Positions 1-64,000 of a DNA stretch of 64,000 bases are shown here, piece by piece (positions within the stretch are counted from its first letter, which is position 1; each line of letters begins with the position of its first letter). The DNA is from Sphingobacteriales bacterium 44-15. Lineage in GTDB: Bacteria; Bacteroidota; Bacteroidia; Chitinophagales; Chitinophagaceae. Under the pieces are notes generated by a model that was not told the origin of the DNA, ran no database searches, and saw only the letters and a list, made by a program, of their open reading frames with translations. Made by a program: the position numbers and the translations under genes. The stretch spans positions 248,001 through 312,000 of the forward strand of contig MKWG01000043.1 of NCBI GenBank assembly GCA_001899685.1. The letters are read 5' to 3'.

Positions 1-1317
1 GTAAGTTCTTTTCCAGTAAGCGCCGGCTGCAGCATTGTCAAGGATATGCCCGTTGGTTTGATCTATCTTCAGTTCCGACCCGGTGCGCAGCGCTATATTA
101 CCAAGCTGTGTCAGCAAGGTGCTCTTAAAGCCTGTTTCTATCTCTGCGTTCAATGCTGTTCCCTTCCTGATACCGTCAAAGAAATTTTGAATATGGATGG
201 CATCAAGCGCCTGGGATGGGCTTACCACGCTTTGAGTGTCAATTTGAATGTCGTTCTTAACTTCTTTTATAAGTTTGTTTTTCAGATCATAGATCTTATA
301 TGTATTACCACCGCCAATGACCAGGGTTCCTTTTTCACCATAAAATGCCACGCCCACGCTGGTATCTTCCACATTACGCCCGTTGCAGCTTCTGCCTTCC
401 CAGTCTATCATGGAATTGTTGGCAAACTTCCATGATACTACCTGCGTATCGGGCGTTTCCCAATCGTCATCATACCGGAAACGGCCACCCGAAGAATTTA
501 CGCTTACCGGGTATTCCACTCCCATACCCCAGCGCAGCAGGTCTACCATGTGTGTGCCATTATTGCCTCCTTCACCGGTGCCCCAGTTCCAGAACCAGTG
601 CCAGTTGTAATGCAGTATATTATCCTTATAAGCGCTGCGGGGAGCGGGTCCCTGCCAGAGATCATAATTAAGCCATGAGGGCACTTCCGCAGGCTTACCC
701 TTTCCTATAGACTCGCGGTTATTTGCATACCATCCTTTTCCATAATAAGGTCTGCCGATCACGCCTTCCTTTACCTCCTGTATAGCGGCAATTACATTAG
801 GCCACGACCTTCGCTGAGAGCCCATCTGTACCTTCCGGTTGTATTTCCTTGCCGCCGCTACCAGCAGCTCACCTTCATGCGGGTTATGGGAACAGGGCTT
901 TTCTACATATACATGTTTGCCTGCCTTGCAGGCAAGTATGGCTGCAGGAGCATGCCAGTGATCCGGGGTAGCTATCACCATTGCTTCCAGCGCCTTATCC
1001 TCCAGCGCTTTCCGGAAATCCGGTGTGCCCTTAGGCGCAGTACCCTGTATTTTATTTACAACGCCGATACATTTGTCCATAGACTGGCTGTCTACATCAC
1101 AGATATGTATGATCTCGCAGTTTTTCTGTTGTGCGTAATTCTGCGCCAGTGCCAGCCCCCTGGCATGTACACCCATGATCCCCACTTTGATCCTTTCATT
1201 TGCCCCGGGAATACGGACATAGCTTTTTGCACTGAAGCCGGGCAGTATTCCGCCAATCGTGACCGCTGCGGAAGCTCCGATTGAATTCCTGAGAAAGCTT
1301 CTTCTAGAATTTTTCAT
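1..1317 (-). CDS. Gfo/Idh/MocA-family oxidoreductase, Tat-type signal (3' end cut by window)
   Basis: Read on the minus strand from ATG at 1317, the frame stays open to base 1, giving 439 codons without a stop, so the C-terminus lies outside the window. The N-terminus carries a twin-arginine motif (NSRRSFLRNS) followed by a short hydrophobic stretch, indicating Tat export with folded cofactor. A Rossmann start (KVGIMGVHARG, residues about 41-51), the ATPDHWH segment and the EKPCSHNPHE segment are the NAD(P)-binding and catalytic-lysine signatures of Gfo/Idh/MocA proteins. Substrate cannot be told; relatives act on sugars or inositols. It lies 46 bp downstream of the oxidoreductase ending at 1364 and is probably co-transcribed with it under the LacI-type regulator upstream. 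The family call is secure, the reaction is not. Confidence 0.9.
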   Translation of the reverse strand, partial: MKNSRRSFLRNSIGASAAVTIGGILPGFSAKSYVRIPGANERIKVGIMGVHARGLALAQNYAQQKNCEIIHICDVDSQSMDKCIGVVNKIQGTAPKGTPDFRKALEDKALEAMVIATPDHWHAPAAILACKAGKHVYVEKPCSHNPHEGELLVAAARKYNRKVQMGSQRRSWPNVIAAIQEVKEGVIGRPYYGKGWYANNRESIGKGKPAEVPSWLNYDLWQGPAPRSAYKDNILHYNWHWFWNWGTGEGGNNGTHMVDLLRWGMGVEYPVSVNSSGGRFRYDDDWETPDTQVVSWKFANNSMIDWEGRSCNGRNVEDTSVGVAFYGEKGTLVIGGGNTYKIYDLKNKLIKEVKNDIQIDTQSVVSPSQALDAIHIQNFFDGIRKGTALNAEIETGFKSTLLTQLGNIALRTGSELKIDQTNGHILDNAAAGAYWKRTY

Positions 1318-1363
1318 GAAATATTTTTAAGATTACCGGAATACCTGAATCAAAGGAAATTGA

Positions 1364-2416
1364 TCAGAGCAGTTTCTTTAATGTACGTTGCGCCTCGGCA
1401 TTAGCTTTTTTCCATACGCCTTCAAGCTTCACGGGTATGCCATTTTTCTTTTTACTCTCATCTGCCGCTTCCATGAATGCCAGCATCTCAAGTGTGTCCT
1501 CCGCCTTTACGGGAGGGATGCCGGTTTGAAAGAATTTCACGATCTCAGCCAGCAGCGCTTCATATCCCTGCACCGGGCCTAATATCGCATCGCCGTTCTC
1601 GCCGTAAGCAGTGCCTCCGTAAGTATGCTTTCCTGTGCGCGTTCCCCTGAATGAGCCTATCCTCCCGTCTTCCCAGGTGCCCGTGGCTACGTCGGTACTA
1701 TCCGTATGCACCCTTACTACTTCCTTACAGCCTGTTCCCATTACTGTATATAATATCTCTACCCCATGAATGCCGTACCAGAAAAAATCAGGATGCGTTT
1801 TTTCCAGGGAACAGGGGCTGTAAGTATCTGCACCCAGCACTTTTCCGATCTTGCCTTTTACTACTTCCTGTGCCGAGGACATAAACCTCAGGGTTGACGA
1901 AGAAAAAACGGGCACCTTATAATGTTTGGCCAATTCAAAAATGATAATGCCATCTGCCAGGGAAGCAGATATGGGCTTATCAATAAACATGGTTTTACCG
2001 GCCTTCAGCACGGGAATAGCCTGTTCAAGATGCCTTCTCCCGTCATTGGTCTCCAGCAATACCACATCCACCTTTGTCAGTAAATCGTCAATGCTGTCCA
2101 CGATCTCAACACCCATGCCTTTCACCTTCTCAATATAGTCCGGGATGCGGCTTACGGAAGATTCGATATCCAGACTGCCCTTGGGATAAGCTGCAACGAC
2201 TTTATAGCCTTCATAGATACCGGGGGCGTTACCGCTGTTCAGCACTCTTGTAAATTCAATGCTGTGGGAAGTGTCCAGTCCAATGATCCCCACTCTTTTT
2301 CCGGTAGCGGGAAGGCTCCTGCCAAACAAGGGCAGCATGGTGCCGGCGAGGGAAAGCCCGGCACCCGTCATTGCAGAGATTTTGATAAATTTCCGGCGGT
2401 TGTAAGATTGTTTCAC
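1364..2416 (-). CDS. Gfo/Idh/MocA-family oxidoreductase with Tat signal
   Basis: A 350-residue protein starting with a Tat motif (NRRKFIKISA) and a hydrophobic run to about residue 30. The Rossmann region begins near residue 41 (KRVGIIGLDTSHS), with the NAD-binding loop less canonical than GxGxxG. The family's EKP motif appears as FIDKPISASLADG near residue 145. The C-terminal half has the alpha/beta fold region typical of the family. It is shorter than the neighbour at 1-1317 and only distantly related. It is the first gene of a minus-strand pair and is divergent from the LacI-type regulator at 3048; a putative operator at 2556-2567 lies about 140 bp upstream of its start. Likely a periplasmic sugar or sugar-acid oxidoreductase; the substrate is unknown. 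Confidence 0.88.
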   Translation of the reverse strand: MKQSYNRRKFIKISAMTGAGLSLAGTMLPLFGRSLPATGKRVGIIGLDTSHSIEFTRVLNSGNAPGIYEGYKVVAAYPKGSLDIESSVSRIPDYIEKVKGMGVEIVDSIDDLLTKVDVVLLETNDGRRHLEQAIPVLKAGKTMFIDKPISASLADGIIIFELAKHYKVPVFSSSTLRFMSSAQEVVKGKIGKVLGADTYSPCSLEKTHPDFFWYGIHGVEILYTVMGTGCKEVVRVHTDSTDVATGTWEDGRIGSFRGTRTGKHTYGGTAYGENGDAILGPVQGYEALLAEIVKFFQTGIPPVKAEDTLEMLAFMEAADESKKKNGIPVKLEGVWKKANAEAQRTLKKLL

Positions 2417-2555
2417 TTTCTATTAGATTAAATGAGCAATAGCGGTTGCAACTGTATAGTATGATATTGTATCAGCGCCTATCTAAATTATATCCAGGCA
2501 ACCCCAGCCTATAAAAAACTGTCCCTCTTTACATTTACTGCCCTGATTAATTTCC

Positions 2556-2567
2556 GTGTACGTACCC
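2556..2567 (+). promoter_or_regulatory. Putative LacI-type operator, copy 1
   Basis: GTGTACGTACCC, followed by AAAT. It matches the site at 2995-3006 at 11 of 12 bases and shares a TACGTA core with the site at 2895-2906. It lies upstream of the minus-strand oxidoreductase pair and may control it. Assignment to the neighbouring LacI-type protein is inference. Confidence 0.5.
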
Positions 2568-2894
2568 AAATTTAATTTCTTTTCATTTAGAAAAAAATTT
2601 TATTCCAGGTATTTTTTAAAAAAATCTTTTTTTCAGCTCATATTCATACGTATAGCGCTCTCAGAGCAAGCCGGGAAATACTATACCAGCCATAGTAATA
2701 CTATTTCCGGAAATAGTTACGAAAGCAATACCTGCTGTATATTATAATAAAAGACTAAATGCTGCAGCATAAGGAGTATTATATTGTTATTGTATATACA
2801 ATTATGCCTGTAACTCCCTACAGATAAGGGTTTAAGAACGACACAACAAACAATAAGTGTTCCTGCTGCTGCCAACGAGAGCAGGATTTTTTCC

Positions 2895-2906
2895 GGTTAC
2901 GTAAAC
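2895..2906 (-). promoter_or_regulatory. Putative LacI-type operator, copy 2
   Basis: On the minus strand this reads GTTTACGTAACC, one base from the copy at 2995-3006. It sits just upstream of the predicted promoter of the LacI-type gene, a usual place for autoregulation. Confidence 0.5.
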
Positions 2907-2924
2907 GATCCGGTATGCAATTAG

Positions 2925-2956
2925 TTTTATAAAAAGCCTGATATATATTACTTTCG
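2925..2956 (+). promoter_or_regulatory. Predicted promoter of the LacI-type regulator
   Basis: TACTTTCG (2949-2956) is a 7-of-8 match to the Bacteroidota -7 element TAnnTTTG. A T-rich -33 candidate (TTTT, 2925-2928) lies 20 bases upstream. Transcription from here would start near 2960, so the ATG at 2958 would be almost at the 5' end, which supports the downstream start at 3048. Confidence 0.45.
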
Positions 2957-2994
2957 CTTGTGCTATACAGACCTGACAGTAAAAAGCATTCGAT

Positions 2995-3006
2995 GTTTAC
3001 GTACCC
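2995..3006 (+). promoter_or_regulatory. Putative LacI-type operator, copy 3
   Basis: GTTTACGTACCC followed by GAAAT, lying between the predicted transcription start and the start codon of the LacI-type gene. Bound repressor here would block its own transcript. It is the best match to the other two copies. Confidence 0.55.
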
Positions 3007-3047
3007 GAAATATTGCAGCCATTTTTAAGTATTTTGGAAATATCAAT

Positions 3048-4124
3048 ATGAAAAAAAAGAATAACGAGCTGACAGGAGTAAGAGAGATTGCAAGAAGAGC
3101 TAATGTTTCGATCGCTACTGTTGACAGGGTGCTCCACGGGAGAGATGGCGTGTCGCCCAAAACAAAGGCCAGGATTGACGACATCATCAAAGAATTGAAT
3201 TACCAGCCGAATATTCTGGCCAGCAGGCTTGCATCCAAAAAAGTGTATCGCTTTGCAGTGCTTATACCTAAAGTGTCGAATGAAACCGATTTCTGGAAAG
3301 CGCCGCTCGCCGGCATTCAAAGGGCGGAAGCCGCTATCAGTGAATACGGCATCAAAACGAGTTATTATTTATTTGATCTCAACGACAGGAGATCTTTTGA
3401 CATACAGACCCGGCAGATCCTTAAAAGCGGCGCCGACGGCATATTGCTTGCACCTTCCTTTATCAATGAAGCCGCTGCCTTTACCGACTTATGCAAAGAA
3501 AGGCATATTCCATACGTATTGATTGATTCCAACATCCCTAACCAGGAAAGCCTCTGTTATGTAGGTCCTCATTTGTTCAGAAGCGGTTATTTAGGCGCGC
3601 ATCTCATGAACTTCAGCCTTAATGGCAAAGGGACCATTCTGGTGCTGAATATTTCCAAGGAAGTGGACGACCACAATTACCTTATCCAGATTGAAGAGGG
3701 CTTTCGCGCTTACAATAAATATCACAGCCTTCAAAACGACATCATAAAGATCGATGTTACCTCGGCGGGCTATACCGCGGTAGAAAAAGAGCTGACAGCA
3801 GCATTTAATGAAGAGGAAGAAATAAAAGCAATCTTTGTAACCAACTCCAGGGTTTTCTTAGTGGCGCAATACCTGGAACGGTCGCGGAAAAGAGACATTT
3901 TGCTTATAGGGTACGACTTTATTGAAAAAAATATTGAATACCTGAAAAAGGATGTCATTGACATCCTGATCTGCCACAGGCCCGGTGAGCAGGGCTACCA
4001 GGGACTGATGAAATTATATCAGCATTTTATCCTGGGAAAAACTTTTGAGAACATCTCCTTCATGCCGATAGATATTCTCACCAAGGAAAACTATGAGTTT
4101 TACAACAATTATATGAGTGTCTGA
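3048..4124 (+). CDS. LacI-family transcriptional regulator
   Basis: A 358-residue regulator. The start at 3048 (MKKKNNELTGVREIARRA) is preferred to an ATG 90 bp upstream, because the extra residues lack family character and the upstream ATG abuts the predicted -7 element. Residues about 8-56 form the LacI helix-turn-helix and hinge (VREIARRANVSIATVDRVL, then NILASRLASKK). The remainder is a periplasmic-binding-protein-like sensor domain (VLIPKVSNETDFW, LIDSNIP, IFVTNSR, LLIGYDF), so the effector is probably a sugar or related polyol. It is divergent from two Gfo/Idh oxidoreductases, and three similar TACGTA sites lie in the spacer, suggesting it represses both itself and that pair. The family is certain; target and effector are inferred. 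Confidence 0.93.
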   Translation: MKKKNNELTGVREIARRANVSIATVDRVLHGRDGVSPKTKARIDDIIKELNYQPNILASRLASKKVYRFAVLIPKVSNETDFWKAPLAGIQRAEAAISEYGIKTSYYLFDLNDRRSFDIQTRQILKSGADGILLAPSFINEAAAFTDLCKERHIPYVLIDSNIPNQESLCYVGPHLFRSGYLGAHLMNFSLNGKGTILVLNISKEVDDHNYLIQIEEGFRAYNKYHSLQNDIIKIDVTSAGYTAVEKELTAAFNEEEEIKAIFVTNSRVFLVAQYLERSRKRDILLIGYDFIEKNIEYLKKDVIDILICHRPGEQGYQGLMKLYQHFILGKTFENISFMPIDILTKENYEFYNNYMSV

Positions 4125-4129
4125 GTTTG

Positions 4130-4265
4130 AACCACGGAGGCAGGGAGAACAGGGAGTTGCACAGAGATGTTTTCTTTACGCTCTGAACCACAAAGACACC
4201 AAGGCACAAAGTTGCACAAAGAATTTTCTTTGCTGCTTTGCTTTCTTTGCCCCTTTGCGTGCAAC
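4130..4265. repeat. Intergenic ACAAAG-type repeat with hairpin
   Basis: A spacer built of repeated ACAAAG/GGCACAAAG-like words, preceded by a related ACGGAG stretch. Its inner part can fold, with GTTGCACAAAG (4211-4221) facing CTTTGCGTGCAAC (4253-4265). No coding sense is visible. It resembles low-complexity dispersed repeats found in many bacterial genomes and may end transcripts of both convergent neighbours. Confidence 0.6.
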
Positions 4266-4272
4266 CTTTCTG

Positions 4273-4791
4273 CTACAGTGAGGCAGACTGGTTGAGCCAG
4301 AATTCATCGGGGTAAATATCTATGAACACATCCCGGTTGTGATCATGAAGTTTCTCCCCTATTACATCTAACTGGCCTGCAGGAAGTACCTGCTCAAGAT
4401 GCGGGAACAATGTTCTTTCTTCAAACCGGATATGCTCGTCCAGTTTATCTGCCAGCCGGCCGAGTTGTTCGGGTTTTACTGTACCGGCACTGTTCAGCAG
4501 GCTTTCTATCTCGCGGCAAAGCGCAATATGGTGACTGATAGCAGCCTGTACAAGGGTGTCGGCACGATCCGTAAATAAAAGACGCTCTTCATCCGCAAAA
4601 TGTTCCTTTAAGTGCCCGTCAAAGAAAAACTTCAGATATTTGAGCATTCTTTCAACAGCTATTGATTTCTTAATGCCCTGCCGGATCTTCCAGCAAAACA
4701 ATAGCCCGAAATGATGCTCTCTTGATACAGGCAGGAGCTGGGAAGTGCGCTTGATCGGTTTGGGATCCATAATAGTTTTTTTAACATTCAA
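4273..4791 (-). CDS. Hemerythrin domain protein
   Basis: A 172-residue all-helical protein with a hemerythrin-like metal ligand set: H26/H27 (REHHFG), H60, H64 and E68 (GHLKEHFADEE), H87/H88 (SHHIAL), H120 and E124 (EHIRFEE) and H131 (FPHLE). Such proteins hold a non-haem di-iron centre and bind O2 or NO, or sense oxygen or iron. It is the last gene of the six-gene stress operon, 18 bp after the Ric-like gene, whose C-terminal domain is of the same fold. An alternative start at M8 would shorten it by seven residues. The role in nitric oxide or oxygen handling is inferred from context. Confidence 0.85.
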   Translation of the reverse strand: MNVKKTIMDPKPIKRTSQLLPVSREHHFGLLFCWKIRQGIKKSIAVERMLKYLKFFFDGHLKEHFADEERLLFTDRADTLVQAAISHHIALCREIESLLNSAGTVKPEQLGRLADKLDEHIRFEERTLFPHLEQVLPAGQLDVIGEKLHDHNRDVFIDIYPDEFWLNQSASL

Positions 4792-4809
4792 AGGCTTGTC
4801 GCCCGAAAA

Positions 4810-5541
4810 TTACAACCTGTTAAGATCGTTTTCCATAGCGATAGCTCCCGGGAACAGGATATTATTTTCCAGATGAATATGGCGGTGCAGGTCTTTTTCA
4901 AAATCATGCAGCAGCCCCATGGTAATGCGGTAAGTGTTGCACCCGTCGGCAGGCACGCTGTAATCATGTGTCAGTGCTCTTATTTTACTGAAGCGCTCCC
5001 CCTCCTGCTCATGTTCTTCCGTCATTTTCTGCACAACAGCACTTATAGCAGGACCCTGGCGTTGCGGCCCGCTATTACCGGCGGCAACCATTCTGCGGAT
5101 CATGGGAAAAAGCATTAATTCTTCTTTCTTCATGTGCATGGCAAGCTCTCCCACGCTTTGGTTGAACAGATCTCTTACCTCTGCAAGTTCAGGATGATTA
5201 GTTCCGTGCACCCTGCACAATTTCTCAAGGTAAGTTTGCAGTACGGGAGATTGGGCAGCTACATAACGGTGATGCTTTTTTTCAATATAATCCGCTATCA
5301 GGTCGAGCGGCCACGAAGTAAAATCTATGGCAGCGCCGGAGCTCTCTGTTTTCGCCGTGAGCGCTTCAATGTCGTTTTTCACTGCAGCTACATCGGCGCC
5401 GGCCTGCTTCACAGCATCAGCAAGGGTATGATCGCCATGACAGCAATAATCAATACCATATTTTTCAAATATAGCAGCCAGGCGTTCATCTTTGGCAACT
5501 AACTGCCCTATTCCGGTGGCTTCAATAGTTTCATTTTCCAT
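4810..5541 (-). CDS. ric: Iron-sulfur cluster repair di-iron protein (Ric/YtfE/ScdA family)
   Basis: A 243-residue protein with the two-domain layout of the family. The N-terminal ScdA domain carries the double cysteine (C33-C34 in GIDYCCHGDHTL). A hemerythrin-like di-iron domain follows, with spaced His/Glu ligands (KKHHRYV, HGTNHPELAEV, HMKKEELMLFP, EHEQEGERF, HRHIHLENNILFP). Family members repair iron-sulfur clusters damaged by nitric oxide or peroxide and act in the cytoplasm. Its start overlaps the stop of the upstream membrane-protein gene by 11 bases, so the two are translationally coupled. The operon also holds a truncated haemoglobin and an Rrf2 regulator, which fits nitrosative stress defence. 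The gene symbol follows the family name. Confidence 0.93.
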   Translation of the reverse strand: MENETIEATGIGQLVAKDERLAAIFEKYGIDYCCHGDHTLADAVKQAGADVAAVKNDIEALTAKTESSGAAIDFTSWPLDLIADYIEKKHHRYVAAQSPVLQTYLEKLCRVHGTNHPELAEVRDLFNQSVGELAMHMKKEELMLFPMIRRMVAAGNSGPQRQGPAISAVVQKMTEEHEQEGERFSKIRALTHDYSVPADGCNTYRITMGLLHDFEKDLHRHIHLENNILFPGAIAMENDLNRL

Positions 5542-5977
5542 AATTTTTATTTTTTTCCAGGAAAAGTATTCCTGTTATAGTGAGACAAATCAATTTCAAA
5601 GATTCAGCGGCAACAAAATAAATGTGCAAAGACGACGGACCGGGCGTTTGCCCGTTTATATATATATCCGCCCTCTTGTCGAGCGCAGGCAGCAGCCAGA
5701 ACGTTTGAAGCGCAAGCACAAGCAGCACAATACCCATGAGGGACTGCCGCACCATATTTTTTTTGCCAAACAACATGCCTGCCGTAACGACCACTGCCAG
5801 CACCCACTCCACGCGGTTGAGCGCTCCGAATACCAGCCGTCCTATACCCAGCCCTATGGGAAGCGTAACACCCGGCGCACGGAACTTCAGCCATGCCTCC
5901 ATAAAGCTGATCGCAGTGATCATTCCTACCCAGATAAACACGCTGATAATACCCAGCGGCTGTTCTACTTTTACCAT
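5531..5977 (-). CDS. Four-helix integral membrane protein of the stress operon
   Basis: A 148-residue protein with four predicted membrane segments, at about residues 8-24, 44-66, 78-95 and 124-141. I do not recognise a named family. It lies between the truncated haemoglobin gene and ric: its start codon shares one base with the haemoglobin stop (TAATG) and its end overlaps ric by 11 bases, so the three are almost certainly one translational unit. There are no obvious haem-binding histidines or cysteine pairs in the helices. A role in NO or oxygen metabolism is suggested only by position. Confidence 0.8.
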   Translation of the reverse strand: MVKVEQPLGIISVFIWVGMITAISFMEAWLKFRAPGVTLPIGLGIGRLVFGALNRVEWVLAVVVTAGMLFGKKNMVRQSLMGIVLLVLALQTFWLLPALDKRADIYINGQTPGPSSLHIYFVAAESLKLICLTITGILFLEKNKNYGK

Positions 5978-6372
5978 TATCTCAAAGGTTTTTCAGTACT
6001 GTTCCTGTAGTGCTCAATTCTTGTATGAAACATCGTCGCCATTTTTCCTGCACGCCATTTGGCCTCTTCCGCCCTCTCCCCTTCAAACAATTCATCTACC
6101 GCAGCATACCACAAGCCAAGCCATGTTTCAAAATGCTCGAGGTGCACGGGCAATGTGGCATGGGGTAAAAAAGGAGCGCCGGTATAACTATGCGCATCCA
6201 GCAATACGGTCTCCCAGAAGCGGTACATTTTTTCAAGATGCGCCGGCCACCGGTCCTGAATGACCGCATTAAACACAGGAGAAAGCAGGCTGTCCTGTTT
6301 CACCCTTTCATAAAAAACATCTACCAGCAGTTCAATATCTTTCCTGGTAGCAATATCTTTCCGTTGCTGCAT
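5977..6372 (-). CDS. Group III truncated haemoglobin
   Basis: A 131-residue globin with the short 2-over-2 pattern. Visible group III features are the DIELLVDVFYERV helix start, the PVF segment, the RFWETVLL segment and the F-helix HLEHFETWLGLW, where H80 is the likely proximal haem ligand. Members of this group bind O2 and NO and are linked to peroxide or NO chemistry in bacteria such as Campylobacter. It lies 2 bp downstream of the SdpI-like gene and is coupled to the following membrane protein. Co-transcription with ric and an Rrf2 regulator supports NO detoxification or sensing. Family assignment is firm; the reaction is inferred. Confidence 0.9.
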   Translation of the reverse strand: MQQRKDIATRKDIELLVDVFYERVKQDSLLSPVFNAVIQDRWPAHLEKMYRFWETVLLDAHSYTGAPFLPHATLPVHLEHFETWLGLWYAAVDELFEGERAEEAKWRAGKMATMFHTRIEHYRNSTEKPLR

Positions 6373-6374
6373 AT

Positions 6375-6716
6375 CTATCCGTTTATTCTATCTATTTCCT
6401 TTAGTTTTTTTTCTGTGGTGACAATTATAAAAATTGATGATATTATCATAAGTAAAAGGCTTACGATTACTCGAACAGCAATTTTTGATGGAAAGCTTAT
6501 AAGCAGCATAAAATCAATGAGTACATTTAAGCACCCGCTAAGGATAAAAAGTTTAGCAGACAGCTTGTTGCTTTCCTTCCAGTTTCGTTCGCTTTTTAGC
6601 GAAAGTGGTGTCCGGTATCCATACAGGCTTCTTGATTTGGGCGGAAAAAATTTTAATACAGCCCCGGTAAAAATAAATAAACCGCCTATGACCATTTCTG
6701 TTGAAAAGAAAGCCAT
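6375..6716 (-). CDS. SdpI-family membrane protein
   Basis: A 113-residue protein with three hydrophobic helices (about 7-25, 52-72, 78-100) and the SdpI C-terminal-domain signature around YGYRTPLSLKSERNWKESN. SdpI in Bacillus is an immunity protein against the SdpC toxin, but the domain is widespread and mostly of unknown function. It follows the Rrf2 regulator by 3 bp and precedes the truncated haemoglobin by 2 bp, so it belongs to the stress operon. No toxin gene is nearby, so an immunity role is not supported here. Confidence 0.8.
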   Translation of the reverse strand: MAFFSTEMVIGGLFIFTGAVLKFFPPKSRSLYGYRTPLSLKSERNWKESNKLSAKLFILSGCLNVLIDFMLLISFPSKIAVRVIVSLLLMIISSIFIIVTTEKKLKEIDRING

Positions 6717-6719
6717 TAT

Positions 6720-7151
6720 TTATCGCTTTAAAAAAGACAGGTTGTTATCCAATTGCTCAGCGAATTCCCCCAGCCTCGCGTTGCACAGCATATCATGCAT
6801 TTCATTCCGGATCTTCTTGAACTCTTTATGTATAGGACAGGGCTTTATTTCAGAGCATTGCGCCAGGCCCAGGCCGCACCCCGAAAAGATCTTATCGCCG
6901 TCTACAGCTCTCACCACATCGGCAAGCGTATATTTCAACTGTGTTTTTTCCATGTAAAAGCCTCCGTTCGGACCTTTAATAGAAAGCAACAATCCTCTTT
7001 TGACCATCTCCTGCAGGATCTTTGCGATAAAATGTTCCGGGCAGTCAATACCCTGCACTACCTGCTTAATCCCAGTTCTTTCTCCCTTCATGGATTGCTG
7101 CCCTATAAAGATCATTGCGCGTATGGCATATTCGCAGGTTTTTGAAAACAT
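6720..7151 (-). CDS. Rrf2-family transcriptional regulator (probable Fe-S / NO sensor)
   Basis: A 143-residue regulator, taking the start at 7151 (MFSKTCEYAIRAMIFI), which is where family members begin; an upstream in-frame ATG would add 15 untypical residues. The winged helix covers residues 1-65, including the wing GPNGGFYM. Three cysteines C92, C99 and C105 (spacing CX6CX5C) form a likely Fe-S binding loop, like those in NsrR and IscR. It heads the six-gene operon and is divergent from DUF488. A 10-bp-arm palindrome (7195-7220) covers the -33 region of its own predicted promoter, which points to autoregulation. Whether the cluster senses NO, O2 or iron status cannot be seen. Confidence 0.92.
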   Translation of the reverse strand: MFSKTCEYAIRAMIFIGQQSMKGERTGIKQVVQGIDCPEHFIAKILQEMVKRGLLLSIKGPNGGFYMEKTQLKYTLADVVRAVDGDKIFSGCGLGLAQCSEIKPCPIHKEFKKIRNEMHDMLCNARLGEFAEQLDNNLSFLKR

Positions 7152-7172
7152 TTTATCCTGAAGTTTATAGCA

Positions 7173-7180
7173 CAAAGATA
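7173..7180 (-). promoter_or_regulatory. Predicted -7 element of the Rrf2 operon
   Basis: On the minus strand this reads TATCTTTG, a full match to TAnnTTTG, 21 bases upstream of the Rrf2 start codon. Its -33 region falls at about 7200, inside the palindromic operator. Confidence 0.6.
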
Positions 7181-7194
7181 TACAAGGGGAGAAC

Positions 7195-7220
7195 AATAAA
7201 AGATGTTTTTATCTTTTATT
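7195..7220. promoter_or_regulatory. Palindromic operator between the two stress transcripts
   Basis: Perfect 10-bp arms AATAAAAGAT (7195-7204) and ATCTTTTATT (7211-7220) with a 6-base spacer GTTTTT. It lies between the divergent Rrf2 and DUF488 genes and overlaps the Rrf2 -33 region. The AAGATG half resembles NsrR-type half-sites. It is the natural candidate for the Rrf2 binding site and could control both directions. Confidence 0.65.
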
Positions 7221-7259
7221 TTTTTATCTTCGTCTTTGCGTGAGCTAAAAAAGATATTT

Positions 7260-7628
7260 ATGTCACCCCGGATATTAATTAAACGGGCTTATGAAAAGCC
7301 TTCTCCCCAGGACGGGTTTCGAGTGCTGGCAGACCGGCTTTGGCCCAGAGGGCTGCGTAAGGAAGATGCCGCCGTCAAAGAATGGTGCAAAGACCTCGCT
7401 CCTACTTCTGCGCTGCGTACATGGTTTGGTCATGACCCCGAAAGATGGAATGCATTCAGTGTAAAGTATCTTCATGAACTGAAGCAAAATCCTGCAGTGG
7501 AAGATTTTGTGGCAACACATGCCTCGAAAAAGATCATCACCCTCGTATACGCAGCAAAAGATACGGAGCACAACCAGGCGCTTGTATTACAGCAATACCT
7601 CACAGAATGTTTTAAAAATGCCGGCTGA
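7260..7628 (+). CDS. DUF488 family protein (YeaO-like)
   Basis: A 122-residue protein starting at 7260 (MSPRILIKRAYEKP). The ATG at 7203 is rejected because it lies inside the palindromic operator. It has the DUF488 marks RVLADRLWPRGLRKEDAAV, EWCKDLAPTSALRTWFGHD and LVYAAKDTEHNQA. The family is small, cytoplasmic and of unknown biochemical role, although often seen near redox or stress genes. Its end overlaps the following ferredoxin gene by 11 bases, so it is the first gene of a three-gene plus-strand operon with a 2Fe-2S protein and a cytochrome c peroxidase. A stress role is inferred from neighbours only. Confidence 0.85.
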   Translation: MSPRILIKRAYEKPSPQDGFRVLADRLWPRGLRKEDAAVKEWCKDLAPTSALRTWFGHDPERWNAFSVKYLHELKQNPAVEDFVATHASKKIITLVYAAKDTEHNQALVLQQYLTECFKNAG

Positions 7629-7908
7629 AAAAAGTACGATATGCTTCTCTCTTGTATACAAAGGCCAGGATTACCGGGTGCACACTTACCGCAATCAATA
7701 TTACAGCGTGATGACGCTGATTGCCGATCACCTTGCGATAGATGGTTTTGGAATATGCTGCGGCATGGGCAGTTGCGGCACCTGCCGGGTGAATATCCGT
7801 GAACATCATTCCCCTGCCGCCCGGAGTGTTTTAGCCTGCGACCTGCGTGTGGACGACAGCCTTTCGCATTGCACTATTGAGATACCCGCCAATCTGTACA
7901 CTTATTAA
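7618..7908 (+). CDS. 2Fe-2S ferredoxin-like protein
   Basis: A 96-residue plant-type ferredoxin domain, read from the ATG at 7618, which overlaps the DUF488 stop. The cluster ligands are visible as C48, C53 and C56 (CCGMGSCGTC) with the distal cysteine C74 (LACDL); an extra C47 sits beside C48. No reductase domain is fused. It ends 13 bp before a di-haem peroxidase gene. A simple reading is that it passes electrons within this operon, but the peroxidase is exported and this protein has no signal peptide, so a direct electron transfer pair is unlikely. Its actual partner is unknown. Confidence 0.85.
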   Translation: MPAEKSTICFSLVYKGQDYRVHTYRNQYYSVMTLIADHLAIDGFGICCGMGSCGTCRVNIREHHSPAARSVLACDLRVDDSLSHCTIEIPANLYTY

Positions 7909-7921
7909 TAATCCCCGGCAC

Positions 7922-9115
7922 ATGAGATACCTTGTTCCCCTGCTCCTGTTTTTGTTCACCGGCATATTGCTGATAAACGCATGCCACTCACCGGAAGAAA
8001 AAGAAGTTCCGGTTAAACAAAAGCCTAAATTACCCCCCCCTGGCACCATCTCAGCCCTGCCGCCTGAGTACGCCTCTCCGGCAAATAATCCTTCTACTCC
8101 CGAAAAAATAGAACTGGGGCGTTTGTTGTTTTATGATCCTATTTTATCCGGTGGTAAAGATGTAGCCTGTGCCAGTTGCCATCATCCTGAATTCGGATAT
8201 GCCGAAAGCCTGGAGCTGCCTGTTGGCGTTAATGGAAGAGGGCTGGGTGAGCGGAGGAGCTTCAACAAGAACAATGATATTCCTTTTACCAAACGCAATG
8301 CGCCCTCCCTGCTCAACGTGGCTTTTAACGGCATTGATGAAAAAGGTAAATATACGCCGGAGGATGCACCGATGTTTTGGGATATGCGCGCCAAAAGCCT
8401 GGAGCAGCAGGCAATGATGCCGGTAAGCACTTTCGAAGAAATGCGGGGACATGGGTTCACAGAAAATAATATAAAGGAAGAGGTCAGTAAAAGGGTCAGC
8501 AATATACCGCTTTACCGCAAACTGTTCAAAGAGGCATTCCCCGACAATACCACCATTACAGATACTCTCATCAGCCGGGCGCTTGCAGCTTTTCAGCGAT
8601 CGCTTATTGCAAACAACTCCCGGTTTGACCGCTACATGCGTGGAGAAAAGACAGCATTATCCAGCAGGGAGATCAATGGCATGAACCTGTTCATCAAAAC
8701 CGGGTGCGCGCGCTGCCACAACGGTCCTATGCTGTCGGACTATAAACCGCATGTGCTTGGTGTAGTGGACAATGAAAAATTGCCGTTCTCCGATTCAGGG
8801 TATCATCAAACCTATGCCTTCCGCACTCCCACGCTCAGGAACCTGCGCTTCACCCGTCCCTATATGCACAATGGCAAGATAGCTACACTCGACAATGTAA
8901 TGTTCTTTTATGAAGACCTGAAAGGAAAGCCCCTTCCTAACCCTCATGTGCACAAGGAACAACTGGATTCCCTCGCCGTTTTAATGACCGTGGAATTTAA
9001 AGACCTTGATAATATTGTAGAATTCCTGAACACGCTGAACGACGATCAGTATGACAGGAAGATCCCTGCTGCCGTGCCCAGCGGATTGCCCGTGGGAGGG
9101 AATATCAAAAACTGA
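7922..9115 (+). CDS. Di-haem cytochrome c peroxidase (MauG/CcpA family), lipoprotein
   Basis: A 397-residue protein read from 7922. The N-terminal hydrophobic stretch ends in a lipobox with a cysteine at residue 21 (LLINACHS), so it is a probable lipoprotein facing the periplasm. Two haem c sites are visible, C83-A-S-C86-H87 and C262-A-R-C265-H266, spaced as in bacterial cytochrome c peroxidases. The GRLLFYDPILSGG and RNAPSLLNVAFNG segments are family hallmarks. It would reduce hydrogen peroxide with electrons from periplasmic c-type cytochromes. It is third in the DUF488-ferredoxin operon, which is divergent from the Rrf2/Ric/haemoglobin operon, so peroxide and NO defence appear to be jointly controlled. 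Confidence 0.93.
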   Translation: MRYLVPLLLFLFTGILLINACHSPEEKEVPVKQKPKLPPPGTISALPPEYASPANNPSTPEKIELGRLLFYDPILSGGKDVACASCHHPEFGYAESLELPVGVNGRGLGERRSFNKNNDIPFTKRNAPSLLNVAFNGIDEKGKYTPEDAPMFWDMRAKSLEQQAMMPVSTFEEMRGHGFTENNIKEEVSKRVSNIPLYRKLFKEAFPDNTTITDTLISRALAAFQRSLIANNSRFDRYMRGEKTALSSREINGMNLFIKTGCARCHNGPMLSDYKPHVLGVVDNEKLPFSDSGYHQTYAFRTPTLRNLRFTRPYMHNGKIATLDNVMFFYEDLKGKPLPNPHVHKEQLDSLAVLMTVEFKDLDNIVEFLNTLNDDQYDRKIPAAVPSGLPVGGNIKN

Positions 9116-9216
9116 AAGGCGCATTTGCAAAACATAAAATATACCTGTTGGGCTTCGGCGAGAGAATAGGTTATTTATAACCCTGAATTACTGAGAAAGT
9201 TACGGAATCATTAGCA

Positions 9217-9520
9217 TGTTGCCGTATTTGCGATCCCAACCGAAGGTCGGGAGAAGCGATCTTCACATTTACCAACTGCAGAGACTGCTTCACCACTTTG
9301 GCAGCCCCTCTCTCGATGAAGCGTTCTATACGTGGTTCGCAGAGAATACGGGTAAGAGTGTTTTGTTTTTGTAACTGCGCTTTCTACATGGGGTATATAT
9401 AATTTTCGATGGGATTGAAATCCCGCGCGGGAATATGTGATCAAGCCGATAGCTCTGGAACGCAGAACAAGGAGCCGCAGGATCGGTAGCATATTGTTCC
9501 AACGGGTTTCAATCATTGCA
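9217..9520. repeat. Composite degenerate repeat region (no gene)
   Basis: The 467-bp spacer between the peroxidase and mnmD holds no convincing gene. From about 9217 it is a mosaic of short inverted words, for instance CGATCCCAACCGAAGGTCGG, GGGATTGAAATCCC (9411-9424) and TTGTTCCAACGGGTTTCAAT (9494-9513). The last 20-mer recurs exactly at 33751-33770. The long minus-strand frame through it (9516 to 9211) is arginine-rich and unlike any protein I know, so it is rejected. Confidence 0.6.
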
Positions 9521-9571
9521 CATTTCCGCTTGCGAAAAATTGAAGTACCCCCCTTTTGATATTCCTATCTT

Positions 9572-9579
9572 TAACTTTG
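9572..9579 (+). promoter_or_regulatory. Predicted -7 element of mnmD
   Basis: TAACTTTG fits TAnnTTTG exactly and ends three bases before the ATG at 9583. If used, the transcript would begin at or next to the start codon, so mnmD could be leaderless. A T-rich stretch upstream offers no clear -33 element at the usual distance. Confidence 0.4.
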
Positions 9580-9582
9580 CAG

Positions 9583-10266
9583 ATGCGCCGGCAAATAATT
9601 CTTACGCAGGATGGATCGCACACTATTGCAATACCTGAGCTGCAGGTAACTTATCATTCTACATTTGGAGCTGTGCAGGAGTCGAAGCATGTTTTTATAG
9701 AAGGCGGGCTTATACCATTACTGCAATTGCACAACCGTATACACATTCTTGAAGTTGGCTTTGGAACGGGATTAAATGCTTTATTATCTCTGGGTGAAAC
9801 AGAAAAAACCGGCAGTGAAATTATGTATACCGCTATAGAACCATTTCCTTTGGCAAAAGAAGAAATTCAGGCGCTGAACTATTGCGATCAGTTGCTTCAA
9901 CCGGGCTGGAAAACCTATTTCCGGCAAATGCATGCCTGCAGATGGGAAAAAGAAGAACTTATTACTCCGCGTTTTTCCTTATATAAAACAATGAGCATAC
10001 TACGGGAATACAACCTAAAGCATAAGCAGCAGCTTATATTTTTCGACGCTTTTGCCCCGGCGGCACAACCGGAATTGTGGGACAGGACGGTGTTTGATCA
10101 GTTATATCAACTGCTGGAACCCGGTGGTATTCTGGTCACTTACTGCAGTAAAGGATCGGTACGCCGGACCATGCAGGGCTCAGGCTTTATCATAGAGAAG
10201 CTTCCCGGGCCTCCGGGGAAGAGAGAGATGATAAGAGCGGTGAAAGGATCAGAAATGTACAGATAG
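9583..10266 (+). CDS. mnmD: tRNA 5-methylaminomethyl-2-thiouridine methyltransferase MnmD
   Basis: A 227-residue SAM-dependent methyltransferase of the MnmD type without the fused FAD domain found in E. coli MnmC. It acts on the wobble uridine of tRNA. Key features are STFGAVQESKHVFIEGGL near the N-terminus, the SAM-binding motif LEVGFGTGLNALL (about residues 55-67), the FFDAFAPAAQPELWD motif and the GGILVTYCSKGSVRR motif. The start at 9583 (MRRQIILTQDGSH) matches the family's usual beginning; the frame opens 27 bp earlier. Its 3' end overlaps the convergent barrel-protein gene by 18 bases. Confidence 0.92.
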   Translation: MRRQIILTQDGSHTIAIPELQVTYHSTFGAVQESKHVFIEGGLIPLLQLHNRIHILEVGFGTGLNALLSLGETEKTGSEIMYTAIEPFPLAKEEIQALNYCDQLLQPGWKTYFRQMHACRWEKEELITPRFSLYKTMSILREYNLKHKQQLIFFDAFAPAAQPELWDRTVFDQLYQLLEPGGILVTYCSKGSVRRTMQGSGFIIEKLPGPPGKREMIRAVKGSEMYR

Positions 10267-10815
10267 CCCCGCCTTAAGAATACCCTCATACCCAAATCCA
10301 AGCTCTGCAAATACGCCTACCGTAGCGCCAAAACGCAGACCAATGACCCTTGCCTGGAAAGCTATTGCATCATGATGGTCTTTTATTCCCGCTTTTCGGG
10401 TCCAGCTGCCTGCATATCCTGCCGAAAGCCCTGAATACATGTGAAATCTTGCATCAAAGACATAATTATATTTTGCATTCAGCAGCAACCCGAATACATA
10501 CCAATTCCTTGCCTCCTGCACATTATTGTAATTGATCGTTGCTTTATCATAAAACACAGAAGCGCCCCAGTAGAACCTTTCTTTAACCGAACGATTATAG
10601 CTGATGGCAGCGCTGCCTGTGCCCGTGACCTTTTCCACTGCTTTGGAGTCAGTACCGCTCCGGTAAAAATCTCCTGCTATTGTTTTGATCTCCATAACAG
10701 GGAAAATGCCGTAGGCAGATTCCAGCTCATTGGCGGATACATTCCGCTGAGCCAGCACCCGGAACCCGCTAAGAAGAAATACAATTTGAAAAAACAGTAA
10801 ACAGCCAGGCCGCAT
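10249..10815 (-). CDS. Predicted outer-membrane beta-barrel protein
   Basis: A 188-residue protein with a signal peptide (cleavage likely after VLAQ, residue 23). Its body has alternating hydrophobic and aromatic beta-strand patterning and ends in an amphipathic strand with a terminal phenylalanine (LKAGLSVHF), as in small outer-membrane barrels. I cannot name a family or ligand. The stop is inside the convergent mnmD gene (18-base overlap). An array of 7-base words (10867-10924) lies just upstream, between it and sucD. Confidence 0.7.
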   Translation of the reverse strand: MRPGCLLFFQIVFLLSGFRVLAQRNVSANELESAYGIFPVMEIKTIAGDFYRSGTDSKAVEKVTGTGSAAISYNRSVKERFYWGASVFYDKATINYNNVQEARNWYVFGLLLNAKYNYVFDARFHMYSGLSAGYAGSWTRKAGIKDHHDAIAFQARVIGLRFGATVGVFAELGFGYEGILKAGLSVHF

Positions 10816-10866
10816 ACAAGTTTGTATTAACGCCGCAAAGTTAGGTAATAAACATCAGGTATGTTG

Positions 10867-10924
10867 AAGTAAGGAGTATGGGATAAGCTGTAAGGCCAAA
10901 CTTACCTTACTTTATTTCTTACCC
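10867..10924. repeat. Heptad-word array
   Basis: Starts with consecutive 7-base units of the AGTAAGG/TGTAAGG type and passes into CTTACC-type complements. It can fold on itself and lies between the stop of sucD and the start of the barrel-protein gene. Confidence 0.6.
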
Positions 10925-10947
10925 TATAATCAGGGAAGAGATATCTG

Positions 10948-11847
10948 CTAAATCTTAGCGGTTTGCTTCATTGCTTTTTTAGCTATCACCTCTGCCATTG
11001 TTTTACCGATATCAGCAGGACTGTCCACCACGGTTATACCGCATTCTCTCATGATTTTCATTTTAGCTGCGGCAGTATCATCAGCGCCTCCGACAATAGC
11101 GCCGGCATGTCCCATTCTGCGACCGGGAGGAGCGGTTTGCCCGGCGATAAAACCAACCACAGGCTTGGTGCCGTTTTCTTTAACCCAGCGGGCAGCCTCT
11201 GCTTCCATACCACCACCAATTTCGCCTATCATTACTATGCCGGTCGTTTCATCATCATTCATAAATAATTCTACAGCTTCCCGGGTGGTAGTGCCAATAA
11301 TGGGATCCCCACCGATACCTATAGCGGTAGAAATGCCCAACCCTGCTTTGGCTACCTGGTCGGCAGCTTCATAAGTAAGCGTGCCTGATTTTGAAACTAT
11401 GCCGATCTTGCCTTTTTTGAAAATGAACCCCGGCATAATGCCTACCTTACATTCTTCAGCCGTAATTACACCAGGACAGTTGGGACCTATAAGCCTTGAT
11501 GCAGTACCGGCCAGGTAATGCTTGGCCTTTATCATATCCTGCACAGGGATACCTTCGGTAATGCAAATGATCAAACCAATGCCGGCTTCAGCAGCTTCCA
11601 TTATGGCATCTGCCGCAAATGCAGGTGGTACGAATATAATGGATACGTCAGCTCCAGTCGACTTTACCGCGTCTGCCACCGTATTAAATACAGGCAGATC
11701 AAGATGCTTCTGACCGCCTTTTCCGGGCGTTACACCGCCAACAACCTTTGTACCGTACTCAATCATCTGGGTCGCGTGAAATGTCCCTTCTGTTCCCGTA
11801 AAGCCCTGTACAATTATTTTGGAATCCTTATTTACTAAAACCGACAT
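10948..11847 (-). CDS. sucD: Succinate-CoA ligase, alpha subunit
   Basis: A 299-residue protein matching the alpha subunit throughout. It has the CoA-binding Rossmann part ([23 protein letters not shown]), the GPNCPG motif, the SGTLTYE motif and the phosphohistidine loop GRRMGHAGA with H247. With the beta subunit SucC it interconverts succinyl-CoA and succinate with NDP phosphorylation in the TCA cycle. sucC is not adjacent, which is common in Bacteroidota. The gene stands alone on the minus strand with its own predicted promoter. It is of normal family length. Confidence 0.97.
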
Positions 11848-11884
11848 GGTGGAATAGTTTGTTGTTGGTATTAAATGAGCAGCG

Positions 11885-11892
11885 CAAAAATA
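11885..11892 (-). promoter_or_regulatory. Predicted -7 element of sucD
   Basis: Reads TATTTTTG on the minus strand, a full TAnnTTTG match 38 bases upstream of the sucD start. The -33 region (TGTTAC-like) is weak. Confidence 0.45.
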
Positions 11893-12394
11893 AGGGAATT
11901 TCAGCTATCCGTAACAGAGGAGTTCCGAAGGAAAATATTAGCTTCTGATTTGTAAAATTTTCCCGGTTTCTTCTTTTCCATACAAGACAATAATGAAAAG
12001 CACATCATCCGGTTTTCGCTGTTCAAACAGGTGCAAGAATAAACGTTATATCCAAAAAAATTTAAATTATAAAATTAAAAATGTATTTCGTCTGCCTGCA
12101 TTGTTGATTTATTTACCGCCACAAGCACAATAAGAAAATAAAATACACAATGGACGGCTTACCGGTGAAGTTTAATGAAAATAGCGTCACTAAACTCTGG
12201 ACTTTCGGGGTTAAGGAAGGAAGTGTCAGGCTCAGGGTATCGCCAGTCTAAGAATATTAGTCCTTCAAGGCCTGCTATACAGTTCAGAGTGGTTTATATG
12301 ACAGCAAAAACGGTAGCTGCGGTAAGGCAGAGGGGAATTAACCTGAGTAATTATAGTGAAGTACAACGGTTTGGCGGATTATAGCATAGCCAAC
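11893..12394. other. AT-rich spacer with no supported gene
   Basis: The spacer from sucD to GH92 is about 710 bp. An ATG at 12150 opens a 33-codon frame (MDGLPVKFNENSV...) and an ATG at 12175 opens a 69-codon frame in another phase that ends at 12384. Neither has a recognisable domain, and their overlap suggests a decayed element rather than a gene. Part of the region just after sucD is very AT-rich. Confidence 0.4.
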
Positions 12395-12454
12395 GTTATG
12401 TCAAGCGTGAAACGGCAGGCGATAAACGTGAAGTACTCACATTTATCATCTCAC
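12395..12454. repeat. Heptad-word array, ATGTCAA subfamily
   Basis: Begins GTTATGTCAAGCGTGAAACG and continues in 7-base register to ATCTCAC. The opening motif recurs at 61775-61811 and, inverted, at 34621-34655 and 63477-63507. Confidence 0.65.
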
Positions 12455-12560
12455 TTTTTACAAAGAAATACGACAAATTATTGTTGACGTAGCGCTAATA
12501 TATCCCTTCCCCCGTTTTACCGCCGGCATGCTTTATATTCGCAATACAATTTCAATACGT

Positions 12561-14858
12561 ATGAAAAAATATATTGCGATCCTTTGCTGCCTCGTGATGC
12601 ATGCCGGGCTCCACGCTCAAATGGTTAACCAGGTAACAGATCCTGTAGACTGGGTAAACCCGCTGATGGGCACCGATTCAAAGCCCAGTCTCTCTAACGG
12701 TAATACCTACCCTGCAATAGCCCTTCCCTGGGGCATGAATATGTGGACGCCGCAAACAGGGAAGATGGGTGATGGATGGCAGTATCAATATACCGCTGAG
12801 AAGATCAGAGGATTTAAGCAGACACACCAGCCTTCTCCCTGGATGAACGACTATGGACAATTCAGCATTATGCCTGTAGCGGGCAGGCTGGCATTCAGGG
12901 AAGAGGACAGAGCCAGTTGGTTCAGCCATAAGGCCGAGGTTGCCAAGCCTTATTATTATAGCGTATACCTTGCCGATCACGATATTACCGCCGAGATCAC
13001 ACCCACAGAGCGCGCCGCGGCTTTCCGGTTTACCTTTCCGCAAACAGACAGCGCTTTTGTTGTGGTGGATGCTTTTGACAAAGGCTCGTATGTAAAGATC
13101 ATCCCGCAAGAAAGAAAAATTATCGGCTACTCCACCAGGAACAGCAAAGGCGTGCCTGACAATTTTAAAAATTATTTTGTCATTGTATTCGACAAGCCGT
13201 TTGCAAATGCAGGCATATTTGAAGGGGATAAGCTTGACCTTACCAGACTCGAAACACAAGCCGGTCATACAGGCGCTGTGGTGAAGTTTAAAATATTTAA
13301 CCGTGGCGACCAGGTAAATGCAAGAGTGGCTTCTTCATTTATCAGTCCCGCGCAGGCAGAGATCAATCTCAGAGAGACCGGTGCTGACAGCTTTGAAATG
13401 ATCGAGAAAAAAGGACGGGATATATGGAACAACACGCTGGGGCGCATTCTTGTAGAAGGCGGTACCATTGACCAGGTAAGGACTTTCTATTCTACCTTAT
13501 ACAGAATGGTGTTTTTTCCCAATAAATTATATGAAAAAGATGCTGCCGGGGCAATCGTGCACTACAGCCCTTACACAGGTAAAGTGCTGCCTGGATATAT
13601 GTTTGGCGGCACCGGCTTTTGGGATACCTTCCGCGCCTTATACCCGTTCCTGAATCTTGTGTATCCTTCCATAAATAAAGAGATGCAGGAAGGGTTGATC
13701 AACGATTATAAAGAAGGAGGCTATTTGCCCGAGTGGAGCAGTCCCGGCTATCGTGCTGTAATGGTAGGCAACAATTCTGCTTCTATAGTGGCAGACGCTT
13801 ATATCAAAGGACTCCGCGATTATGATATTGAAACGCTGTATGAAGCGCTGAAGCATGGCGCCAATACAGAAGGTCCGCAAGGCACAGGGCGCAAGGGAGT
13901 TGAATACTATAACAAACTCGGCTATGTGCCCTATGATGTGAAGATCAATGAAAGTGCGGCAAGAACGCTGGAGTATGCCTACGATGATTTCTGTATTTAC
14001 CAGTTGGGAAAAGCATTGAACCGCCCTGCGGAAGAGCTCAGGTTATATGCCACGCGCAGCCGGAATTACAAAAATCTTTTTGACAGATCCACCCGCCTGA
14101 TGCGCGGTAAAAACCAGGACGGGAGCTTTCAACAGCCCTTCAATCCTTTCAAATGGGGCGACGCCTTTACGGAAGGTAACAGCTGGCATTACTCGTGGAG
14201 TGTTTTTCACGATATAAAAGGATTGTCTGACCTGATGGGAGGAAGAGAACAGTTCACAAAAATGCTGGATTCCGTTTTTGTAATGCCTCCGGTTTTCGAT
14301 GATAGCTATTATGGATCCACTATTCATGAAATAAGAGAAATGCAGATAGCCGGCATGGGACAATACGCTCACGGCAATCAGCCTATCCAGCACATGGCCT
14401 ATTTATATAATTATGCCGGGCAGCCCTGGAAAACACAATACTGGGTCCGAGAGATCATGAACAGGATGTATAAGCCCACACCCGACGGCTATTGCGGAGA
14501 TGAGGATAACGGGCAGACTTCAGCATGGTACGTATTCTCGGCATTGGGCTTTTATCCTGTGTGTCCTGCAACAGATCAGTATGTGCTGGGAGCGCCGCTT
14601 TTTAAAAAAGCCACTATACAACTGGAGAATGGAAAACAATTTGTAATTGCTGCACCTGCCAACAGCGACCAGGCAAGATATATACAGTCGGCACAACTGA
14701 ACGGGAAAAACCATGATAAAAACTGGATCGGTCAGCCGGATATCCAAAAGGGCGGAATATTTGAGCTGGGCATGGGCATCCGTCCCAATACTGTCAGGTG
14801 CACCAAAGAAGAATCGTCGCCGTATTCGTTCTCAGCTTCGGCAGATGAGGTGAAATAG
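12561..14858 (+). CDS. GH92 family glycosidase (alpha-mannosidase type), secreted
   Basis: A 765-residue enzyme from the ATG at 12561 (MKKYIAILCC), followed by a signal peptide ending near LHAQ. The WVNPLMGTDS and NGNTYPAIALPWG segments are the standard GH92 N-terminal marks. Further conserved blocks are GYLPEWSSPGYRAVMVGNN, FTEGNSWHYSWSVFHD and, near residue 645, CGDEDNGQTSAWYVFSALG, which contains the acidic residues of the catalytic centre. GH92 enzymes are calcium-dependent exo-alpha-mannosidases acting mostly on N-glycan or yeast mannan linkages. No SusC/SusD pair is adjacent, so this is not a classic polysaccharide utilisation locus. The neighbours downstream are two Gfo/Idh proteins and a lyase. 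Confidence 0.94.
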   Translation: MKKYIAILCCLVMHAGLHAQMVNQVTDPVDWVNPLMGTDSKPSLSNGNTYPAIALPWGMNMWTPQTGKMGDGWQYQYTAEKIRGFKQTHQPSPWMNDYGQFSIMPVAGRLAFREEDRASWFSHKAEVAKPYYYSVYLADHDITAEITPTERAAAFRFTFPQTDSAFVVVDAFDKGSYVKIIPQERKIIGYSTRNSKGVPDNFKNYFVIVFDKPFANAGIFEGDKLDLTRLETQAGHTGAVVKFKIFNRGDQVNARVASSFISPAQAEINLRETGADSFEMIEKKGRDIWNNTLGRILVEGGTIDQVRTFYSTLYRMVFFPNKLYEKDAAGAIVHYSPYTGKVLPGYMFGGTGFWDTFRALYPFLNLVYPSINKEMQEGLINDYKEGGYLPEWSSPGYRAVMVGNNSASIVADAYIKGLRDYDIETLYEALKHGANTEGPQGTGRKGVEYYNKLGYVPYDVKINESAARTLEYAYDDFCIYQLGKALNRPAEELRLYATRSRNYKNLFDRSTRLMRGKNQDGSFQQPFNPFKWGDAFTEGNSWHYSWSVFHDIKGLSDLMGGREQFTKMLDSVFVMPPVFDDSYYGSTIHEIREMQIAGMGQYAHGNQPIQHMAYLYNYAGQPWKTQYWVREIMNRMYKPTPDGYCGDEDNGQTSAWYVFSALGFYPVCPATDQYVLGAPLFKKATIQLENGKQFVIAAPANSDQARYIQSAQLNGKNHDKNWIGQPDIQKGGIFELGMGIRPNTVRCTKEESSPYSFSASADEVK

Positions 14859-14862
14859 CTAT

Positions 14863-14942
14863 GGGCTATGGGCGGTGGGCTATCAGCTATGAGTGTCTGC
14901 TAACAGCCCAATGCTCGCGGCTCACAGCCGACAGCTCACCGC
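14863..14942. repeat. Heptad-word array, GGGCTAT/AGCTCAC vocabulary
   Basis: Eleven units in 7-base register, from GGGCTAT repeats to AGCTCAC-type units, starting 4 bp after the GH92 stop. It shares words with the array at 31276-31366. Confidence 0.65.
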
Positions 14943-15006
14943 TTTAAATCTATTTACATTTCATTTGAACAGATATACTTACCTTAATGCAAAATTTTAA
15001 AGAACG

Positions 15007-16446
15007 ATGAGCCAAAAATCAAAATCAAACAATTCTCGCAGGAAGTTTATACAAAGTACTTCCCTCGCGGCAGCAGGGTATTTCATTGTGCCCCGCCATG
15101 TATTGGGCAAAGGGTATGTTGCCCCAAGTGATAAATTAAATATTGCCGGTATTGGTGCAGGAGGAAAAGGAGAAAGCGACCTTCATGAGTTTTCCAAGAG
15201 CCCTAAGGTTAACATCGTTGCAATGGCGGATGTGGATGACCGCCAATCGGTAAAATCCCGTAAGCGTTTCCCTAAAGCAAAATATTATAAAGATTTCAGG
15301 GAAATGCTTGCCAAAGAAAAAAACAATATAGACGCCTGCTCTATCTCTACTCCCGATCACACCCACGCCGTTGCTACAATGGCTGCCATGCAATTAGGCA
15401 AGCATGTATATACACAAAAGCCGCTTACTCATGATATATGGGAAGCACGCATGCTTACACAGGCTGCTAAAAAATATAAAGTAGTTACACAAATGGGTAA
15501 CCAGGGTGGCTCCGGCGACGGTGTAAGAAGGATGAAAGAATTATATGACTCCGGACTGATCGGCGACGTATATAAAGTAGAATCATGGACCAACCGTCCG
15601 GTATGGCCACAGGGTATAGCTTCTCCTACCGGCAAGTTTGATGTACCTAAAGAGCTCGACTGGAATCTCTGGCTGGGCACTGCGCCTGCAATGGATTATA
15701 ATCCCGGCTACCTGCCTTTTAACTGGAGAGGCTGGTGGCGCTTCGGTACAGGCGCATTGGGAGATATGGCCTGCCATATCATGGATCCTATTTACCGGAT
15801 ACTGCCTATAGACTTCCCTGACTCAGTAGAATGCAGCGTGGCAAACAGTTGGAGCGGGTTCTTCCAGGAAACGGATAACCCTGAAAGCGCTCCCGCAGCT
15901 TCAGCCATTCACCTCAACTATCCCCGCAAAGATGGAAAGGGAACGATCAAAGTAAGCTGGTATGACGGCGGTATAATGCCGGAAAGACCAGATGAGCTTC
16001 AGCCCGGAGAACCTTTTGGCAACTGGGATGGCGGCGTATTATTTATCGGCACAAAAGGAAAGCTGCTGGCAGACTGCTATGGAGCCAACCCGAGATTATT
16101 ACCGCTTACAAGAGCAGAAGAAGCAAAGGTTGTTCCTGAAACTATTAAGCGTGTACCTGAAGGACACTATATTCAGTGGGTAAATGCCTGCATCGCCGGC
16201 TACGGCAATGCAGAGACCAGCTCCAACTTCGACTATGCGGGTCCGTTCGTTGAAAGCATATTGATCTCCAACCTGGCTATCCGCAGCTATGCATTGAAAA
16301 ATCCAAGTGGCAAAGACTGGGAAGATAAGTATCTCGGGCGCAAAAAGCTGTTGTGGGATGCCAAAAATATGAGGATCACCAACTTTGAAGATGCCAACCA
16401 GTTTGTGAAACGACAATACAGGGCTCCGTGGAGTCTTAATGTATAA
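15007..16446 (+). CDS. Gfo/Idh/MocA-family oxidoreductase, Tat-exported (duplicate A)
   Basis: A 479-residue protein with a Tat signal (SRRKFIQSTSLAAAGYF), then PRHVLGKGYVAPSDKLN and the Rossmann segment NIAGIGAGGKGESDL. The CSISTPDHTHAVATMAA motif and the catalytic-lysine region TQKPLTHDIWEA are typical. The C-terminal half has many conserved tryptophans (LDWNLWLGTAP, WRGWWRFGTGALGDM) seen in a large group of periplasmic Bacteroidota and Planctomycete oxidoreductases. It is closely similar along its whole length to the next gene, so the two arose by tandem duplication. Substrate is unknown; proximity to GH92 and a lyase suggests a glycan-derived sugar. Confidence 0.92.
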   Translation: MSQKSKSNNSRRKFIQSTSLAAAGYFIVPRHVLGKGYVAPSDKLNIAGIGAGGKGESDLHEFSKSPKVNIVAMADVDDRQSVKSRKRFPKAKYYKDFREMLAKEKNNIDACSISTPDHTHAVATMAAMQLGKHVYTQKPLTHDIWEARMLTQAAKKYKVVTQMGNQGGSGDGVRRMKELYDSGLIGDVYKVESWTNRPVWPQGIASPTGKFDVPKELDWNLWLGTAPAMDYNPGYLPFNWRGWWRFGTGALGDMACHIMDPIYRILPIDFPDSVECSVANSWSGFFQETDNPESAPAASAIHLNYPRKDGKGTIKVSWYDGGIMPERPDELQPGEPFGNWDGGVLFIGTKGKLLADCYGANPRLLPLTRAEEAKVVPETIKRVPEGHYIQWVNACIAGYGNAETSSNFDYAGPFVESILISNLAIRSYALKNPSGKDWEDKYLGRKKLLWDAKNMRITNFEDANQFVKRQYRAPWSLNV

Positions 16447-16468
16447 TGATCAGTTTTAACAGATCAGG

Positions 16469-16497
16469 AAAGGCGGTGTAAAAGACCGCCTTTTTTT
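16469..16497 (+). terminator. Intrinsic terminator after duplicate A
   Basis: Perfect 9-bp arms AAAGGCGGT and ACCGCCTTT around a 7-base loop, followed by a T run. It separates the two tandem duplicates, so each may be its own transcript. Confidence 0.85.
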
Positions 16498-16587
16498 ATG
16501 CAAATGAGTATGCCGGCTTCATTTCATTCTCAGCCTGTTATTCATACGCTCCTGTAATCTTATTTAGTTCAGACCAAATAAAAAAAA

Positions 16588-18042
16588 ATGAATAAGAAGA
16601 TCAAAAGCAGGCAGGCAGATTCCCGCAGGAAATTTCTCAGGAACACTTCAGTTGCCGCCGCCGGTTATTTTATTGTACCCCGCCATGTGCTGGGCAGGGG
16701 GTATATCGCTCCGAGCGATAAATTAAATATCGCGGGCATTGGAGCAGGAGGAAAGGGAGGAGGCGATCTCAAAAATTTCTCTCAAAGCCCCAAAGTAAAT
16801 ATAGTAGCGCTTTGTGATGTAGACGACAGGCGTTCTGCAGAATCAAGAAAGCGTTTTCCGAAAGCCAGGTACTACAAGGATTTCCGGGAGATGCTGGAGA
16901 AGGAAAAGAACAATATAGATGCCTGTTCCATATCCACTCCTGATAATACGCATGCAGTAGCCACGATGGCAGCCATGCAATTAGGCAAGCATGTGTATAC
17001 TCAAAAACCTTTAACCCACGATATTTACGAGGCCCGCATGCTGACGGAAGCGGCCAAGCGATATAAAGTAATTACCCAAATGGGCAACCAGGGAGGATCC
17101 GGTGATGGCGTACGCCGTATGAAAGAGCTTGTAGATGCAGGGCTGATAGGAGAAGTACATACCGTGCACACCTGGACCAACCGCCCGGTATGGCCGCAAG
17201 GGCTGCCCACCCCCACGGGAAAGTTTGATGTTCCTAAAGAGCTGGACTGGAATTTATGGATCGGTCCGGCGAAGATGATTGATTACAACCCCGCTTACCT
17301 GCCCGGTAAATGGCGTGGATGGTATGCTTTCGGCACCGGCTCACTGGGCGATATGGCCTGTCATATCATGGACCCGGTATACCGTATCCTGCCGATTGAT
17401 TACCCTTCAGATTTTGAATGCAGCGTCACCGGCAACTGGGCTGGTATGTGGGATGAAGGCAATTTTGCCGACAGTTTCCCTACATCCTGTATCATTCGTT
17501 TAACCTATCCCCGCAAAGACGGGAAAGGCGTGATAAAAGTAAACTGGATGGACGGAGGTCTCCTTCCTGCCCGTCCCGATGAATTATTACCTGGAGAACC
17601 AATGGGCAACTGGGATGGCGGTGTAATATTTGAAGGTACCAAAGGCAAGGTAATGTGTGACTGTTACGGCGCCAACCCCAGGCTCCTGCCCACACGGCTG
17701 ATGAAAGAGGCGACCCTTCCTCCCGAAACTATTGAACGTGTACCCGGGGGCGAAGATGGCCACTACCTGCAATGGGTAAACGCATGCATAGATGGCTACA
17801 GCAAAGGAAAAACCAGCTCGCCATTTGAGTATGCCGGCCCTTTTGCAGAAAGTATACTGATCGGTAATCTTGCCATCCGCAGCTGGTGGCTGAAAAATCC
17901 CTCTTTAAAAGACTGGGACGACAAATATCTCGGCAGGAAGAAACTGCTTTGGGATGCTAAAAATATGAAGGTCACTAATTTTGATGAGGCCAACCAGTTT
18001 GTAAGGCGTGAATACAGGAATGGGTGGAGCCTCGGTGTTTAA
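16588..18042 (+). CDS. Gfo/Idh/MocA-family oxidoreductase, Tat-exported (duplicate B)
   Basis: A 484-residue protein with the same layout as duplicate A: Tat motif (SRRKFLRNTSVAAAGYF), PRHVLGRGYIAPSDKLN, NIAGIGAGGKGGGDL, CSISTPDNTHAVATMAA and TQKPLTHDIYEA. By eye most positions are identical to the upstream copy; differences cluster in the middle (for example FADSFPTSCIIRLTYPRKD against ESAPAASAIHLNYPRKD) and near the C-terminus. A noticeable change is STPDHTH to STPDNTH beside the active site. An intrinsic terminator lies upstream and another downstream, so regulation could differ from copy A. The product is probably periplasmic and NAD(P)-dependent; substrate unknown. Confidence 0.92.
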   Translation: MNKKIKSRQADSRRKFLRNTSVAAAGYFIVPRHVLGRGYIAPSDKLNIAGIGAGGKGGGDLKNFSQSPKVNIVALCDVDDRRSAESRKRFPKARYYKDFREMLEKEKNNIDACSISTPDNTHAVATMAAMQLGKHVYTQKPLTHDIYEARMLTEAAKRYKVITQMGNQGGSGDGVRRMKELVDAGLIGEVHTVHTWTNRPVWPQGLPTPTGKFDVPKELDWNLWIGPAKMIDYNPAYLPGKWRGWYAFGTGSLGDMACHIMDPVYRILPIDYPSDFECSVTGNWAGMWDEGNFADSFPTSCIIRLTYPRKDGKGVIKVNWMDGGLLPARPDELLPGEPMGNWDGGVIFEGTKGKVMCDCYGANPRLLPTRLMKEATLPPETIERVPGGEDGHYLQWVNACIDGYSKGKTSSPFEYAGPFAESILIGNLAIRSWWLKNPSLKDWDDKYLGRKKLLWDAKNMKVTNFDEANQFVRREYRNGWSLGV

Positions 18043-18067
18043 AAAAGATATGGCCGTATAAAACAGC

Positions 18068-18103
18068 AGGGATGATATTTCGCAGAAAATATCATCCCTT
18101 TTT
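18068..18103 (+). terminator. Intrinsic terminator after duplicate B
   Basis: AGGGATGATATTT pairs with AAATATCATCCCT around a short loop and is followed by TTTTT. It lies 25 bp after the stop. Confidence 0.85.
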
Positions 18104-18114
18104 ATTGCCTTTCG

Positions 18115-18148
18115 ACTTACCACTTATCACTTATCACTTATCACTTTA
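18115..18148. repeat. Tandem GTGATAA heptad array overlapping a stop codon
   Basis: Four nearly identical 7-base units (minus strand GTGATAA three times, then GTGGTAA). The array contains the stop codon and last codons of the heparinase-like gene, so its C-terminal residues VISDK come from the repeat. Confidence 0.7.
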
Positions 18149-20169
18149 TTACTCCCCATAAACGGTATGGTAAGCTCCAGCTTTTCTCCTTTTTGCTTTA
18201 CGGCGATCTTTATTTCCTCCTCATTTTCGGACAGCAGCTTTGCCTTGATTTTTGGCGTTTCTCCTTCGGATGGCAGCAGCAGCCAGACCAGGGTAGCGGC
18301 ATTACCGATCTTTGTTTGGTAGACAGCGACGGTATTGGGTTCATATTTGTTGTACTCCGGACTGTACCAACCCTGTATCTCAGGAGTTTCCTGTCCTTTT
18401 ACCAGTGTAATATCAAACTTTTGCCTGCTTAGAGGTATTACTGCAAGGTTTCCCCGTTTATTGGCGGTTTTAGTGATCAGCCCCTCAAGGATCACCTTGT
18501 TATCGGGATGCCAGTGCCACAACTCCTCAATTGTTCTTGGTCTGTCGGAAACTATCCTGTCTATAACTATCCAAAATTGTCCGCGCATATACAGCACAGC
18601 GCGGGTATGCGTTGCTGCCCCGGTTATATCTGCAAAGTGGCTGAAGGAGCCGGAAGCATAATCAAATGCCGGGGTTATTTTAAAGCTGCTGTCACTCAAA
18701 GGCTGGCTGACAAGAGTTGGACCTGCACTTTGACCTTTATGATCAATCAGCAGGATATTATGTCCCTGGCTGCCTCTCGCATACTTTCCGAATTTATCCG
18801 CAACGGCCCCGGTATAGGCAAAACGGCCGGCGTCAACAAGCAGGTCCCTGCCATAAGCAGCAACAGAAATATGCAGTTTGTCATTGTGCTGGTGACCGCT
18901 TCCCCACGGACCGATATCAAAGAATGACCATTGCGCGTCTGCATCAAATCCGCTACGGGATACGAAATGCCCGGCCCAGGGATAGCAATACGAAGGACCG
19001 TCGGCTGGTTGGGTTCCTGAAACGCCATTGGTGGCAATATATTCCCATCCGGGACGATCAAATTTTTTTGCGGCCGCAAGTATAAACTCACGGTCACTGC
19101 CCCTGTCGCCGTCATTGTTCAATGGCCGGTAGCCGGAAGGGCGTACCACATGTGCGAGGTAGCCGCTCATTTTTTCAAGGGTCTCATTATAATAGGCAGG
19201 CAGTTGCCGGCCGGCTTTATCACAGATCTCTTTGAAGAGCGTGAAATTGGATAAAGCCACCTGGTGATAATGCGAAGAAAGCTCGGTTTGCACGCCATCC
19301 TTATACACCTGTTCTTTCATACTGTTGGTCATAGTCTCAATAGCATAAGACATCCATTCACCCGATGCCTTGTACTCGGGGAAATAAGCGGCGACCGTTG
19401 CCAGCGCCGAGATCTCCATAGTAAGCCAGTTATTACTGCCGTGAAAGTTCCTGTTGTAATGCGCATGATCCGGGAGGCTGCTTAACATCAACAGTCCGGT
19501 AGCCGGGGAGAGATACGGATCGTTGATGAGCCCGTAAAAGATACGGGTCCAGTACTTGGCACGTGCAGCCACTTCCAGTCCCCGCCAGATAGATTCCGAA
19601 GACTTTACCGCCGGGTAAGGCATGCTTTTGATAATAAAATCGCGCAGAAAGAGGTCAATATATTTTGCATACTTAGGATTGCCTGTTTCAAAATAGGTGT
19701 TGAATACAGTGTAGAGCTGGCTGTGACGGTTAGACAGCCATGCCCATTCCCGGTCGTTGTTGGGGCCTTTATAGTACCAGTCGCGGTGGCCATCAGAGCC
19801 GTAAGCCACCTGTCCCCGGACATTCTGAATGACAAATACATTATTGAGAATTGTATCCGATTCTGCATCAGTTTTATCTGTCTTTACCGGCGATGACCGC
19901 CTCAGGTCCGGGGCAGTATTGGAATGCCTGTAGTAGCTCAACAGGTATTTGCAGGCATCAACGATATTGCTGTCAGCGCAGGCAGTTTTCACTTTTTCCA
20001 ATCCCGGCTGGTCAAGATCAAACTGCGAAAGCATTCTTTTCATTATACCGGGATAGTATTCGCATATATCTTCCACCGACACAATGTCTTTCCAGCTTTT
20101 TTGAGCGAATGTTAATTCACAGGTGGAAAGTAAAAGATATGCAAGCAGGAGCATCCTTTTTTTCAACAT
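18127..20169 (-). CDS. Heparinase II/III-like polysaccharide lyase
   Basis: A 680-residue secreted protein (signal peptide to about residue 22, LTFAQ). The N-terminal half is an alpha/alpha toroid of the alginate-lyase type (SNNWLTMEISALA, ELSSHYHQVALSNF). The C-terminal half is the beta-sheet domain of the heparinase II/III family (FFDIGPWGSGHQHNDKLHI, LLVDAGRFAY, HTRAVLYMRGQFWIVIDRI). Conserved histidines and tyrosines in NNW, SSHYH and HQHNDK are plausible metal-binding or catalytic residues. Members cleave uronic-acid-containing polysaccharides by beta-elimination; the exact substrate cannot be seen. It is convergent with duplicate B and divergent from nnr. Its last codons are formed by a heptad repeat. 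Confidence 0.87.
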   Translation of the reverse strand: MLKKRMLLLAYLLLSTCELTFAQKSWKDIVSVEDICEYYPGIMKRMLSQFDLDQPGLEKVKTACADSNIVDACKYLLSYYRHSNTAPDLRRSSPVKTDKTDAESDTILNNVFVIQNVRGQVAYGSDGHRDWYYKGPNNDREWAWLSNRHSQLYTVFNTYFETGNPKYAKYIDLFLRDFIIKSMPYPAVKSSESIWRGLEVAARAKYWTRIFYGLINDPYLSPATGLLMLSSLPDHAHYNRNFHGSNNWLTMEISALATVAAYFPEYKASGEWMSYAIETMTNSMKEQVYKDGVQTELSSHYHQVALSNFTLFKEICDKAGRQLPAYYNETLEKMSGYLAHVVRPSGYRPLNNDGDRGSDREFILAAAKKFDRPGWEYIATNGVSGTQPADGPSYCYPWAGHFVSRSGFDADAQWSFFDIGPWGSGHQHNDKLHISVAAYGRDLLVDAGRFAYTGAVADKFGKYARGSQGHNILLIDHKGQSAGPTLVSQPLSDSSFKITPAFDYASGSFSHFADITGAATHTRAVLYMRGQFWIVIDRIVSDRPRTIEELWHWHPDNKVILEGLITKTANKRGNLAVIPLSRQKFDITLVKGQETPEIQGWYSPEYNKYEPNTVAVYQTKIGNAATLVWLLLPSEGETPKIKAKLLSENEEEIKIAVKQKGEKLELTIPFMGSNKVISDK

Positions 20170-20330
20170 GGCAATTCCGATTTTTATTTAAAGTTAGGAG
20201 ATCAGAAAAGATAATAGCTTAAACGACAAATACACACCCGGGGAGAGGAAATCTTATTCTCATCCTCCCCGTCTCCTTATCTTTTCCACTACATTTGTAT
20301 CCGGGCAGCAGCGCGGAGTGTTGCATTGGC

Positions 20331-20463
20331 GTGAGAGGTGAAAGGCCAAACGTGAGAAGTGAAACGATAAACGTGAAAAATGAGAAAGCCCTGAAACCTT
20401 TAACAAGGCGTGGGAAGTGAAAAGTCAAAAGTGAATTCCTTACGCCTTATACCTTATCCCTCA
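20331..20463. repeat. Longest heptad-word array (19 units)
   Basis: Nineteen consecutive 7-base units in unbroken register fill the spacer between the divergent heparinase-like and nnr genes and stop 10 bases before the nnr ATG. The first part uses GTGAGAG, GTGAAAC and GATAAAC; the middle AAGTGAA; the end CCTTA-type words. The rest of this 304-bp spacer (20170-20330) shows no further feature. Confidence 0.75.
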
Positions 20464-20473
20464 TATTACCATC

Positions 20474-21979
20474 ATGAAAATATTTTCAGCCGCACAGATC
20501 AAAGCATGGGATGCATATACCATGGAACATGAGCCGGTAGCTTCTGCTGACCTGATGGAGAGAGCGGCGCGACGCTGTGCAGCCTGGATGATGTCTCACA
20601 CGGAAAGCGACAGGCATATCTGCATTTTTTGCGGACCGGGCAATAATGGCGGCGATGGGCTTGCAATAGCAAGACTGCTTGCAGCACAACAACGAAAAGT
20701 ATCGGTTTACCTTGCCGGAACGGACGCTCACCGCTCACCTGACAATTCCCTTAATCTTTCGCGGCTGCAGCAGGAAAAGCAGGAGACCATTTATATAAAC
20801 AGTGAAAAAGATTTTCCTCCCATACCGGAAGGCAGCATCATTGTGGATGCGCTATACGGATATGGACTGAATCGTCGCCTGGAGGGTATGACTGCAGCGT
20901 TGGTAGAGCATTTAAATGCTTCAGGCAATACCATCATTGCGGTGGATATGCCCAGCGGTTTGTTCGCCGATCAATCGTCATCCGGCAATGCTGTCATTAA
21001 AGCCACATATACTCTCAGCTTCCAGGTAATGAAGCTGGCTTTTCTGTTGCCTGAAAATGCTCCCTTTACCGGCAGCATACATATAATTGATATCGGGCTC
21101 GACAGCAGGTTTTATGAAAATACCCATACTGACCTTGAGATCGTAACACCTCAGTTGATCCACTCTTTTTATAAACCCCGTCAAAAGTTTTCGCACAAAG
21201 GCAGCTATGGCAATGCAGCGCTTATAGGTGGCAGTTATGGTATGATGGGCGCCATGGTGCTGGGCGCCGGAGCCTGTCTCCGCAGCGGGGCAGGCAAACT
21301 TACCTGCTATATACCTGCCTGTGGCTACACTATTTTGCAGTCCTCAGTACCGGAAGCAATGTGCGTTGCAGGAAATGGGGAACAGCATCTCGCAACACTT
21401 CAGTTGGAGACACGCTATGATGCCATAGCTGCAGGTCCCGGCATGGGGCAGCGGCCGGGAAGCCTTGCCGTGCTTAAGCATATACTTGATGCCAGCCCTG
21501 AAAGATCTATCATTGACGCCGACGGGTTAAACCTGCTGGCATCGCGGCCTGACTGGTATAACAGCCTGCCCGCCAATACTATACTTACCCCTCACCCCAA
21601 AGAATTTGAGCGACTCTTCGGCCCCAGCCCCGATCAATTTTCGCGGTTGCAACTGGCTTTGGAGAAAGCAAAACAATTCAATATATATATAGTCATCAAG
21701 GGCAACTATTCTTTTATAGCTACACCCGCCGGCAAAGGCTATTTCAATCCTACCGGCAACCCTGGTATGGCCACTGCCGGAAGCGGCGACGTTTTGACCG
21801 GCATATTGCTGGGATTATATGCCCAGTCTGGAGAGACCGAAAAAGTAGTGTTGACCGGGGTATACCTCCACGGGCTGGCAGGGGATAAAGCTGCAGCGGT
21901 GCAAACAGAAGAAGCCATGATATCCGGCGACATTATAAATTATCTTCCGCAGGCATTTGCGGCCATCAAAAAAGCCTGA
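20474..21979 (+). CDS. nnr: Bifunctional NAD(P)H-hydrate repair enzyme Nnr
   Basis: A 501-residue fusion of the two repair activities. Residues about 1-215 are the NAD(P)HX epimerase, with GPGNNGGDGLAIARLL and VDALYGYGLNRRLEG and the PSGLFAD loop. Residues about 225-500 are the ADP-dependent dehydratase, with IDADGLNLL, LTPHPKEFERLFG and the phosphate-binding loop NPGMATAGSGDVLTG. It restores hydrated NADH and NADPH in the cytoplasm. Length and domain order are normal. It precedes the pyrophosphatase gene by 82 bp. A long heptad array runs almost to its start codon and may contribute its 5' leader. Confidence 0.96.
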   Translation: MKIFSAAQIKAWDAYTMEHEPVASADLMERAARRCAAWMMSHTESDRHICIFCGPGNNGGDGLAIARLLAAQQRKVSVYLAGTDAHRSPDNSLNLSRLQQEKQETIYINSEKDFPPIPEGSIIVDALYGYGLNRRLEGMTAALVEHLNASGNTIIAVDMPSGLFADQSSSGNAVIKATYTLSFQVMKLAFLLPENAPFTGSIHIIDIGLDSRFYENTHTDLEIVTPQLIHSFYKPRQKFSHKGSYGNAALIGGSYGMMGAMVLGAGACLRSGAGKLTCYIPACGYTILQSSVPEAMCVAGNGEQHLATLQLETRYDAIAAGPGMGQRPGSLAVLKHILDASPERSIIDADGLNLLASRPDWYNSLPANTILTPHPKEFERLFGPSPDQFSRLQLALEKAKQFNIYIVIKGNYSFIATPAGKGYFNPTGNPGMATAGSGDVLTGILLGLYAQSGETEKVVLTGVYLHGLAGDKAAAVQTEEAMISGDIINYLPQAFAAIKKA

Positions 21980-22017
21980 TTATTTTGACTGATGGCTTTA
22001 ATTAGCATTGAATCCCC

Positions 22018-22025
22018 TATTTTTG
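22018..22025 (+). promoter_or_regulatory. Predicted -7 element of the pyrophosphatase gene
   Basis: TATTTTTG, a full TAnnTTTG match, 36 bases upstream of the hppA ATG, with a T-rich -33 region (CTTT at 21996-21999) 18 bases further up. Confidence 0.5.
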
Positions 22026-22061
22026 CCCCCCTAAAACTTAACATACTAGAACTTAACGATT

Positions 22062-24257
22062 ATGGACAAATTGTTCTACCTCGTGCCCGTAATGGGACTC
22101 CTCGGATTACTCTATACATATCTGAAATTCAACTGGGTATCTAAGCAGGATGCCGGTTCAGACCGTATGAAAGAGATCAGCAATTATATTGCTGAAGGCG
22201 CTATGGCTTTCCTCAAAGCCGAGTGGAAGATACTGGGTTATTTTGTAGTGATAGTAGCAATACTCCTTGGGGTAATGGCGCAGGCCAATCCTCATTCTCA
22301 CTGGTCAATTGCCATTTCGTTCATAGCAGGCGCTGTATTCAGCGCAACCGCCGGCTATATCGGTATGCGGATAGCTACCAAAAGCAATGTACGCACTGCA
22401 CAGGCTGCCAAAACAAGCCTGAGCAAAGCCCTGTCTGTCTCCTTCACCGGCGGCTCTGTAATGGGGCTTGGCGTAGCGGGACTGGCAGTTTTAGGCTTAG
22501 GTACCGTGTTTATCATATTATACATGCAATTTGCGGGCGGGCTTACTGCCGGCACTCCTGAATATGCGGAGGGTATGCTCAAAGCTATAGAAGTGCTTAC
22601 CGGCTTTTCGCTTGGCGCTGAAAGTATAGCATTGTTTGCACGCGTAGGCGGCGGTATCTATACCAAAGCTGCCGACGTGGGCGCCGACCTGGTAGGAAAA
22701 GTGGAAGCCGGCATTCCTGAAGACGATCCGCGCAACCCTGCAACCATAGCAGATAATGTCGGTGACAATGTAGGCGATGTGGCCGGCATGGGCGCCGACC
22801 TTTTTGGCTCTTATGTGGCAACAGTACTGGCAACCATGGTGCTGGGACAGGAAACAAAGTCGACAGATAATTTCGGCGGGCTCGCTCCGGTATTACTTCC
22901 CATGCTCATAGCCGGTGCAGGTATCCTGTTTTCCATTGTAGGCACATGGTTTGTGAAAGTGAGCGACAGCGCAGGTATCAATACCAACAATGTGCAAAAA
23001 GCGCTTAACATGGGCAACTGGGGTTCTATTATTTTAACAGCGGTCGTTTCCATAGGACTGGTATATTACATATTACCCGAGACAATGACCCTTCGCGGGC
23101 ACGACTTCACCAAATGGGGCGTGCTCGGCGCTATAGCAGTAGGATTGGTTGTAGGCGCTTTGATGTCCATCATCACCGAATACTATACGGCAATGGGCAA
23201 GCGCCCGGTGCTTTCCATTATCCAGCAGTCTTCCACCGGTCATGCTACCAATGTGATCGGGGGACTGGCGGTAGGTATGGAATCTACCTTCCTCCCTATC
23301 CTTGTGCTGGCAGGCGGAATTTACGGTTCTTATGAATTTGCAGGATTATACGGCGTGGCGATAGCAGCGGCAGGCATGATGGCCACTACTGCCATGCAGC
23401 TGGCAATAGACGCTTTTGGACCAATTGCAGATAATGCCGGCGGTATAGCGGAGATGAGTGAATTACCCAAAGAAGTAAGGGAAAAAACCGACGTGCTTGA
23501 TGCTGTTGGTAACACCACTGCCGCTACAGGTAAAGGTTTTGCGATAGCTTCGGCAGCCCTCACCGCCCTGGCGCTTTTTGCGGCATTTGTTGGCGTGGCA
23601 GGTATTGAAGGCATTGATATATATAAAGCAAAAGTGCTGGCATCCCTCTTTGTGGGCGGTATGATCCCCTTTATTTTCTCCTCGCTCGCCATACGTGCAG
23701 TGGGGGAAGCAGCCATGAGCATGGTAGAAGAAGTACGTCGCCAGTTCCGCACTATTCCCGGTATTATGGAAGGCACAGGCAAGCCCGAATATGATAAATG
23801 CGTGGCAATCTCTACCGATGCCTCTATCAAAAAAATGATGCTTCCCGGCGCCATAGCTATTGTAGCGCCATTGATTATAGGCTTCTTACTTGGTCCCGAA
23901 GCGCTCGGCGGATTCCTTGCAGGCGCTACCGTAAGCGGTGTACTGATGGGTATGTTCCAGAACAATGCCGGCGGCGCATGGGACAATGCCAAGAAATCCT
24001 TTGAAAAAGGCGTTGAGATCAACGGGCAGATGTACTACAAAAAATCAGAGCCGCACAAAGCATCCGTAAGCGGCGATACCGTGGGAGACCCTTTTAAAGA
24101 CACTTCCGGTCCTTCCATGAATATTCTTATCAAACTTATGTCTATAGTATCGCTTGTTATCGCACCAACCCTGGCGCAGGTCTTCGGCACCAAGGCACAC
24201 ACCGATATGACAACACAGCGGAACATTCAAAAGACGGAGATAGTAAAGAGCAAATGA
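22062..24257 (+). CDS. hppA: Membrane-bound ion-pumping pyrophosphatase
   Basis: A 731-residue protein with about 16 membrane helices. It couples pyrophosphate hydrolysis to ion export. The catalytic loops are plain: [20 protein letters not shown], then [20 protein letters not shown] and GADLFGSY, and in the C-terminal half [11 protein letters not shown]. The segment [10 protein letters not shown] has alanine where K+-independent enzymes carry lysine (GNTTKA), so this is the K+-dependent class. Most K+-dependent enzymes in anaerobes and Bacteroidota pump Na+, but which ion is moved cannot be settled by eye. It has its own predicted promoter and a heptad array beginning at its stop codon. Confidence 0.97.
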
Positions 24258-24388
24258 GGCATAAGGAGGAAGGGATAAAGCATGATCTAAAAATATTACA
24301 GGTTACAGGCTTCAGGTAACCTCACTTTTACCGTTTGACGTTTCCTTTACCCCTTATGCCTTCCTCCTTATACCTTACCCCTTCATCT
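24256..24388. repeat. Heptad-word array (19 units)
   Basis: Nineteen 7-base units in one register, starting at the hppA stop codon. It opens with AAGGAGG-type words, passes through ACAGGTT/ACAGGCT, then GTTTGAC, then TTACCCC/TTATGCC units that complement the opening. It thus joins three vocabularies that occur separately in other arrays. Confidence 0.75.
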
Positions 24389-24432
24389 TTATTGATCTAT
24401 ATCAACCAACATCTTTATACACTGATTTCCAG

Positions 24433-24463
24433 GGGGCAGCAATCAAATTGCTGTCCTTTTTTT
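24433..24463 (+). terminator. Probable intrinsic terminator
   Basis: GGGCAGCAAT pairs with ATTGCTGTCC (one mismatch) around a 3-base loop, then a run of seven T. It would end the nnr-hppA transcript. The following 266 bp up to 24729 show no further feature. Confidence 0.75.
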
Positions 24464-24729
24464 CTGCCCGGCAGCCCCTGTTCTGCTTTTCAGCGGTAAA
24501 TATTTCGATAAATACTTTTATTGGTGATATAAGATTTACTATCTTCGGCGGTAATTATTCTAAAGCCTATATCCCCTGTTACTGAAATTCCCCTTATCCT
24601 AAATTCAACGTCTTTCTGTAAAACATTTCAGGCATTCTATTTCCATTATTCAATGATAATACCGCAGCATTCATTTGCCTGCTGAGCTTATATGCAACAC
24701 CGGTTATAATTGCCTAAAATCACAAAAGC

Positions 24730-26478
24730 ATGAAATGTATTTTATACCTGCTTATTGCCCTGCTTCCACTTGGGACATTGTATTCCCAGGTAACATACAC
24801 AGACTACTCTTCTCCAGCAACTTGGGATGCAGCAGTAAGAGATGATGGCTCAAACGGAGGGATTACCACTGTGAATACCGTGATAACACGTATTAACGGC
24901 ACGGTATATACTCATAACAACCAGACCTTTATTATAAGCGATCAAAATACCGGCTGGATCACCCAATTTAATGATCTTTTTAATATGGGGCAGGTTGGCT
25001 CCAATATAGATTATTTTGTGTACCAGGGTACCAACGAAATTACCACTTCTAATACACTGGCGGGAAATCCCCCTTATGTGACCGGGGGTAATATTGTTTT
25101 TGACGAGGTGTATTTTAATATCGGTGGAAGCAACACCATGCACATTTCAAATATTTTACGTGCTTATACTATCGGCAATGGAGATACTTACTTTGGCACT
25201 CCTCCTGGTGGCATAACTGTAGCAAAGACCCTGCATTTCAACAACGGGATCACTACCACCAACAGGGATTATCCCATTCGTGGCGCCATCGTTTTTGTGA
25301 ACAGCGCGAATTATACCAACACTACGGCACCTACCGATGCCCAGCACGTGGACGGGTATGTTACAGAATATAATTCTACCAATTCCTCCACAGGCGCAGC
25401 AGGTCACGGTGGAACCTTTACTTTCCCTGTCGGTAATGGCACCTCCATCTACCCGTTGCAGCGCTCGGGTACCTATGCAGATGTCGGATACCTGTTAACG
25501 GTAGGCTGGGTAGACGGGGATCCGGGCACTACTAAAGACCTGACAGACGCTGACCCTATAACTTTCCCCCCACCCGGCGGTTCTGAAGACGGTACTATTA
25601 ACTCCACAGACCAATTGGGTTCGGGTATCAACTCAGTAATCCCGGTAGGATTCTGGGACTGGCATTACCAGGATGAAGTAGATATTAATAACATTGCTAC
25701 TGCTATGACGGAAGACCAGACCATTACGGTTTCTATTCCCGACCTCCAGGAATATGGCGATGTTACAGCGTCAGACTTAAGGCTTGTCGGATGGGATGCA
25801 GGTAATGGAAAATGGATTAATCTCAGCTCGCTGACTCCGGGCGCTACAGGGCTCACCAAAGGGTCTACGCTGACAGGAGTTATTGAAGGCGGCACTACTA
25901 TTACTGCCCTGGCTATAGGCAGTATCAGCAGGGTGCTGCCAGTTACCTTCAGCGACTTCACAGTTAAAACAGATGGCTGTAAAGCAAAACTGCAGTGGAA
26001 AACTTCTTTTGAACAAAACAACAGCCATTTCCTGGTAGAGCACAGCACCGATGGCATCCGGTTCTCCACCATCGGCCAGGTGTCTGCAACAGGCAACAGC
26101 ACTACAATACAAACATATAATTATACCGATAATACACCTGCCGCCGGGGCAAATTATTACCGCGTTACCCAGATAGATTTTGATGGTAAGCAAAGGAGCA
26201 CACCTATTGTGCTCGTAAAAATAAAATGCGATGCCTCCCCTGTAGTGAAGATATATCCCAATCCAGCCTCCAACACGCTGTATATCCAAAGCAGCAAAAC
26301 CGTGATGCAGGTAAATGTTCTTAACAGCGGCGGACAGCCGGTATTGAAATATGCTCCGTCTACTCACGGCAGCGGTATATTCGACATGAATATTCAACAG
26401 CTCCCCGCCGGGATCTATATGCTGCAGATCATCAATAAAGACGGTACTATTGATGTAAGCAAACTGATGAAAAAATAA
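24730..26478 (+). CDS. Secreted protein with type IX secretion sorting domain
   Basis: A 582-residue protein with an N-terminal signal peptide (to about LYSQ, residue 20). It has a glycine/threonine/asparagine-rich beta-sheet body with no domain I can name. A 90-residue segment LPVTFSDFTVKTDGCKAKLQ...WKTSFEQNN is typical of the module preceding the tail in Bacteroidota surface proteins. The final 75 residues are a type A T9SS sorting domain (VKIYPNPASNTLYIQS ... LPAGIYMLQI). It is therefore exported across the outer membrane and anchored or released. The signals support surface display, not a specific activity. A T9SS component of the PorW type lies at 40680. Confidence 0.88.
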   Translation: MKCILYLLIALLPLGTLYSQVTYTDYSSPATWDAAVRDDGSNGGITTVNTVITRINGTVYTHNNQTFIISDQNTGWITQFNDLFNMGQVGSNIDYFVYQGTNEITTSNTLAGNPPYVTGGNIVFDEVYFNIGGSNTMHISNILRAYTIGNGDTYFGTPPGGITVAKTLHFNNGITTTNRDYPIRGAIVFVNSANYTNTTAPTDAQHVDGYVTEYNSTNSSTGAAGHGGTFTFPVGNGTSIYPLQRSGTYADVGYLLTVGWVDGDPGTTKDLTDADPITFPPPGGSEDGTINSTDQLGSGINSVIPVGFWDWHYQDEVDINNIATAMTEDQTITVSIPDLQEYGDVTASDLRLVGWDAGNGKWINLSSLTPGATGLTKGSTLTGVIEGGTTITALAIGSISRVLPVTFSDFTVKTDGCKAKLQWKTSFEQNNSHFLVEHSTDGIRFSTIGQVSATGNSTTIQTYNYTDNTPAAGANYYRVTQIDFDGKQRSTPIVLVKIKCDASPVVKIYPNPASNTLYIQSSKTVMQVNVLNSGGQPVLKYAPSTHGSGIFDMNIQQLPAGIYMLQIINKDGTIDVSKLMKK

Positions 26479-26509
26479 AATAGCATTAAACCCACTTCAA
26501 TAATTTACC

Positions 26510-26536
26510 GGAGCGGCTGAAGCCGCTCCTTTTTTA
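26510..26536 (+). terminator. Intrinsic terminator
   Basis: GGAGCGGCT and AGCCGCTCC form a perfect 9-bp stem with a 2-base gap in the loop, followed by a T run. It closes the T9SS cargo gene. Confidence 0.9.
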
Positions 26537-26570
26537 TGCCATATAATTTTTCTTAAAAAACGAAAATGAG

Positions 26571-26601
26571 TTGGACGGATACGAATCAAATCGTATATTC
26601 G
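26571..26601 (+). promoter_or_regulatory. Promoter of the BlaI-M56 operon
   Basis: TTG at 26571-26573 and TATATTCG at 26594-26601, 20 bases apart, fit the Bacteroidota promoter. The -7 element starts inside the first operator and ends two bases before the second. Confidence 0.6.
26579..26596. promoter_or_regulatory. BlaI-type operator 1
   Basis: Inverted repeat ATACGA and TCGTAT separated by six bases. It overlaps the start of the -7 element and is a likely binding site of the BlaI-like repressor encoded just downstream. Confidence 0.7.
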
Positions 26602-26602
26602 T

Positions 26603-26622
26603 TTTACGAATAAAATCGTAAA
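26603..26622. promoter_or_regulatory. BlaI-type operator 2
   Basis: Inverted repeat TTTACGA and TCGTAAA separated by six bases, ending one base before the BlaI ATG. Its core is the same as operator 1, centre to centre 25 bp away. Confidence 0.7.
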
Positions 26623-26623
26623 T

Positions 26624-27007
26624 ATGGCACAACAAAAAAATGTAAAGCCCACAGAAAGTGAACTGGAGATCCTGCGGGTACTATGGTCGAAGGAAAGCGC
26701 TACCGTAAGAGAAGTGCATGAAGCGCTTGCCGCCAGCAAAGATGTTGGGTATACTACAACGCTTAAGCTCATGCAGATCATGCATGAAAAAGGACTTGTA
26801 AGCCGCGACGATTCTTCCAAAACACATATCTACAAGGCACTGGTGAGCAGGGAAAAGACCCAGAAGCACCTGCTGGGCAAAATGATCGACAATCTCTTCG
26901 CCGGCTCACCGGCACAGTTGGTGATGCAGGCACTTGGCAATCATAAAACAAGCAGGGATGAGCTCGACGAAATACAGGATCTGTTAAATACGCTCAAAAA
27001 ACAGTAA
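26624..27007 (+). CDS. BlaI/MecI/CopY-family repressor
   Basis: A 127-residue winged-helix repressor (PTESELEILRVLWSKESATVREVHEAL, then GYTTTLKLMQIMHEKGLV). The C-terminal helices serve dimerisation. In the Bla/Mec systems such repressors are cleaved after the M56 partner is activated. Two TACGA-n6-TCGTA palindromes surround its promoter, so it represses itself and the M56 gene 19 bp downstream. No beta-lactamase gene is adjacent; in Bacteroidota these pairs are common and usually unlinked to resistance. Confidence 0.93.
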   Translation: MAQQKNVKPTESELEILRVLWSKESATVREVHEALAASKDVGYTTTLKLMQIMHEKGLVSRDDSSKTHIYKALVSREKTQKHLLGKMIDNLFAGSPAQLVMQALGNHKTSRDELDEIQDLLNTLKKQ

Positions 27008-27026
27008 GCTTCAAAACCATATACAA

Positions 27027-29132
27027 ATGACTGCGCTGTACAACTCACCATTTCTGATAGCACTGGGATGGACGATCGCTTCCAGCTTATGGCAGACGGC
27101 ATTGCTGTGGCTGATCTGCCAGTTGGCAGGTAATATAGATAAACGTAATAATCCTTCCTTCAGGCATGCTTTGGCAGCGCTCGCAACGGGCATATCATTT
27201 TGCTGGTTTACAGTCACACTGGCACAGAACTATTCAGCGATCATCCACCTTACCCAATCCATAGCAGGGCTTTCCACGCTCAACGAAGATGCGGCAAAAG
27301 CGCTTTTTGCCGTGGAAGCCGGCGCATCGCGCAGCAGTTTTTTTGAATTGCTGAGCACCTATCTTCCCTATTTCTCCACCGCTTATCTCATCGTATTGCT
27401 CATACTGCTTATCAAACTGGTAAATGCCTATCTTTTTTCGCGGAAACTGAGAACAGAAGGATTGTATGCAGCCGAACCGGGGTGGGTAAACTACGTAAAC
27501 CGGTATGCGGCATGTCTTGGCATCACACGAAAAGTAAAGCTATTTTTCAGTGAATATGTAAGTGTTCCTGCCACGCTTGATTTCTTTAAGCCGGTTATCC
27601 TGATCCCGGTTGCCGCTTTTAATCATCTCACGCCGCAGCAGATTGAATCCATACTACTGCATGAGCTGGCCCATATCAGGCGCAACGACTATCTTATCAA
27701 CATCATAGTATCTGTGATAGAAACCATTCTTTTCTTTAATCCTTTTGTGCATTTGCTTGGCAAAACCATACGAAAAGAAAGGGAACATTGCTGCGATGAC
27801 ATGGTGCTTCACTATAATACAGACGCTCACAGCTACGCTTCGGCCCTGCTGTCGCTGGAGAAAATGCGCATAGGAGTGCCTTCCATTGCCGTGGCTGCCA
27901 CAGGGAACGACAACCAACTGCTTGGGAGGGTAAAACGGATCATGAATGTAAAAACGACTAATTTTAATTACGGTCAGAAATTATTCGCCTTTGTATTTAT
28001 CGCATTCCTCCTGATATCAATAGCATGGTTGTCGCCGGATCAGCATATCAATAACGCTAAGCAACGCAATGAGCAGCCCGCTGCAAAGAGCAGTACCGGG
28101 GAAAATAATAAGTACACCATCAATAGTAATAAAAAAATAATTGGCACAGAAAAAGACATAGCAATAGTATCCGCACGCGCTCAAAAGACCGTTACCATCT
28201 CCAGAAGAGTCATCAACGGTAAGGACACCCTGCACATTACCACCACGAGGAATGCTTCCATACCATTGTCATTCCCTGCAGCGCCAAAAGCAGCTTTGCC
28301 TCCCATTCCCCCTCCTCCGCCTGCTCCTGCTTTTTTCAACAATCCGGATCAACCCGGGATAGCATATCATTTTGAAATGCCTGAATTTACTGCCCCGGAA
28401 CTGATACAGGATAACCTTACTCCTTACTCCCTATCCCTTACCCCTAACACAGCATGGATAACAATACAGGACAATTTCAGCAAAGCGCTGTCGGCAGAGC
28501 AAACGGCTACTCAGAAAAAGCTGGACAGGCAGTTATTATTATTGAATGACAGGCTCAGGGTATTTGACACCGCATCCTCAAAAGCACTTTCACTCCTGCT
28601 TAAGCAGGCAAACGATCAACGGATGCTGAATAATCGTCAACTGGAACTCCTGGTACAGCAGCAGCTCCGCACAGCATCACTCTTCAGTCAAAAGCAATCT
28701 CCTGATCACGACCGTGCAGCAAACAGGAAAAGTATTATCGCCGAAAACCAGCGCAGGATGGACAGCGTCATGCAAAAACAGGAAAGGAAAAGAAAGAAAG
28801 CTGAAAGACCTTCTCTATGGATATACAACAATCAGGAGAAAAAAGTTGCCCGTGACCAGGGAGAATGGCTGGTATACACCGATAATGCCGATAGCTACAA
28901 AGGTATAGCACCTGTATATGATGCAGGATACGCTCAGCCCACTACTTTAAAAACAGCTCCTTCGCCGGGCATAGTTTCCGTAACCACCGCAAAAATTGGG
29001 TTCGCTTCAGGAAAAGCTTATGCTTCGCAAACTGATTATGCTGTTTGCAGCAATAAAGAAGACAGTTTTGAAAAAAAGCTTACCATAACGGATGAGTCAG
29101 GCTCCGGCACGCTGATCATCACTATTCAATAA
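27027..29132 (+). CDS. M56-family metallopeptidase (BlaR1-like)
   Basis: A 701-residue membrane protein. Helices lie at about residues 9-35, 48-70, 113-135 and 317-334. The zinc site HELAH (H212, E213, H216) is in the cytosolic loop, as in BlaR1/MecR1. After the last helix comes about 360 residues of low-complexity, proline-rich (PPPPPAPA) and glutamine/lysine-rich extracytoplasmic sequence instead of a penicillin-binding sensor domain. The protein would receive an unknown envelope signal and inactivate the BlaI repressor. Operon with the BlaI gene. The sensor half is not recognisable. Confidence 0.9.
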   Translation: MTALYNSPFLIALGWTIASSLWQTALLWLICQLAGNIDKRNNPSFRHALAALATGISFCWFTVTLAQNYSAIIHLTQSIAGLSTLNEDAAKALFAVEAGASRSSFFELLSTYLPYFSTAYLIVLLILLIKLVNAYLFSRKLRTEGLYAAEPGWVNYVNRYAACLGITRKVKLFFSEYVSVPATLDFFKPVILIPVAAFNHLTPQQIESILLHELAHIRRNDYLINIIVSVIETILFFNPFVHLLGKTIRKEREHCCDDMVLHYNTDAHSYASALLSLEKMRIGVPSIAVAATGNDNQLLGRVKRIMNVKTTNFNYGQKLFAFVFIAFLLISIAWLSPDQHINNAKQRNEQPAAKSSTGENNKYTINSNKKIIGTEKDIAIVSARAQKTVTISRRVINGKDTLHITTTRNASIPLSFPAAPKAALPPIPPPPPAPAFFNNPDQPGIAYHFEMPEFTAPELIQDNLTPYSLSLTPNTAWITIQDNFSKALSAEQTATQKKLDRQLLLLNDRLRVFDTASSKALSLLLKQANDQRMLNNRQLELLVQQQLRTASLFSQKQSPDHDRAANRKSIIAENQRRMDSVMQKQERKRKKAERPSLWIYNNQEKKVARDQGEWLVYTDNADSYKGIAPVYDAGYAQPTTLKTAPSPGIVSVTTAKIGFASGKAYASQTDYAVCSNKEDSFEKKLTITDESGSGTLIITIQ

Positions 29133-29193
29133 ATAAGCATTCGACATCCGCTGCTGTTACGTTATTAATTGAGCTTATTTCAATATAAGATTT

Positions 29194-29201
29194 TATTTTT
29201 G
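29194..29201 (+). promoter_or_regulatory. Predicted -7 element of the agmatine operon
   Basis: TATTTTTG fits TAnnTTTG, 18 bases upstream of the start of the amidase gene. TTG at 29169-29171 may be a slightly distant -33 element. Confidence 0.45.
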
Positions 29202-29219
29202 CGGCTTTAAGCAAGAACT

Positions 29220-30095
29220 ATGGCAATACTCAATGTAGGGCTGGTGCAGATGACATGTTCTGCAAACAAGGCTGAAAACCTCGATAAAGCTGTTGAAAAA
29301 ATAAAGGAAGCTGCAGACAAAGGCGCACAGGTGGTGTGCCTCCAGGAGCTCTTCACCTCACTGTACTTTTGCGATGTGGAAGACTACTGCAATTTTGAGC
29401 TGGCAGAGCCGATACCCGGCCCCTCAACAGATACGCTCAGCAAAACAGCCAAAGAAAAGAACATCGTTATTATAGCTTCCCTCTTTGAAAAAAGAGCGGA
29501 AGGACTGTATCACAATACCACCGCAGTAATAGATGCCGACGGGACCTATCTCGGCAAATACAGGAAAATGCATATCCCTGATGATCCTGCTTATTACGAG
29601 AAATTCTATTTTACCCCCGGTGATCTCGGGTATAAAGTTTTCAGAACAAAATATGCTGCCATCGGGGTGCTTATTTGCTGGGACCAGTGGTATCCCGAAG
29701 CAGCGCGTATTACCGCTTTGATGGGCGCAGAGATACTGTTCTATCCTACCGCTATCGGGTGGGCCGTTTCACAGGACGAAGCTACCAATACAGAGCAATA
29801 CAACGCATGGCAAACCATCCAGCGCAGCCATGCGGTAGCGAATGGCGTGCATGTAGTAAGTGTTAACCGCACAGGATTTGAACAGGAAGGCGCCATGAAG
29901 TTCTGGGGCGGGTCATTCGTAGCCAACCCGTTTGGCAGTGTAATTTACCAGGCGCCACACGACAAAGAAGAGGTAGCAATCGTGAAAATAGATACTAAAA
30001 AAACAGACCAGTACAGAACACATTGGCCATTCCTGAGAGACAGGCGGATAGACAGCTACCAGCCCATTACCAAAAGATATATAGACGAAGGATAA
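29220..30095 (+). CDS. aguB: N-carbamoylputrescine amidase
   Basis: A 291-residue nitrilase-fold hydrolase with the catalytic triad E43 (LQELFTS), K116 (KYRKMHIP) and C153 (LICWDQWYPEAAR). The full-length pattern, including DDPAYYEKFYFTPGD and NRTGFEQ, is that of N-carbamoylputrescine amidases, which release putrescine, CO2 and ammonia. The agmatine deiminase gene follows 64 bp downstream, so both steps from agmatine to putrescine are encoded together. It acts in the cytoplasm. Confidence 0.94.
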   Translation: MAILNVGLVQMTCSANKAENLDKAVEKIKEAADKGAQVVCLQELFTSLYFCDVEDYCNFELAEPIPGPSTDTLSKTAKEKNIVIIASLFEKRAEGLYHNTTAVIDADGTYLGKYRKMHIPDDPAYYEKFYFTPGDLGYKVFRTKYAAIGVLICWDQWYPEAARITALMGAEILFYPTAIGWAVSQDEATNTEQYNAWQTIQRSHAVANGVHVVSVNRTGFEQEGAMKFWGGSFVANPFGSVIYQAPHDKEEVAIVKIDTKKTDQYRTHWPFLRDRRIDSYQPITKRYIDEG

Positions 30096-30159
30096 ATTAC
30101 CGGGCCGCATACAGGTATACTTTCACGCTTTATTTCAGCTTTATCAAAAACATCTACAG

Positions 30160-31278
30160 GTGAGCAGCGAGCGCAACAAAACGAATAAGCAGCAACAAGA
30201 GCCGGAAAAAACTTTTTCCTATCCGCCTCCTTTTGATTTCAAAACGCCTAAAAAGCTGGGATATTATTTCCCTGCCGAATTTGCGCCGCACACCGCCACA
30301 TGGCTAAGCTGGCCGCACAAAGAAGCATCCTGGCCCGGCAAGATCAATACCATATTTGCCCCTTATGCAGCATTTATCAAAGCAGTGTCTGCGGGGGAAA
30401 GCGTTCATATCAATGTAAACAATGAAGCAATGAAAGCCGCCGCAACAGCTCACCTGGAAGAAGCCGGCGTGGATATGAATACCATTGCATTCTACCTGCA
30501 CCCCACCAATGATGCCTGGTGCCGGGATCATGGTCCTGCATTTCTCATTAACCCGCAGGCAGCGCAAAAAAAGATCATCGTTGACTGGGGATACAATGCC
30601 TGGGGAGATAAATATCCCCCCTACGACCTCGACGACATTATACCCTCCCTCATCGGGGGAGACTATAATATCCCGGTGTTCAGCCCCGGCATTGTAATGG
30701 AAGGCGGTTCCGTGGAATTTAACGGGAAAGGAACACTGCTTACCTCAACGGCATGCCTGCTCAACCCCAACCGCAACCCACAGCTCAGCCGGGAACAGAT
30801 TGAAACCTATTTACAGCATTATTACGGCGTGGACCAGATACTGTGGGTAAGCGAAGGTATAGTGGGAGATGATACAGACGGTCATATTGACGACACGGTA
30901 AGATTTGTAAACGAAGATACCGTGCTGACGGTGGTAGAGGAAAATAAACATGATGAAAACTATGCACTGCTTCAAACCAACCTGAGAGAGCTGGAACAGA
31001 TGCGCCTGCCCAACGGAAAGCAACTAAATATCATAGAGCTTCCCATGCCTTCTGCAGTAGTGTATGAAGGACAGCGGCTACCGGCCTCTTACGCTAACTT
31101 CTATATCAGCAATGCCGCTGTGGTAGTGCCTACCTATCGCTGTAAGAATGATGATAAGGCATTGCAGATCATACAGGATTGTTTTCCCTCCAGGAAAGTG
31201 ACGGGGATTGACTCCACGGACATTATATGGGGACTGGGGAGCTTTCATTGCCTGAGCCAGCAGGAGCCGATGGCGTGA
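30160..31278 (+). CDS. aguA: Agmatine deiminase
   Basis: A 372-residue enzyme of the guanidine-modifying (PAD) fold, starting with GTG at 30160; the next ATG lies far inside the domain. Conserved parts are AEFAPHTATWLSWPHKEASW, DAWCRDHGPAF, VMEGGSVEFNG, DDTDGHIDD and the catalytic loop GLGSFHCLSQQEP with C364. It converts agmatine to N-carbamoylputrescine, the substrate of the upstream amidase. The N-terminal ~22 residues are polar (ERNKTNKQQQEPEK) and not part of the core. A heptad array starts exactly at its stop codon. Confidence 0.94.
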   Translation: MSSERNKTNKQQQEPEKTFSYPPPFDFKTPKKLGYYFPAEFAPHTATWLSWPHKEASWPGKINTIFAPYAAFIKAVSAGESVHINVNNEAMKAAATAHLEEAGVDMNTIAFYLHPTNDAWCRDHGPAFLINPQAAQKKIIVDWGYNAWGDKYPPYDLDDIIPSLIGGDYNIPVFSPGIVMEGGSVEFNGKGTLLTSTACLLNPNRNPQLSREQIETYLQHYYGVDQILWVSEGIVGDDTDGHIDDTVRFVNEDTVLTVVEENKHDENYALLQTNLRELEQMRLPNGKQLNIIELPMPSAVVYEGQRLPASYANFYISNAAVVVPTYRCKNDDKALQIIQDCFPSRKVTGIDSTDIIWGLGSFHCLSQQEPMA

Positions 31279-31366
31279 AAGCAGTGGGCTGTGAGCTGTC
31301 AGCAGTGTGCTCACAGTTCACAGCTCATTGCTCATTTCTCACAGCTCATTGCCCATAGCTGTCTCT
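31276..31366. repeat. Heptad-word array, TCACAGC vocabulary
   Basis: Thirteen units in 7-base register whose first unit contains the aguA stop codon. Words such as TGTGAGC and AGTGTGC are followed by TCACAGC, TCATTGC and related complements. Confidence 0.7.
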
Positions 31367-31452
31367 CATTTTATCAAAACTTTAAACACTAAGCCCTGAT
31401 ATTTGCCGTTGATAACCTGCATTGTTAGTATTTTCGTAACCGGTTACATCAC

Positions 31453-32385
31453 ATGAGACGCATCCTGCCGTATATATATTTGTTTTGCCTGGATCTTATT
31501 GTAATAAGCGGGGCAGCACAATCTGCAAAAAGCCCCTTTGCTGCTTTCATGCAGGCCCATGAGGATTCCATGAAAAAATACTCCTTTGATATAGTAAACG
31601 CAAGGGAAGCAGGCGACCGTTTCAGGGCAGACAGCATATTCACCAGGATGCTCGTGAGAGCCCTCAAAGAACCTTATTCCTTCTCCTACCCTTTCGATTC
31701 GCTGAGAACCATCTCCCGCCTCTACGCTCCCGACAGCAGTTTCCGCATCTTTACCTGGCAGGTAGTGAAAGATGAAAACACTTTTCGCAGACATGGGGCT
31801 ATACAGATCAATACAAAAGACGGCTCCCTGAAGCTCTATCCTCTTTTAGATAAAACCACCCTGCTTGAAAACACCAATCACATCACCACCACTAATGGAG
31901 ACTGGATCGGAGCGATCTATTACCGGATAGTAGAAACCAGCTTTAACGGGCGTAAATATTATACGCTCTTCGGCTATGATGAAAATAATTTCAGGAGCAC
32001 TAAAAAACGCATAGAAGTATTACGCTTTGATGAACAGGGCAGACCTGTATTCGGGGGACCTTTTTTCAGCTTTGAGAAAGATGAAACACCTAAGCCGGTA
32101 CAAACCCGGTTTTCAATCGAATATAAAAAAGACGGTAATGCAAGTATCCGCTACGACGATGAAATGAAGATGATCATTTACGATCACCTTATTTCAGAAA
32201 ACAATCAACCCGATAAAAAATACACTTTTGTACCGGATGGCGACTACGAAGGGTTTAAATGGGAAAACGGGAAATGGGTACATGTAGACAAAGTATTTAC
32301 CTTCAAGCTCCAGGACGGCCAGGCGCCTGTAGAAAAGCCTGTGAAAGAAAGCAAGCTCGATATCAGGAAAGAGCCCGGCCAATAA
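31453..32385 (+). CDS. Conserved secreted protein of unknown function
   Basis: A 310-residue protein with a signal peptide (to about GAAQ, residue 23), then a helical stretch and a beta-rich body (FRIFTWQVVKDENTFRRHGA, YYTLFGYDEN, GGPFFSFEKDE). This pattern resembles conserved Bacteroidota hypotheticals of the cell envelope. No catalytic motif or membrane anchor is visible. The C-terminal 20 residues are charged. It lies between two heptad arrays and has no close operon partner. I do not recognise its function. Confidence 0.75.
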   Translation: MRRILPYIYLFCLDLIVISGAAQSAKSPFAAFMQAHEDSMKKYSFDIVNAREAGDRFRADSIFTRMLVRALKEPYSFSYPFDSLRTISRLYAPDSSFRIFTWQVVKDENTFRRHGAIQINTKDGSLKLYPLLDKTTLLENTNHITTTNGDWIGAIYYRIVETSFNGRKYYTLFGYDENNFRSTKKRIEVLRFDEQGRPVFGGPFFSFEKDETPKPVQTRFSIEYKKDGNASIRYDDEMKMIIYDHLISENNQPDKKYTFVPDGDYEGFKWENGKWVHVDKVFTFKLQDGQAPVEKPVKESKLDIRKEPGQ

Positions 32386-32430
32386 GGTATAAAGAGTAAG
32401 GTATAGGGCCTTACAGCTTACTCCTTCCCA
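32383..32430. repeat. Heptad-word array, TAAGGTA vocabulary
   Basis: Units TAAGGTA, TAAAGAG, TAAGGTA, TAGGGCC, then TTACAGC and TTACTCC; the first unit contains the stop codon of the preceding gene. It folds as GAGTAAG against CTTACTC. Confidence 0.7.
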
Positions 32431-32513
32431 AAAATTATTTCTCTCAAAAAATCACGCTGACATAGGGCTGTCAGTAGCGCATTGTTGCTTTGTGTAACAA
32501 AAAACAAACAACT

Positions 32514-33014
32514 ATGCAAATTATTCCAATGTTATTAAAGGAAATGGACCTGGAGGCTGCAACTACAAGAAAAATGCTGTCCCGCGTACCGGATGATAAA
32601 TACGACTGGAAGCCTCATCCCAAAAGCATGTCTGTCCGTCAACTCGCCACGCATATTGCAGAGCTTCCCACCTGGGTAAGCATGACGCTTGACACGGAAG
32701 AGCTTGATTTTGCAACGTCGCCATACCAGCCTGTACAAATTGACTCCACAAAGCAACTGATGGAACACTTTGAGCAATCGCTCAAAGAAGGCAGAACACG
32801 GCTCGCCGCGGCAAAAGAAGAAGACCTGCTTCCTGTATGGACTTTAAGAAACGGTGCTGAAATTTATAGCACAACTTCCAAAGCAGAGGTCATCCGCATG
32901 ACTTATTGCCAGATTGTGCATCACAGGGCACAGCTCGGCGTATTTCTCCGGCTCCTTGATATTCCCATCCCCGGCAGCTATGGACCAAGCGCGGATGAAA
33001 TGAACTTTTCTTAA
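32514..33014 (+). CDS. DinB-family protein
   Basis: A 166-residue four-helix protein of the DinB/YfiT fold, read from the ATG at 32514 (MQIIPMLLKEMDLEAATT); a TTG start 24 bp earlier is less likely. The three metal-ligand histidine positions are visible: H45-type (RQLATHIAELP), then the pair in the helix YCQIVHHRAQLGVFLR. Such proteins are probable metal-dependent enzymes, sometimes bacillithiol- or mycothiol-linked, with mostly unknown roles. A second DinB-like gene lies at 36798 but the two are not close relatives. Confidence 0.87.
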   Translation: MQIIPMLLKEMDLEAATTRKMLSRVPDDKYDWKPHPKSMSVRQLATHIAELPTWVSMTLDTEELDFATSPYQPVQIDSTKQLMEHFEQSLKEGRTRLAAAKEEDLLPVWTLRNGAEIYSTTSKAEVIRMTYCQIVHHRAQLGVFLRLLDIPIPGSYGPSADEMNFS

Positions 33015-33021
33015 TAAAATA

Positions 33022-33172
33022 GCCACGAATTCCTGCGGTCCGCAAGCGGACTGATTTATAAACGCAACAAAGCCACGAATGCACGAATGTTTTTAATATA
33101 TTTATTCGTGCATTCGTGGCTTTGTTGTATCCCAAAAATCATCATGCCGCACAGTCCGCTGGAATTCGTGGC
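33022..33172. repeat. Long hairpin repeat of CACGAAT words, copy 1
   Basis: A 151-bp inverted element. Its inner arms are perfect over 24 bp (33065-33088 against 33104-33127) around a 15-base loop. Outer arms are imperfect: GCCACGAATTCC near the left end faces GGAATTCGTGGC at the right end. The left half recurs at 60010-60078. Confidence 0.85.
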
Positions 33173-33187
33173 ATGCTTTGCTCCAGA

Positions 33188-33655
33188 TCATTTGCTTTTC
33201 TTTGGTTTAATATTCTTCTCATATACTGCAATCCATTCTTTCACTGTTATTTTTTTCATCAGCGCTCCAATAAGCTCATACGGAATATGTTCTGCTTTTT
33301 TGAACCGGATACAACTTTTTCCCATATCAGGTTTTACGGTACTGTATTGCGGGTAAGCTTCCACAAACCACTTATAAAGTTCGGGAACAATATACATGCC
33401 CATGTGATATACGGCTATACAGTTTTTCTGAGATGCAATATTCAAAAAAGGCAGTGGGAGAGCGGGGTCGCAATGATATCCCTGGGGATATAGGCTGTGC
33501 GGGACCATATAGCCCAGCATACCGTAAGACATCTGTTCCTCAAAACCTTCAGGAATGTTTTTTAACACTGTTTCCCTCAGCTTTATCACTGCCTGCTTCC
33601 GGTCTTCAGGCAGTTCCCTGATATATTGTTCAGGAGTAGTGGCTTTGGACTGCAT
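33188..33655 (-). CDS. DUF1801 domain protein
   Basis: A 155-residue protein matching the YdhG/DUF1801 fold: EQYIRELPEDRKQAVIKLRETVLKNIPEGFEE, then MSYGMLGY, LPFLNIASQKNCIAVYHMGMY and SCIRFKKAEHIPYELI. Proteins of this group are small, cytoplasmic and of unknown biochemical function, with a fold related to iron chaperone frataxin-like proteins. It stands alone between the hairpin repeat and HxpB. The stop lies 16 bp from the hairpin. Confidence 0.88.
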   Translation of the reverse strand: MQSKATTPEQYIRELPEDRKQAVIKLRETVLKNIPEGFEEQMSYGMLGYMVPHSLYPQGYHCDPALPLPFLNIASQKNCIAVYHMGMYIVPELYKWFVEAYPQYSTVKPDMGKSCIRFKKAEHIPYELIGALMKKITVKEWIAVYEKNIKPKKSK

Positions 33656-33750
33656 GGAAAAACTTTTTATAAAAATAATACATTTCCCGTTTGATGTTAA
33701 GGTATCAGCTATCAGCCACTACGTTCAGCAAGAGCTGCTTGGGTTATGCT

Positions 33751-33770
33751 TTGTTCCAACGGGTTTCAAT
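33751..33770. repeat. 20-bp dispersed repeat
   Basis: TTGTTCCAACGGGTTTCAAT, identical to 9494-9513. It is part of the 251-bp spacer between DUF1801 and HxpB; apart from this and the following array, nothing else is visible there. Confidence 0.6.
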
Positions 33771-33852
33771 TCGCTGAATGATGCCGTGATTGAATGATAA
33801 ACAGTAAATAATAATAATAATATCAATCTATTTTAGCCACACACATTTAGCA

Positions 33853-33899
33853 ACTTACCACTTATCCCTCATCACTTTCTCACCACTTATCCCTTATCT
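33853..33899. repeat. Heptad-word array, CTTATCC vocabulary
   Basis: Units TTACCAC, TTATCCC, TCATCAC and again CCACTTA, TCCCTTA, with one 3-base phase slip. It ends 7 bases before the start of the hydrolase gene at 33907. Confidence 0.55.
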
Positions 33900-33906
33900 T
33901 GCATGC

Positions 33907-34569
33907 ATGAAAGCAACAAATGTAATTTTTGACATGGACGGATTACTGATAGACTCCGAGCCGCTTTGGGAAGAAGCAGGTGCGGAGCTATTGCAGTCTT
34001 ATGGAGTTGAACTGACATCCGAACAATACCAAAGCTCTACAGGCTTGCGCACAAGGGAATGGATCACCCACTGGTTCAATCATTTTCATATTGACAATAA
34101 ATATGTGGAATCTGCCACGGCACAGATCATCAATGCCGCAATAGAAAAGATTGGAGCCAGGGGCGCAGGTATGCCGGGCGTGTCTCAGATATTTTCCTTT
34201 TTACAGGAGGAAGGGATCACTATGGCTATTGCTACTTCTTCTCCGCTACAGCTCGTAGATATCGTGGTGGAAAAGCTCAATATTGGTCAATACCTCACCT
34301 GCATGGTCTCTGCGGAAGATCTGCCTTACGGCAAGCCTCATCCTGCGGTATACCTTGACTGCGCCGCCCGCCTCGGGGTAACTCCCTCACAGTGTATCTG
34401 TTTTGAAGATTCATTTAACGGCATGATCGCAGTGAAAGCGGCAAGGATGAAATGTGTTGTTATACCGGCGCCCCATGTGCATCACCAAAACCGTTGGGAT
34501 GCTGCCGATCTCAAGCTCCGGAGCCTGCTTGATTTTGGAGCGAAAGAGCTGGAGCTATGTGAACAATAA
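33907..34569 (+). CDS. HAD phosphatase, HxpB (YniC)-like
   Basis: A 220-residue HAD hydrolase of the beta-phosphoglucomutase subclass. Motif I is FDMDGLLIDSEP (D9, D11), motif II the TSS in IATSSPLQLVDI, motif III the lysine in YGKPHPAVYLDCA, and motif IV ICFEDSFNGM. The cap is the helical C1 type. The pattern fits sugar-phosphate phosphatases such as E. coli HxpB (2-deoxyglucose-6-phosphate or hexitol phosphatase), but substrates of such enzymes are broad. It is followed by a heptad array and is convergent with rpsA. Confidence 0.88.
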   Translation: MKATNVIFDMDGLLIDSEPLWEEAGAELLQSYGVELTSEQYQSSTGLRTREWITHWFNHFHIDNKYVESATAQIINAAIEKIGARGAGMPGVSQIFSFLQEEGITMAIATSSPLQLVDIVVEKLNIGQYLTCMVSAEDLPYGKPHPAVYLDCAARLGVTPSQCICFEDSFNGMIAVKAARMKCVVIPAPHVHHQNRWDAADLKLRSLLDFGAKELELCEQ

Positions 34570-34572
34570 TTT

Positions 34573-34655
34573 GTCTCACTTCTTTGTGAGAAGTGAGAAG
34601 ATAAGCGTGAGGAGCTCACATTTGTCGTCTGTCGTCTCACGTTTGACATAATACC
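34573..34655. repeat. Heptad-word array, GTGAGAA vocabulary with ATGTCAA end
   Basis: From TCTCAC words through GTGAGAA units and GATAAGC to TCTGTCG and TCTCACG. It ends with TTTGACATAAT, the inverse of the ATGTCAA motif found in four other arrays. Confidence 0.65.
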
Positions 34656-34674
34656 AGAAGATTTGAGAAAATAA

Positions 34675-34707
34675 AAATCCGCTGCTGATCAGATCAGCAG
34701 CGGATTT
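34675..34707 (-). terminator. Intrinsic terminator of rpsA
   Basis: A perfect 16-bp inverted repeat (34675-34690 against 34692-34707) around a single base. Read on the minus strand it is followed by TTTTTATTTT, so it ends the rpsA transcript; a plus-strand role for the HAD gene is also possible. Confidence 0.9.
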
Positions 34708-34731
34708 AAGCTTTATAAAAAGACAGTGGGA

Positions 34732-36630
34732 TTATTCAGCAGACTTTTCTCCGCTATCACCCTGTTCCATCTTCTTCTTAAGTTCTGCAAGCACGCCCAG
34801 ATCTCCAAGCGTGGTTTTTTCTACCTTGCCCTGGATATCCTTCACTGCTTTTTTGGTTTTAGCAGCTTCGGCTTTTCTCTCTTTGTTTACAGCTTCTTTT
34901 TCATCAGCTTTTGCCTGTTCCCAGATACGTGTATGGCTCAGTAATATGCGTTTTTCATTTCTGTCAAACTCAATTACCACAAACTGCGCGGTTTCATCAG
35001 CACCAACAGTTTTCCCGTCTTCTTTAAACAAATGACGGTTGGGGGCAAAGCCTTCCAATCCATAAGACAACTGAACAATAGCTCCTTTTTCATCTTTCCT
35101 GATCACGGTGCCTTCGTGAACGCTACCTATAGCAAAAGTGTCCTGCAGCGCATTCCAGGGATCTTCTTCCAGTTGCTTATGCCCAAGCTGGAGCTTGCGG
35201 TTGTCTTTATCAATGCCGAGGATCACCACATCAATTTCATTTCCGACTTTAGTATATTCACTTGGGTGATTGAAACGTTTCAGCCAGCTCAGATCGCTGA
35301 TATGGATCATACCGCCAATACCAGGCTCAAGCTCAACAAACACACCATAAGGAGTGATATTTTTCACCAGTCCTTTATGACGGCTGTCAACCGGGTATTT
35401 GTTCTCAATTTCATTCCAGGGATCAGGTGTGAGCTGCTTGATGGAAAGGCTCATCTTGCGGGCATCCTTGTCGAGCGTTACCACTTTAGCTTCATGCTCG
35501 TCGCCCAGTTTGAAAAACTCTTTCGCATTAATAGGGGTATTAGCCCAGGTGATTTCGCTGACATGCACAAGCCCTTCCACTCCCGGAAGAATTTCAAGGA
35601 ATGCACCATAATCTTCGATATTCACCACTTTGCCTTTTACTACTTTGCCTTCAGCAATGGTTTCAGGCAGGGTATCCCACGGATGAGGCGTAAGTTGTTT
35701 CAGACCAAGGCTGATACGTTTTTTGTCATCATCAAAATCCAGCACCACCACATTCAGTTTCTGGTCCATTTTCAGCACCTCAGCAGGGTGGCTGATCCTG
35801 CCCCAGCTGATATCAGTGATATACAGCAACCCGTCGAGCCCGCCGAGATCAAGGAATGCACCAAAGTCAGTGATATTTTTGATGGTTCCTTCCAGTACCT
35901 GGCCTTTCTCAAGCTTGCTGATGATCTCAGCACGCTGTGCTTCTATATCGCTTTCAATAAGCGCTTTGTGAGAAACAACAGCATTTTTGATAGTTTCGTT
36001 GATCTTAACCACTTTGAATTCCATGGTTTTACCCACAAACTGGTCGTAGTCGGTTACAGGCTTCACATCAATCTGTGATCCGGGTAGGAAGGTTTCCATA
36101 CCAAACACATCCACGATAAGACCGCCTTTTGTTTTGCTGGTAACCAGCCCTGTAACCACTTCGCCGGTTTTATGCACTTCCACGATCCGTTCCCAGGCGC
36201 GTGTAATGCGGGCCTGTTTGCGGCTGAGGTGCAGATGACCCTCACGGTCTTCCTTCTCTACAACCATCACTTCTACGACATCCCCTACTTTTAAGCCCGA
36301 AAGATCGCGGAATTCGTTGAGCGAAACCAGACCATCGCTCTTGAAACCTATGTTTATTACAACATCAGTTTTAGTTAATCCTACTACAATTCCTTCAATC
36401 ATCTCATTATCAGAGATGGTTTTGAAAGTACCTTCATATACTGCATCGTACTTCTCTTTTTCATCTTTGCTGTAAGAAGATACATTGCGTTTGTCAATGC
36501 TCCAGTCGAAATCGTCGTGAGCAGTTTCCGGTTCGGCCGGCGCCAGTACAGGTTCTGTTGTTGTCGCTGCAGGTGCCTGGGCATCCTCCTGTACATCAGC
36601 GTTTGAGTTAACAATTTGATTTTCAGACAT
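34732..36630 (-). CDS. rpsA: 30S ribosomal protein S1
   Basis: A 632-residue protein read from the ATG at 36630 (MSENQIVNSNADVQ); the frame extends 96 bp upstream across the predicted promoter, so that longer form is rejected. An acidic, alanine/proline-rich N-terminal tail (to about residue 60) is followed by six S1 RNA-binding repeats, recognisable by the repeated GxV...GAFLDL...GLLYITDIS pattern. It binds mRNA on the small ribosomal subunit. The C-terminus is a charged helix. Genes here mostly lack Shine-Dalgarno sequences, so S1 is probably central to start selection, as in other Bacteroidota. Confidence 0.96.
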   Translation of the reverse strand: MSENQIVNSNADVQEDAQAPAATTTEPVLAPAEPETAHDDFDWSIDKRNVSSYSKDEKEKYDAVYEGTFKTISDNEMIEGIVVGLTKTDVVINIGFKSDGLVSLNEFRDLSGLKVGDVVEVMVVEKEDREGHLHLSRKQARITRAWERIVEVHKTGEVVTGLVTSKTKGGLIVDVFGMETFLPGSQIDVKPVTDYDQFVGKTMEFKVVKINETIKNAVVSHKALIESDIEAQRAEIISKLEKGQVLEGTIKNITDFGAFLDLGGLDGLLYITDISWGRISHPAEVLKMDQKLNVVVLDFDDDKKRISLGLKQLTPHPWDTLPETIAEGKVVKGKVVNIEDYGAFLEILPGVEGLVHVSEITWANTPINAKEFFKLGDEHEAKVVTLDKDARKMSLSIKQLTPDPWNEIENKYPVDSRHKGLVKNITPYGVFVELEPGIGGMIHISDLSWLKRFNHPSEYTKVGNEIDVVILGIDKDNRKLQLGHKQLEEDPWNALQDTFAIGSVHEGTVIRKDEKGAIVQLSYGLEGFAPNRHLFKEDGKTVGADETAQFVVIEFDRNEKRILLSHTRIWEQAKADEKEAVNKERKAEAAKTKKAVKDIQGKVEKTTLGDLGVLAELKKKMEQGDSGEKSAE

Positions 36631-36666
36631 GATAAATATCCCCAATGGTTTTAAAAATTGGGAGTG

Positions 36667-36697
36667 CAAAGGTAACCCCAAAATCACTAAAAGCCAA
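36667..36697 (-). promoter_or_regulatory. Promoter of rpsA
   Basis: On the minus strand TTGG (36697-36694), a 19-base spacer and TACCTTTG (36674-36667) form a near-ideal Bacteroidota promoter. The leader would be about 30 bases. Confidence 0.75.
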
Positions 36698-36797
36698 GCA
36701 AACCGTAATATTTTATGCAGATACAAAAAAACTTTTTTTATAATTTAAATCCAGATATTGCGTTCCTTAATTTCCATTTATTCAATGTAAAAAAATC

Positions 36798-37259
36798 ATG
36801 ATCACATTACATCTGATCCCTCTGTTCCAGAAAGACCTTGACAAACTGAAAGAAGAGATAACCCTTTATCCAAAAGATGAGCAACTTTGGCAGGTACGCG
36901 AAGGTATAAGCAATAGCGGCGGTAATCTTTGCCTTCACCTCACAGGAAGCCTGCAGCATTTCATCGGCGCCGTGCTTGGAGACTCCGGCTATGTGCGCAA
37001 CAGAGATGCTGAATTCCGACTTAAAAATGTTCCCCGCAGCAAACTTTTAGAAGATATAGACATTACCCGCAATGTTGTAACCGACACGCTCGAACAACTC
37101 TCTAAAAACGAGCTGCAGAAAGATTATCCCCTGCCGGTGCTCAATGAAGAAAAGACAAATACATCTTATTTCCTCCTGCACCTGCTGAGCCACCTGAATT
37201 ATCATATCGGGCAGATCAATTATCACAGGAGAATTATTGCAGGAAGCCCGGCCGAATAG
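36798..37259 (+). CDS. DinB-like protein (DUF1572 type)
   Basis: A 153-residue four-helix protein. The HLTGSLQHFIGAVLG helix and the C-terminal HLLSHLNYHIGQINYHRR helix supply the histidines of the DinB metal site; H54, H128-type and H132-type positions line up. Function is unknown; related proteins are putative metal-dependent transferases. It is divergent from rpsA and convergent with the YdcF-like gene, with a heptad array between. Confidence 0.82.
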   Translation: MITLHLIPLFQKDLDKLKEEITLYPKDEQLWQVREGISNSGGNLCLHLTGSLQHFIGAVLGDSGYVRNRDAEFRLKNVPRSKLLEDIDITRNVVTDTLEQLSKNELQKDYPLPVLNEEKTNTSYFLLHLLSHLNYHIGQINYHRRIIAGSPAE

Positions 37260-37273
37260 CTGCGCTCCGGAAT

Positions 37274-37332
37274 ATGTCAAATGTGAGAGGTGGGATGTGA
37301 ATGTCTTGTCGTTTCACCTTTCACGTCTCACG
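37274..37332. repeat. Heptad-word array, ATGTCAA subfamily
   Basis: Opens with ATGTCAA and ATGTGAG, passes AGGTGGG and ATGTGAA, and returns through TCGTTTC, ACCTTTC and ACGTCTC. It fills the spacer between two convergent genes almost completely. Confidence 0.7.
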
Positions 37333-37336
37333 ACAA

Positions 37337-38032
37337 TTAGTTCCCCATACTGTGCTGAACGGGCACGGTGTCCTCATACGCTGAAGGATCAATATTGCCA
37401 CGAAGAGTCCCTACCAATCTTTTCCAGAAGCTATCGCGTTGTGTAATGGAGATAAAATTTGCTTTAAAGGCCTTATCATAAGCAATGTCTGGATCAGTCA
37501 TGGAAGGCTGGATCTTTTTCAAAGTATCTGTTACCATCGGGATGATCCGGATATCCGGGCTTACCCTCCTGAAAGCATAGCTCCGGAGCAGCCTCGACTG
37601 GAAAGGGTCTGAGGCCAGCGCTACTTTATTAAATCCTAACTGCAATGCTTTTTTATAACCATAGTAGATATTTTCGGTGCTGTGCTCTGCTCTTGTTTCT
37701 GTAAAAACATGTTCCTGCGGAATGCCCAGCGCTTCCGCATACATAGCCATGATCTCTGCTTCATAATAAGGGCTATATACTGCACTTCCCGAATAGATAA
37801 TATTCCTGGCAATTCCCCGGTCATAAAGATATTTTGACCAGTAGACCCTGCCCTTCATAATAGTATCCCATCTTCCGTTTTGAAAGGGCACACCCGGAAC
37901 AACAATGGCATCAAACGGACCGGACTGCTCCGCTTCTTTTAAAAGCCGGCTGGCAGATTTGTTGGAAAAAGCACAGGACACAATGCTCAGGATTAAAAGC
38001 AGCCACATGCAATGACAATAGTTATAACGCAT
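37337..38032 (-). CDS. YdcF-like (DUF218) lipoprotein
   Basis: A 231-residue protein with a lipobox (LSIVSCAFS, C20), so likely a membrane-anchored lipoprotein facing the periplasm. The DUF218 marks are DAIVVPGVPFQNG, RNIIYSGSAVYSPYYEAEIM, MYAEALGIPQEHVFTETRAEHSTEN and KVALASDPFQSRLL. The family includes ElyC/SanA-type envelope proteins and a SAM-binding E. coli YdcF. The role is probably in the cell envelope, without a known reaction. It is 39 bp upstream of nothing in the same direction except the PBP1A gene's 3' end, so co-transcription with PBP1A (38072-40465) is possible. Confidence 0.85.
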   Translation of the reverse strand: MRYNYCHCMWLLLILSIVSCAFSNKSASRLLKEAEQSGPFDAIVVPGVPFQNGRWDTIMKGRVYWSKYLYDRGIARNIIYSGSAVYSPYYEAEIMAMYAEALGIPQEHVFTETRAEHSTENIYYGYKKALQLGFNKVALASDPFQSRLLRSYAFRRVSPDIRIIPMVTDTLKKIQPSMTDPDIAYDKAFKANFISITQRDSFWKRLVGTLRGNIDPSAYEDTVPVQHSMGN

Positions 38033-38071
38033 AGCTATAGTTACAAAAATTGTGGCGCCGCTTGTGCCTGT

Positions 38072-40465
38072 TCAATCTTTTTTCTTCCCGCCAAATAATC
38101 TTTTAAAAAAGCCCTTTTTCTTTTCTCCTTCAACAGGATCATTTTTGGATTTATCATCTTTTTTCCTGCCCTGGGCTTCCTGCTTTATTACTTCTTCTTC
38201 AGGAGTCAGCTTTGATTCTGTTGAGACCTTCTCTCTTCCGTCGCTTACGGGCACATCTATATACTGGCTTGCATCGCCTGAGCTGTAATTATCTCCTTCC
38301 ACAACGGGTGTGTCAGAAGCGGGTATCTCATTCCACCCCTGCAGCATTTCATTTTTCACGCTGGAAGGCTGCACAAACCTTGCCCTGGGATCAATGCCCA
38401 GGGTCTTATCCTTGTATATTTCCTGGAAAAAATAAGCCCAGATAGGCATCGCCATCTGTGCACCCTGGCCGATATAATTGTTTAATATCCTCAGTGCGGG
38501 GTCATCTGCGCCTACCCACACTCCGCCAAGCAACTGGGGTGTAAAACCCATAAACCAGCCATCAGCATTATTGTTGGTAGTCCCTGTTTTGCCTGCCACT
38601 TCGCTGGTAATACCATATGTGCTGCGCATAGCCCTGGCGGTGCCAAAGTCCACTACTCCTTCCATCATTTTTGTCATGATGAAAGCATCGGCTTCGCTGA
38701 TCACTTCCTTATGGGAGCTGGCGTATTGTTCCAGTACATTACCGTTACGGTCCTCAATACGGGTGATGTAATACGGAGTAGTATGCATGCCTCCGCCGGG
38801 GAACATACTATATACGCCCACCATCTCCATCAGCGACAGATCTGCTGCGCCCAGGGCTATAGAGGGATATGGCGGTATTTTGCTGGTGATACCGGACTCA
38901 TGTGCAAAATCAACAGTCCTGCTCACTCCAATGTCATTCATCAGCTTTGCTGCTGCAGTGTTGATGGACGCTGCAAGACAGTAACTTAACGGACGGGTAC
39001 CGGTATATTTTTTATCAGCGATCATTTTACCGCCCAGGTCTACAGGGTCCATGGGTATCTGGGTGTCCGGCGTATACCCGTTCATAATAGCCAGCGTATA
39101 GAGTATAGGCTTAAAGGTAGATCCTACCTGGCGTTTGGTATTATAATTGGCATGATCATATTTATAAGTCTTGAAATCTATTCCTCCCACCCATGCCTTT
39201 ACCTCTCCTGTAAGAGGGTCTGTTACAACAAATGCCGCCTGGAGCATCTGCCGGTGATACTTGATAGAATCAAGCGGCGACATTATGGTGTCTGTCTCCC
39301 TTTTGCTGTTCCATGCGAACACTTTCATGGGCGTCTTTACATTGAATGCCTTCCGTATATCTGCTTCCTTAATATCGTCGGCCGCCATATTGCGCCAGCG
39401 ATCGCTGCCTTTCATGGCTTTTTCAAGGATTGCCTTACCGTCTTTGGTCTTCCATACACTTCCGTCTTTTATATTCTTCTGGTTGTTAAATACTTTCTGC
39501 AGGTTAGGCATATGCCGTGCCACTGCCATTTCAGCATAAATCTGCATCCTCGGATCTATGGTCGTATAAATTTTCAGTCCGTCTTTGTATATGTTATAAG
39601 GCTCGCCTGTTTTAGGATTTTTATGTTCCTTGCACCATTGTTTTATATCATCTCTCAGGACATCTATAAAATATGGTGCGGAATTATTGTTCTCCGTCAT
39701 TTTCTCATAATTGAGCTTAATAGGCTTGAGCTTCAGCGTTGCGCCCTCAGCTTCGGAAATGAAATTATTGCGCACCATCTGTTGTATCACCAGGTTCCGG
39801 CTTTCCATGGAAGCTTTCGGGTTAGTACGTGGATTATACAGCCCGGTTGCACGCAGCATACCGATCAGCACTGCCGCTTCATCAATGGTCAGGCGATCAG
39901 GGTCTTTCTGGAAAAAAGTACGCGACGCATTTTTGATACCGTATACATGATCACTATATTCCACGGTATTCAGGTATAATGCAATGATCTCTTCTTTGGT
40001 AAAATTCCGCTCAAGCTTTATAGCAACAATATTTTCTTTCAGTTTTTCAATGATCCTGCGAAAAATATTTTTACTTCCCTGCCCGAGCATGTTCTTGGCA
40101 AGCTGCTGCGTAATAGTGCTGGCCCCGCCATCCCTGCCCAGATGTACCAGCGCCCGTACCAGTCCCCGGCCGTCAATGCCGGAATGATCATAAAACCGCT
40201 CGTCCTCCCTGGCAACAAGCGCATGTATGACATTGGGAGAAATATCCCTGTACGAAACATTTGTGCGATCGGTAATATAATACCGGCCTATGACACGCCC
40301 GGTAGAAGCATATACTTCAGATGCGGAAAGGATAGAGGGGTTTTCAAGCTCTGCCAGGGAAGGGAGCTTTCCAAAAACACCCCAGCTGATCAGCAGAATG
40401 AACAGGATACTACCTCCTACGCAGGTAAAAAAAACAATCCACAGGTATTTCTTGGCTTTTGTCAT
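38072..40465 (-). CDS. Penicillin-binding protein 1A (bifunctional class A)
   Basis: A 797-residue protein with a single N-terminal membrane helix (about 7-30). The glycosyltransferase domain follows (AREDERFYDHSGIDGRGLVR with catalytic E87, GASTITQQLAKNML, RIIEKLKE, IALYLNTVEY). The transpeptidase domain has the active-site S449 in STFK and the KTGTTNN motif. It polymerises and cross-links peptidoglycan in the periplasm. The C-terminal ~70 residues are charged and low in complexity (KKDDKSKNDPVEGEKKKG), as in other Bacteroidota PBP1A proteins. The PorW-like gene lies upstream on the same strand, 214 bp away. Confidence 0.96.
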   Translation of the reverse strand: MTKAKKYLWIVFFTCVGGSILFILLISWGVFGKLPSLAELENPSILSASEVYASTGRVIGRYYITDRTNVSYRDISPNVIHALVAREDERFYDHSGIDGRGLVRALVHLGRDGGASTITQQLAKNMLGQGSKNIFRRIIEKLKENIVAIKLERNFTKEEIIALYLNTVEYSDHVYGIKNASRTFFQKDPDRLTIDEAAVLIGMLRATGLYNPRTNPKASMESRNLVIQQMVRNNFISEAEGATLKLKPIKLNYEKMTENNNSAPYFIDVLRDDIKQWCKEHKNPKTGEPYNIYKDGLKIYTTIDPRMQIYAEMAVARHMPNLQKVFNNQKNIKDGSVWKTKDGKAILEKAMKGSDRWRNMAADDIKEADIRKAFNVKTPMKVFAWNSKRETDTIMSPLDSIKYHRQMLQAAFVVTDPLTGEVKAWVGGIDFKTYKYDHANYNTKRQVGSTFKPILYTLAIMNGYTPDTQIPMDPVDLGGKMIADKKYTGTRPLSYCLAASINTAAAKLMNDIGVSRTVDFAHESGITSKIPPYPSIALGAADLSLMEMVGVYSMFPGGGMHTTPYYITRIEDRNGNVLEQYASSHKEVISEADAFIMTKMMEGVVDFGTARAMRSTYGITSEVAGKTGTTNNNADGWFMGFTPQLLGGVWVGADDPALRILNNYIGQGAQMAMPIWAYFFQEIYKDKTLGIDPRARFVQPSSVKNEMLQGWNEIPASDTPVVEGDNYSSGDASQYIDVPVSDGREKVSTESKLTPEEEVIKQEAQGRKKDDKSKNDPVEGEKKKGFFKRLFGGKKKD

Positions 40466-40679
40466 GCAGTATTACAATTATAATTTATTAAAGAGGTAGT
40501 TGGTTATAAAAGCTTTTACTTATCATTTTTGTATTGCTTTTGCCTCCGCCCCCGAGACAAATGGGGGCGTAACCGGAACGCCGCTGCTTTTTGTCGTTTG
40601 AAAAAATATGCTCCGCATAGCTCTTTTGCAAATTTCGTGCAGATTAATATACATAAATATGCATTTATAATCAGATGTG

Positions 40680-43667
40680 TTAAAATTCTCCGGGATAGTT
40701 TTGTTTTACAAAATTTTTATACGCATCCACATCTTTTTGTGTCTTCAATACTTCGAGATTACCCTGAGAAATAACAGTAAAGGAATATTTATCTGCGGCC
40801 AGCCAGGGCACCACCTGCGCTCCTGCCACCGGGCGGGTGCGTTTTACATAATCCATTGCCGATGCAGCATCTGCAAATCCCGACATAAGGATCACCTTAT
40901 ACCGGTCATTGAGCGGCAGGATTTCCATCGCTATCTGCTGGCTGTAAAAAGACTCCCTGTTATAACGGGTGAATGCATTCTTCGCTTCGTTTATATATAC
41001 AGCATCCACCTTGTCCAGCAGCAGCGCCACAAAATGCGGCTCATTTGGATTGAACATGTAAGCAGACTGTTTGGGGATCTCTTTTTTAAACTGTGCAGAA
41101 TCAATAACTACATTATTTAGCCGCTTTTCGGGCGCTTTTATTTCAGCGGCCCTGTTTTTTTCAGGAGCAGCAGCCACCTGTTGCTGCTCACCTTTTTTCT
41201 GTATCTCCGGTACTTCAACAGCGGAGTCTTCTGCGGTACGTTCCACTTTCAGATCGGTGAGGTATTTTTCAATTTCTTTCCTTCGTTTTAATACACTGAT
41301 GATATTCTCCGCTTTTTTAGAAATGCCCGCTTCACGGTCAATACGGATCAGGTTTTGCAATGTGCTGACAGCAATGCTGTCTTCTCTCTGCCGGATATGA
41401 TATATAGCTTCAATATACAGTAATTGCTGTGTCCAGTATACATTGCCATAAAGGCTGTCTGCTTTGGCTTTTTGCTTAACGGCTTCCCCGAACTGCCCCT
41501 CAATAAATAAATTATAGATCTTCTCATACTGGCGCGTAGCATCATGCTTCAGCTTCGACTTCCGTTCTTCCATGCCCCTGGGATCATTAATATACTCAAG
41601 GTATTTGCTCTGCTTGAAATTTTGCGCCAGTATATCCCTGTATTGCTTTGCTTTTACAGGCATATTAAGCTTGCTGTAGCAGTACTGCAGATCAAAGATT
41701 GCCTCTTCCCGGTTGGGTGTATCGGGATAGCGGTTGAGCAGATCTTCATATTTCTTAACTGCTTCACCGTAATCCTCAAACTTATCTTTGAATATTTTGC
41801 CCAGCTTAAACAGGGCAGTCTGTATAGAATCATCCGATGCAGCCCGCATCTCGGGAGTGAGCGGAATTGTTTTCAATAATCCTTCATAGCTGATATCCGC
41901 AGGCGCTGCCTTTTCATTTTTTTGTAATTCCTGCGGTCCGGAAGGCACGGGTATTCCCGGCGCCTGCGGTCTTGCCTGGGCTGCTATATCTGTTTGCCGC
42001 CGCCAGTTATCTACATTAGGCCGGTTGCCCCAGGTATTTTTAAAATTGGAAAAGCCGCCTGATTTAAGTGCATTATTATAGAAGTACCACTCCCCCTTTC
42101 CCTGGTTGCCTGCAAATATATCTGCAGCAGCCTTATTTGCAAATGGATTATTAGGATTATACCCCAGCGAATCTGCTTCTTTCAGCCCTTTTTCCTTCCT
42201 CAGTCTTTTTACAGCGGACTTCAGGTATTTTTCCCGATCTGCTTCCGGCATATCTGCTATATGCTGCAGCGAATCTTCTATCTTTATTGTTTCAAGATAA
42301 CGGATCACCCCCGACAACGCCTGCTTTCTTTCCGTTACCTGCGCCGCATCATCAGCAACCTCCGGGCTGTTTATATCAAGGCTGTCATACGCACTATAGG
42401 CGAGTGTATAGTCTTTCTTTTCATAAGCAAGGTTGCCAAGATATAAATACGACCGGTTGCGTTGGGTAAGATCTTCAGGGTTATACTGCACACTCTTCAG
42501 CAACATGGCTTTAGCGCCATTAAAATTATTCCGCTGCATTTCCATATGCGCTGCGGTATAATAAATAATGCTGCGATAATTATAATACTTATCCCGCTTT
42601 GCCATTTTCAGCAGGGCAGCCAGGTTCTCTTCGATGATTTTTTCATCGTTCTCCCCCTGCGCCAGCCTTATCTGGTCAAGCCTTGCATACACTTCCATCA
42701 CGGGGTCAACCGTATGCTTTATACAAAGGTCATAATAGGTATTTGCATCCGCAGTTCTTTTGCCAAGCGCGAACAATTGTGCAATAAGAAATTCCCTGCG
42801 TGCTTTTTCAAGATTGTTTTCCACATTATCCAGCGCCGGTATCAAGTGCAGCGCGCAACTGTCCCACATTTCTTTTTTGTAAAAAAAATATGCCTGCATT
42901 TCTTCCAGTTGGGGCTTCAGCCTGCCGGGAAAGAAGCGGTCGCGCCGCAGGGTTTGAATAAGACCTGCAGCTTCACCATAAGCACTGTCTTCAATATACG
43001 ATCGCAGCAGCCAGGTCAGCGCCTCATTTCGCACGGGAGGCTGGCTGAATGCTTTTTGTACCACACCACGTTTTTCGGGGGTAGAAATGGAATAGACATT
43101 TCCTTCATCGTTAAGATTGCTGCCTATATATTTTTTGTATCCCAGCTCATCTTCATCTTTGGGCTGGAAATAATAGTTGATATACTGGAAAACCAAAGCC
43201 GCAGAATCAATATCTTTTTTAAAAAAATAAGCTTTGCCCATAAGCAGGTACATATCATCAATCCATTCATTGCGAAGGTCGTGCAGGAGAATGCCTGCAT
43301 TACATTTCATCAATACGGAGTCAAGCTCTGTTTTTTGTGCAGCTGTGGCGTCAAGCGTGTAGTTATAAAAAGGCAGCAATTGTGTAAAATCGTCCTTAAA
43401 AGCCATTTTGGCGCCGGCCACCACATCGTTGATCTTAATATTCGCATTAAAGAAAAAATTATAATGTGTGCTCATGCTCTGCAGCACTCTTCGTGGATAC
43501 TTGTATTTGGTGGTATAGGTTTTATCAGAGCCCAATATCCTGTTCTCGTATTTTTCAGGCTTTTTTATGTCGAGAGTAACATCTTTCTGAGCTACAGCAG
43601 ATGAAAAATACCCACAGCAAAATAAAAGCAGGAGTATAGCCGTTAAAGTGTATTTACCGTTGGGCAT
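40680..43667 (-). CDS. PorW/SprE-like TPR protein of the type IX secretion system
   Basis: A 995-residue protein with an N-terminal signal (to about VAQ, residue 27), possibly lipid-modified at CC in LLLFCCGY. Regularly spaced helical repeats of TPR type cover about residues 100-450 and 595-790 (for example DMYLLMGKAYFFKKDIDSAA, YLYLGNLAYEKKDYTLA, KYEDLLNRYPDTPNREEA). The C-terminus has a mixed alpha/beta SPOR-like domain (HFVALLLDKVDAVYINEAKNA ... ILPLNDRYKVILMSGF). This layout fits PorW/SprE, a lipoprotein needed for T9SS and gliding. A T9SS cargo protein is encoded at 24730. Identification rests on layout and remembered motifs, so it is likely but not certain. Confidence 0.68.
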   Translation of the reverse strand: MPNGKYTLTAILLLLFCCGYFSSAVAQKDVTLDIKKPEKYENRILGSDKTYTTKYKYPRRVLQSMSTHYNFFFNANIKINDVVAGAKMAFKDDFTQLLPFYNYTLDATAAQKTELDSVLMKCNAGILLHDLRNEWIDDMYLLMGKAYFFKKDIDSAALVFQYINYYFQPKDEDELGYKKYIGSNLNDEGNVYSISTPEKRGVVQKAFSQPPVRNEALTWLLRSYIEDSAYGEAAGLIQTLRRDRFFPGRLKPQLEEMQAYFFYKKEMWDSCALHLIPALDNVENNLEKARREFLIAQLFALGKRTADANTYYDLCIKHTVDPVMEVYARLDQIRLAQGENDEKIIEENLAALLKMAKRDKYYNYRSIIYYTAAHMEMQRNNFNGAKAMLLKSVQYNPEDLTQRNRSYLYLGNLAYEKKDYTLAYSAYDSLDINSPEVADDAAQVTERKQALSGVIRYLETIKIEDSLQHIADMPEADREKYLKSAVKRLRKEKGLKEADSLGYNPNNPFANKAAADIFAGNQGKGEWYFYNNALKSGGFSNFKNTWGNRPNVDNWRRQTDIAAQARPQAPGIPVPSGPQELQKNEKAAPADISYEGLLKTIPLTPEMRAASDDSIQTALFKLGKIFKDKFEDYGEAVKKYEDLLNRYPDTPNREEAIFDLQYCYSKLNMPVKAKQYRDILAQNFKQSKYLEYINDPRGMEERKSKLKHDATRQYEKIYNLFIEGQFGEAVKQKAKADSLYGNVYWTQQLLYIEAIYHIRQREDSIAVSTLQNLIRIDREAGISKKAENIISVLKRRKEIEKYLTDLKVERTAEDSAVEVPEIQKKGEQQQVAAAPEKNRAAEIKAPEKRLNNVVIDSAQFKKEIPKQSAYMFNPNEPHFVALLLDKVDAVYINEAKNAFTRYNRESFYSQQIAMEILPLNDRYKVILMSGFADAASAMDYVKRTRPVAGAQVVPWLAADKYSFTVISQGNLEVLKTQKDVDAYKNFVKQNYPGEF

Positions 43668-43791
43668 GAAGTTGTAGTTCGTAAAAGCTAATAAACTAAT
43701 TTTCAGCGAAATTATTTTAATTGTTTATTTTTTCAGGGTTAAGTTCTTTCAACTACGCCAAAGTGGTTATTTTTAACAGAAATAATGGAGA

Positions 43792-44193
43792 ATGGCAAAG
43801 ATTTTTGACGCAGATACCACTCTGCAGCGTTTAAGGAACAGGTACAGGCTGGTTGTAATGAATGATGATACCTATGAGGAGGTTGTTACAGTGCGGTTGT
43901 CGAGGCTCAGTGTTTATATCACCTTGTGCACGATATTTGTAGTATTGGTAGGGTTAACTGTGGCGCTTCTTGTTTTTACCCCTTTGCGCTATTATGTACC
44001 CGGATATGGCAGCGGATCCGACAGAAGGGAAATGATAACCCTGAAATTGCAGGTGGATTCCCTGGAGCAACAAATGAAATACAGGGATAAATATTTAGAA
44101 AACATACAAAACGTGCTCAGGGGGACTACAGCTACCGTATCACTTGATACAACACAACTGAATATTCCAAAAGAGGATAAAACCGAAGATTAA
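43792..44193 (+). CDS. Membrane-anchored stub resembling the N-terminus of M23 peptidases
   Basis: A 133-residue protein with a basic cytoplasmic N-terminus (RLRNRYRLVVMNDDTYEEV), one membrane helix (41-63), then a short coiled coil (about 80-105) and an acidic tail. The first 65 residues look like the start of Bacteroidota M23-family endopeptidases that are encoded beside bactofilins, but the LytM catalytic domain is absent. It lies 24 bp before the bactofilin gene. It may be an anchor for the bactofilin polymer that lost, or never had, the peptidase. The comparison with M23 proteins is from memory. Confidence 0.7.
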   Translation: MAKIFDADTTLQRLRNRYRLVVMNDDTYEEVVTVRLSRLSVYITLCTIFVVLVGLTVALLVFTPLRYYVPGYGSGSDRREMITLKLQVDSLEQQMKYRDKYLENIQNVLRGTTATVSLDTTQLNIPKEDKTED

Positions 44194-44217
44194 TTATTTA
44201 TTAAAAACCAATAACTT

Positions 44218-44643
44218 ATGTTCTCAACAAAATCCAAATCTGAAATAGAAATCAACCCTTCCGCCACCAGCACAAGCCTTATCGGTGCAGGCACTACCAT
44301 CAAAGGAGATATAGTAAGCCATGGGGATATCCGCATTGACGGTATACTGAAAGGGAATATTTTTGGTTCTGCAAAAGTACTTATCGGAGCCGAAGGAAGC
44401 GTGGAAGGAGATGTTGAAGGACAGCAGGCTGATATCCTGGGCAAAGTAACCGGTAAAATTGTAATTAAAGATCTGCTCAACCTTCGCGGTAAAGCAAATA
44501 TAAAAGGTAATATCAGCGCCGGTAAGCTGCAGGTAGAACCTACAGTAACCTTAAAAGGCCAGTGCCATATTGGCGAAGGAACAGTGGCCGATGTGGTAGC
44601 CATGAAAGGAGAGGAAGAACAAAAACATGCCATAGCAAAATAG
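44218..44643 (+). CDS. Bactofilin (polymer-forming cytoskeletal protein)
   Basis: A 141-residue protein with the bactofilin core. Successive beta-helix rungs run from SLIGAGTTIKGDIVSHGDIR through IDGILKGNIFGSAKVLIGAE and EGDVEGQQADILGKVTGK to ISAGKLQVEPTVTLKGQCHI. Bactofilins form nucleotide-free filaments on the inner membrane and organise cell-wall enzymes or cell shape. It is in an operon with the membrane stub upstream, a plausible membrane tether. Length is normal. The short tails on either side are poorly conserved, as usual. Confidence 0.93.
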   Translation: MFSTKSKSEIEINPSATSTSLIGAGTTIKGDIVSHGDIRIDGILKGNIFGSAKVLIGAEGSVEGDVEGQQADILGKVTGKIVIKDLLNLRGKANIKGNISAGKLQVEPTVTLKGQCHIGEGTVADVVAMKGEEEQKHAIAK

Positions 44644-44770
44644 CCGCCGATCAATATTTTATACCAAGCGATCTCAGCGCTGCGAAACTTTTTTCTGCTT
44701 TCTGTCATCCCTGCGTAGTTGTATATTATTACAATTGTGCAGGGATTTGTTTTTGCAACAAATTGCAGGT

Positions 44771-44941
44771 TCGTGAAGGTGAGAAGTAACAATTATGCCA
44801 TACACCTTATGCCTTACCTGCGGGCGCATTTCAAATTTTCGCACCATTTCTCCCCTCTCTGCTGCGCGGAGAGAGGATTGCAGGGGTGAAGGAAATATGT
44901 GCCGCGAAAATTTGAAATGCGCCCCTTACCTCCTTCCCCAT
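44771..44941. repeat. Heptad-word array interrupted by an inverted-repeat element
   Basis: Left part (44771-44821) runs GGTGAGA, AGTAACA, ATTATGC, CATACAC, CTTATGC, CTTACCT in 7-base register; the right part (from 44925) resumes CTTACCT, CCTTCCC. The element at 44822-44924 lies between them. Outside the array the spacer from bactofilin to the sulfatase (44644-44994) holds nothing else I can support. Confidence 0.6.
44822..44924. mobile_element. 103-bp MITE-like element
   Basis: Perfect 21-bp terminal inverted repeats (44822-44842 and 44904-44924, beginning GGGCGCATTTC) flank 61 bp that contain a second hairpin (CTCTCT against AGAGAG). It is bordered by CTTACCTGC and CTTACCTCC, an 8-of-9 direct repeat that could be a target-site duplication. 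It contains no ORF. Confidence 0.6.
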
Positions 44942-44994
44942 GCTTGTTTCCAACGCTTTCTGTATTTTTGACCGGTTTCATATTGTGATAAAAA

Positions 44995-46437
44995 ATGTAT
45001 ATGATAAAACCGGTTATAATTGTTTTGCTCCAGTTGATGCTGCTGACGCCTTCCGGGGTACTCTTTGCCCAGCATGCTTCGCAAAAGCCCAATATCATTT
45101 TTATCCTTGCCGACGACCTGGGGTATGGCGATACAGAGCCTTACGGACAGGCAAAGATCAAAACGCCGTTTTTATCCCGGCTCGCGGAGGAAGGCATGCT
45201 GTTTACACAATTCTATGCGGGCACTTCGGTATGTGCGCCTTCAAGATCGGCACTGATGACCGGTCAGCATACAGGGCATACTTTTATCCGCGGCAATAAA
45301 GAGATAAAGCCGGAAGGACAGTATCCTATCGCCGATACTGTATTTACCATAGCAGAAGCCCTGAAGAAAGCAGGGTACGCTACGGGGCTTTTCGGGAAAT
45401 GGGGGCTTGGCCCGGCAGAAAGCAGCGGCGACCCGATGGCGCATGGCATTGACAGGTTTTACGGATATAACTGCCAGCGGCAGTCACATCGCTATTATCC
45501 CACGCATCTCTGGGATAACGACAAAAAAGTGGCGCTTTCAGAAAATGGTAACCTGGAATATACAAAGTCTTATGCCCCGGACCTGATACAGGAGCAGGCA
45601 CTGCAGTTTATTGAGCAGCATGCGCAGCAACCCTTTCTTTTGTTCCTTACCTATACGCTGCCGCACGCAGAATTGCTCGTGCCCGACGACAGCATCTACC
45701 GGCAATACCTGGGAAAATTTGAAGAACAGCCGTACAAAGGCAATGATTATGGAGATGGGGCAACAGATGGCGGTTATACCTCCCAGTTGCATCCGCACGC
45801 TACATTTGCCGCGATGGTAACAAGGCTTGACAAATATGTGGGCGAAGTGATGGACCGGTTGGAACGGTTAGGGATAGACGATAATACGTTTGTCATATTT
45901 ACCAGTGATAATGGACCTCACACGGAAGGTGGCGCTGATCCCACCTTCTTTCGCAGCAGCGGTGGGTTGAGAGGAGTTAAAAGGGATCTTTATGAAGGGG
46001 GTATACGCGAGCCTTTTATTGCCAGGTGGCCCGGTAAAATAAAGGCAGGTATGCAAAATAACTATGTCGGCGCTTTCTGGGATATCTTTCCCACTTTTAC
46101 GAGCATTGCCGGCGTTGCAGCTCCGCCTCATACCGACGGGATATCCCTGCTGCCCACTTTGCTGGGAAAAAAAGGGCAAAAGGAGCATTCCTGGCTGTAC
46201 TGGGAATTTCATGAAGGCGGCGGCAGGCAGGCGGTGAGAAAAGGAAAATGGAAAGCCGTGAGACTGAATGTATTTAAAGACCCCAATGGACCGGTAGAGC
46301 TGTATGATCTTGACAAAGACAGGACGGAGACAAAAAATCTTGCTGCTCAGTATCCCCGGATAGCCAAACAAATGGCTGACATTATGCAGCAGGCGCATGT
46401 GGAATCTGCCGTGTTCCCTTTTGCAAAAGGGGAGTAA
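44995..46437 (+). CDS. Family S1 sulfatase (arylsulfatase type), secreted
   Basis: A 480-residue protein with a signal peptide (to about LFAQ). The N-terminal metal site KPNIIFILADDLGYGD and the formylglycine motif C80-A-P-S-R (SVCAPSRSALMTGQH) identify it as a Cys-type sulfatase. The C80 must be matured by FGE or anSME, neither of which is in the window. Further marks are GKWGLG, TSDNGPH with the metal-binding aspartate and GGIREPFIARWPG. It removes sulfate esters from sugars or other sulfated compounds in the periplasm. Start may be M1 or M3 (45001). Confidence 0.93.
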   Translation: MYMIKPVIIVLLQLMLLTPSGVLFAQHASQKPNIIFILADDLGYGDTEPYGQAKIKTPFLSRLAEEGMLFTQFYAGTSVCAPSRSALMTGQHTGHTFIRGNKEIKPEGQYPIADTVFTIAEALKKAGYATGLFGKWGLGPAESSGDPMAHGIDRFYGYNCQRQSHRYYPTHLWDNDKKVALSENGNLEYTKSYAPDLIQEQALQFIEQHAQQPFLLFLTYTLPHAELLVPDDSIYRQYLGKFEEQPYKGNDYGDGATDGGYTSQLHPHATFAAMVTRLDKYVGEVMDRLERLGIDDNTFVIFTSDNGPHTEGGADPTFFRSSGGLRGVKRDLYEGGIREPFIARWPGKIKAGMQNNYVGAFWDIFPTFTSIAGVAAPPHTDGISLLPTLLGKKGQKEHSWLYWEFHEGGGRQAVRKGKWKAVRLNVFKDPNGPVELYDLDKDRTETKNLAAQYPRIAKQMADIMQQAHVESAVFPFAKGE

Positions 46438-46546
46438 TATGGAGTGTTGAAGACTCATATAAAAAAGAAGAGAGTGTTTCGTGAGATACGAACCACGGCG
46501 ATGAGAGGCAAAAGCAACGCAGCAGAAAGGGTGTGTTCAATATATA

Positions 46547-47650
46547 CTATACATTAAACCTGAAATGCATGATATCCCCGTCTTCCACCACATAATCTTT
46601 ACCCTGTACCGCTAATTTTCCAGCATCGCGGCAGGCGGCTTCCGATTTGTAGTGGATGAAGTCATTATACTTTATCACTTCGGCGCGTATAAAGCCTTTT
46701 TCAAAATCTGTATGGATCACCCCTGCAGCCTGCGGCGCCAGCATGCCTCGGGTAATGGTCCATGCCCTTACTTCCTGTACGCCGGCGGTGAAATAGGTGA
46801 TCAGATGCAGGAGATGATAGGTAGAGCGGATCAGCCTTGCCACACCGCTTTCTTTTAAGCCCATATCTTCGAGGAACATCTGCCGGTCTTCGTAACTGTC
46901 CATTACGGCGATCTCACTTTCTATGGCTGCGCTGATCAGCAGTATCTCCGCATCTTCATCTTTTACCAGCGCTTTTACCGCTTCGGTATGCCTGTTGCCG
47001 TTTACCACGCTTTTCTCATCCACATTGCATACATAGATCACGGGTTTGATCGTGAGCAGGAAAAGATCGCCGACAAATTTTTCCTTATCTTCTTTGCTTA
47101 TGGGAAATGAGCGGGCATTTTTTCCCTGCTCCAGGTGCTTTTTTAGCTCCTGCAATATTTCTAATCCCCTTATCTGCTCTTTATCGCCACTGGTGCGGGT
47201 GGCTTTTTCAGATTTGCTGATCTTTTTATCAATGCTGTCAAGGTCTTTCAACTGCAGTTCCGTATCAATAATTTCTTTGTCCCTCACCGGGTTTACTGCG
47301 CCGTCCACATGTATTACATTGTCGTCGTCAAAGCAACGTAATACATGAATAACAGCATCCGTGGCGCGTATATTTCCCAAAAACTGGTTGCCCAGGCCCT
47401 CGCCCTTGCTGGCGCCTTTCACCAATCCTGCTATGTCTACAATTTCAACTGTTGTAGGCACCACTTTTTGAGGCTTTACCAGCTTTTCCAGCTCGATCAG
47501 CCTGTCGTCGGGCACAGTGATCACCCCTATATTAGGCTCAATGGTGCAGAACGGAAAATTCGCTGCCTGCGCTTTGGCGCTGCTGAGCGCATTAAATAAA
47601 GTTGATTTTCCTACATTGGGCAATCCCACAATACCTGCTTGTAATGCCAT
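46547..47650 (-). CDS. ychF: Redox-regulated ATPase YchF
   Basis: A 367-residue member of the Obg-related family with ATP preference. G1 is GLPNVGKSTLFNAL, the altered G-motif region is EIVDIAGLVKGASKGEGLGN, and the C-terminal TGS domain ends in YVVEDGDIMHFRFNV. The start at 47650 (MALQAGIVGLPNVGKS) is where all family members begin; the open frame extends 84 bp further through a predicted promoter and is rejected. The protein acts in the cytoplasm, binds ribosomes and affects the oxidative stress response. It is divergent from the SpmAB fusion. Confidence 0.97.
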   Translation of the reverse strand: MALQAGIVGLPNVGKSTLFNALSSAKAQAANFPFCTIEPNIGVITVPDDRLIELEKLVKPQKVVPTTVEIVDIAGLVKGASKGEGLGNQFLGNIRATDAVIHVLRCFDDDNVIHVDGAVNPVRDKEIIDTELQLKDLDSIDKKISKSEKATRTSGDKEQIRGLEILQELKKHLEQGKNARSFPISKEDKEKFVGDLFLLTIKPVIYVCNVDEKSVVNGNRHTEAVKALVKDEDAEILLISAAIESEIAVMDSYEDRQMFLEDMGLKESGVARLIRSTYHLLHLITYFTAGVQEVRAWTITRGMLAPQAAGVIHTDFEKGFIRAEVIKYNDFIHYKSEAACRDAGKLAVQGKDYVVEDGDIMHFRFNV

Positions 47651-47698
47651 ATTTTTTAAAATTAACTGCTCTGCGTACCGGAGCTTTTTTTGAGGCGG

Positions 47699-47706
47699 CA
47701 AAGGTA
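47699..47706 (-). promoter_or_regulatory. Predicted -7 element of ychF
   Basis: Reads TACCTTTG on the minus strand, a full TAnnTTTG match, 48 bases upstream of the ychF start and identical to the rpsA element. TTG-like -33 candidates follow at a slightly long distance. Confidence 0.55.
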
Positions 47707-47780
47707 GCATTACCGGGACAGATTTTAAAAACAATGCGGAAACATTTTGCGCGTTTACTTTTTACCGTTTATCTTCAAGT

Positions 47781-49019
47781 ATGACACTGACATATATCTG
47801 GATGTCCTTTTTCCTGCTGTCTTTTATAGTAGCCTTCATAAAGTGGGCCTTTTTAGGTGATCATCAGATCCTTCCTGCGCTGGTGGAAGGGATCTTTAAG
47901 GCCGCCAATGACGGCTTTGATATTTCCCTGAAGCTGGTAGGGGTGATGGCGCTTTTCCTGGGATTTATGAATATAGGGGAGCGGGCGGGAGCGATCAGGT
48001 TCCTTTCGAGAATTGTAGGTCCGTTTTTTTCGCGGTTATTTCCCGATATACCGAAGCATCACCCGGCTACCGGCCAGATGATGATGAATTTTTCCGCTAA
48101 CCTGCTGGGGCTGGACAATGCCGCTACTCCTTTTGGTATAAAGGCCATGGAAAGCCTGCAGGAACTGAATCAAAATAAAGATGTCGCCAGCAATGCGCAG
48201 CTCATGTTCATGGCATTGCACGCCAGCGGGCTGACGCTTATCCCCGTAAGCACTATCGCCATGAGAGCTTCTGTTAAAATGCCCGCGGCTAACCCAACAG
48301 ATATTTTTGTGCCCTGCATGATCGTAACCTTTGCCGCCACTCTTGCAGCATTATGTATAATGGCTTATAAGCAAAAAATAAACCTGCTCCAGCCTGTGCT
48401 GCTTGCCTGGGTAGGCGGGCTTTCTGCCGGTGTGGGATTGTTGGTGTGGTATCTGACCACGCTTGACCAGCACAGCATCCAGCTTTTTTCCAACACGCTG
48501 AGCAGCGGGCTGATATTGTTAATATTCCTGGCCTTTCTCCTCGGCGGATGGAGAAAGAAGGTGAATATGTTTGAAGCTTTTGTGGAAGGCGCTAAAGGCG
48601 GCTTTGAAATTGCCATTCGTATAATACCCTATCTCATTGCTATGCTGGTAGCCATAAGTGTATTGCGTAATTCCGGTATTTTCAGCTATCTCATTGACGG
48701 ATTAAGACATCTGTTTGGGTTGACAGGGATGAATACGGATTTTGTAGAGTCCCTGCCTACGGCAATAATGAAGCCTCTCAGCGGCGCCGGCGCCAGGGGA
48801 ATGATGGTGGAGGCAATGAATACTTATGGAACGGATTCCTTTATCGGGCGGCTGTCCAGTATTTTCCAGGGCACGAACGATACCACTTTCTATGTAGTAG
48901 CAGTTTATTTCGGCGCTATTTCGGTAAAGAATACACGTTACGCCATACCTGCTATGTTGCTGGCTGATCTTGTTGGTATCATTACAGCTATACTGGTGGG
49001 GTATTTGTTTTTTCATTAA
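47781..49019 (+). CDS. SpmA-SpmB fusion (nucleoside-recognition membrane protein)
   Basis: A 412-residue integral membrane protein with about ten helices. The N-terminal half corresponds to spore maturation protein A (MALFLGFMNIGERAGAIRFLS, MNFSANLLGLDNAATPFG). The C-terminal half corresponds to SpmB (FVEGAKGGFEIAIRIIPYLIAML, LPTAIMKPLSGAGARGMMVE, SSIFQGTNDTTFYVVAVYFG). Separate genes in Bacillus affect spore core dehydration; in non-sporulating Bacteroidota the fused protein is common and its role unknown. It is convergent with the FGGY kinase across a heptad array. Confidence 0.92.
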   Translation: MTLTYIWMSFFLLSFIVAFIKWAFLGDHQILPALVEGIFKAANDGFDISLKLVGVMALFLGFMNIGERAGAIRFLSRIVGPFFSRLFPDIPKHHPATGQMMMNFSANLLGLDNAATPFGIKAMESLQELNQNKDVASNAQLMFMALHASGLTLIPVSTIAMRASVKMPAANPTDIFVPCMIVTFAATLAALCIMAYKQKINLLQPVLLAWVGGLSAGVGLLVWYLTTLDQHSIQLFSNTLSSGLILLIFLAFLLGGWRKKVNMFEAFVEGAKGGFEIAIRIIPYLIAMLVAISVLRNSGIFSYLIDGLRHLFGLTGMNTDFVESLPTAIMKPLSGAGARGMMVEAMNTYGTDSFIGRLSSIFQGTNDTTFYVVAVYFGAISVKNTRYAIPAMLLADLVGIITAILVGYLFFH

Positions 49020-49058
49020 AGTGAATGGTGAATGCATACCCGCTGCCAATTGGACGAG

Positions 49059-49150
49059 GTGAATAGACAAACGTGAGAGGTGAAACGTGAGATAGCCTGT
49101 AACTTGAAACCTCTTCCTGTCTTACCACTTATCCCTTACCCCTTACCACT
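49059..49150. repeat. Heptad-word array (13 units) between convergent genes
   Basis: Runs GTGAATA, GACAAAC, GTGAGAG, GTGAAAC, GTGAGAT, then AGCCTGT, AACTTGA and finally TTACCAC, TTATCCC, TTACCCC. It reaches the stop codon of the FGGY kinase and joins three vocabularies. Confidence 0.75.
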
Positions 49151-50633
49151 AATATCTCACCTCCTGGTGCTCTTTAAACAAAGGCGCAAGGCTTTCTCTC
49201 AGCTTTTTGAAGAACCGGTATTGTTTATCACGAATGTCTACTGCCTTCTTATCGGGTTCTATCCTTTCACCGGATCTCAACATGGAGAATGAGGCTTCAT
49301 TAAAATCCTTAAATATCCCTCCCGCCGTGAAAGCCAGCATAGCATTACCCACCAGGGCCATTTCATTACCGGGGGGCAGCGTTACCGGCACGCCTAATAC
49401 ATCGGCGAATATTTGCGGCCAGGCTTTAATATTAACACCACCGCCACCCATCCTGATCTCCTTTACGGGCATATTATTTTCCCGAAGGGCATCATAAAGA
49501 TAACGCATGGAATAAGCAACTCCTTCCAGAACCGAACGGGCAAAATCTGTTTTGGAGTGGTTGCGGCGAATGCCAAAGAACACTCCTGAAGCATAAGGTC
49601 CCGTTTGAGAATCCCGCTCTCCTGTAAGGTAAGGTAAAGAGATCAGGGGCGGCTCATGACTGATCTGCAACAGGTCAGGATCATTGGGATTGATATCAAA
49701 TAAATTATTCCTCATCCAGTCTAATGGAAGAGCGGCATTATTAAGAGCGCCTCCGTTCAGAAAAAATCTTTCCTTAATGGCATAGGCCTGAATGCGCTTA
49801 TTTTCATCCTGGTCCAGCACTGCATTATCACCGGGGATACGAAGCATTGCGGTAGTTCCGATATTAATGATGCCTACATTGGGCTCAAACCCGCTGAGTC
49901 CCATTCCTAAAGCGGCGCCATCATATATTCCCAGCACTACTTCTACCTTCTCTTTCAACCCTAGCATTTCCGCGACCTCTTTTTTTAGCGGCGCGCTGTA
50001 TTGTGTTCCGTCTGCAACTGCAGGAAACTGTTCTCCGGAAAGATGAAGCTTCGAAAGCAGCCCCTCATCCCATTGATAATCCTGTAGATTGTAAAATTGA
50101 GTGGCGCCTGCTGTGCTCATATCTGTTACCCATTCCCCGGTCAGCCATTCAAACAGGAACGATTTGCTATCGGTAAAATATTTTGCTTTTTTATAAAGCT
50201 CAGGCCGTTCCCTGAAGAAATAAAACAAGCGTGGCAGCACGTATTGGCTGATAAGAGGACAACCTGTTTTCCGGTAAATATCTTCATCTGCATAGAAAGA
50301 TATAAAATCAGAAAAAGTGGTTTGGGAACGGGTATCCGTAAGCAGGGTTAAGCCGGTGAGCGGTTTCCTTTGCTCATCCATCATCATCAGTCCAAACTGG
50401 TAGCCTGACGAAACGATATATTTCACCTGGCCTTTATCATTGTCCTTCAGCACTTTTTTGCATAAGGAGATCACCATATCCCTGAGCTGCTCGGGGTCAT
50501 GCTCCGCAGCTCCGGCCTCATTGCTGACGGTAGGTACACCCGAGGAGTATAACAACAATATTTCGCCCAGTTCATTAACCAGTCCTACCTTCAGGTTGGT
50601 TGTGCCGAGGTCAATCGCCAACGTTAACTCCAT
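49149..50633 (-). CDS. FGGY-family carbohydrate kinase
   Basis: A 494-residue sugar kinase. The N-terminal phosphate loop is LAIDLGTTNLKVGLVN and the second domain has VGIINIGTTAMLRI and GGGGVNIKAWPQIFADVLG, typical FGGY features. Residues IYDGAALGMG are near the substrate pocket. FGGY kinases phosphorylate pentuloses, gluconate or related polyols with ATP; the closest-looking members are gluconate/xylulose-type, but I cannot choose. The dehydrogenase gene upstream overlaps its start by 10 bases, so both serve one route, probably of a sugar acid or a C4-C6 polyol. Confidence 0.9.
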   Translation of the reverse strand: MELTLAIDLGTTNLKVGLVNELGEILLLYSSGVPTVSNEAGAAEHDPEQLRDMVISLCKKVLKDNDKGQVKYIVSSGYQFGLMMMDEQRKPLTGLTLLTDTRSQTTFSDFISFYADEDIYRKTGCPLISQYVLPRLFYFFRERPELYKKAKYFTDSKSFLFEWLTGEWVTDMSTAGATQFYNLQDYQWDEGLLSKLHLSGEQFPAVADGTQYSAPLKKEVAEMLGLKEKVEVVLGIYDGAALGMGLSGFEPNVGIINIGTTAMLRIPGDNAVLDQDENKRIQAYAIKERFFLNGGALNNAALPLDWMRNNLFDINPNDPDLLQISHEPPLISLPYLTGERDSQTGPYASGVFFGIRRNHSKTDFARSVLEGVAYSMRYLYDALRENNMPVKEIRMGGGGVNIKAWPQIFADVLGVPVTLPPGNEMALVGNAMLAFTAGGIFKDFNEASFSMLRSGERIEPDKKAVDIRDKQYRFFKKLRESLAPLFKEHQEVRY

Positions 50634-51640
50634 TTTCTGTATTCTTTTTGTAGTACTTCAGGATTGGCAAGCTCACCTGCAGTGCCGCCATTCTGAAATA
50701 CGGCAACCATATCATCTACACAGGTCTGCCCCATACCATGCAGCGACTCCCAGGAATAGCCGCCGAGATGAGGCGTAATTATTACATTATCCAGTTTCGC
50801 CAAACGATGGTTGCCATCAATAGGTTCTCCTTCTACCACATCTGTTGCATAAGCGCCTAAGGGTCCGTGTTGCAAAGCTTCATACAGGGCATCCTCATCC
50901 ACGAGCTCACCCCTGCAGGTATTGACCAGTACCGCGCCCTTTTGCATGGACGCGAACTGTGCTTTACCTAACATCCGTTGTGTTTCTGAAGTAAGCGGGC
51001 AGTGAAATAAGATAGCATTGGAGGTGTCTATCAGCTCTTCCAGGCTCACCGATCTGGCATTGAACTGCCTGAATCTTTCCTGGTCAATATACGGGTCGGA
51101 AGCAATAATATTAGCGCCAAATCCATTTGACAGGATCTCTGCGGAACGCGAGCCAATATTACCTAACCCGATTATGCCTACTGTTTTTCCCTTCAGCTCC
51201 ATTCCGATCATGCGAAAGCGGCTCTCCCATTTACTGTTCTTCACAGCCAGCAAGCCCTGGGGTACCTGCCGCGATGCGGCCATCAGCAATGTAACGGCAT
51301 ATTCCGCTACCGCCTCTCTTTCTACCACTCCTTTTACGCGGGACACTGCTATGCCAAGCGAAGTGGCAGCTTCCAGGTCAACATTATCACAGCCAATACC
51401 ATGACGCGACAGCAGGATAAGTTTAGTACACTGTTCCAGGGTCTTCCGTGGAAATTTAGGTGTTACACTGGCAATGATACCGTCTGCGTCCCTGATCTTT
51501 TCAGCGAGGGCGTCGCCATCAATGTCGGACGGAACGGTAATATGTTTAATGTCGGCAAACGCTTCCAGCGTTTTTATATGCGCTGCAAAATGTTTACCGA
51601 AAGTGCTTGAGTTGACAATAGCAATAAGAGGTCTGTTCAT
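50624..51640 (-). CDS. D-2-hydroxyacid dehydrogenase
   Basis: A 338-residue NAD-dependent dehydrogenase of the phosphoglycerate-dehydrogenase type. The NAD-binding motif is GKTVGIIGLGNIGSRSAEIL (about residues 148-167). Catalytic residues are R240-type in VNTCRGELVDEDAL, the glutamate in VVEGEPIDGN and H288-type in NVIITPHLGGYSWE. No ACT or serine-binding regulatory domain follows, so it is unlikely to be SerA. It is coupled to the FGGY kinase, hence probably oxidises a sugar acid or related hydroxyacid. The substrate cannot be named. Confidence 0.9.
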   Translation of the reverse strand: MNRPLIAIVNSSTFGKHFAAHIKTLEAFADIKHITVPSDIDGDALAEKIRDADGIIASVTPKFPRKTLEQCTKLILLSRHGIGCDNVDLEAATSLGIAVSRVKGVVEREAVAEYAVTLLMAASRQVPQGLLAVKNSKWESRFRMIGMELKGKTVGIIGLGNIGSRSAEILSNGFGANIIASDPYIDQERFRQFNARSVSLEELIDTSNAILFHCPLTSETQRMLGKAQFASMQKGAVLVNTCRGELVDEDALYEALQHGPLGAYATDVVEGEPIDGNHRLAKLDNVIITPHLGGYSWESLHGMGQTCVDDMVAVFQNGGTAGELANPEVLQKEYRKWS

Positions 51641-51685
51641 GTTCGTATAAATATATTCGTCAAATATCCGTTTTTTTTTGCTGAC

Positions 51686-53491
51686 CTAATTCAAATTGAT
51701 CACCCTGTCTTTTGCATATTTCACGCTGTAAGCAAACCTTATCTTCCTGCTTTCCCCGGGGGCAAGCTTTAATTTCCAGGTAAGGACACCGGTTTCTTTG
51801 TTTACATCAGCTCCGCCATCATTTGTTAATTCCGCTTCTATCTCTTTTGTGGAAGATATGGGGTATTGGTCTTTCAACAGCATATCCACCGAATCTTTCT
51901 TATTATTTTTTACGGTGATCTCGTAGGTTATTTTTTGCAGTGTGTTGCTGCCAAGGAATTTCACACTGCTGTAATCAACCAGCTTCTCTTTTTTGACTAC
52001 TACCCGTTTATCACGGCCGAGCGTAAGATTCAATGTATCAAAAGTTGAATTGGGGTCAATGAACGATTTGCCTACATAAGTGCCTTCAAATATTATATTG
52101 GCATCACCCGGCAGCAGGTTCAGCCTTTCCCATTCAGGCACTTCTGCCAGTAAATATGCGTCTTTATCAAGCCTGGGCGCCGAATAAAATTTATAATGCG
52201 CATCCACTTTGTATTCTTTCAGCATTGCCGTTTGTTCTTTGCCGTTAGTGGGCACGTCAAAAGGAATGTCGATATCAAAAGTTACATTCAGCTCATTGTC
52301 GCTGACAGATACATAATCTCCCAGCCCTTCTTTTAAAGTAACCACAACAGCTCCGCCTGCTGCCCTGGAGCCATACAGCGCGGTAGCGGCATCCGCTTTT
52401 AATACCTGCATATCTTTTATCGCCACTTTGTTAATTTTTTGAAACTCCTGTTTACTCATTTCCGCACCGTTTACAATGTATACCGGAAGCAGCCCGGTGT
52501 TATCCGCTTCTTCTTTTTTTGCGTTTCCATATCCTACCACTACTACATCACTTAAGCTATTCGTTCCTCTTAGTGTTATACCTGCTGCTTTTCCAGAAAG
52601 AGATTGCTCCATTACATTCACCGGGTTAATATAAGCCAGGAACCATGTATTTAATACCGGTGCATTGCCCCATTGATTGGGAACGGAAGTAGAGAGCGAT
52701 AATTTTACTTTCTTCCAGTCTATCCCCGTGGTTTGAGTGATCTTTGATTTGTACACCACTTTTAACGGGCTTTTTATATCGTCCACGCGAATATCATAAT
52801 AAGGGGTCCAGTAGGCATTGGGGGTAATATAAGCAATCGTAAAATCATATTTACCGCTTACGGCTGCGGATAGCTGCAGGGTGATGCGTCCCGTATTCCG
52901 GGTATTCTTTTTTTCTTCTTCTGCGACCTGGTCATTCACTCTCAGCAGTAATTCATTCCATTTTTTCTTTTTTTCATTTTGCTGCTTCAGCTCCTGCTGC
53001 AGTTCTGCGGATTTTGCTTTATAATAATCCATCAGCTTCATCAATTCAGCTACGCTCAGCCCGGTTTGCGAGCCTTTAATGTCTTTATTGGTTTTTAATA
53101 CATCAAGCAGGTCGGTAATAGTGGTAACCTGTGCCTGTATCTTCTGTAGTTCATCCGAAATTTTTTCAGCGGAATCCTTTAATTGCTGAATGGTTTGATT
53201 TGCCTGCGGCGTAACAAGGAAATTATTAGAAAACTCAACGCCCATAAGTGTTACGGCAGCGGGGCAACTGATCTGAATACTGTTGATGTCCACGGTATTA
53301 CTTATACCTTCAATGATCAGCTCACTGGCTCCCTGCTGAAGCTGGACACCGGCACTGTGCGTCATTTCCGCCCCATTGCGGTAAACGGTAACTGTTTTAA
53401 GCGAGGAGTTCACTTTCAATGGTGCATCGCCTGCCAGTACAAACAATGAGCACGATAAAGAGGCTAAAATGAATATTGTTGTTTTACACAT
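51686..53491 (-). CDS. DUF4139 (MuiA-like) exported protein with a SusC-plug-like insert
   Basis: A 601-residue protein from the ATG at 53491 (MCKTTIFILASLSC), with a signal peptide to about residue 21. An N-terminal domain (DUF4140 type, KTVTVYRNGAEMTHSAGV) is followed by a coiled coil (about 95-200) and the beta-rich DUF4139 domain (ITPNAYWTPYYDIRVDD ... CTERM FAYSVKYAKDRV). Between them, at about residues 295-390, is a stretch that looks like the plug of SusC-type receptors (SLSGKAAGITLRGTNSLS, VLKADAATALYGSRAAGG, VVVTLKEG). The function of DUF4139 proteins is unknown. A terminator-like hairpin with a T run ends right at the start codon. Confidence 0.85.
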   Translation of the reverse strand: MCKTTIFILASLSCSLFVLAGDAPLKVNSSLKTVTVYRNGAEMTHSAGVQLQQGASELIIEGISNTVDINSIQISCPAAVTLMGVEFSNNFLVTPQANQTIQQLKDSAEKISDELQKIQAQVTTITDLLDVLKTNKDIKGSQTGLSVAELMKLMDYYKAKSAELQQELKQQNEKKKKWNELLLRVNDQVAEEEKKNTRNTGRITLQLSAAVSGKYDFTIAYITPNAYWTPYYDIRVDDIKSPLKVVYKSKITQTTGIDWKKVKLSLSTSVPNQWGNAPVLNTWFLAYINPVNVMEQSLSGKAAGITLRGTNSLSDVVVVGYGNAKKEEADNTGLLPVYIVNGAEMSKQEFQKINKVAIKDMQVLKADAATALYGSRAAGGAVVVTLKEGLGDYVSVSDNELNVTFDIDIPFDVPTNGKEQTAMLKEYKVDAHYKFYSAPRLDKDAYLLAEVPEWERLNLLPGDANIIFEGTYVGKSFIDPNSTFDTLNLTLGRDKRVVVKKEKLVDYSSVKFLGSNTLQKITYEITVKNNKKDSVDMLLKDQYPISSTKEIEAELTNDGGADVNKETGVLTWKLKLAPGESRKIRFAYSVKYAKDRVINLN

Positions 53492-53492
53492 A

Positions 53493-53529
53493 AAAAAGGC
53501 TTTCCACACCAGATGCGGAAAGCCTTTTT
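53493..53529 (-). terminator. Terminator-like hairpin immediately before the DUF4139 start
   Basis: Perfect 13-bp arms AAAAAGGCTTTCC and GGAAAGCCTTTTT around an 11-base loop. On the minus strand the final T run is followed directly by the ATG at 53491. It is well placed to end the TIM-barrel transcript but would also act inside a DUF4139 leader starting upstream. Confidence 0.8.
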
Positions 53530-53559
53530 ATTACATAAGGCTGAAAATTTTATTTATGA

Positions 53560-53622
53560 GTTACAGGTTTCAGGCTATCCCTGCAACATGTAACCTGTAA
53601 CTTGCAACCTCCCATTCCCTAA
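53560..53622. repeat. Heptad-word array, GTTACAG/CTGTAAC vocabulary
   Basis: Nine units from GTTACAG and GTTTCAG to ATGTAAC, CTGTAAC and TTGCAAC. The last unit contains the stop codon of the TIM-barrel gene. Confidence 0.7.
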
Positions 53623-54515
53623 TCAAAAATCTTTTTCATCCCGTCAATGATCACTTTCAACCTTTCCCTCTCTCCACCCGGTACTTCTGCGGAAGCCCAG
53701 CCGTTGTACCCTATTTTCCCCAGGGCTTCCACAATTACAGGCCAGTTATTATCTCCTTCCATGAGCTCCACATCAAAACCTTTCCACAGTCCCTCGTCAT
53801 TTTGCTTTTTGCGGCTGTATTCTTTTACATCTAATTTCATGATCCTTTTGTTCAGTATCTCGATCCACTGTTCCGGCCAGCCATAGCGGAGGATATTGCC
53901 GATATCAAAATACCAGCCTACCAGCGGGTGGTTGATCTCATCCACATATCTTGCCGCTTCCAGCGGGCTGATCAGGAAATTATTCCATACATTTTCGATG
54001 GCTATCTTAATGCCTGTTTTTTCGGCATACGGAATGAGATTACGGATCTCTTTTTGCGTGCGGGTATATGCGTCGGCATAGCTGATCTTGTCGTTCACCA
54101 CTCCTGCCACCAGCAGCACCGTGGTACCGCCATACATCTTACAATCATTGAGCGACTGTATTACAGTATTGAAACATTTTTGTCTTACAGCCGGATCAGG
54201 AGAGGACAGCGGAGATTTCCAGTGCTCGGAGTTGACCACGCCGGGGATAAGCAGCCCTGTCTTATCACGCGCTGCAAGAATTTCTTTATGATCATAATTG
54301 TGCGGTGAGCTGAACTCCACGCCATCATACCCCAATTCTTTAAGCATCTTAAATTTATCCATCAGCGGCATATCACCCTTCACCATTTCTATCTTTAAGC
54401 TCTTTTTTATTTTAGGCTTGAAAGCTTTTTGCTGCACTGCTGCTGCTGACGGGAAACCAATACCTGCCCCTGCGGCAATAAGGCTGCTGTTTTTAATGAA
54501 TGCTCGTCTTTGCAT
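53619..54515 (-). CDS. Sugar phosphate isomerase/epimerase-like TIM-barrel protein, Tat-exported
   Basis: A 298-residue protein with a Tat motif (QRRAFIKNSSLIAAG) and a xylose-isomerase-like TIM barrel. Metal-ligand glutamates and histidines are seen in DGVEFSSPHNYDH, IAIENVWNNFL, WYFDIGN and WASAEVPGGERER. Homologues epimerise or isomerise sugars, inosose or hydroxypyruvate. The start lies 5 bp after the upstream Gfo/Idh gene's stop (54521), so they form one operon, as often seen in Bacteroidota. The substrate is unknown and is presumably the same compound the oxidoreductase handles. Confidence 0.9.
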   Translation of the reverse strand: MQRRAFIKNSSLIAAGAGIGFPSAAAVQQKAFKPKIKKSLKIEMVKGDMPLMDKFKMLKELGYDGVEFSSPHNYDHKEILAARDKTGLLIPGVVNSEHWKSPLSSPDPAVRQKCFNTVIQSLNDCKMYGGTTVLLVAGVVNDKISYADAYTRTQKEIRNLIPYAEKTGIKIAIENVWNNFLISPLEAARYVDEINHPLVGWYFDIGNILRYGWPEQWIEILNKRIMKLDVKEYSRKKQNDEGLWKGFDVELMEGDNNWPVIVEALGKIGYNGWASAEVPGGERERLKVIIDGMKKIFD

Positions 54516-54520
54516 ATTGT

Positions 54521-55825
54521 TTATTTGAAGGGAGTGATGCCCGGCATTGCCACCGGGGTCACAGGAATGTTCAGGTTGAAATTATAGTTATCAATGGATG
54601 GTCCCAGTTGTTCGGTAGAATTCATTGCTTCTTCCCAGGTGATCTTTTTGCCGGTATAGGCAACCATTCTCCCGAGTATCGCTATCATGGTGCTCAGCGC
54701 CTCGTCTTCACCCTGGCTGATGGTTTTACCTTTCCTGATAGCAGCAAACAATTCATCATGCTCTGTCTGGTACATATCATTTTGTTTCCCGTCATAAGTC
54801 CATATTTTGCTGCCGGTAGTGATCGTATGCACATTGGAGGAGCAGTTTACCATTGCCCTTCCTTTAGTGCCCAGGGATTCTACTGCATAGCTGTTTTCGC
54901 AACCCGCCTGCTGCCTGGAAAGATGAAATCCCTTCGCCCCGTCTGCAAACTCGTAGGTGATGGCAAAATGATCATAGATATTACCGTTCTTATCTCCCGT
55001 TCTTACCTGCCTTCCACCCGTACCTACAGCACTTATGGGTAGCTGATCACCATAAGCCCAGCGCATCATATCCACGCTGTGCACGGCCTGTTCTACTATA
55101 TGATCTCCCGACAGCCAGTTGAAGAAAGGCCAGTTGCGGAGCTGCCATTCTGCATTATCAAGCTGCGGGTGCTCAGGCTGGTAGCTGCGATAGGTGGCGC
55201 CTGTATTATATGTGTTGTATACTGCCATTATCTTTCCTATGGCGCCATCATTGATCTTTCCGAAAGTGGCCCGCTTGGGCTCATGAAAGCGCCAGCAAAA
55301 GCCGGAAAGAATGCTTACGTTTTTTGCTTTGGCTTTTTTTGCCGCATCTAAGAAACGCTTTAGTCCCGGAGTGTCAACAGCTACAGGTTTTTCACAAAAG
55401 ACATGCTTACCCGCTTCTACGGCAGCCTCAATATGAAGCGGTCTGAAACAGGGCGTGGTAGCCAGTATCACCACGTCTACTCCCGATGCCAGTACTTTTT
55501 TATAGGCATCAAACCCGATATACTGATGCTCCGGGCTCACATTGGCTTTATCACCGTGAAGCTCTTTCAGGTTGGCCAATGATTTTTGTAAATGATCGTC
55601 AAACAGGTCTGCCATAGCATGCAGTACTACATTGGGATCTGCATTTAATGCCTGGTTGGCGGCCCCTGAACCCCTGCCACCGCAGCCTATAAGGCCTACT
55701 TTCAACGTATCTGCATTTGTTTTCCGGGAGGCAGGATGGGCATGAATAATGTTAAAAGGCAGTGCTCCTGCTGTAACTGCCATGCCGGATAGTTTAAGGA
55801 ATGTCCTTCTTTTTTGTTTATTCAT
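54521..55825 (-). CDS. Gfo/Idh/MocA-family oxidoreductase, Tat-exported
   Basis: A 434-residue protein from the ATG at 55825 (MNKQKRRTFLKLSG), with Tat motif KRRTFLK. NAD binding is at LKVGLIGCGGRGSGAANQAL, the EKP-type motif at FCEKPVAVDTPGLKRFL and further conserved blocks at SGFCWRFHEPKRATF and GDHIVEQAVHSVDMMRWAYG. An in-frame ATG nine bases upstream is also possible. It is the first gene of a pair with the TIM-barrel protein. Together they suggest a periplasmic oxidation/epimerisation of a sugar. Divergent from the GH29 fucosidase, with a heptad array between. Confidence 0.92.
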   Translation of the reverse strand: MNKQKRRTFLKLSGMAVTAGALPFNIIHAHPASRKTNADTLKVGLIGCGGRGSGAANQALNADPNVVLHAMADLFDDHLQKSLANLKELHGDKANVSPEHQYIGFDAYKKVLASGVDVVILATTPCFRPLHIEAAVEAGKHVFCEKPVAVDTPGLKRFLDAAKKAKAKNVSILSGFCWRFHEPKRATFGKINDGAIGKIMAVYNTYNTGATYRSYQPEHPQLDNAEWQLRNWPFFNWLSGDHIVEQAVHSVDMMRWAYGDQLPISAVGTGGRQVRTGDKNGNIYDHFAITYEFADGAKGFHLSRQQAGCENSYAVESLGTKGRAMVNCSSNVHTITTGSKIWTYDGKQNDMYQTEHDELFAAIRKGKTISQGEDEALSTMIAILGRMVAYTGKKITWEEAMNSTEQLGPSIDNYNFNLNIPVTPVAMPGITPFK

Positions 55826-55890
55826 CTGCAACAAGCATTTTATGAGAAACGCAATTTAGAATTTATTTGCGGAAATACTGGATGGTTTGG

Positions 55891-55960
55891 GAGAAAAAGG
55901 GGAAGAAGGAAGGGGTAAGGGGTAGGGTGAACCCCTGTAACTTGAAACCTGTAACCCGCA
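55891..55960. repeat. Heptad-word array (10 units)
   Basis: From GAGAAAA and AGGGGAA through GGGGTAA and GGGGTAG to CCCTGTA, ACTTGAA and ACCTGTA. It joins the GGGATAA and GTAAC vocabularies in one array between two divergent genes. Confidence 0.65.
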
Positions 55961-56029
55961 TTTACAAAGTTCTCAAATCTCAAATTCCTTTTATCTTCGC
56001 AACCGGCAGCAGCACTAAATCTTACTACA

Positions 56030-57454
56030 ATGAAACATTTATCCATCACTGCAGTTTCCCTGGTACTGTCTTTAAGCGTATTAGCCCAGCATAAGAAATA
56101 TGTGGCGCCTACTGATACCGCTGTACTTGGCAGCTTAGACAAATGGCAGGATATGAAATTTGGACTGTTTATGCATTGGGGCACTTACAGCCAGTGGGGA
56201 ATTGTGGAGAGCTGGAGCATTTGCCCGGAAGATGAGGGATGGACGCAGCGGAAGGGTCCCTATTCTCAGAATTATTTTGAATACGTAAAGGCATACGAAA
56301 ATTTACAAACAACATTCAACCCGGTAAAATTCAATCCTGAAAAATGGGCTGAAGCCGCTAAAGCAGCCGGAATGAAATATGTGATCTTTACCACAAAGCA
56401 TCATGACGGGTTTTGCATGTTTGATACCAAACAAACAGATTATAAGATCACCGGCAGCAAAACACCGTTTTCTTCAGATCCCAGGAGCAATGTGACCAAA
56501 GAGATCTTTAATACCTTCCGCAAGGATGGATTTTCTGTTGGCGCATACTTTTCAAAGCCCGACTGGCATAGTAACGATTATTGGTGGTCTTATTTCCCGC
56601 CCAAAGACCGTAATGTGAATTATGACCCTGAAAAATATCCCAAACGCTGGCAGGCATTTAAAGATTTTACCTACAACCAGATAAAAGAGCTGATGAGCGA
56701 ATATGGAAAGGTAGATATACTCTGGCTTGACGGCGGCTGGGTAAGACCGTTAGAGACAGTAGACAGATCTGTTGAATGGCAGCGCGGTATAAAAACCAAC
56801 CAGGATATTGACATGAAGCATATAGCGGAAATGGCAAGAGGCTACCAGCCGGGGTTGCTTATTGTAGACCGTACTGTTACCGGTCCTTATGAGAACTACA
56901 CCACACCGGAGCAGGAGATCCCTCATGAGCTTTTGCCTTATCCCTGGGAAAGCTGTATCACCATGGGCAATTCGTGGAGCTATGTGCCCAACGATCATTA
57001 TAAGTCGGCTCAAAAGATTGTACAAATGCTCATCAGGATCGTATCCCGTGGCGGCAACCTGCTGCTTAATATCGGCCCGGGTCCCGATGGGGACTGGGAT
57101 CCCGTAGCTTATAGCAGGTTGCAGGAGATAGGGGCATGGATGAAAATAAACGGCGGGGCGATACACAGATCAAAGCCGCTTGAGCCATACGAACAGGGCA
57201 ATATTCATTTTACCCAATCCAAAGACGGTAAAACAAAATATGTTTTTTATCTCTCCGAACAGGATGATGTAAAGCTGCCATCAGAAGTGATTATCAAAAA
57301 TTTTCCTGTTGCCAAAGGAAGCACAATCAGCCTGCTGGGAACAGGAGCCAAACTAAAATGGAAATCAGAAAATGATGCTGTAACAATTATGATACCCGCG
57401 CTGGTACAAACTAAATGGCAGGGGAAATATGCGGCAGTATTTAAGATTGATTGA
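56030..57454 (+). CDS. GH29 alpha-L-fucosidase, secreted
   Basis: A 474-residue enzyme with a signal peptide (to VLAQ, residue 19). GH29 marks are KFGLFMHWGTYSQWG, KYVIFTTKHHDGFCMFDTKQT, VGAYFSKPDWH and the nucleophile region KVDILWLDGGWV with D234. The C-terminal part (about 380-474) is a small beta domain. It removes terminal alpha-linked fucose from glycans in the periplasm or outside. An upstream Bacteroidota-like -7 element (TATCTTCG, near 55991) is weak. It is divergent from a Gfo/Idh-isomerase pair, a possible consumer of the released sugar. Confidence 0.95.
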   Translation: MKHLSITAVSLVLSLSVLAQHKKYVAPTDTAVLGSLDKWQDMKFGLFMHWGTYSQWGIVESWSICPEDEGWTQRKGPYSQNYFEYVKAYENLQTTFNPVKFNPEKWAEAAKAAGMKYVIFTTKHHDGFCMFDTKQTDYKITGSKTPFSSDPRSNVTKEIFNTFRKDGFSVGAYFSKPDWHSNDYWWSYFPPKDRNVNYDPEKYPKRWQAFKDFTYNQIKELMSEYGKVDILWLDGGWVRPLETVDRSVEWQRGIKTNQDIDMKHIAEMARGYQPGLLIVDRTVTGPYENYTTPEQEIPHELLPYPWESCITMGNSWSYVPNDHYKSAQKIVQMLIRIVSRGGNLLLNIGPGPDGDWDPVAYSRLQEIGAWMKINGGAIHRSKPLEPYEQGNIHFTQSKDGKTKYVFYLSEQDDVKLPSEVIIKNFPVAKGSTISLLGTGAKLKWKSENDAVTIMIPALVQTKWQGKYAAVFKID

Positions 57455-57503
57455 GGGATAAGGGGGGTAAGGGATAAGGCGGAAGGCCTTACCCCTTACC
57501 CCC
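57455..57503. repeat. Heptad-word array filling a convergent spacer
   Basis: Units GGGATAA, GGGGTAA, GGGATAA, GGCGGAA, GGCCTTA, CCCCTTA starting directly after the GH29 stop. The stop codon of the convergent flavoprotein lies inside a CCCCTTA unit. The two halves form a strong stem. Confidence 0.75.
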
Positions 57504-58737
57504 GACTCCCCACACCTCTTCCCGCTATCCAGCCGCTTGTCCAGGCGTGCTGAAAATTAAAGCCGCCGGTAATACCGTCTACATCCAGCACTTCCCCGGC
57601 AAAGTAAATACCGGGTTGCTTTTTACTTTGCATGGTATGCACGTCCACTTCCGATAATGCTACTCCACCGCAGGTAACAAATTCTTCTTTGAAAGTCGTT
57701 TTCCCTTTTACTTCAAATTCCTGCATGGTAAGCAACCGCATCAGTTCATTTTGCTGTTTGCCCGGAAGGCTGCTCCATCGCTGTTCCTTATCAATACCTG
57801 CCTGGTCAAGCAAATACTGCCATAGCCTTGCCGGCAAGGCAAAAGGATTGCCTGCATGCATTTTCCGGGCGGCGTGCTGTAGCCGCAGGTCATTCCATTC
57901 CTGCCTCAGTAAATGTTCAGTATACCGGGGCAGCCAGTTTACAGCTATCTCAAAATGATAATGCCGTTCGGATAATTCTTTTGCGCCCCATGCGCTCAGC
58001 CGGAGTATAACAGGACCACTCATACCCCAATGAGTGATCAACAGCGGGCCCTGTTCTTTTAAGTTTGTGCCCTTTATTTTTACAACAGCATCGGGTACGC
58101 TTATCCCCATCAGCGCCGTAACAGCGTTCCCTGGCATATTAAAAGTGAATAAGGAAGGCAATGGTGAATGAATGGTATGTCCCAATGCTCTTATCCATTC
58201 AAACCGGGCGTCTTTGGGATAGCCGCCGCAGGCAACGCAAACAAAATCGGCAAAGAGCTTTTCGCGTCCGGCTATGTGCAGGTAAAACCCTGTATTACCA
58301 TCACCGGCAGCAGCTTCTACAGCGCTTACGCCTGCATTGGTAACAATCTCCACATGATGTAAGGCAGCTTCTTTAAGCAGGCATTCCACAATAGTTGACG
58401 AGGTATCGGTAACAGGGAACATTCTCCCGTCGTCCTCAGTTTTCAATGCTACGCCACGCTCCAGGAACCAGGCAATAGTATCCCGGGTAAAGAACCGGTG
58501 AAAAGCTTTTCTCACAAAATGCATACCCCTCGGGTATTTCCTGATCATCTCCTCAATATCAAAGCATGCATGTGTAACATTGCACCTGCCTCCTCCGCTG
58601 ACGCTGACCTTTGATAACAGCTTACTGCTTTTTTCCAGTATCGTTACTTTCAGACCGGGACTCATCGCTGAAGCATTGATCGCCGTAAAAAATCCGGCAG
58701 CTCCTCCGCCTATGACCACCAAATGTTTTTGCTTCAT
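57496..58737 (-). CDS. YhiN/HI0933-type flavoprotein
   Basis: A 413-residue FAD-binding protein. It has the dinucleotide motif VVIGGGAAGFFTAINA at the start, SGGGRCNVTHA (residues 47-57), and the C-terminal GIYFAGEVLDVDGITGGFNFQHAWTSG block. The middle domain has GMSGPVILRLSAWGA. The family is widespread; the biochemical role is unsettled, with tRNA or redox functions suggested for relatives. Length is normal. The stop codon lies within a heptad array shared with the convergent fucosidase gene. Confidence 0.92.
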   Translation of the reverse strand: MKQKHLVVIGGGAAGFFTAINASAMSPGLKVTILEKSSKLLSKVSVSGGGRCNVTHACFDIEEMIRKYPRGMHFVRKAFHRFFTRDTIAWFLERGVALKTEDDGRMFPVTDTSSTIVECLLKEAALHHVEIVTNAGVSAVEAAAGDGNTGFYLHIAGREKLFADFVCVACGGYPKDARFEWIRALGHTIHSPLPSLFTFNMPGNAVTALMGISVPDAVVKIKGTNLKEQGPLLITHWGMSGPVILRLSAWGAKELSERHYHFEIAVNWLPRYTEHLLRQEWNDLRLQHAARKMHAGNPFALPARLWQYLLDQAGIDKEQRWSSLPGKQQNELMRLLTMQEFEVKGKTTFKEEFVTCGGVALSEVDVHTMQSKKQPGIYFAGEVLDVDGITGGFNFQHAWTSGWIAGRGVGSRG

Positions 58738-58790
58738 CTTATTTTTATTAATTTACCCTCAGGAGGCATTTTAAATTAAAACTATCATTT

Positions 58791-59966
58791 TTGTTTTATC
58801 ACTGTATAAAATTTCTTGCCCGGTGTTGCATGCTGTTTTTTTTCAGGAAAAAAATGGTATGCGGCGATTCACTTCGTTCGCTGCGCGGACCGGCTATTAT
58901 CGCAGCCAATCACCCCAACTCAATGATGGATGCCATTGCGATCGGCTGCTCGTGCAGGCAACCGGTCCATTTTACGATCCGGAGCGATATGTTCAACAAT
59001 AAACTGTTCAATTTTTTGCTGAAACGCCTGAACGGAATTCCAATATACCGGGTATCGGAAGAAAAAGGCAGAATGCGGGATAATTTTTCTACTATAGCAT
59101 ATTGCAAATCTGTTTTACAGCAAAACGGGATCATCATCATTTTCGCCGAGGGTGTTACACTGCACGACTGGGAATTAAAACCGGTCAAAAGCGGACCTTC
59201 AAAGATCATATTGCATGCCTTAACAGATGCCCGGCTGAAAGAAACCCTGCAGGTGCTACCCGCAGGAATTACCTACAGCAGCTACAGCCATTCTTCCAAA
59301 ACTATCATTATACAGGCAGGGAACATTATTTACCCCGGCCGGATCACTGCCGCCACCGCAGGGAAATGGAAACTTTCTTTTAATGATATGCTTCAAAAAA
59401 GCTTACAACCACTGATCCCGGAAATGACTTCGGGCAATGCAGCAAACATAGCATTATGGGAAAGTATGCTCACACAGGCACCCCGGTATATTGACTGTTC
59501 AAAAAATGTGCGGCTTCTGCATAGCGCAGGGAAAAAGATCTCTCAGCCCGGCTTTCATTCACCTGTAACACCCATGCCCACACGAAGATACTGGTCGGAC
59601 GGCAGAGCGGGTCTTATTAAGGACATCATTACTGCTGTTATCCTTTTTATCCCGGCGCTGGCCGGCCTTGTGCTAAACGGGGCATTTTATTTTCCGCTCC
59701 GAAACCGGACCCGTGCCAAAACAAAGAACACTATCTTCTATGACTCTTTATTGTTTGGATTGCTCACTATACTTTACCCGTTATACATCTTGCTGCTGTC
59801 GCTGGTATTGTATTTCACAGTACATATACCAGTATGGATATGGATAATTGCCATCCCGGTGACCGCATTGTGCACTGCCCGATGGTGGGTATTGCTGCAG
59901 AAGATCAGCAGCTATTCTATAATGAAAAAAGAAGAGATTGTTTTTTTAAAAGGATTTTTTAGCTGA
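58791..59966 (+). CDS. PlsC-like acyltransferase with C-terminal membrane helices
   Basis: A 391-residue protein, tentatively read from TTG at 58791. The acyltransferase block starts with AIIAANHPNSMMDAIA, where NHPNSMMD is the family's HX4D motif, followed by GIPIYRVSEEKGRMRDN and IIIFAEGVTLHDWELKP. The C-terminal ~110 residues hold three hydrophobic helices, typical of Bacteroidota glycerol-3-phosphate/lysophosphatidate acyltransferases. The start is uncertain: the next ATGs are at residues 14 and 22, and an AGGAGG at 58761 has no in-frame start at the right distance. A cytoplasmic membrane lipid enzyme is likely. Confidence 0.85.
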   Translation: MFYHCIKFLARCCMLFFFRKKMVCGDSLRSLRGPAIIAANHPNSMMDAIAIGCSCRQPVHFTIRSDMFNNKLFNFLLKRLNGIPIYRVSEEKGRMRDNFSTIAYCKSVLQQNGIIIIFAEGVTLHDWELKPVKSGPSKIILHALTDARLKETLQVLPAGITYSSYSHSSKTIIIQAGNIIYPGRITAATAGKWKLSFNDMLQKSLQPLIPEMTSGNAANIALWESMLTQAPRYIDCSKNVRLLHSAGKKISQPGFHSPVTPMPTRRYWSDGRAGLIKDIITAVILFIPALAGLVLNGAFYFPLRNRTRAKTKNTIFYDSLLFGLLTILYPLYILLLSLVLYFTVHIPVWIWIIAIPVTALCTARWWVLLQKISSYSIMKKEEIVFLKGFFS

Positions 59967-60009
59967 TGACACAAATTCCATTGCTTCATCCGTCTATTCT
60001 GTACAACAA

Positions 60010-60191
60010 GATAGCCACAAATTCCGGCGGTCCACAAGCGGACTGATTTATAAATACAATAGCCACGAATGCACAAATATATAATGCATTTTGATTCCTT
60101 TATTCGTGCATCCGTGGCCGTATCTTCTTCTCTTGTACAGAATGCACGAATGAGTTTTTTCTGTTGACCATAATTCGTGCATTTGTGACTA
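60010..60191. repeat. Hairpin repeat of CACGAAT words, copy 2
   Basis: 60010-60078 aligns with 33019-33088 with few differences, including the GGTCC-CAAGCGGACTGATTTATAAA stretch. The right side is diverged: TATTCGTGCATCCGTGGCC at 60100-60118 and a second pair at 60139-60191. It lies between two convergent genes. Confidence 0.8.
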
Positions 60192-60234
60192 TCCTTTTCT
60201 AAGATACCGCATATTCCGGTAGAACAGCGACAGG

Positions 60235-60864
60235 CTATTTTATCTCTGCTTTCTTTCGTTTTACGGGCATATTGTCCTTCCACTGCCACAGATACAGGCA
60301 GGCATAGGTTCTGTAAGGGCTCCACCTGAACGAGATCTTCAGCAGGTCTTCCCTGAATTTTTTCTTATCGGCCCTGTCAAGCTTATATATGTGGATCATT
60401 GCATTTTGTATGCCCAGGTCGTCTATGGAAAAAACGTCTTCACGACCAAGGGCAAACATCAGGAGCATCTCCACTGTCCAGCGGCCTACCCCTTTTATTT
60501 CCGTGAGATAGCTGATGACTGTTTCATTATCCATCCGGCTCAGCTTTTTGTGATCCATGCCTTGCTCTGTTTCAAACTGCGCTACATTTTTCACATAGTT
60601 CGCTTTGGCATTGGACAACCCTATGCCCCGCAGCGTTTCGGAGGGGGTATCCAGTATCTGCTGAGGGGAAGGTTCATTGCCGCCGTATAAACCAAGAAAG
60701 CGCTGAAAAATCACATCAGCCACTTTTACGGAAAGCTGCTGGCTCATGATGGAGGCGCACAGATAGATACAGATATTTTTACGTTTGATCAGCTTGTGCG
60801 CAGGGCTGTTTGCGATCAGCCTGTTCAGCTTTTTATCTTTTGAAAGATGAGTGATATAATGCAT
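60235..60864 (-). CDS. AlkA-like DNA-3-methyladenine glycosylase
   Basis: A 209-residue HhH-GPD protein from the ATG at 60864 (MHYITHLSKDKKLNRLI); the frame runs 90 bp further upstream without family character. The helix-hairpin-helix is EIKGVGRWTVEMLLMFALG (about 122-140) and the catalytic aspartate D149 follows in VFSIDDLGIQNAM. The N-terminal TBP-like domain of E. coli AlkA is absent, as in many bacterial members. It excises alkylated purines from DNA. It is divergent from the PepSY-like gene. Confidence 0.92.
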   Translation of the reverse strand: MHYITHLSKDKKLNRLIANSPAHKLIKRKNICIYLCASIMSQQLSVKVADVIFQRFLGLYGGNEPSPQQILDTPSETLRGIGLSNAKANYVKNVAQFETEQGMDHKKLSRMDNETVISYLTEIKGVGRWTVEMLLMFALGREDVFSIDDLGIQNAMIHIYKLDRADKKKFREDLLKISFRWSPYRTYACLYLWQWKDNMPVKRKKAEIK

Positions 60865-61045
60865 GAAAGGAGAAAAGACAATAGTAATAAAATAAAAGAT
60901 ACAATGTAAAATTAGCAATTGCCGGCTAATTATTTTGTTTTGAGATACCCGCATAAACCTGTTCCGTTATCAACGACTCCTTTTGCCCTTTCGCCGATTA
61001 TCGCTTTCTGCCGCTTAGTCAGCATCATAGCTTTGTGCCAACAAT

Positions 61046-61129
61046 CGTGAGAAGAGAAACGTGAGAGGAGAAATGTGAGAATTGAGAGTGAAATTTTCAC
61101 GTCTGACGTTTCACATCTCACGTTTCACG
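61046..61129. repeat. Heptad-word array (12 units), strong palindrome
   Basis: Seven purine-rich units (CGTGAGA, AGAGAAA, CGTGAGA, GGAGAAA and others) are followed by five complementary units (TTTCACG, TCTGACG, TTTCACA, TCTCACG). It sits 34 bp before the PepSY-like gene. Confidence 0.75.
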
Positions 61130-61162
61130 ATCAAAAGTATCATAAACTCAAAATCATTCAAG

Positions 61163-61744
61163 ATGAAAAAGCTCGTATTACTTTCAGCCGTTGCATTAAC
61201 CATCACCGTTGCTAATGCGCAGAACGAAACAGCAGCTATCAAGAAAAATGAAAAATCACTTGCCCGACAGGAAGCTGTTATCCGCAAAGAAAAAAAGGCA
61301 GACAGGGAAGCCATGAGAAAACTTGAAGGTGAAGAAGTGAGCCCGCTGGCTAAAGACGCTTTCTATGCCGACTTTGGGGATATCAGCCCTGTAGCATGGC
61401 AGCGCACAGATGTGTATGACAAAGCTACTTTTACCCAAAAAGGACAGGAGATGTCAGCCTATTATGATGCCGATGCTCAATTAATAGGCACCACCGCTAT
61501 CAAAACTTTCAGCGATATCCCGGCAAACGCCCGGAAATACATCCTGAAAAGATATGCAGGATATACTCCCGGAAAAGTGATCTTCTTTGATGACAATGAG
61601 CACAACGACAATGACATGATGCTCTACGGTATCCAGTTTGAAGACGAAGACAATTATTTCGTGGAGCTCAGCAAGGACAACAAGCAGATTGTTTTGCAGG
61701 TCAATCCGGAAGGGAATGTATTTTTCTTCACCGAACTGAAATAA
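61163..61744 (+). CDS. Secreted PepSY-like protein
   Basis: A 193-residue protein from the ATG at 61163 (MKKLVLLSAVALTITVANA), with a clear signal peptide. After a charged, helical stretch (about 25-60), it has a fold like the PepSY-like/beta-lactamase-inhibitor-like domain of Bacteroidota (QKGQEMSAYYDADAQLIGTT, FSDIPANARKYILKRYAGY, KVIFFDDNEHNDNDMMLYGI, NVFFFTELK). Function is unknown. An upstream in-frame start would include the heptad array in the coding sequence and is rejected. Convergent with the SDR gene. Confidence 0.8.
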   Translation: MKKLVLLSAVALTITVANAQNETAAIKKNEKSLARQEAVIRKEKKADREAMRKLEGEEVSPLAKDAFYADFGDISPVAWQRTDVYDKATFTQKGQEMSAYYDADAQLIGTTAIKTFSDIPANARKYILKRYAGYTPGKVIFFDDNEHNDNDMMLYGIQFEDEDNYFVELSKDNKQIVLQVNPEGNVFFFTELK

Positions 61745-61774
61745 GGGAGAAACACGGGAAACACCAATATTGGA

Positions 61775-61832
61775 CTAGTATCATGTCAAACGTGAAACGG
61801 CAGACGATAAATTATAGTTGACATGACACTAG
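61775..61832. repeat. Heptad-word array with inverted ends, ATGTCAA subfamily
   Basis: Opens CTAGTATCATGTCAA and closes TTGACATGACACTAG, 15-bp arms with one mismatch. The interior units are CGTGAAA, CGGCAGA and CGATAAA, as at 12395. Confidence 0.7.
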
Positions 61833-61849
61833 CAGTACCTGCAGAATAT

Positions 61850-61894
61850 GTTGCGGGGACTTTTAGTTGAAGGTTCGATCCTTCCCCTCGCAAC
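61850..61894 (+). other. tRNA-like minihelix (acceptor plus T-arm)
   Basis: GTTGCG (61850-61855) pairs with CGCAAC (61889-61894) and GGG with CCC, with one bulged T. Inside is GGTTCGATCC, a T-loop consensus. There is no room for D or anticodon arms, so it is not an intact tRNA. A TTTTT run follows at 61896, so it could equally be a terminator. Confidence 0.4.
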
Positions 61895-61895
61895 A

Positions 61896-62378
61896 TTTTT
61901 CTCATTCTACCACTGTACGGTTAAGAGATAGTCTCTATTCGCTTTTATTTAATTCAATATATATCTGCTCCCGCACATGCCTTTCATACGCCACGTTTTT
62001 AAAAGCAAACCGCTCCTCCCGGTAAAACAGGGTCATTTTTCCCGGATACAATAGGCTTTTCTTTTCCGGCTTTTGCCATGCGACGGGCTTTTATCTCCAT
62101 TTTGGCAGAGATAAGTTCAAATTATGTGATTTTTTCCAGGTTTTTTTGGACTTATTGTGAAAGTCAGGGATAAACTATCCCCGATTGGTTTTTTTTATCC
62201 AACCCGATCCTTTCATCTTTACTTTCTCCCCAGGGTAATATCCGCAGGCGCCTTTCGGGAAGCAGCATCCGCAACTGCCTTCCTCATTCATTTCATGCGT
62301 GGGATTTCAACCCCATGCAAAAAATTGAAATGCGGGAAGAGAAACATGCCTCTCACTTTTCTCGAATATCTGGCCCCC
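61896..62378. other. Spacer without supported gene
   Basis: No coding frame with family character. Near 62297-62330 there is a GGGATTTCAACCCC stretch followed by ATTGAAATGCGGG, related to the words in the 9217-9520 mosaic and the ends of the 44822 element. Confidence 0.4.
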
Positions 62379-63128
62379 TCACCTCGCAAGATATCCTCCA
62401 TCCACGGGATAATAGCTGCCGGTGACAAAAGAAGCTTTATCCGAGCTCAGCCATGCTACCAGCTCGGCTACCTCATTGGCTTCACCCAGGCGCCCGATGG
62501 GGTGCAACGACACCAGCATTTGCTTGGTTGCCGCATCCATATTGTCCAGCAAAGGCGTATTGATAAATGCTGGACCAACAGCGTTGATACGTATACCTTT
62601 TGCGGCATATTCTATAGCAGCGTTCTGTGTTAATCCAACCACTCCGTGCTTTGCAGCCACATATCCTGATGCTGTGGCAAAACCCACCTGTCCTAAAATG
62701 GATGCCATATTCACAATAGCACCCCTGCCCTGCTTCAGCATTTGCTGCAGCTCGTACTTCATACAGTAAAATACACTGCTCAGGTTAACGGCTATTACTT
62801 TATCCCATCCATTGATGCTCATATCGCCGGCAAGGTTTGCTTCTCCGCCAATGCCTGCATTATTTACTGCAATATCAAGGCTGCCGTATTGCTTTACCGC
62901 ACCTGCGATCAACGCTTCGCAGGCTGCGGCATCGCTTACATCAGCTTTAATAAATACGGCATCACCGCCGTTTGCTTTTATCTGCGTTACCACTTCCTCA
63001 CCATGCGCTTCATTGATATCGCTCACCACTACCTTGGCCCCAAGCTGAGCATACAATTCAGCAATAGCCTTTCCTATACCTGAGCCTGCGCCTGTCACCA
63101 GTGCTACTTTGTTCTTTAAATATTCCAT
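62379..63128 (-). CDS. Short-chain dehydrogenase/reductase
   Basis: A 249-residue classical SDR. The cofactor motif is TGAGSGIGKA (12-21), followed by NNAG (89-92) and the catalytic S143, Y156 and K160 in SGYVAAK. The D37 of VVSDINEAHG after beta-2 suggests NAD(H) rather than NADP(H). The C-terminal FVTGSYYPVDGGYLAR is of the glucose-1-dehydrogenase/3-oxoacyl reductase-like type. The substrate cannot be told from sequence. It stands alone between two repeat-rich spacers. Confidence 0.92.
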   Translation of the reverse strand: MEYLKNKVALVTGAGSGIGKAIAELYAQLGAKVVVSDINEAHGEEVVTQIKANGGDAVFIKADVSDAAACEALIAGAVKQYGSLDIAVNNAGIGGEANLAGDMSINGWDKVIAVNLSSVFYCMKYELQQMLKQGRGAIVNMASILGQVGFATASGYVAAKHGVVGLTQNAAIEYAAKGIRINAVGPAFINTPLLDNMDAATKQMLVSLHPIGRLGEANEVAELVAWLSSDKASFVTGSYYPVDGGYLAR

Positions 63129-63234
63129 AATTGTAAAATTTTAGGAGATCTAAGCTAAGGATCTTTGCAATAAAAATATGGCGACCAGGTCATTTAGCAG
63201 GATGATATTCGTCAGGGCAGTGGGTGGTATGTCG

Positions 63235-63276
63235 GGTGAATGGGCAATAGTCAATAGTGAATTGATTCACCATTCA
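63235..63276. repeat. Heptad-word array, GTGAAT vocabulary
   Basis: Units GGTGAAT, GGGCAAT, AGTCAAT, AGTGAAT, then TGATTCA and CCATTCA. Near-perfect hairpin halves. It lies 107 bp upstream of the SDR start on the other strand. Confidence 0.7.
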
Positions 63277-63420
63277 CAAAATGATGCGGTATATTATGAT
63301 CAACGTAACACTATGATAGTTACATTGAAAGCGCCTGCTACGCCATTTTCGCTTTCAGTCTTTTAACGGGCATTCTTCTGACAGCTTTTTTCATTTCGCC
63401 CACAATAATTTTTCGTATTT

Positions 63421-63508
63421 CTTTGTGAGAGGTGAGACTTGCCTACCGGTTTACCTGCCGTAGGCATGGCAGGCAAGTCTGTCGTTTCACGTTTGACATA
63501 ACACTAGG
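63421..63508. repeat. Heptad-word array with inner inverted repeat, ATGTCAA subfamily
   Basis: GTGAGAG-type words lead to an inner hairpin (GACTTGCCT against AGGCAAGTC) and then TCTGTCG, TTTCACG and TTTGACATAACACTAG. The last part is the inverse of the CTAGT-ATGTCAA motif at 61775. The rest of the 730-bp spacer (63129-63858) is AT-rich with no supported gene; a short open minus-strand stretch near 63363-63445 may be a gene remnant. Confidence 0.65.
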
Positions 63509-63858
63509 TATATACCAGGCAAACAGGTTATCCTGTCAATTAAAATGTAATAACAACAAAAAATAAGTCTCTGAATATTTTACTTTCCCAAAAGGAAAGA
63601 ATAAATTTATATAGCTGTAAAAATTTGCTTCTCTCAATATATTCCTTACCCTTCGTTCTTATTTCTCCTTCTTTCGTTATCCGCTACCCCGTGGCGATGG
63701 TTTGAACAATAACCCATGATTTCCACTTTCCCGGCTTGTGAAATCCCTGTACATATTATTACCTGAAGCCTTCCTTAAAAATAAAAGACGATGTAATTGC
63801 GTGACATACGGAACAGTTCCAAAGGATACCCTGAAACAAAATTTAAAATTCATAAGCT

Positions 63859-64000
63859 ATGTATAATTTACTATTCAACAATTGTACAGGCAGGCACAAA
63901 GCCCTTGTTCTCTGTATAGCCCTGATGCTTAACAGTATTTCACTTTTGTTAGCTCAACAAACATCGCCGGATGTTATGTCAAAAGAAACGGAACAGAAAA
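63859..64000 (+). CDS. Start of an exported protein (3' end cut by window)
   Basis: From ATG at 63859 the frame stays open to the end of the window (47 codons). A basic N-region (CTGRHK) is followed by a hydrophobic core (ALVLCIALMLNSISLLLA) and a QQTSPD segment, so a signal peptide with cleavage near LLAQQ is likely. The mature part is too short to identify. In this type of genome such starts often belong to TonB-dependent receptors or secreted enzymes, but nothing here proves it. Confidence 0.6.
   Translation, partial: MYNLLFNNCTGRHKALVLCIALMLNSISLLLAQQTSPDVMSKETEQK

Follow-up and report, generated by a model that had tools for sequence, protein, structure and literature searches.

Degenerate seven-base arrays between the genes of a Chitinophagaceae bacterium, and a MITE-like family that carries a minority of them

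The gaps between genes in Sphingobacteriales bacterium 44-15 hold a seven-base register that is real and genome-wide. It takes the form of arrays of 7-nt words whose spelling varies while the register is kept. We think it probable that these arrays are stretches of seven-base words that evolve by slippage and by hairpin-templated rewriting, that a MITE-like element carries some of them, and that they are mainly tolerated. Twenty such sites had been listed in an earlier note on one window of this genome (the whole stretch of DNA that was analysed, 64,000 nucleotides of contig MKWG01000043.1).

The seven-base register in one genome and in other Bacteroidota

Our sample was 1.66 Mb of the 6.0-Mb genome (the window plus stretches of five contigs) in two parts, of which the later-fetched 800 kb served as a replication. 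Genes were called with our own script and no published caller, and the thresholds for arrays were not uniform across analyses (10.5, 11, or 13). The earlier note had proposed autocorrelation at lag 7 as a check, and in the intergenic DNA of the first 864 kb it was well above 20 dinucleotide shuffles (z = 16.7). Lags 14 and 21 were raised too (z = 18.7 and 12.8), and at lag 28 the signal was gone (z = 1.5). Lags 2 and 3 stood out as well (z = 14.6 and 15.5), with weaker rises at 5, 6, 8, 9, 12, and 15.

Lag-7 segments numbered 81 in the first part and 77 in the replication, or 158 in 1.66 Mb; every other lag in the range 4–13 had at most 6 in either part and no more than 7 over both. The class is thus as widespread as the earlier note had supposed, and its description of words that vary within a kept register was also borne out: the period is exactly 7, with both fixed and free columns, as in heterogeneous heptads. 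Of 82 lag-7 segments, 73 were intergenic. Genome-wide, the GTGARARGTGARANGTGARAN word family had 1057 matches with up to two mismatches (overlaps counted), versus 22 for the reversed pattern.

We assigned arrays to word families using our own patterns in a fixed order, after excluding arrays with at least half of their length inside called genes (these were also excluded from the vocabulary and surrogate tests). The 249 arrays comprise GTGARAN (99), GTGGTAA-like (36), AGCTATG (24), GTGAATG (22), GTTACAG (21), ATTTGAG (17), and other words (30). By eye, long arrays are frequently mosaics of blocks. Words are common to several loci and to a sister genome (G003), with a mean share within one mismatch of 0.089–0.114, versus 0.023–0.038 for shuffled words. 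This sharing of vocabulary cannot tell spread from common constraint.

Within the window, 17 of the 19 testable sites had a best lag-7 score with p ≤ 0.05 (500 shuffles). The other two, 12395 and 63421 (both p = 0.07), are both MITE-like copies. The twentieth site, 18115, was too short for the shuffle test after clipping and has a TRF score of 57. The twenty sites are a mixture of several kinds, and the features that we mapped are:

20331..20387, plus strand: block 1 of the focal array; GTGARAN-type heptads, lag-7 score 14.3
20410..20464, plus strand: block 2 of the focal array; GTGARAN-type words, then CCTTAYN-type, lag-7 score 14.4, 2 nt off block 1
12391..12497, plus strand: MITE-like copy with type A right end; terminal inverted repeat (TIR) pair of 107 nt with 3 and 2 mismatches, no lag-7 segment at threshold 8
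34550..34656, minus strand: type A MITE-like copy that has heptad arms; TIR pair of 107 nt with 3 and 2 mismatches, RNA folding z = -2.25
61776..61831, plus strand: short MITE-like copy of 56 nt; TIR pair with 2 and 1 mismatches
63487..63506, minus strand: intact end TAGTGTTATGTCAAACGTGA of the MITE-like copy at site 63421; exact match, opposite end degraded
37274..37336, plus strand: GTGARAN-type hairpin with convergent genes on either side; p = 0.006
61046..61130, plus strand: heptad hairpin with no TIR, the spacer being divergent by our own gene calls; inverted repeat, RNA folding z = -5.28
31281..31359, plus strand: AGCTCAC-type heptad hairpin directly 3' of an agmatine deiminase-like gene; lag-7 score 23.7, RNA folding z = -5.36 (31276-31366)
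49059..49150, plus strand: mosaic array with GTGARAN, CTGTAAC, and CTTACCN blocks, read from the sequence, in a convergent spacer; p = 0.002
57464..57516, plus strand: GGGATAA-type heptad hairpin immediately 3' of a gene; lag-7 score 16.6, RNA folding z = -3.80 (57455-57500)
24256..24392, plus strand: mosaic heptad array 3' of a pyrophosphatase gene (stop at 24257); p = 0.002
14858..14893, plus strand: GCTATGG-type array, a lag-7 segment that begins on the stop codon of a GH92 gene
53560..53610, no strand assigned: CTGTAAC/GTTACAG-type array at the 3' end of gene 53619-54515, which is on the minus strand

The focal array had been described as 19 units in unbroken register. Instead, it consists of two lag-7 blocks whose phases are offset by 2 nt; their starts are 79 nt apart, and 22 nt of unrelated sequence lies in between. 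The claim that arrays fold on themselves applies to many of them, which are palindromic, but weakly to the focal array (z = -1.71; 13/200 shuffles equal it). At five other sites, the RNA folding z was -5.28 (61046), -5.36 (31276), -3.80 (57455), -2.25 (34549), and -2.20 (49059).

Four of the twenty sites are MITE-like copies or remnants (12391-12497, 34550-34656, 61776-61831, and one ending at 63506). The copy at 34550..34656 overlaps the 3' end of a gene whose stop is at 34569. The start of the 37274 array resembles the inner border of the element (TGTCAAATGTGAG), so this array is possibly another remnant, judging by that resemblance. Downstream of the 24256 array, at about 24431-24465, we saw by eye a terminator-like hairpin with a T tract. 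In the window, Rfam gave no matches at the gathering threshold, and a tRNA search found none.

Several other features of the window are recorded here. The gene that adjoins the focal array encodes an NAD(P)HX dehydratase/epimerase, whose best named relative is from Chitinophagaceae bacterium UBA4857 (52%). The neighboring genes at 15007-16446 and 16588-18042 both have sub-cut-off matches to the same glycoside 3-dehydrogenase-like family, and a T9SS sorting domain is also encoded. The convergent spacers at 33065-33127 and about 60062-60118 hold hairpins of octad-like words (GCACGAAT), with a period unlike the heptads.

Among 80 named loci from other Bacteroidota (1.35 Mb), lag 7 was the commonest of lags 3–21, with 40 segments in 23 loci; the runners-up were lag 21 (22 segments), lag 14 (21), and lag 8 (18). 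Different lineages use different words. We also surveyed 395 genomes from the phylum for one word family. GTGARAN-word patterns matched in 64 of these, which is a patchy distribution, and a large excess over the control was seen only in this genome (307) and in two others from its family (361 and 103). G165 and G382 had high scores, but their controls were equally high. Across 20 named genomes, NTGARAN was far above its control in Fulvivirga imtechensis (337 vs. 8), Filimonas (426 vs. 11), and Parabacteroides (48 vs. 6), and the excess was absent from Pontibacter (3 vs. 28; 1 vs. 16) and several others.

The reversed control pattern scored as high as the pattern itself, or higher, in G165, G196, G287, and G396, which may hold other heptad-like repeats. 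A Chryseobacterium-labelled MAG has a 214-nt degenerate array of TTTACAG/TTCTCAG/TTATCAG (locus L139, 9822-10035), which exceeds any lag-7 segment in the window.

A MITE-like element family and the changes among its copies

A recurring border, TAGTGYTATGTCAAACGTGAAA, led us to an element family with inverted ends TAGTGYTATGTCAA. The elements are 56–210 nt long (modal lengths 107 and 105 nt) and have two types of right end (A and B). The 20-base end (the element end plus CGTGA) has 105 matches with up to two mismatches in the 6.0-Mb genome, versus 0 for the control, and TIR pairs with up to three mismatches number 31 in 1.66 Mb (some of these overlap). Short length, many copies, terminal inverted repeats, and the lack of a gene are the marks of a MITE, and they hold for only 19–40 of the 249 arrays. 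We assembled 67 readings of the element, or 63 copies without double readings (34 of type A and 29 of type B). A lag-7 segment at threshold 8 is present in 32/63 copies and lacking in 31; at lags 5, 6, 8, and 9, the count is 0/63.

The element family accounts for a minority of the arrays. An element end lies within 150 nt of 40/249 arrays (up to three mismatches), and 209/249 have none; at this scale, end matches versus control were 195 vs. 297 at exactly three mismatches, 85 vs. 30 at up to two, and 36 vs. 0 at up to one, so chance matches are frequent at the three-mismatch level. With a stricter end core, the count falls to 19/249. Among GTGARA arrays, 32/99 are near an end at up to three mismatches and 15/99 by the stricter core. 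For the other families the counts are 1/36 (GTGGTAA), 1/21 (GTTACAG), 0/24 (AGCTATG), and 0/17 (ATTTGAG). The condition that would have undone the original description, namely that the arrays are fragments of one repeat family, is therefore true of 19 to 40 of the 249, depending on strictness, but not of the remainder.

We found no paper describing this element family in the literature searched. The element ends are TA, preceded by C in 38/67 readings and followed by G in 39/67. No protein of this genome was over the cut-off for the DDE_3 profile, and there was one sub-threshold DDE_3 fragment. In the sister genomes, we inspected three of nine DDE_3 loci for a partner, and all three lacked matching ends. 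With up to three mismatches, the end occurs 165 times in this genome, 24 times in G003, 17 times each in G006 and G007, 4–8 times in three more species, and at about the control level in the remaining five species.

Some elements sit exactly at the end of a gene. For outward ends with up to two mismatches and within 60 nt of a stop, 13/31 are exactly on the stop codon (12 elements). An element that had inserted in frame within a gene would, however, look the same to an ORF caller, since its TAG would be taken as the stop. None of these outward ends fall in the last 90 coding bases (-90..-1). At up to one mismatch, 7/14 ends are exactly on the stop codon. This share is above the expectation from TA dinucleotides (894/6627 = 0.135; p = 9e-5), but there is no significant excess relative to TAG triplets (269/929; p = 0.08), so the siting may be a mere taste for TAG outside genes. 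Three of the 13 stop-sited proteins could be checked via close relatives, and these aligned to residues 419/420, 379/379, and 444/444, which indicates that they are full length. One element (contig C24, 45006-45111) supplies the stop codon to both of its convergent neighbors.

A second palindromic piece, of the CTGCCTGCC...GGTAGGCAAG type, is nested within MITE-like arms in L278, L282, L295, and others, and in the window at 63421-63506.

Copies with fixed ends can be aligned, and we aligned 16/34 copies of type A and 13/29 of type B, chosen by length and end match. In the heptad stretches of these 29 copies there are five gaps of 7 nt and two of 14 nt (the same deletion), against two 1-nt gaps and one 8-nt insertion (sorted by eye). 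For instance, five near-identical copies are 105 nt long, and in two 91-nt copies, which may represent one event, one arm is shorter by exactly 14 nt. A single 98-nt copy is missing exactly 7 nt, from the arm other than the one that is shortened in the 91-nt copies.

The arms of the type A consensus mismatch at 4/26 pairs. After excluding three copies with gaps in the arms (L263, L268, and L289), we compared the arm pairs of 13 of the 16 aligned copies. Eleven of the 13 resolve 0 or 1 of the four consensus mismatches. The other two resolve them all. L281 is a perfect stem of 26 pairs: six changes in its right arm match the left arm, including two bases that are private to the left arm. L292 has six changes in its left arm, by which 4/4 of the old mismatches are paired and a private base of the right arm is matched, and it has 24/26 pairs. 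We saw no arm conversions beyond these two among the 13 copies compared.

Mismatches that are resolved all or none, and in opposite directions in the two copies, are the trace expected from template switching within a hairpin, going by the available text of a study of hairpin upkeep (PMC8794818). Selection on single pairs should instead leave intermediates. Taken together, 7-nt steps and arm-to-arm copying would let the spelling drift while the register persists. How the arrays are made and kept, which had been put down as unexplained by any known system, is thus partly legible from the copies, but only in part.

Hairpins, gene ends, and other explanations

Ungapped inverted repeats with a score of at least 11 occur in 77 spacers of the first part, of which 48 are heptad spacers. 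Arms pair (score at least 14) with the array's own flank in 20.6% of 136 arrays, versus 6.1% with the flanks of other arrays. On both strands, the purine-rich arm comes first, by 28 vs. 5 and 28 vs. 2 hairpins in the two parts and by 38 vs. 8 among hairpins without MITE ends; because related hairpins share ancestry, these events are not independent. In other genomes, only 20/99 arrays overlap a hairpin with a score of at least 10; 14 of these are purine-first, 2 are pyrimidine-first, and 4 are neither, and no set is significant alone. Another type of hairpin, with a REP-like look and recurring GGATTGAAATCC-like cores, lies at C2 156977 and C2 45705.

The contexts of the arrays had been called roughly even. 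That is so within the window (7 same-strand, 6 convergent, 5 divergent, and 2 unassigned), but not across the 1.66 Mb, where arrays are found in 18/164 divergent, 38/134 convergent, and 110/519 same-strand spacers. The depletion from divergent spacers (18/164 vs. 148/653 for the others) had p = 0.0007 in the first part and was weak in the replication (12/82, p = 0.21). In G003, the corresponding counts are 1/43, 6/33, and 19/144. Arrays start at -5..+20 relative to the stop at 50/89 and 34/85 array-bearing 3' ends in the two parts.

This siting raises the question of whether the arrays are functional, as two-way terminators or as 3' hairpins that need no U tract. In such a scheme, the purine-rich arm would be transcribed first, the hairpin behind the polymerase would pull the RNA out of the hybrid, and the repetition of heptads would let pairing begin in many registers. 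The RNA–DNA hybrid would be weak while the polymerase is in the pyrimidine-rich arm. We consider this, the main rival to our explanation, unlikely to be what the arrays are for, although the clustering just after stops, the shortage in divergent spacers, and the purine-first polarity, which persists without MITE ends, all fit it. Both of the latter have their limits: the shortage is weak in the replication part, and common ancestry inflates the polarity counts.

Canonical terminators are also scarcer at array-bearing 3' ends (19/177 vs. 126/601 of others; Mantel-Haenszel odds ratio 0.49, z = -2.8; 9/186 array-bearing ends were outside the length strata), which also fits. On the other hand, the heptad hairpins do not look like intrinsic terminators, that is, a stem and then a T tract: a run of four Ts in the next 10 bases follows only 6/84 outward heptad hairpin sides, versus 11/94 for other hairpins. 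Among same-strand spacers, folding that beats shuffles (z < -2) is more frequent with heptads (54% of 65) than without (29% of 183), which again favors a terminator, but convergent spacers fold alike with heptads (59% of 17) or without (69% of 32).

Comparisons with relatives also argue against a terminator. The pyrophosphatase gene is followed in six sister species by a terminator-like hairpin and no array (by eye), and here by the array plus a terminator-like hairpin about 175 nt past the stop (by eye). For nine orthologous spacers with an array here, the relative has an array in just 4/16 comparisons (odds ratio 4.2, p = 0.17). These come from 43 pairs with proteins at least 45% identical, which are few and too diverged to show gain or loss at the same site.

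Alternatively, all of the arrays could derive, by decay or recombination, from a single mobile family or a few with similar ends, with slippage playing a minor part. This seems improbable to us. Words and blocks are common to different loci, and a third of the GTGARA arrays (or 15/99 by the stricter core) are near element ends, but four word families are near ends in only 2/98 arrays. The true order of words across loci beats all ten unit-shuffled surrogates in 32/163 arrays without ends, and in 21/40 of the long ones (at least 50 nt); this control is harsh for two-armed arrays, as it mixes both arms.

Stop codons bear on this as well. Genes with an array within 15 nt downstream end in TGA (33), TAG (32), or TAA (15; n = 80), versus TAA (303), TGA (168), and TAG (130) for genes in which no array was found (n = 601). 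The deficit of TAA persists where no MITE end is visible (TAA 13/80), and the stops beside these end-less arrays are TAG-rich too (31/80), which speaks for one family. (Our guess is that arrays might simply be kept away from strongly expressed genes that have TAA and a classical terminator.) Against one family, the heptads of named Bacteroidota use quite different words, and by eye the flanks of the GTGGTAA arrays have no common boundary.

We give very little credence to the idea that the words are kept by a protein with a heptad-phased binding site, or by translation, with stops in all frames (7 mod 3 = 1). The consensus words do include a stop, counting both strands, in 92.6% of the 136 arrays, versus 71% after permuting columns (0/300 permutations reach this), in 93% vs. 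79% for 30 arrays of other relatives (6/300 reach this), and all three sense frames are closed within 42 nt at 57.5% of 80 array-bearing 3' ends versus 15.8% of 601; but the purine-rich composition of the sense strand alone lifts TGA and TAA (2.9 stops expected, 3.8 seen), and the 40 arrays of G003 show no clear excess (80% vs. 72%) and none in frame closure. We rejected the idea of stops in every heptad that close all frames, given the depletion of TAG inside arrays (0.47 of permuted) and the lack of a clear excess in G003.

Known heptad repeats and how the arrays may be kept

Heptads with varying words are not new, contrary to what the earlier note implied. Rehm et al. (2015, PMC4692102) report 186 arrays from a single Xanthomonas genome. 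The words in these are either perfect, (GGGAATC)n, or heterogeneous, (GGGANTN)n; inverted pairs occur in 70 cases, the mean distance from the upstream gene is 28 nt, and few arrays lie between divergent genes. The arrays here belong to a real and broad class of repeats that is similar in kind to these. As in Xanthomonas and in Nostoc (GGGGA(C/T)T), they have fixed and free columns, number well over 100 per genome, and lie in intergenic DNA close to where the upstream gene ends, with few in divergent spacers (this last being weak in the replication part alone); the available text also reports many inverted pairs and lengths and sequences that vary between close relatives. In contrast, the heptads described there have one G-rich word with the potential to form quadruplexes, and those here comprise no fewer than six word families, form mosaics of blocks, have arms that match exactly, and in part sit inside elements with TIRs. 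By reading, the main words here (GTGARAN, GTGGTAA, GTTACAG, AGCTATG, GTGAATG, and ATTTGAG) have no GGG and hence no G tracts for a quadruplex; the variants GGGGTAA and GGGCTAT do carry a run of three Gs.

Other known repeats bear comparison. The tandem heptanucleotides of cyanobacteria are STRRs with near-uniform words, and REP/BIME are palindromes tagged with GTAG or CGTC and linked to the RAYT transposase. The tandem heptanucleotides of Calothrix, mentioned in PMC4692102, have the period of 7 in common with our arrays. The TAACTGA heptamers of Beggiatoaceae, Cyanobacteria, and five Bacteroidetes (MacGregor 2015, PMC4679880) are likewise intergenic direct repeats, but as described in the available text they are a single fixed word, with one-base variants rarely repeated, and are often just upstream of starts. 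BrickBuilt from Porphyromonas gingivalis (Klein et al. 2015, PMC4596501) is also a MITE of Bacteroidota, intergenic, with small inverted ends and internal tandem repeats; it is a minisatellite of 23-nt units with 19 copies in one strain and, in what is available of that report, no heptads. We found no description from Bacteroidota beyond the papers cited here in a literature search that covered few subscription papers. Three things are new as far as our searches go: the large number of vocabularies, the subset inside MITE-like elements, and the traces, read directly, of word steps and arm copying.

In the explanation that we prefer, replication slippage would gain or drop whole words, so that length moves by 7 and the register survives, and point mutations would alter the spelling. 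That slippage might favor a unit of 7 is a published guess (PMC4692102), and the preference of bacteria for units of seven has been an open question since genome surveys (Mrazek 2007, as cited in PMC4692102 and PMC4679880). Within a hairpin, one arm would template the rewriting of the other (quasipalindrome template switching), so the arms would remain complementary despite drift. Monttinen and Loytynoja (2022, PMC8794818) likewise report several stem mismatches that were perfected in a single event by arm copying, in RNA genes rather than, in the text available, in dispersed repeat arrays.

We infer that slippage and template switching caused the changes among the element copies, and the arrays without element ends were probably made in the same way. 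The MITE-like family would have carried heptad arms to many TA sites, presumably by transposition. A good share of landings would fall right on a TAG stop, and there the element's end would restore the gene's stop. Arrays would gather downstream of stops and ahead of the next promoter, where they do the least harm, and would be mainly tolerated and not selected. Against neutrality, the halving of canonical terminators and the strong purine-first polarity fit a selected terminator better, and the arrays may also serve, on the side, as weak two-way terminators or 3' hairpins.

More tentatively, and with doubts that outweigh our confidence, we speculate that these are Bacteroidota-wide self-templating palindromic satellites, in which any heptad that happens to lie opposite its complement undergoes 7-nt amplification and proofreading between arms, so that vocabularies belong to lineages, and that in this genus a TA-targeting MITE took the arms along, lands safely on stop codons, and returns the TAG.

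Dispersed copies with fixed ends provide a reference frame in which the gain and loss of words and the rewriting of arms can be counted directly. They also point to a mutational, non-selective route to long stems that mimic conserved RNA structure. Compensatory pairs in such spacers are therefore no proof of function.
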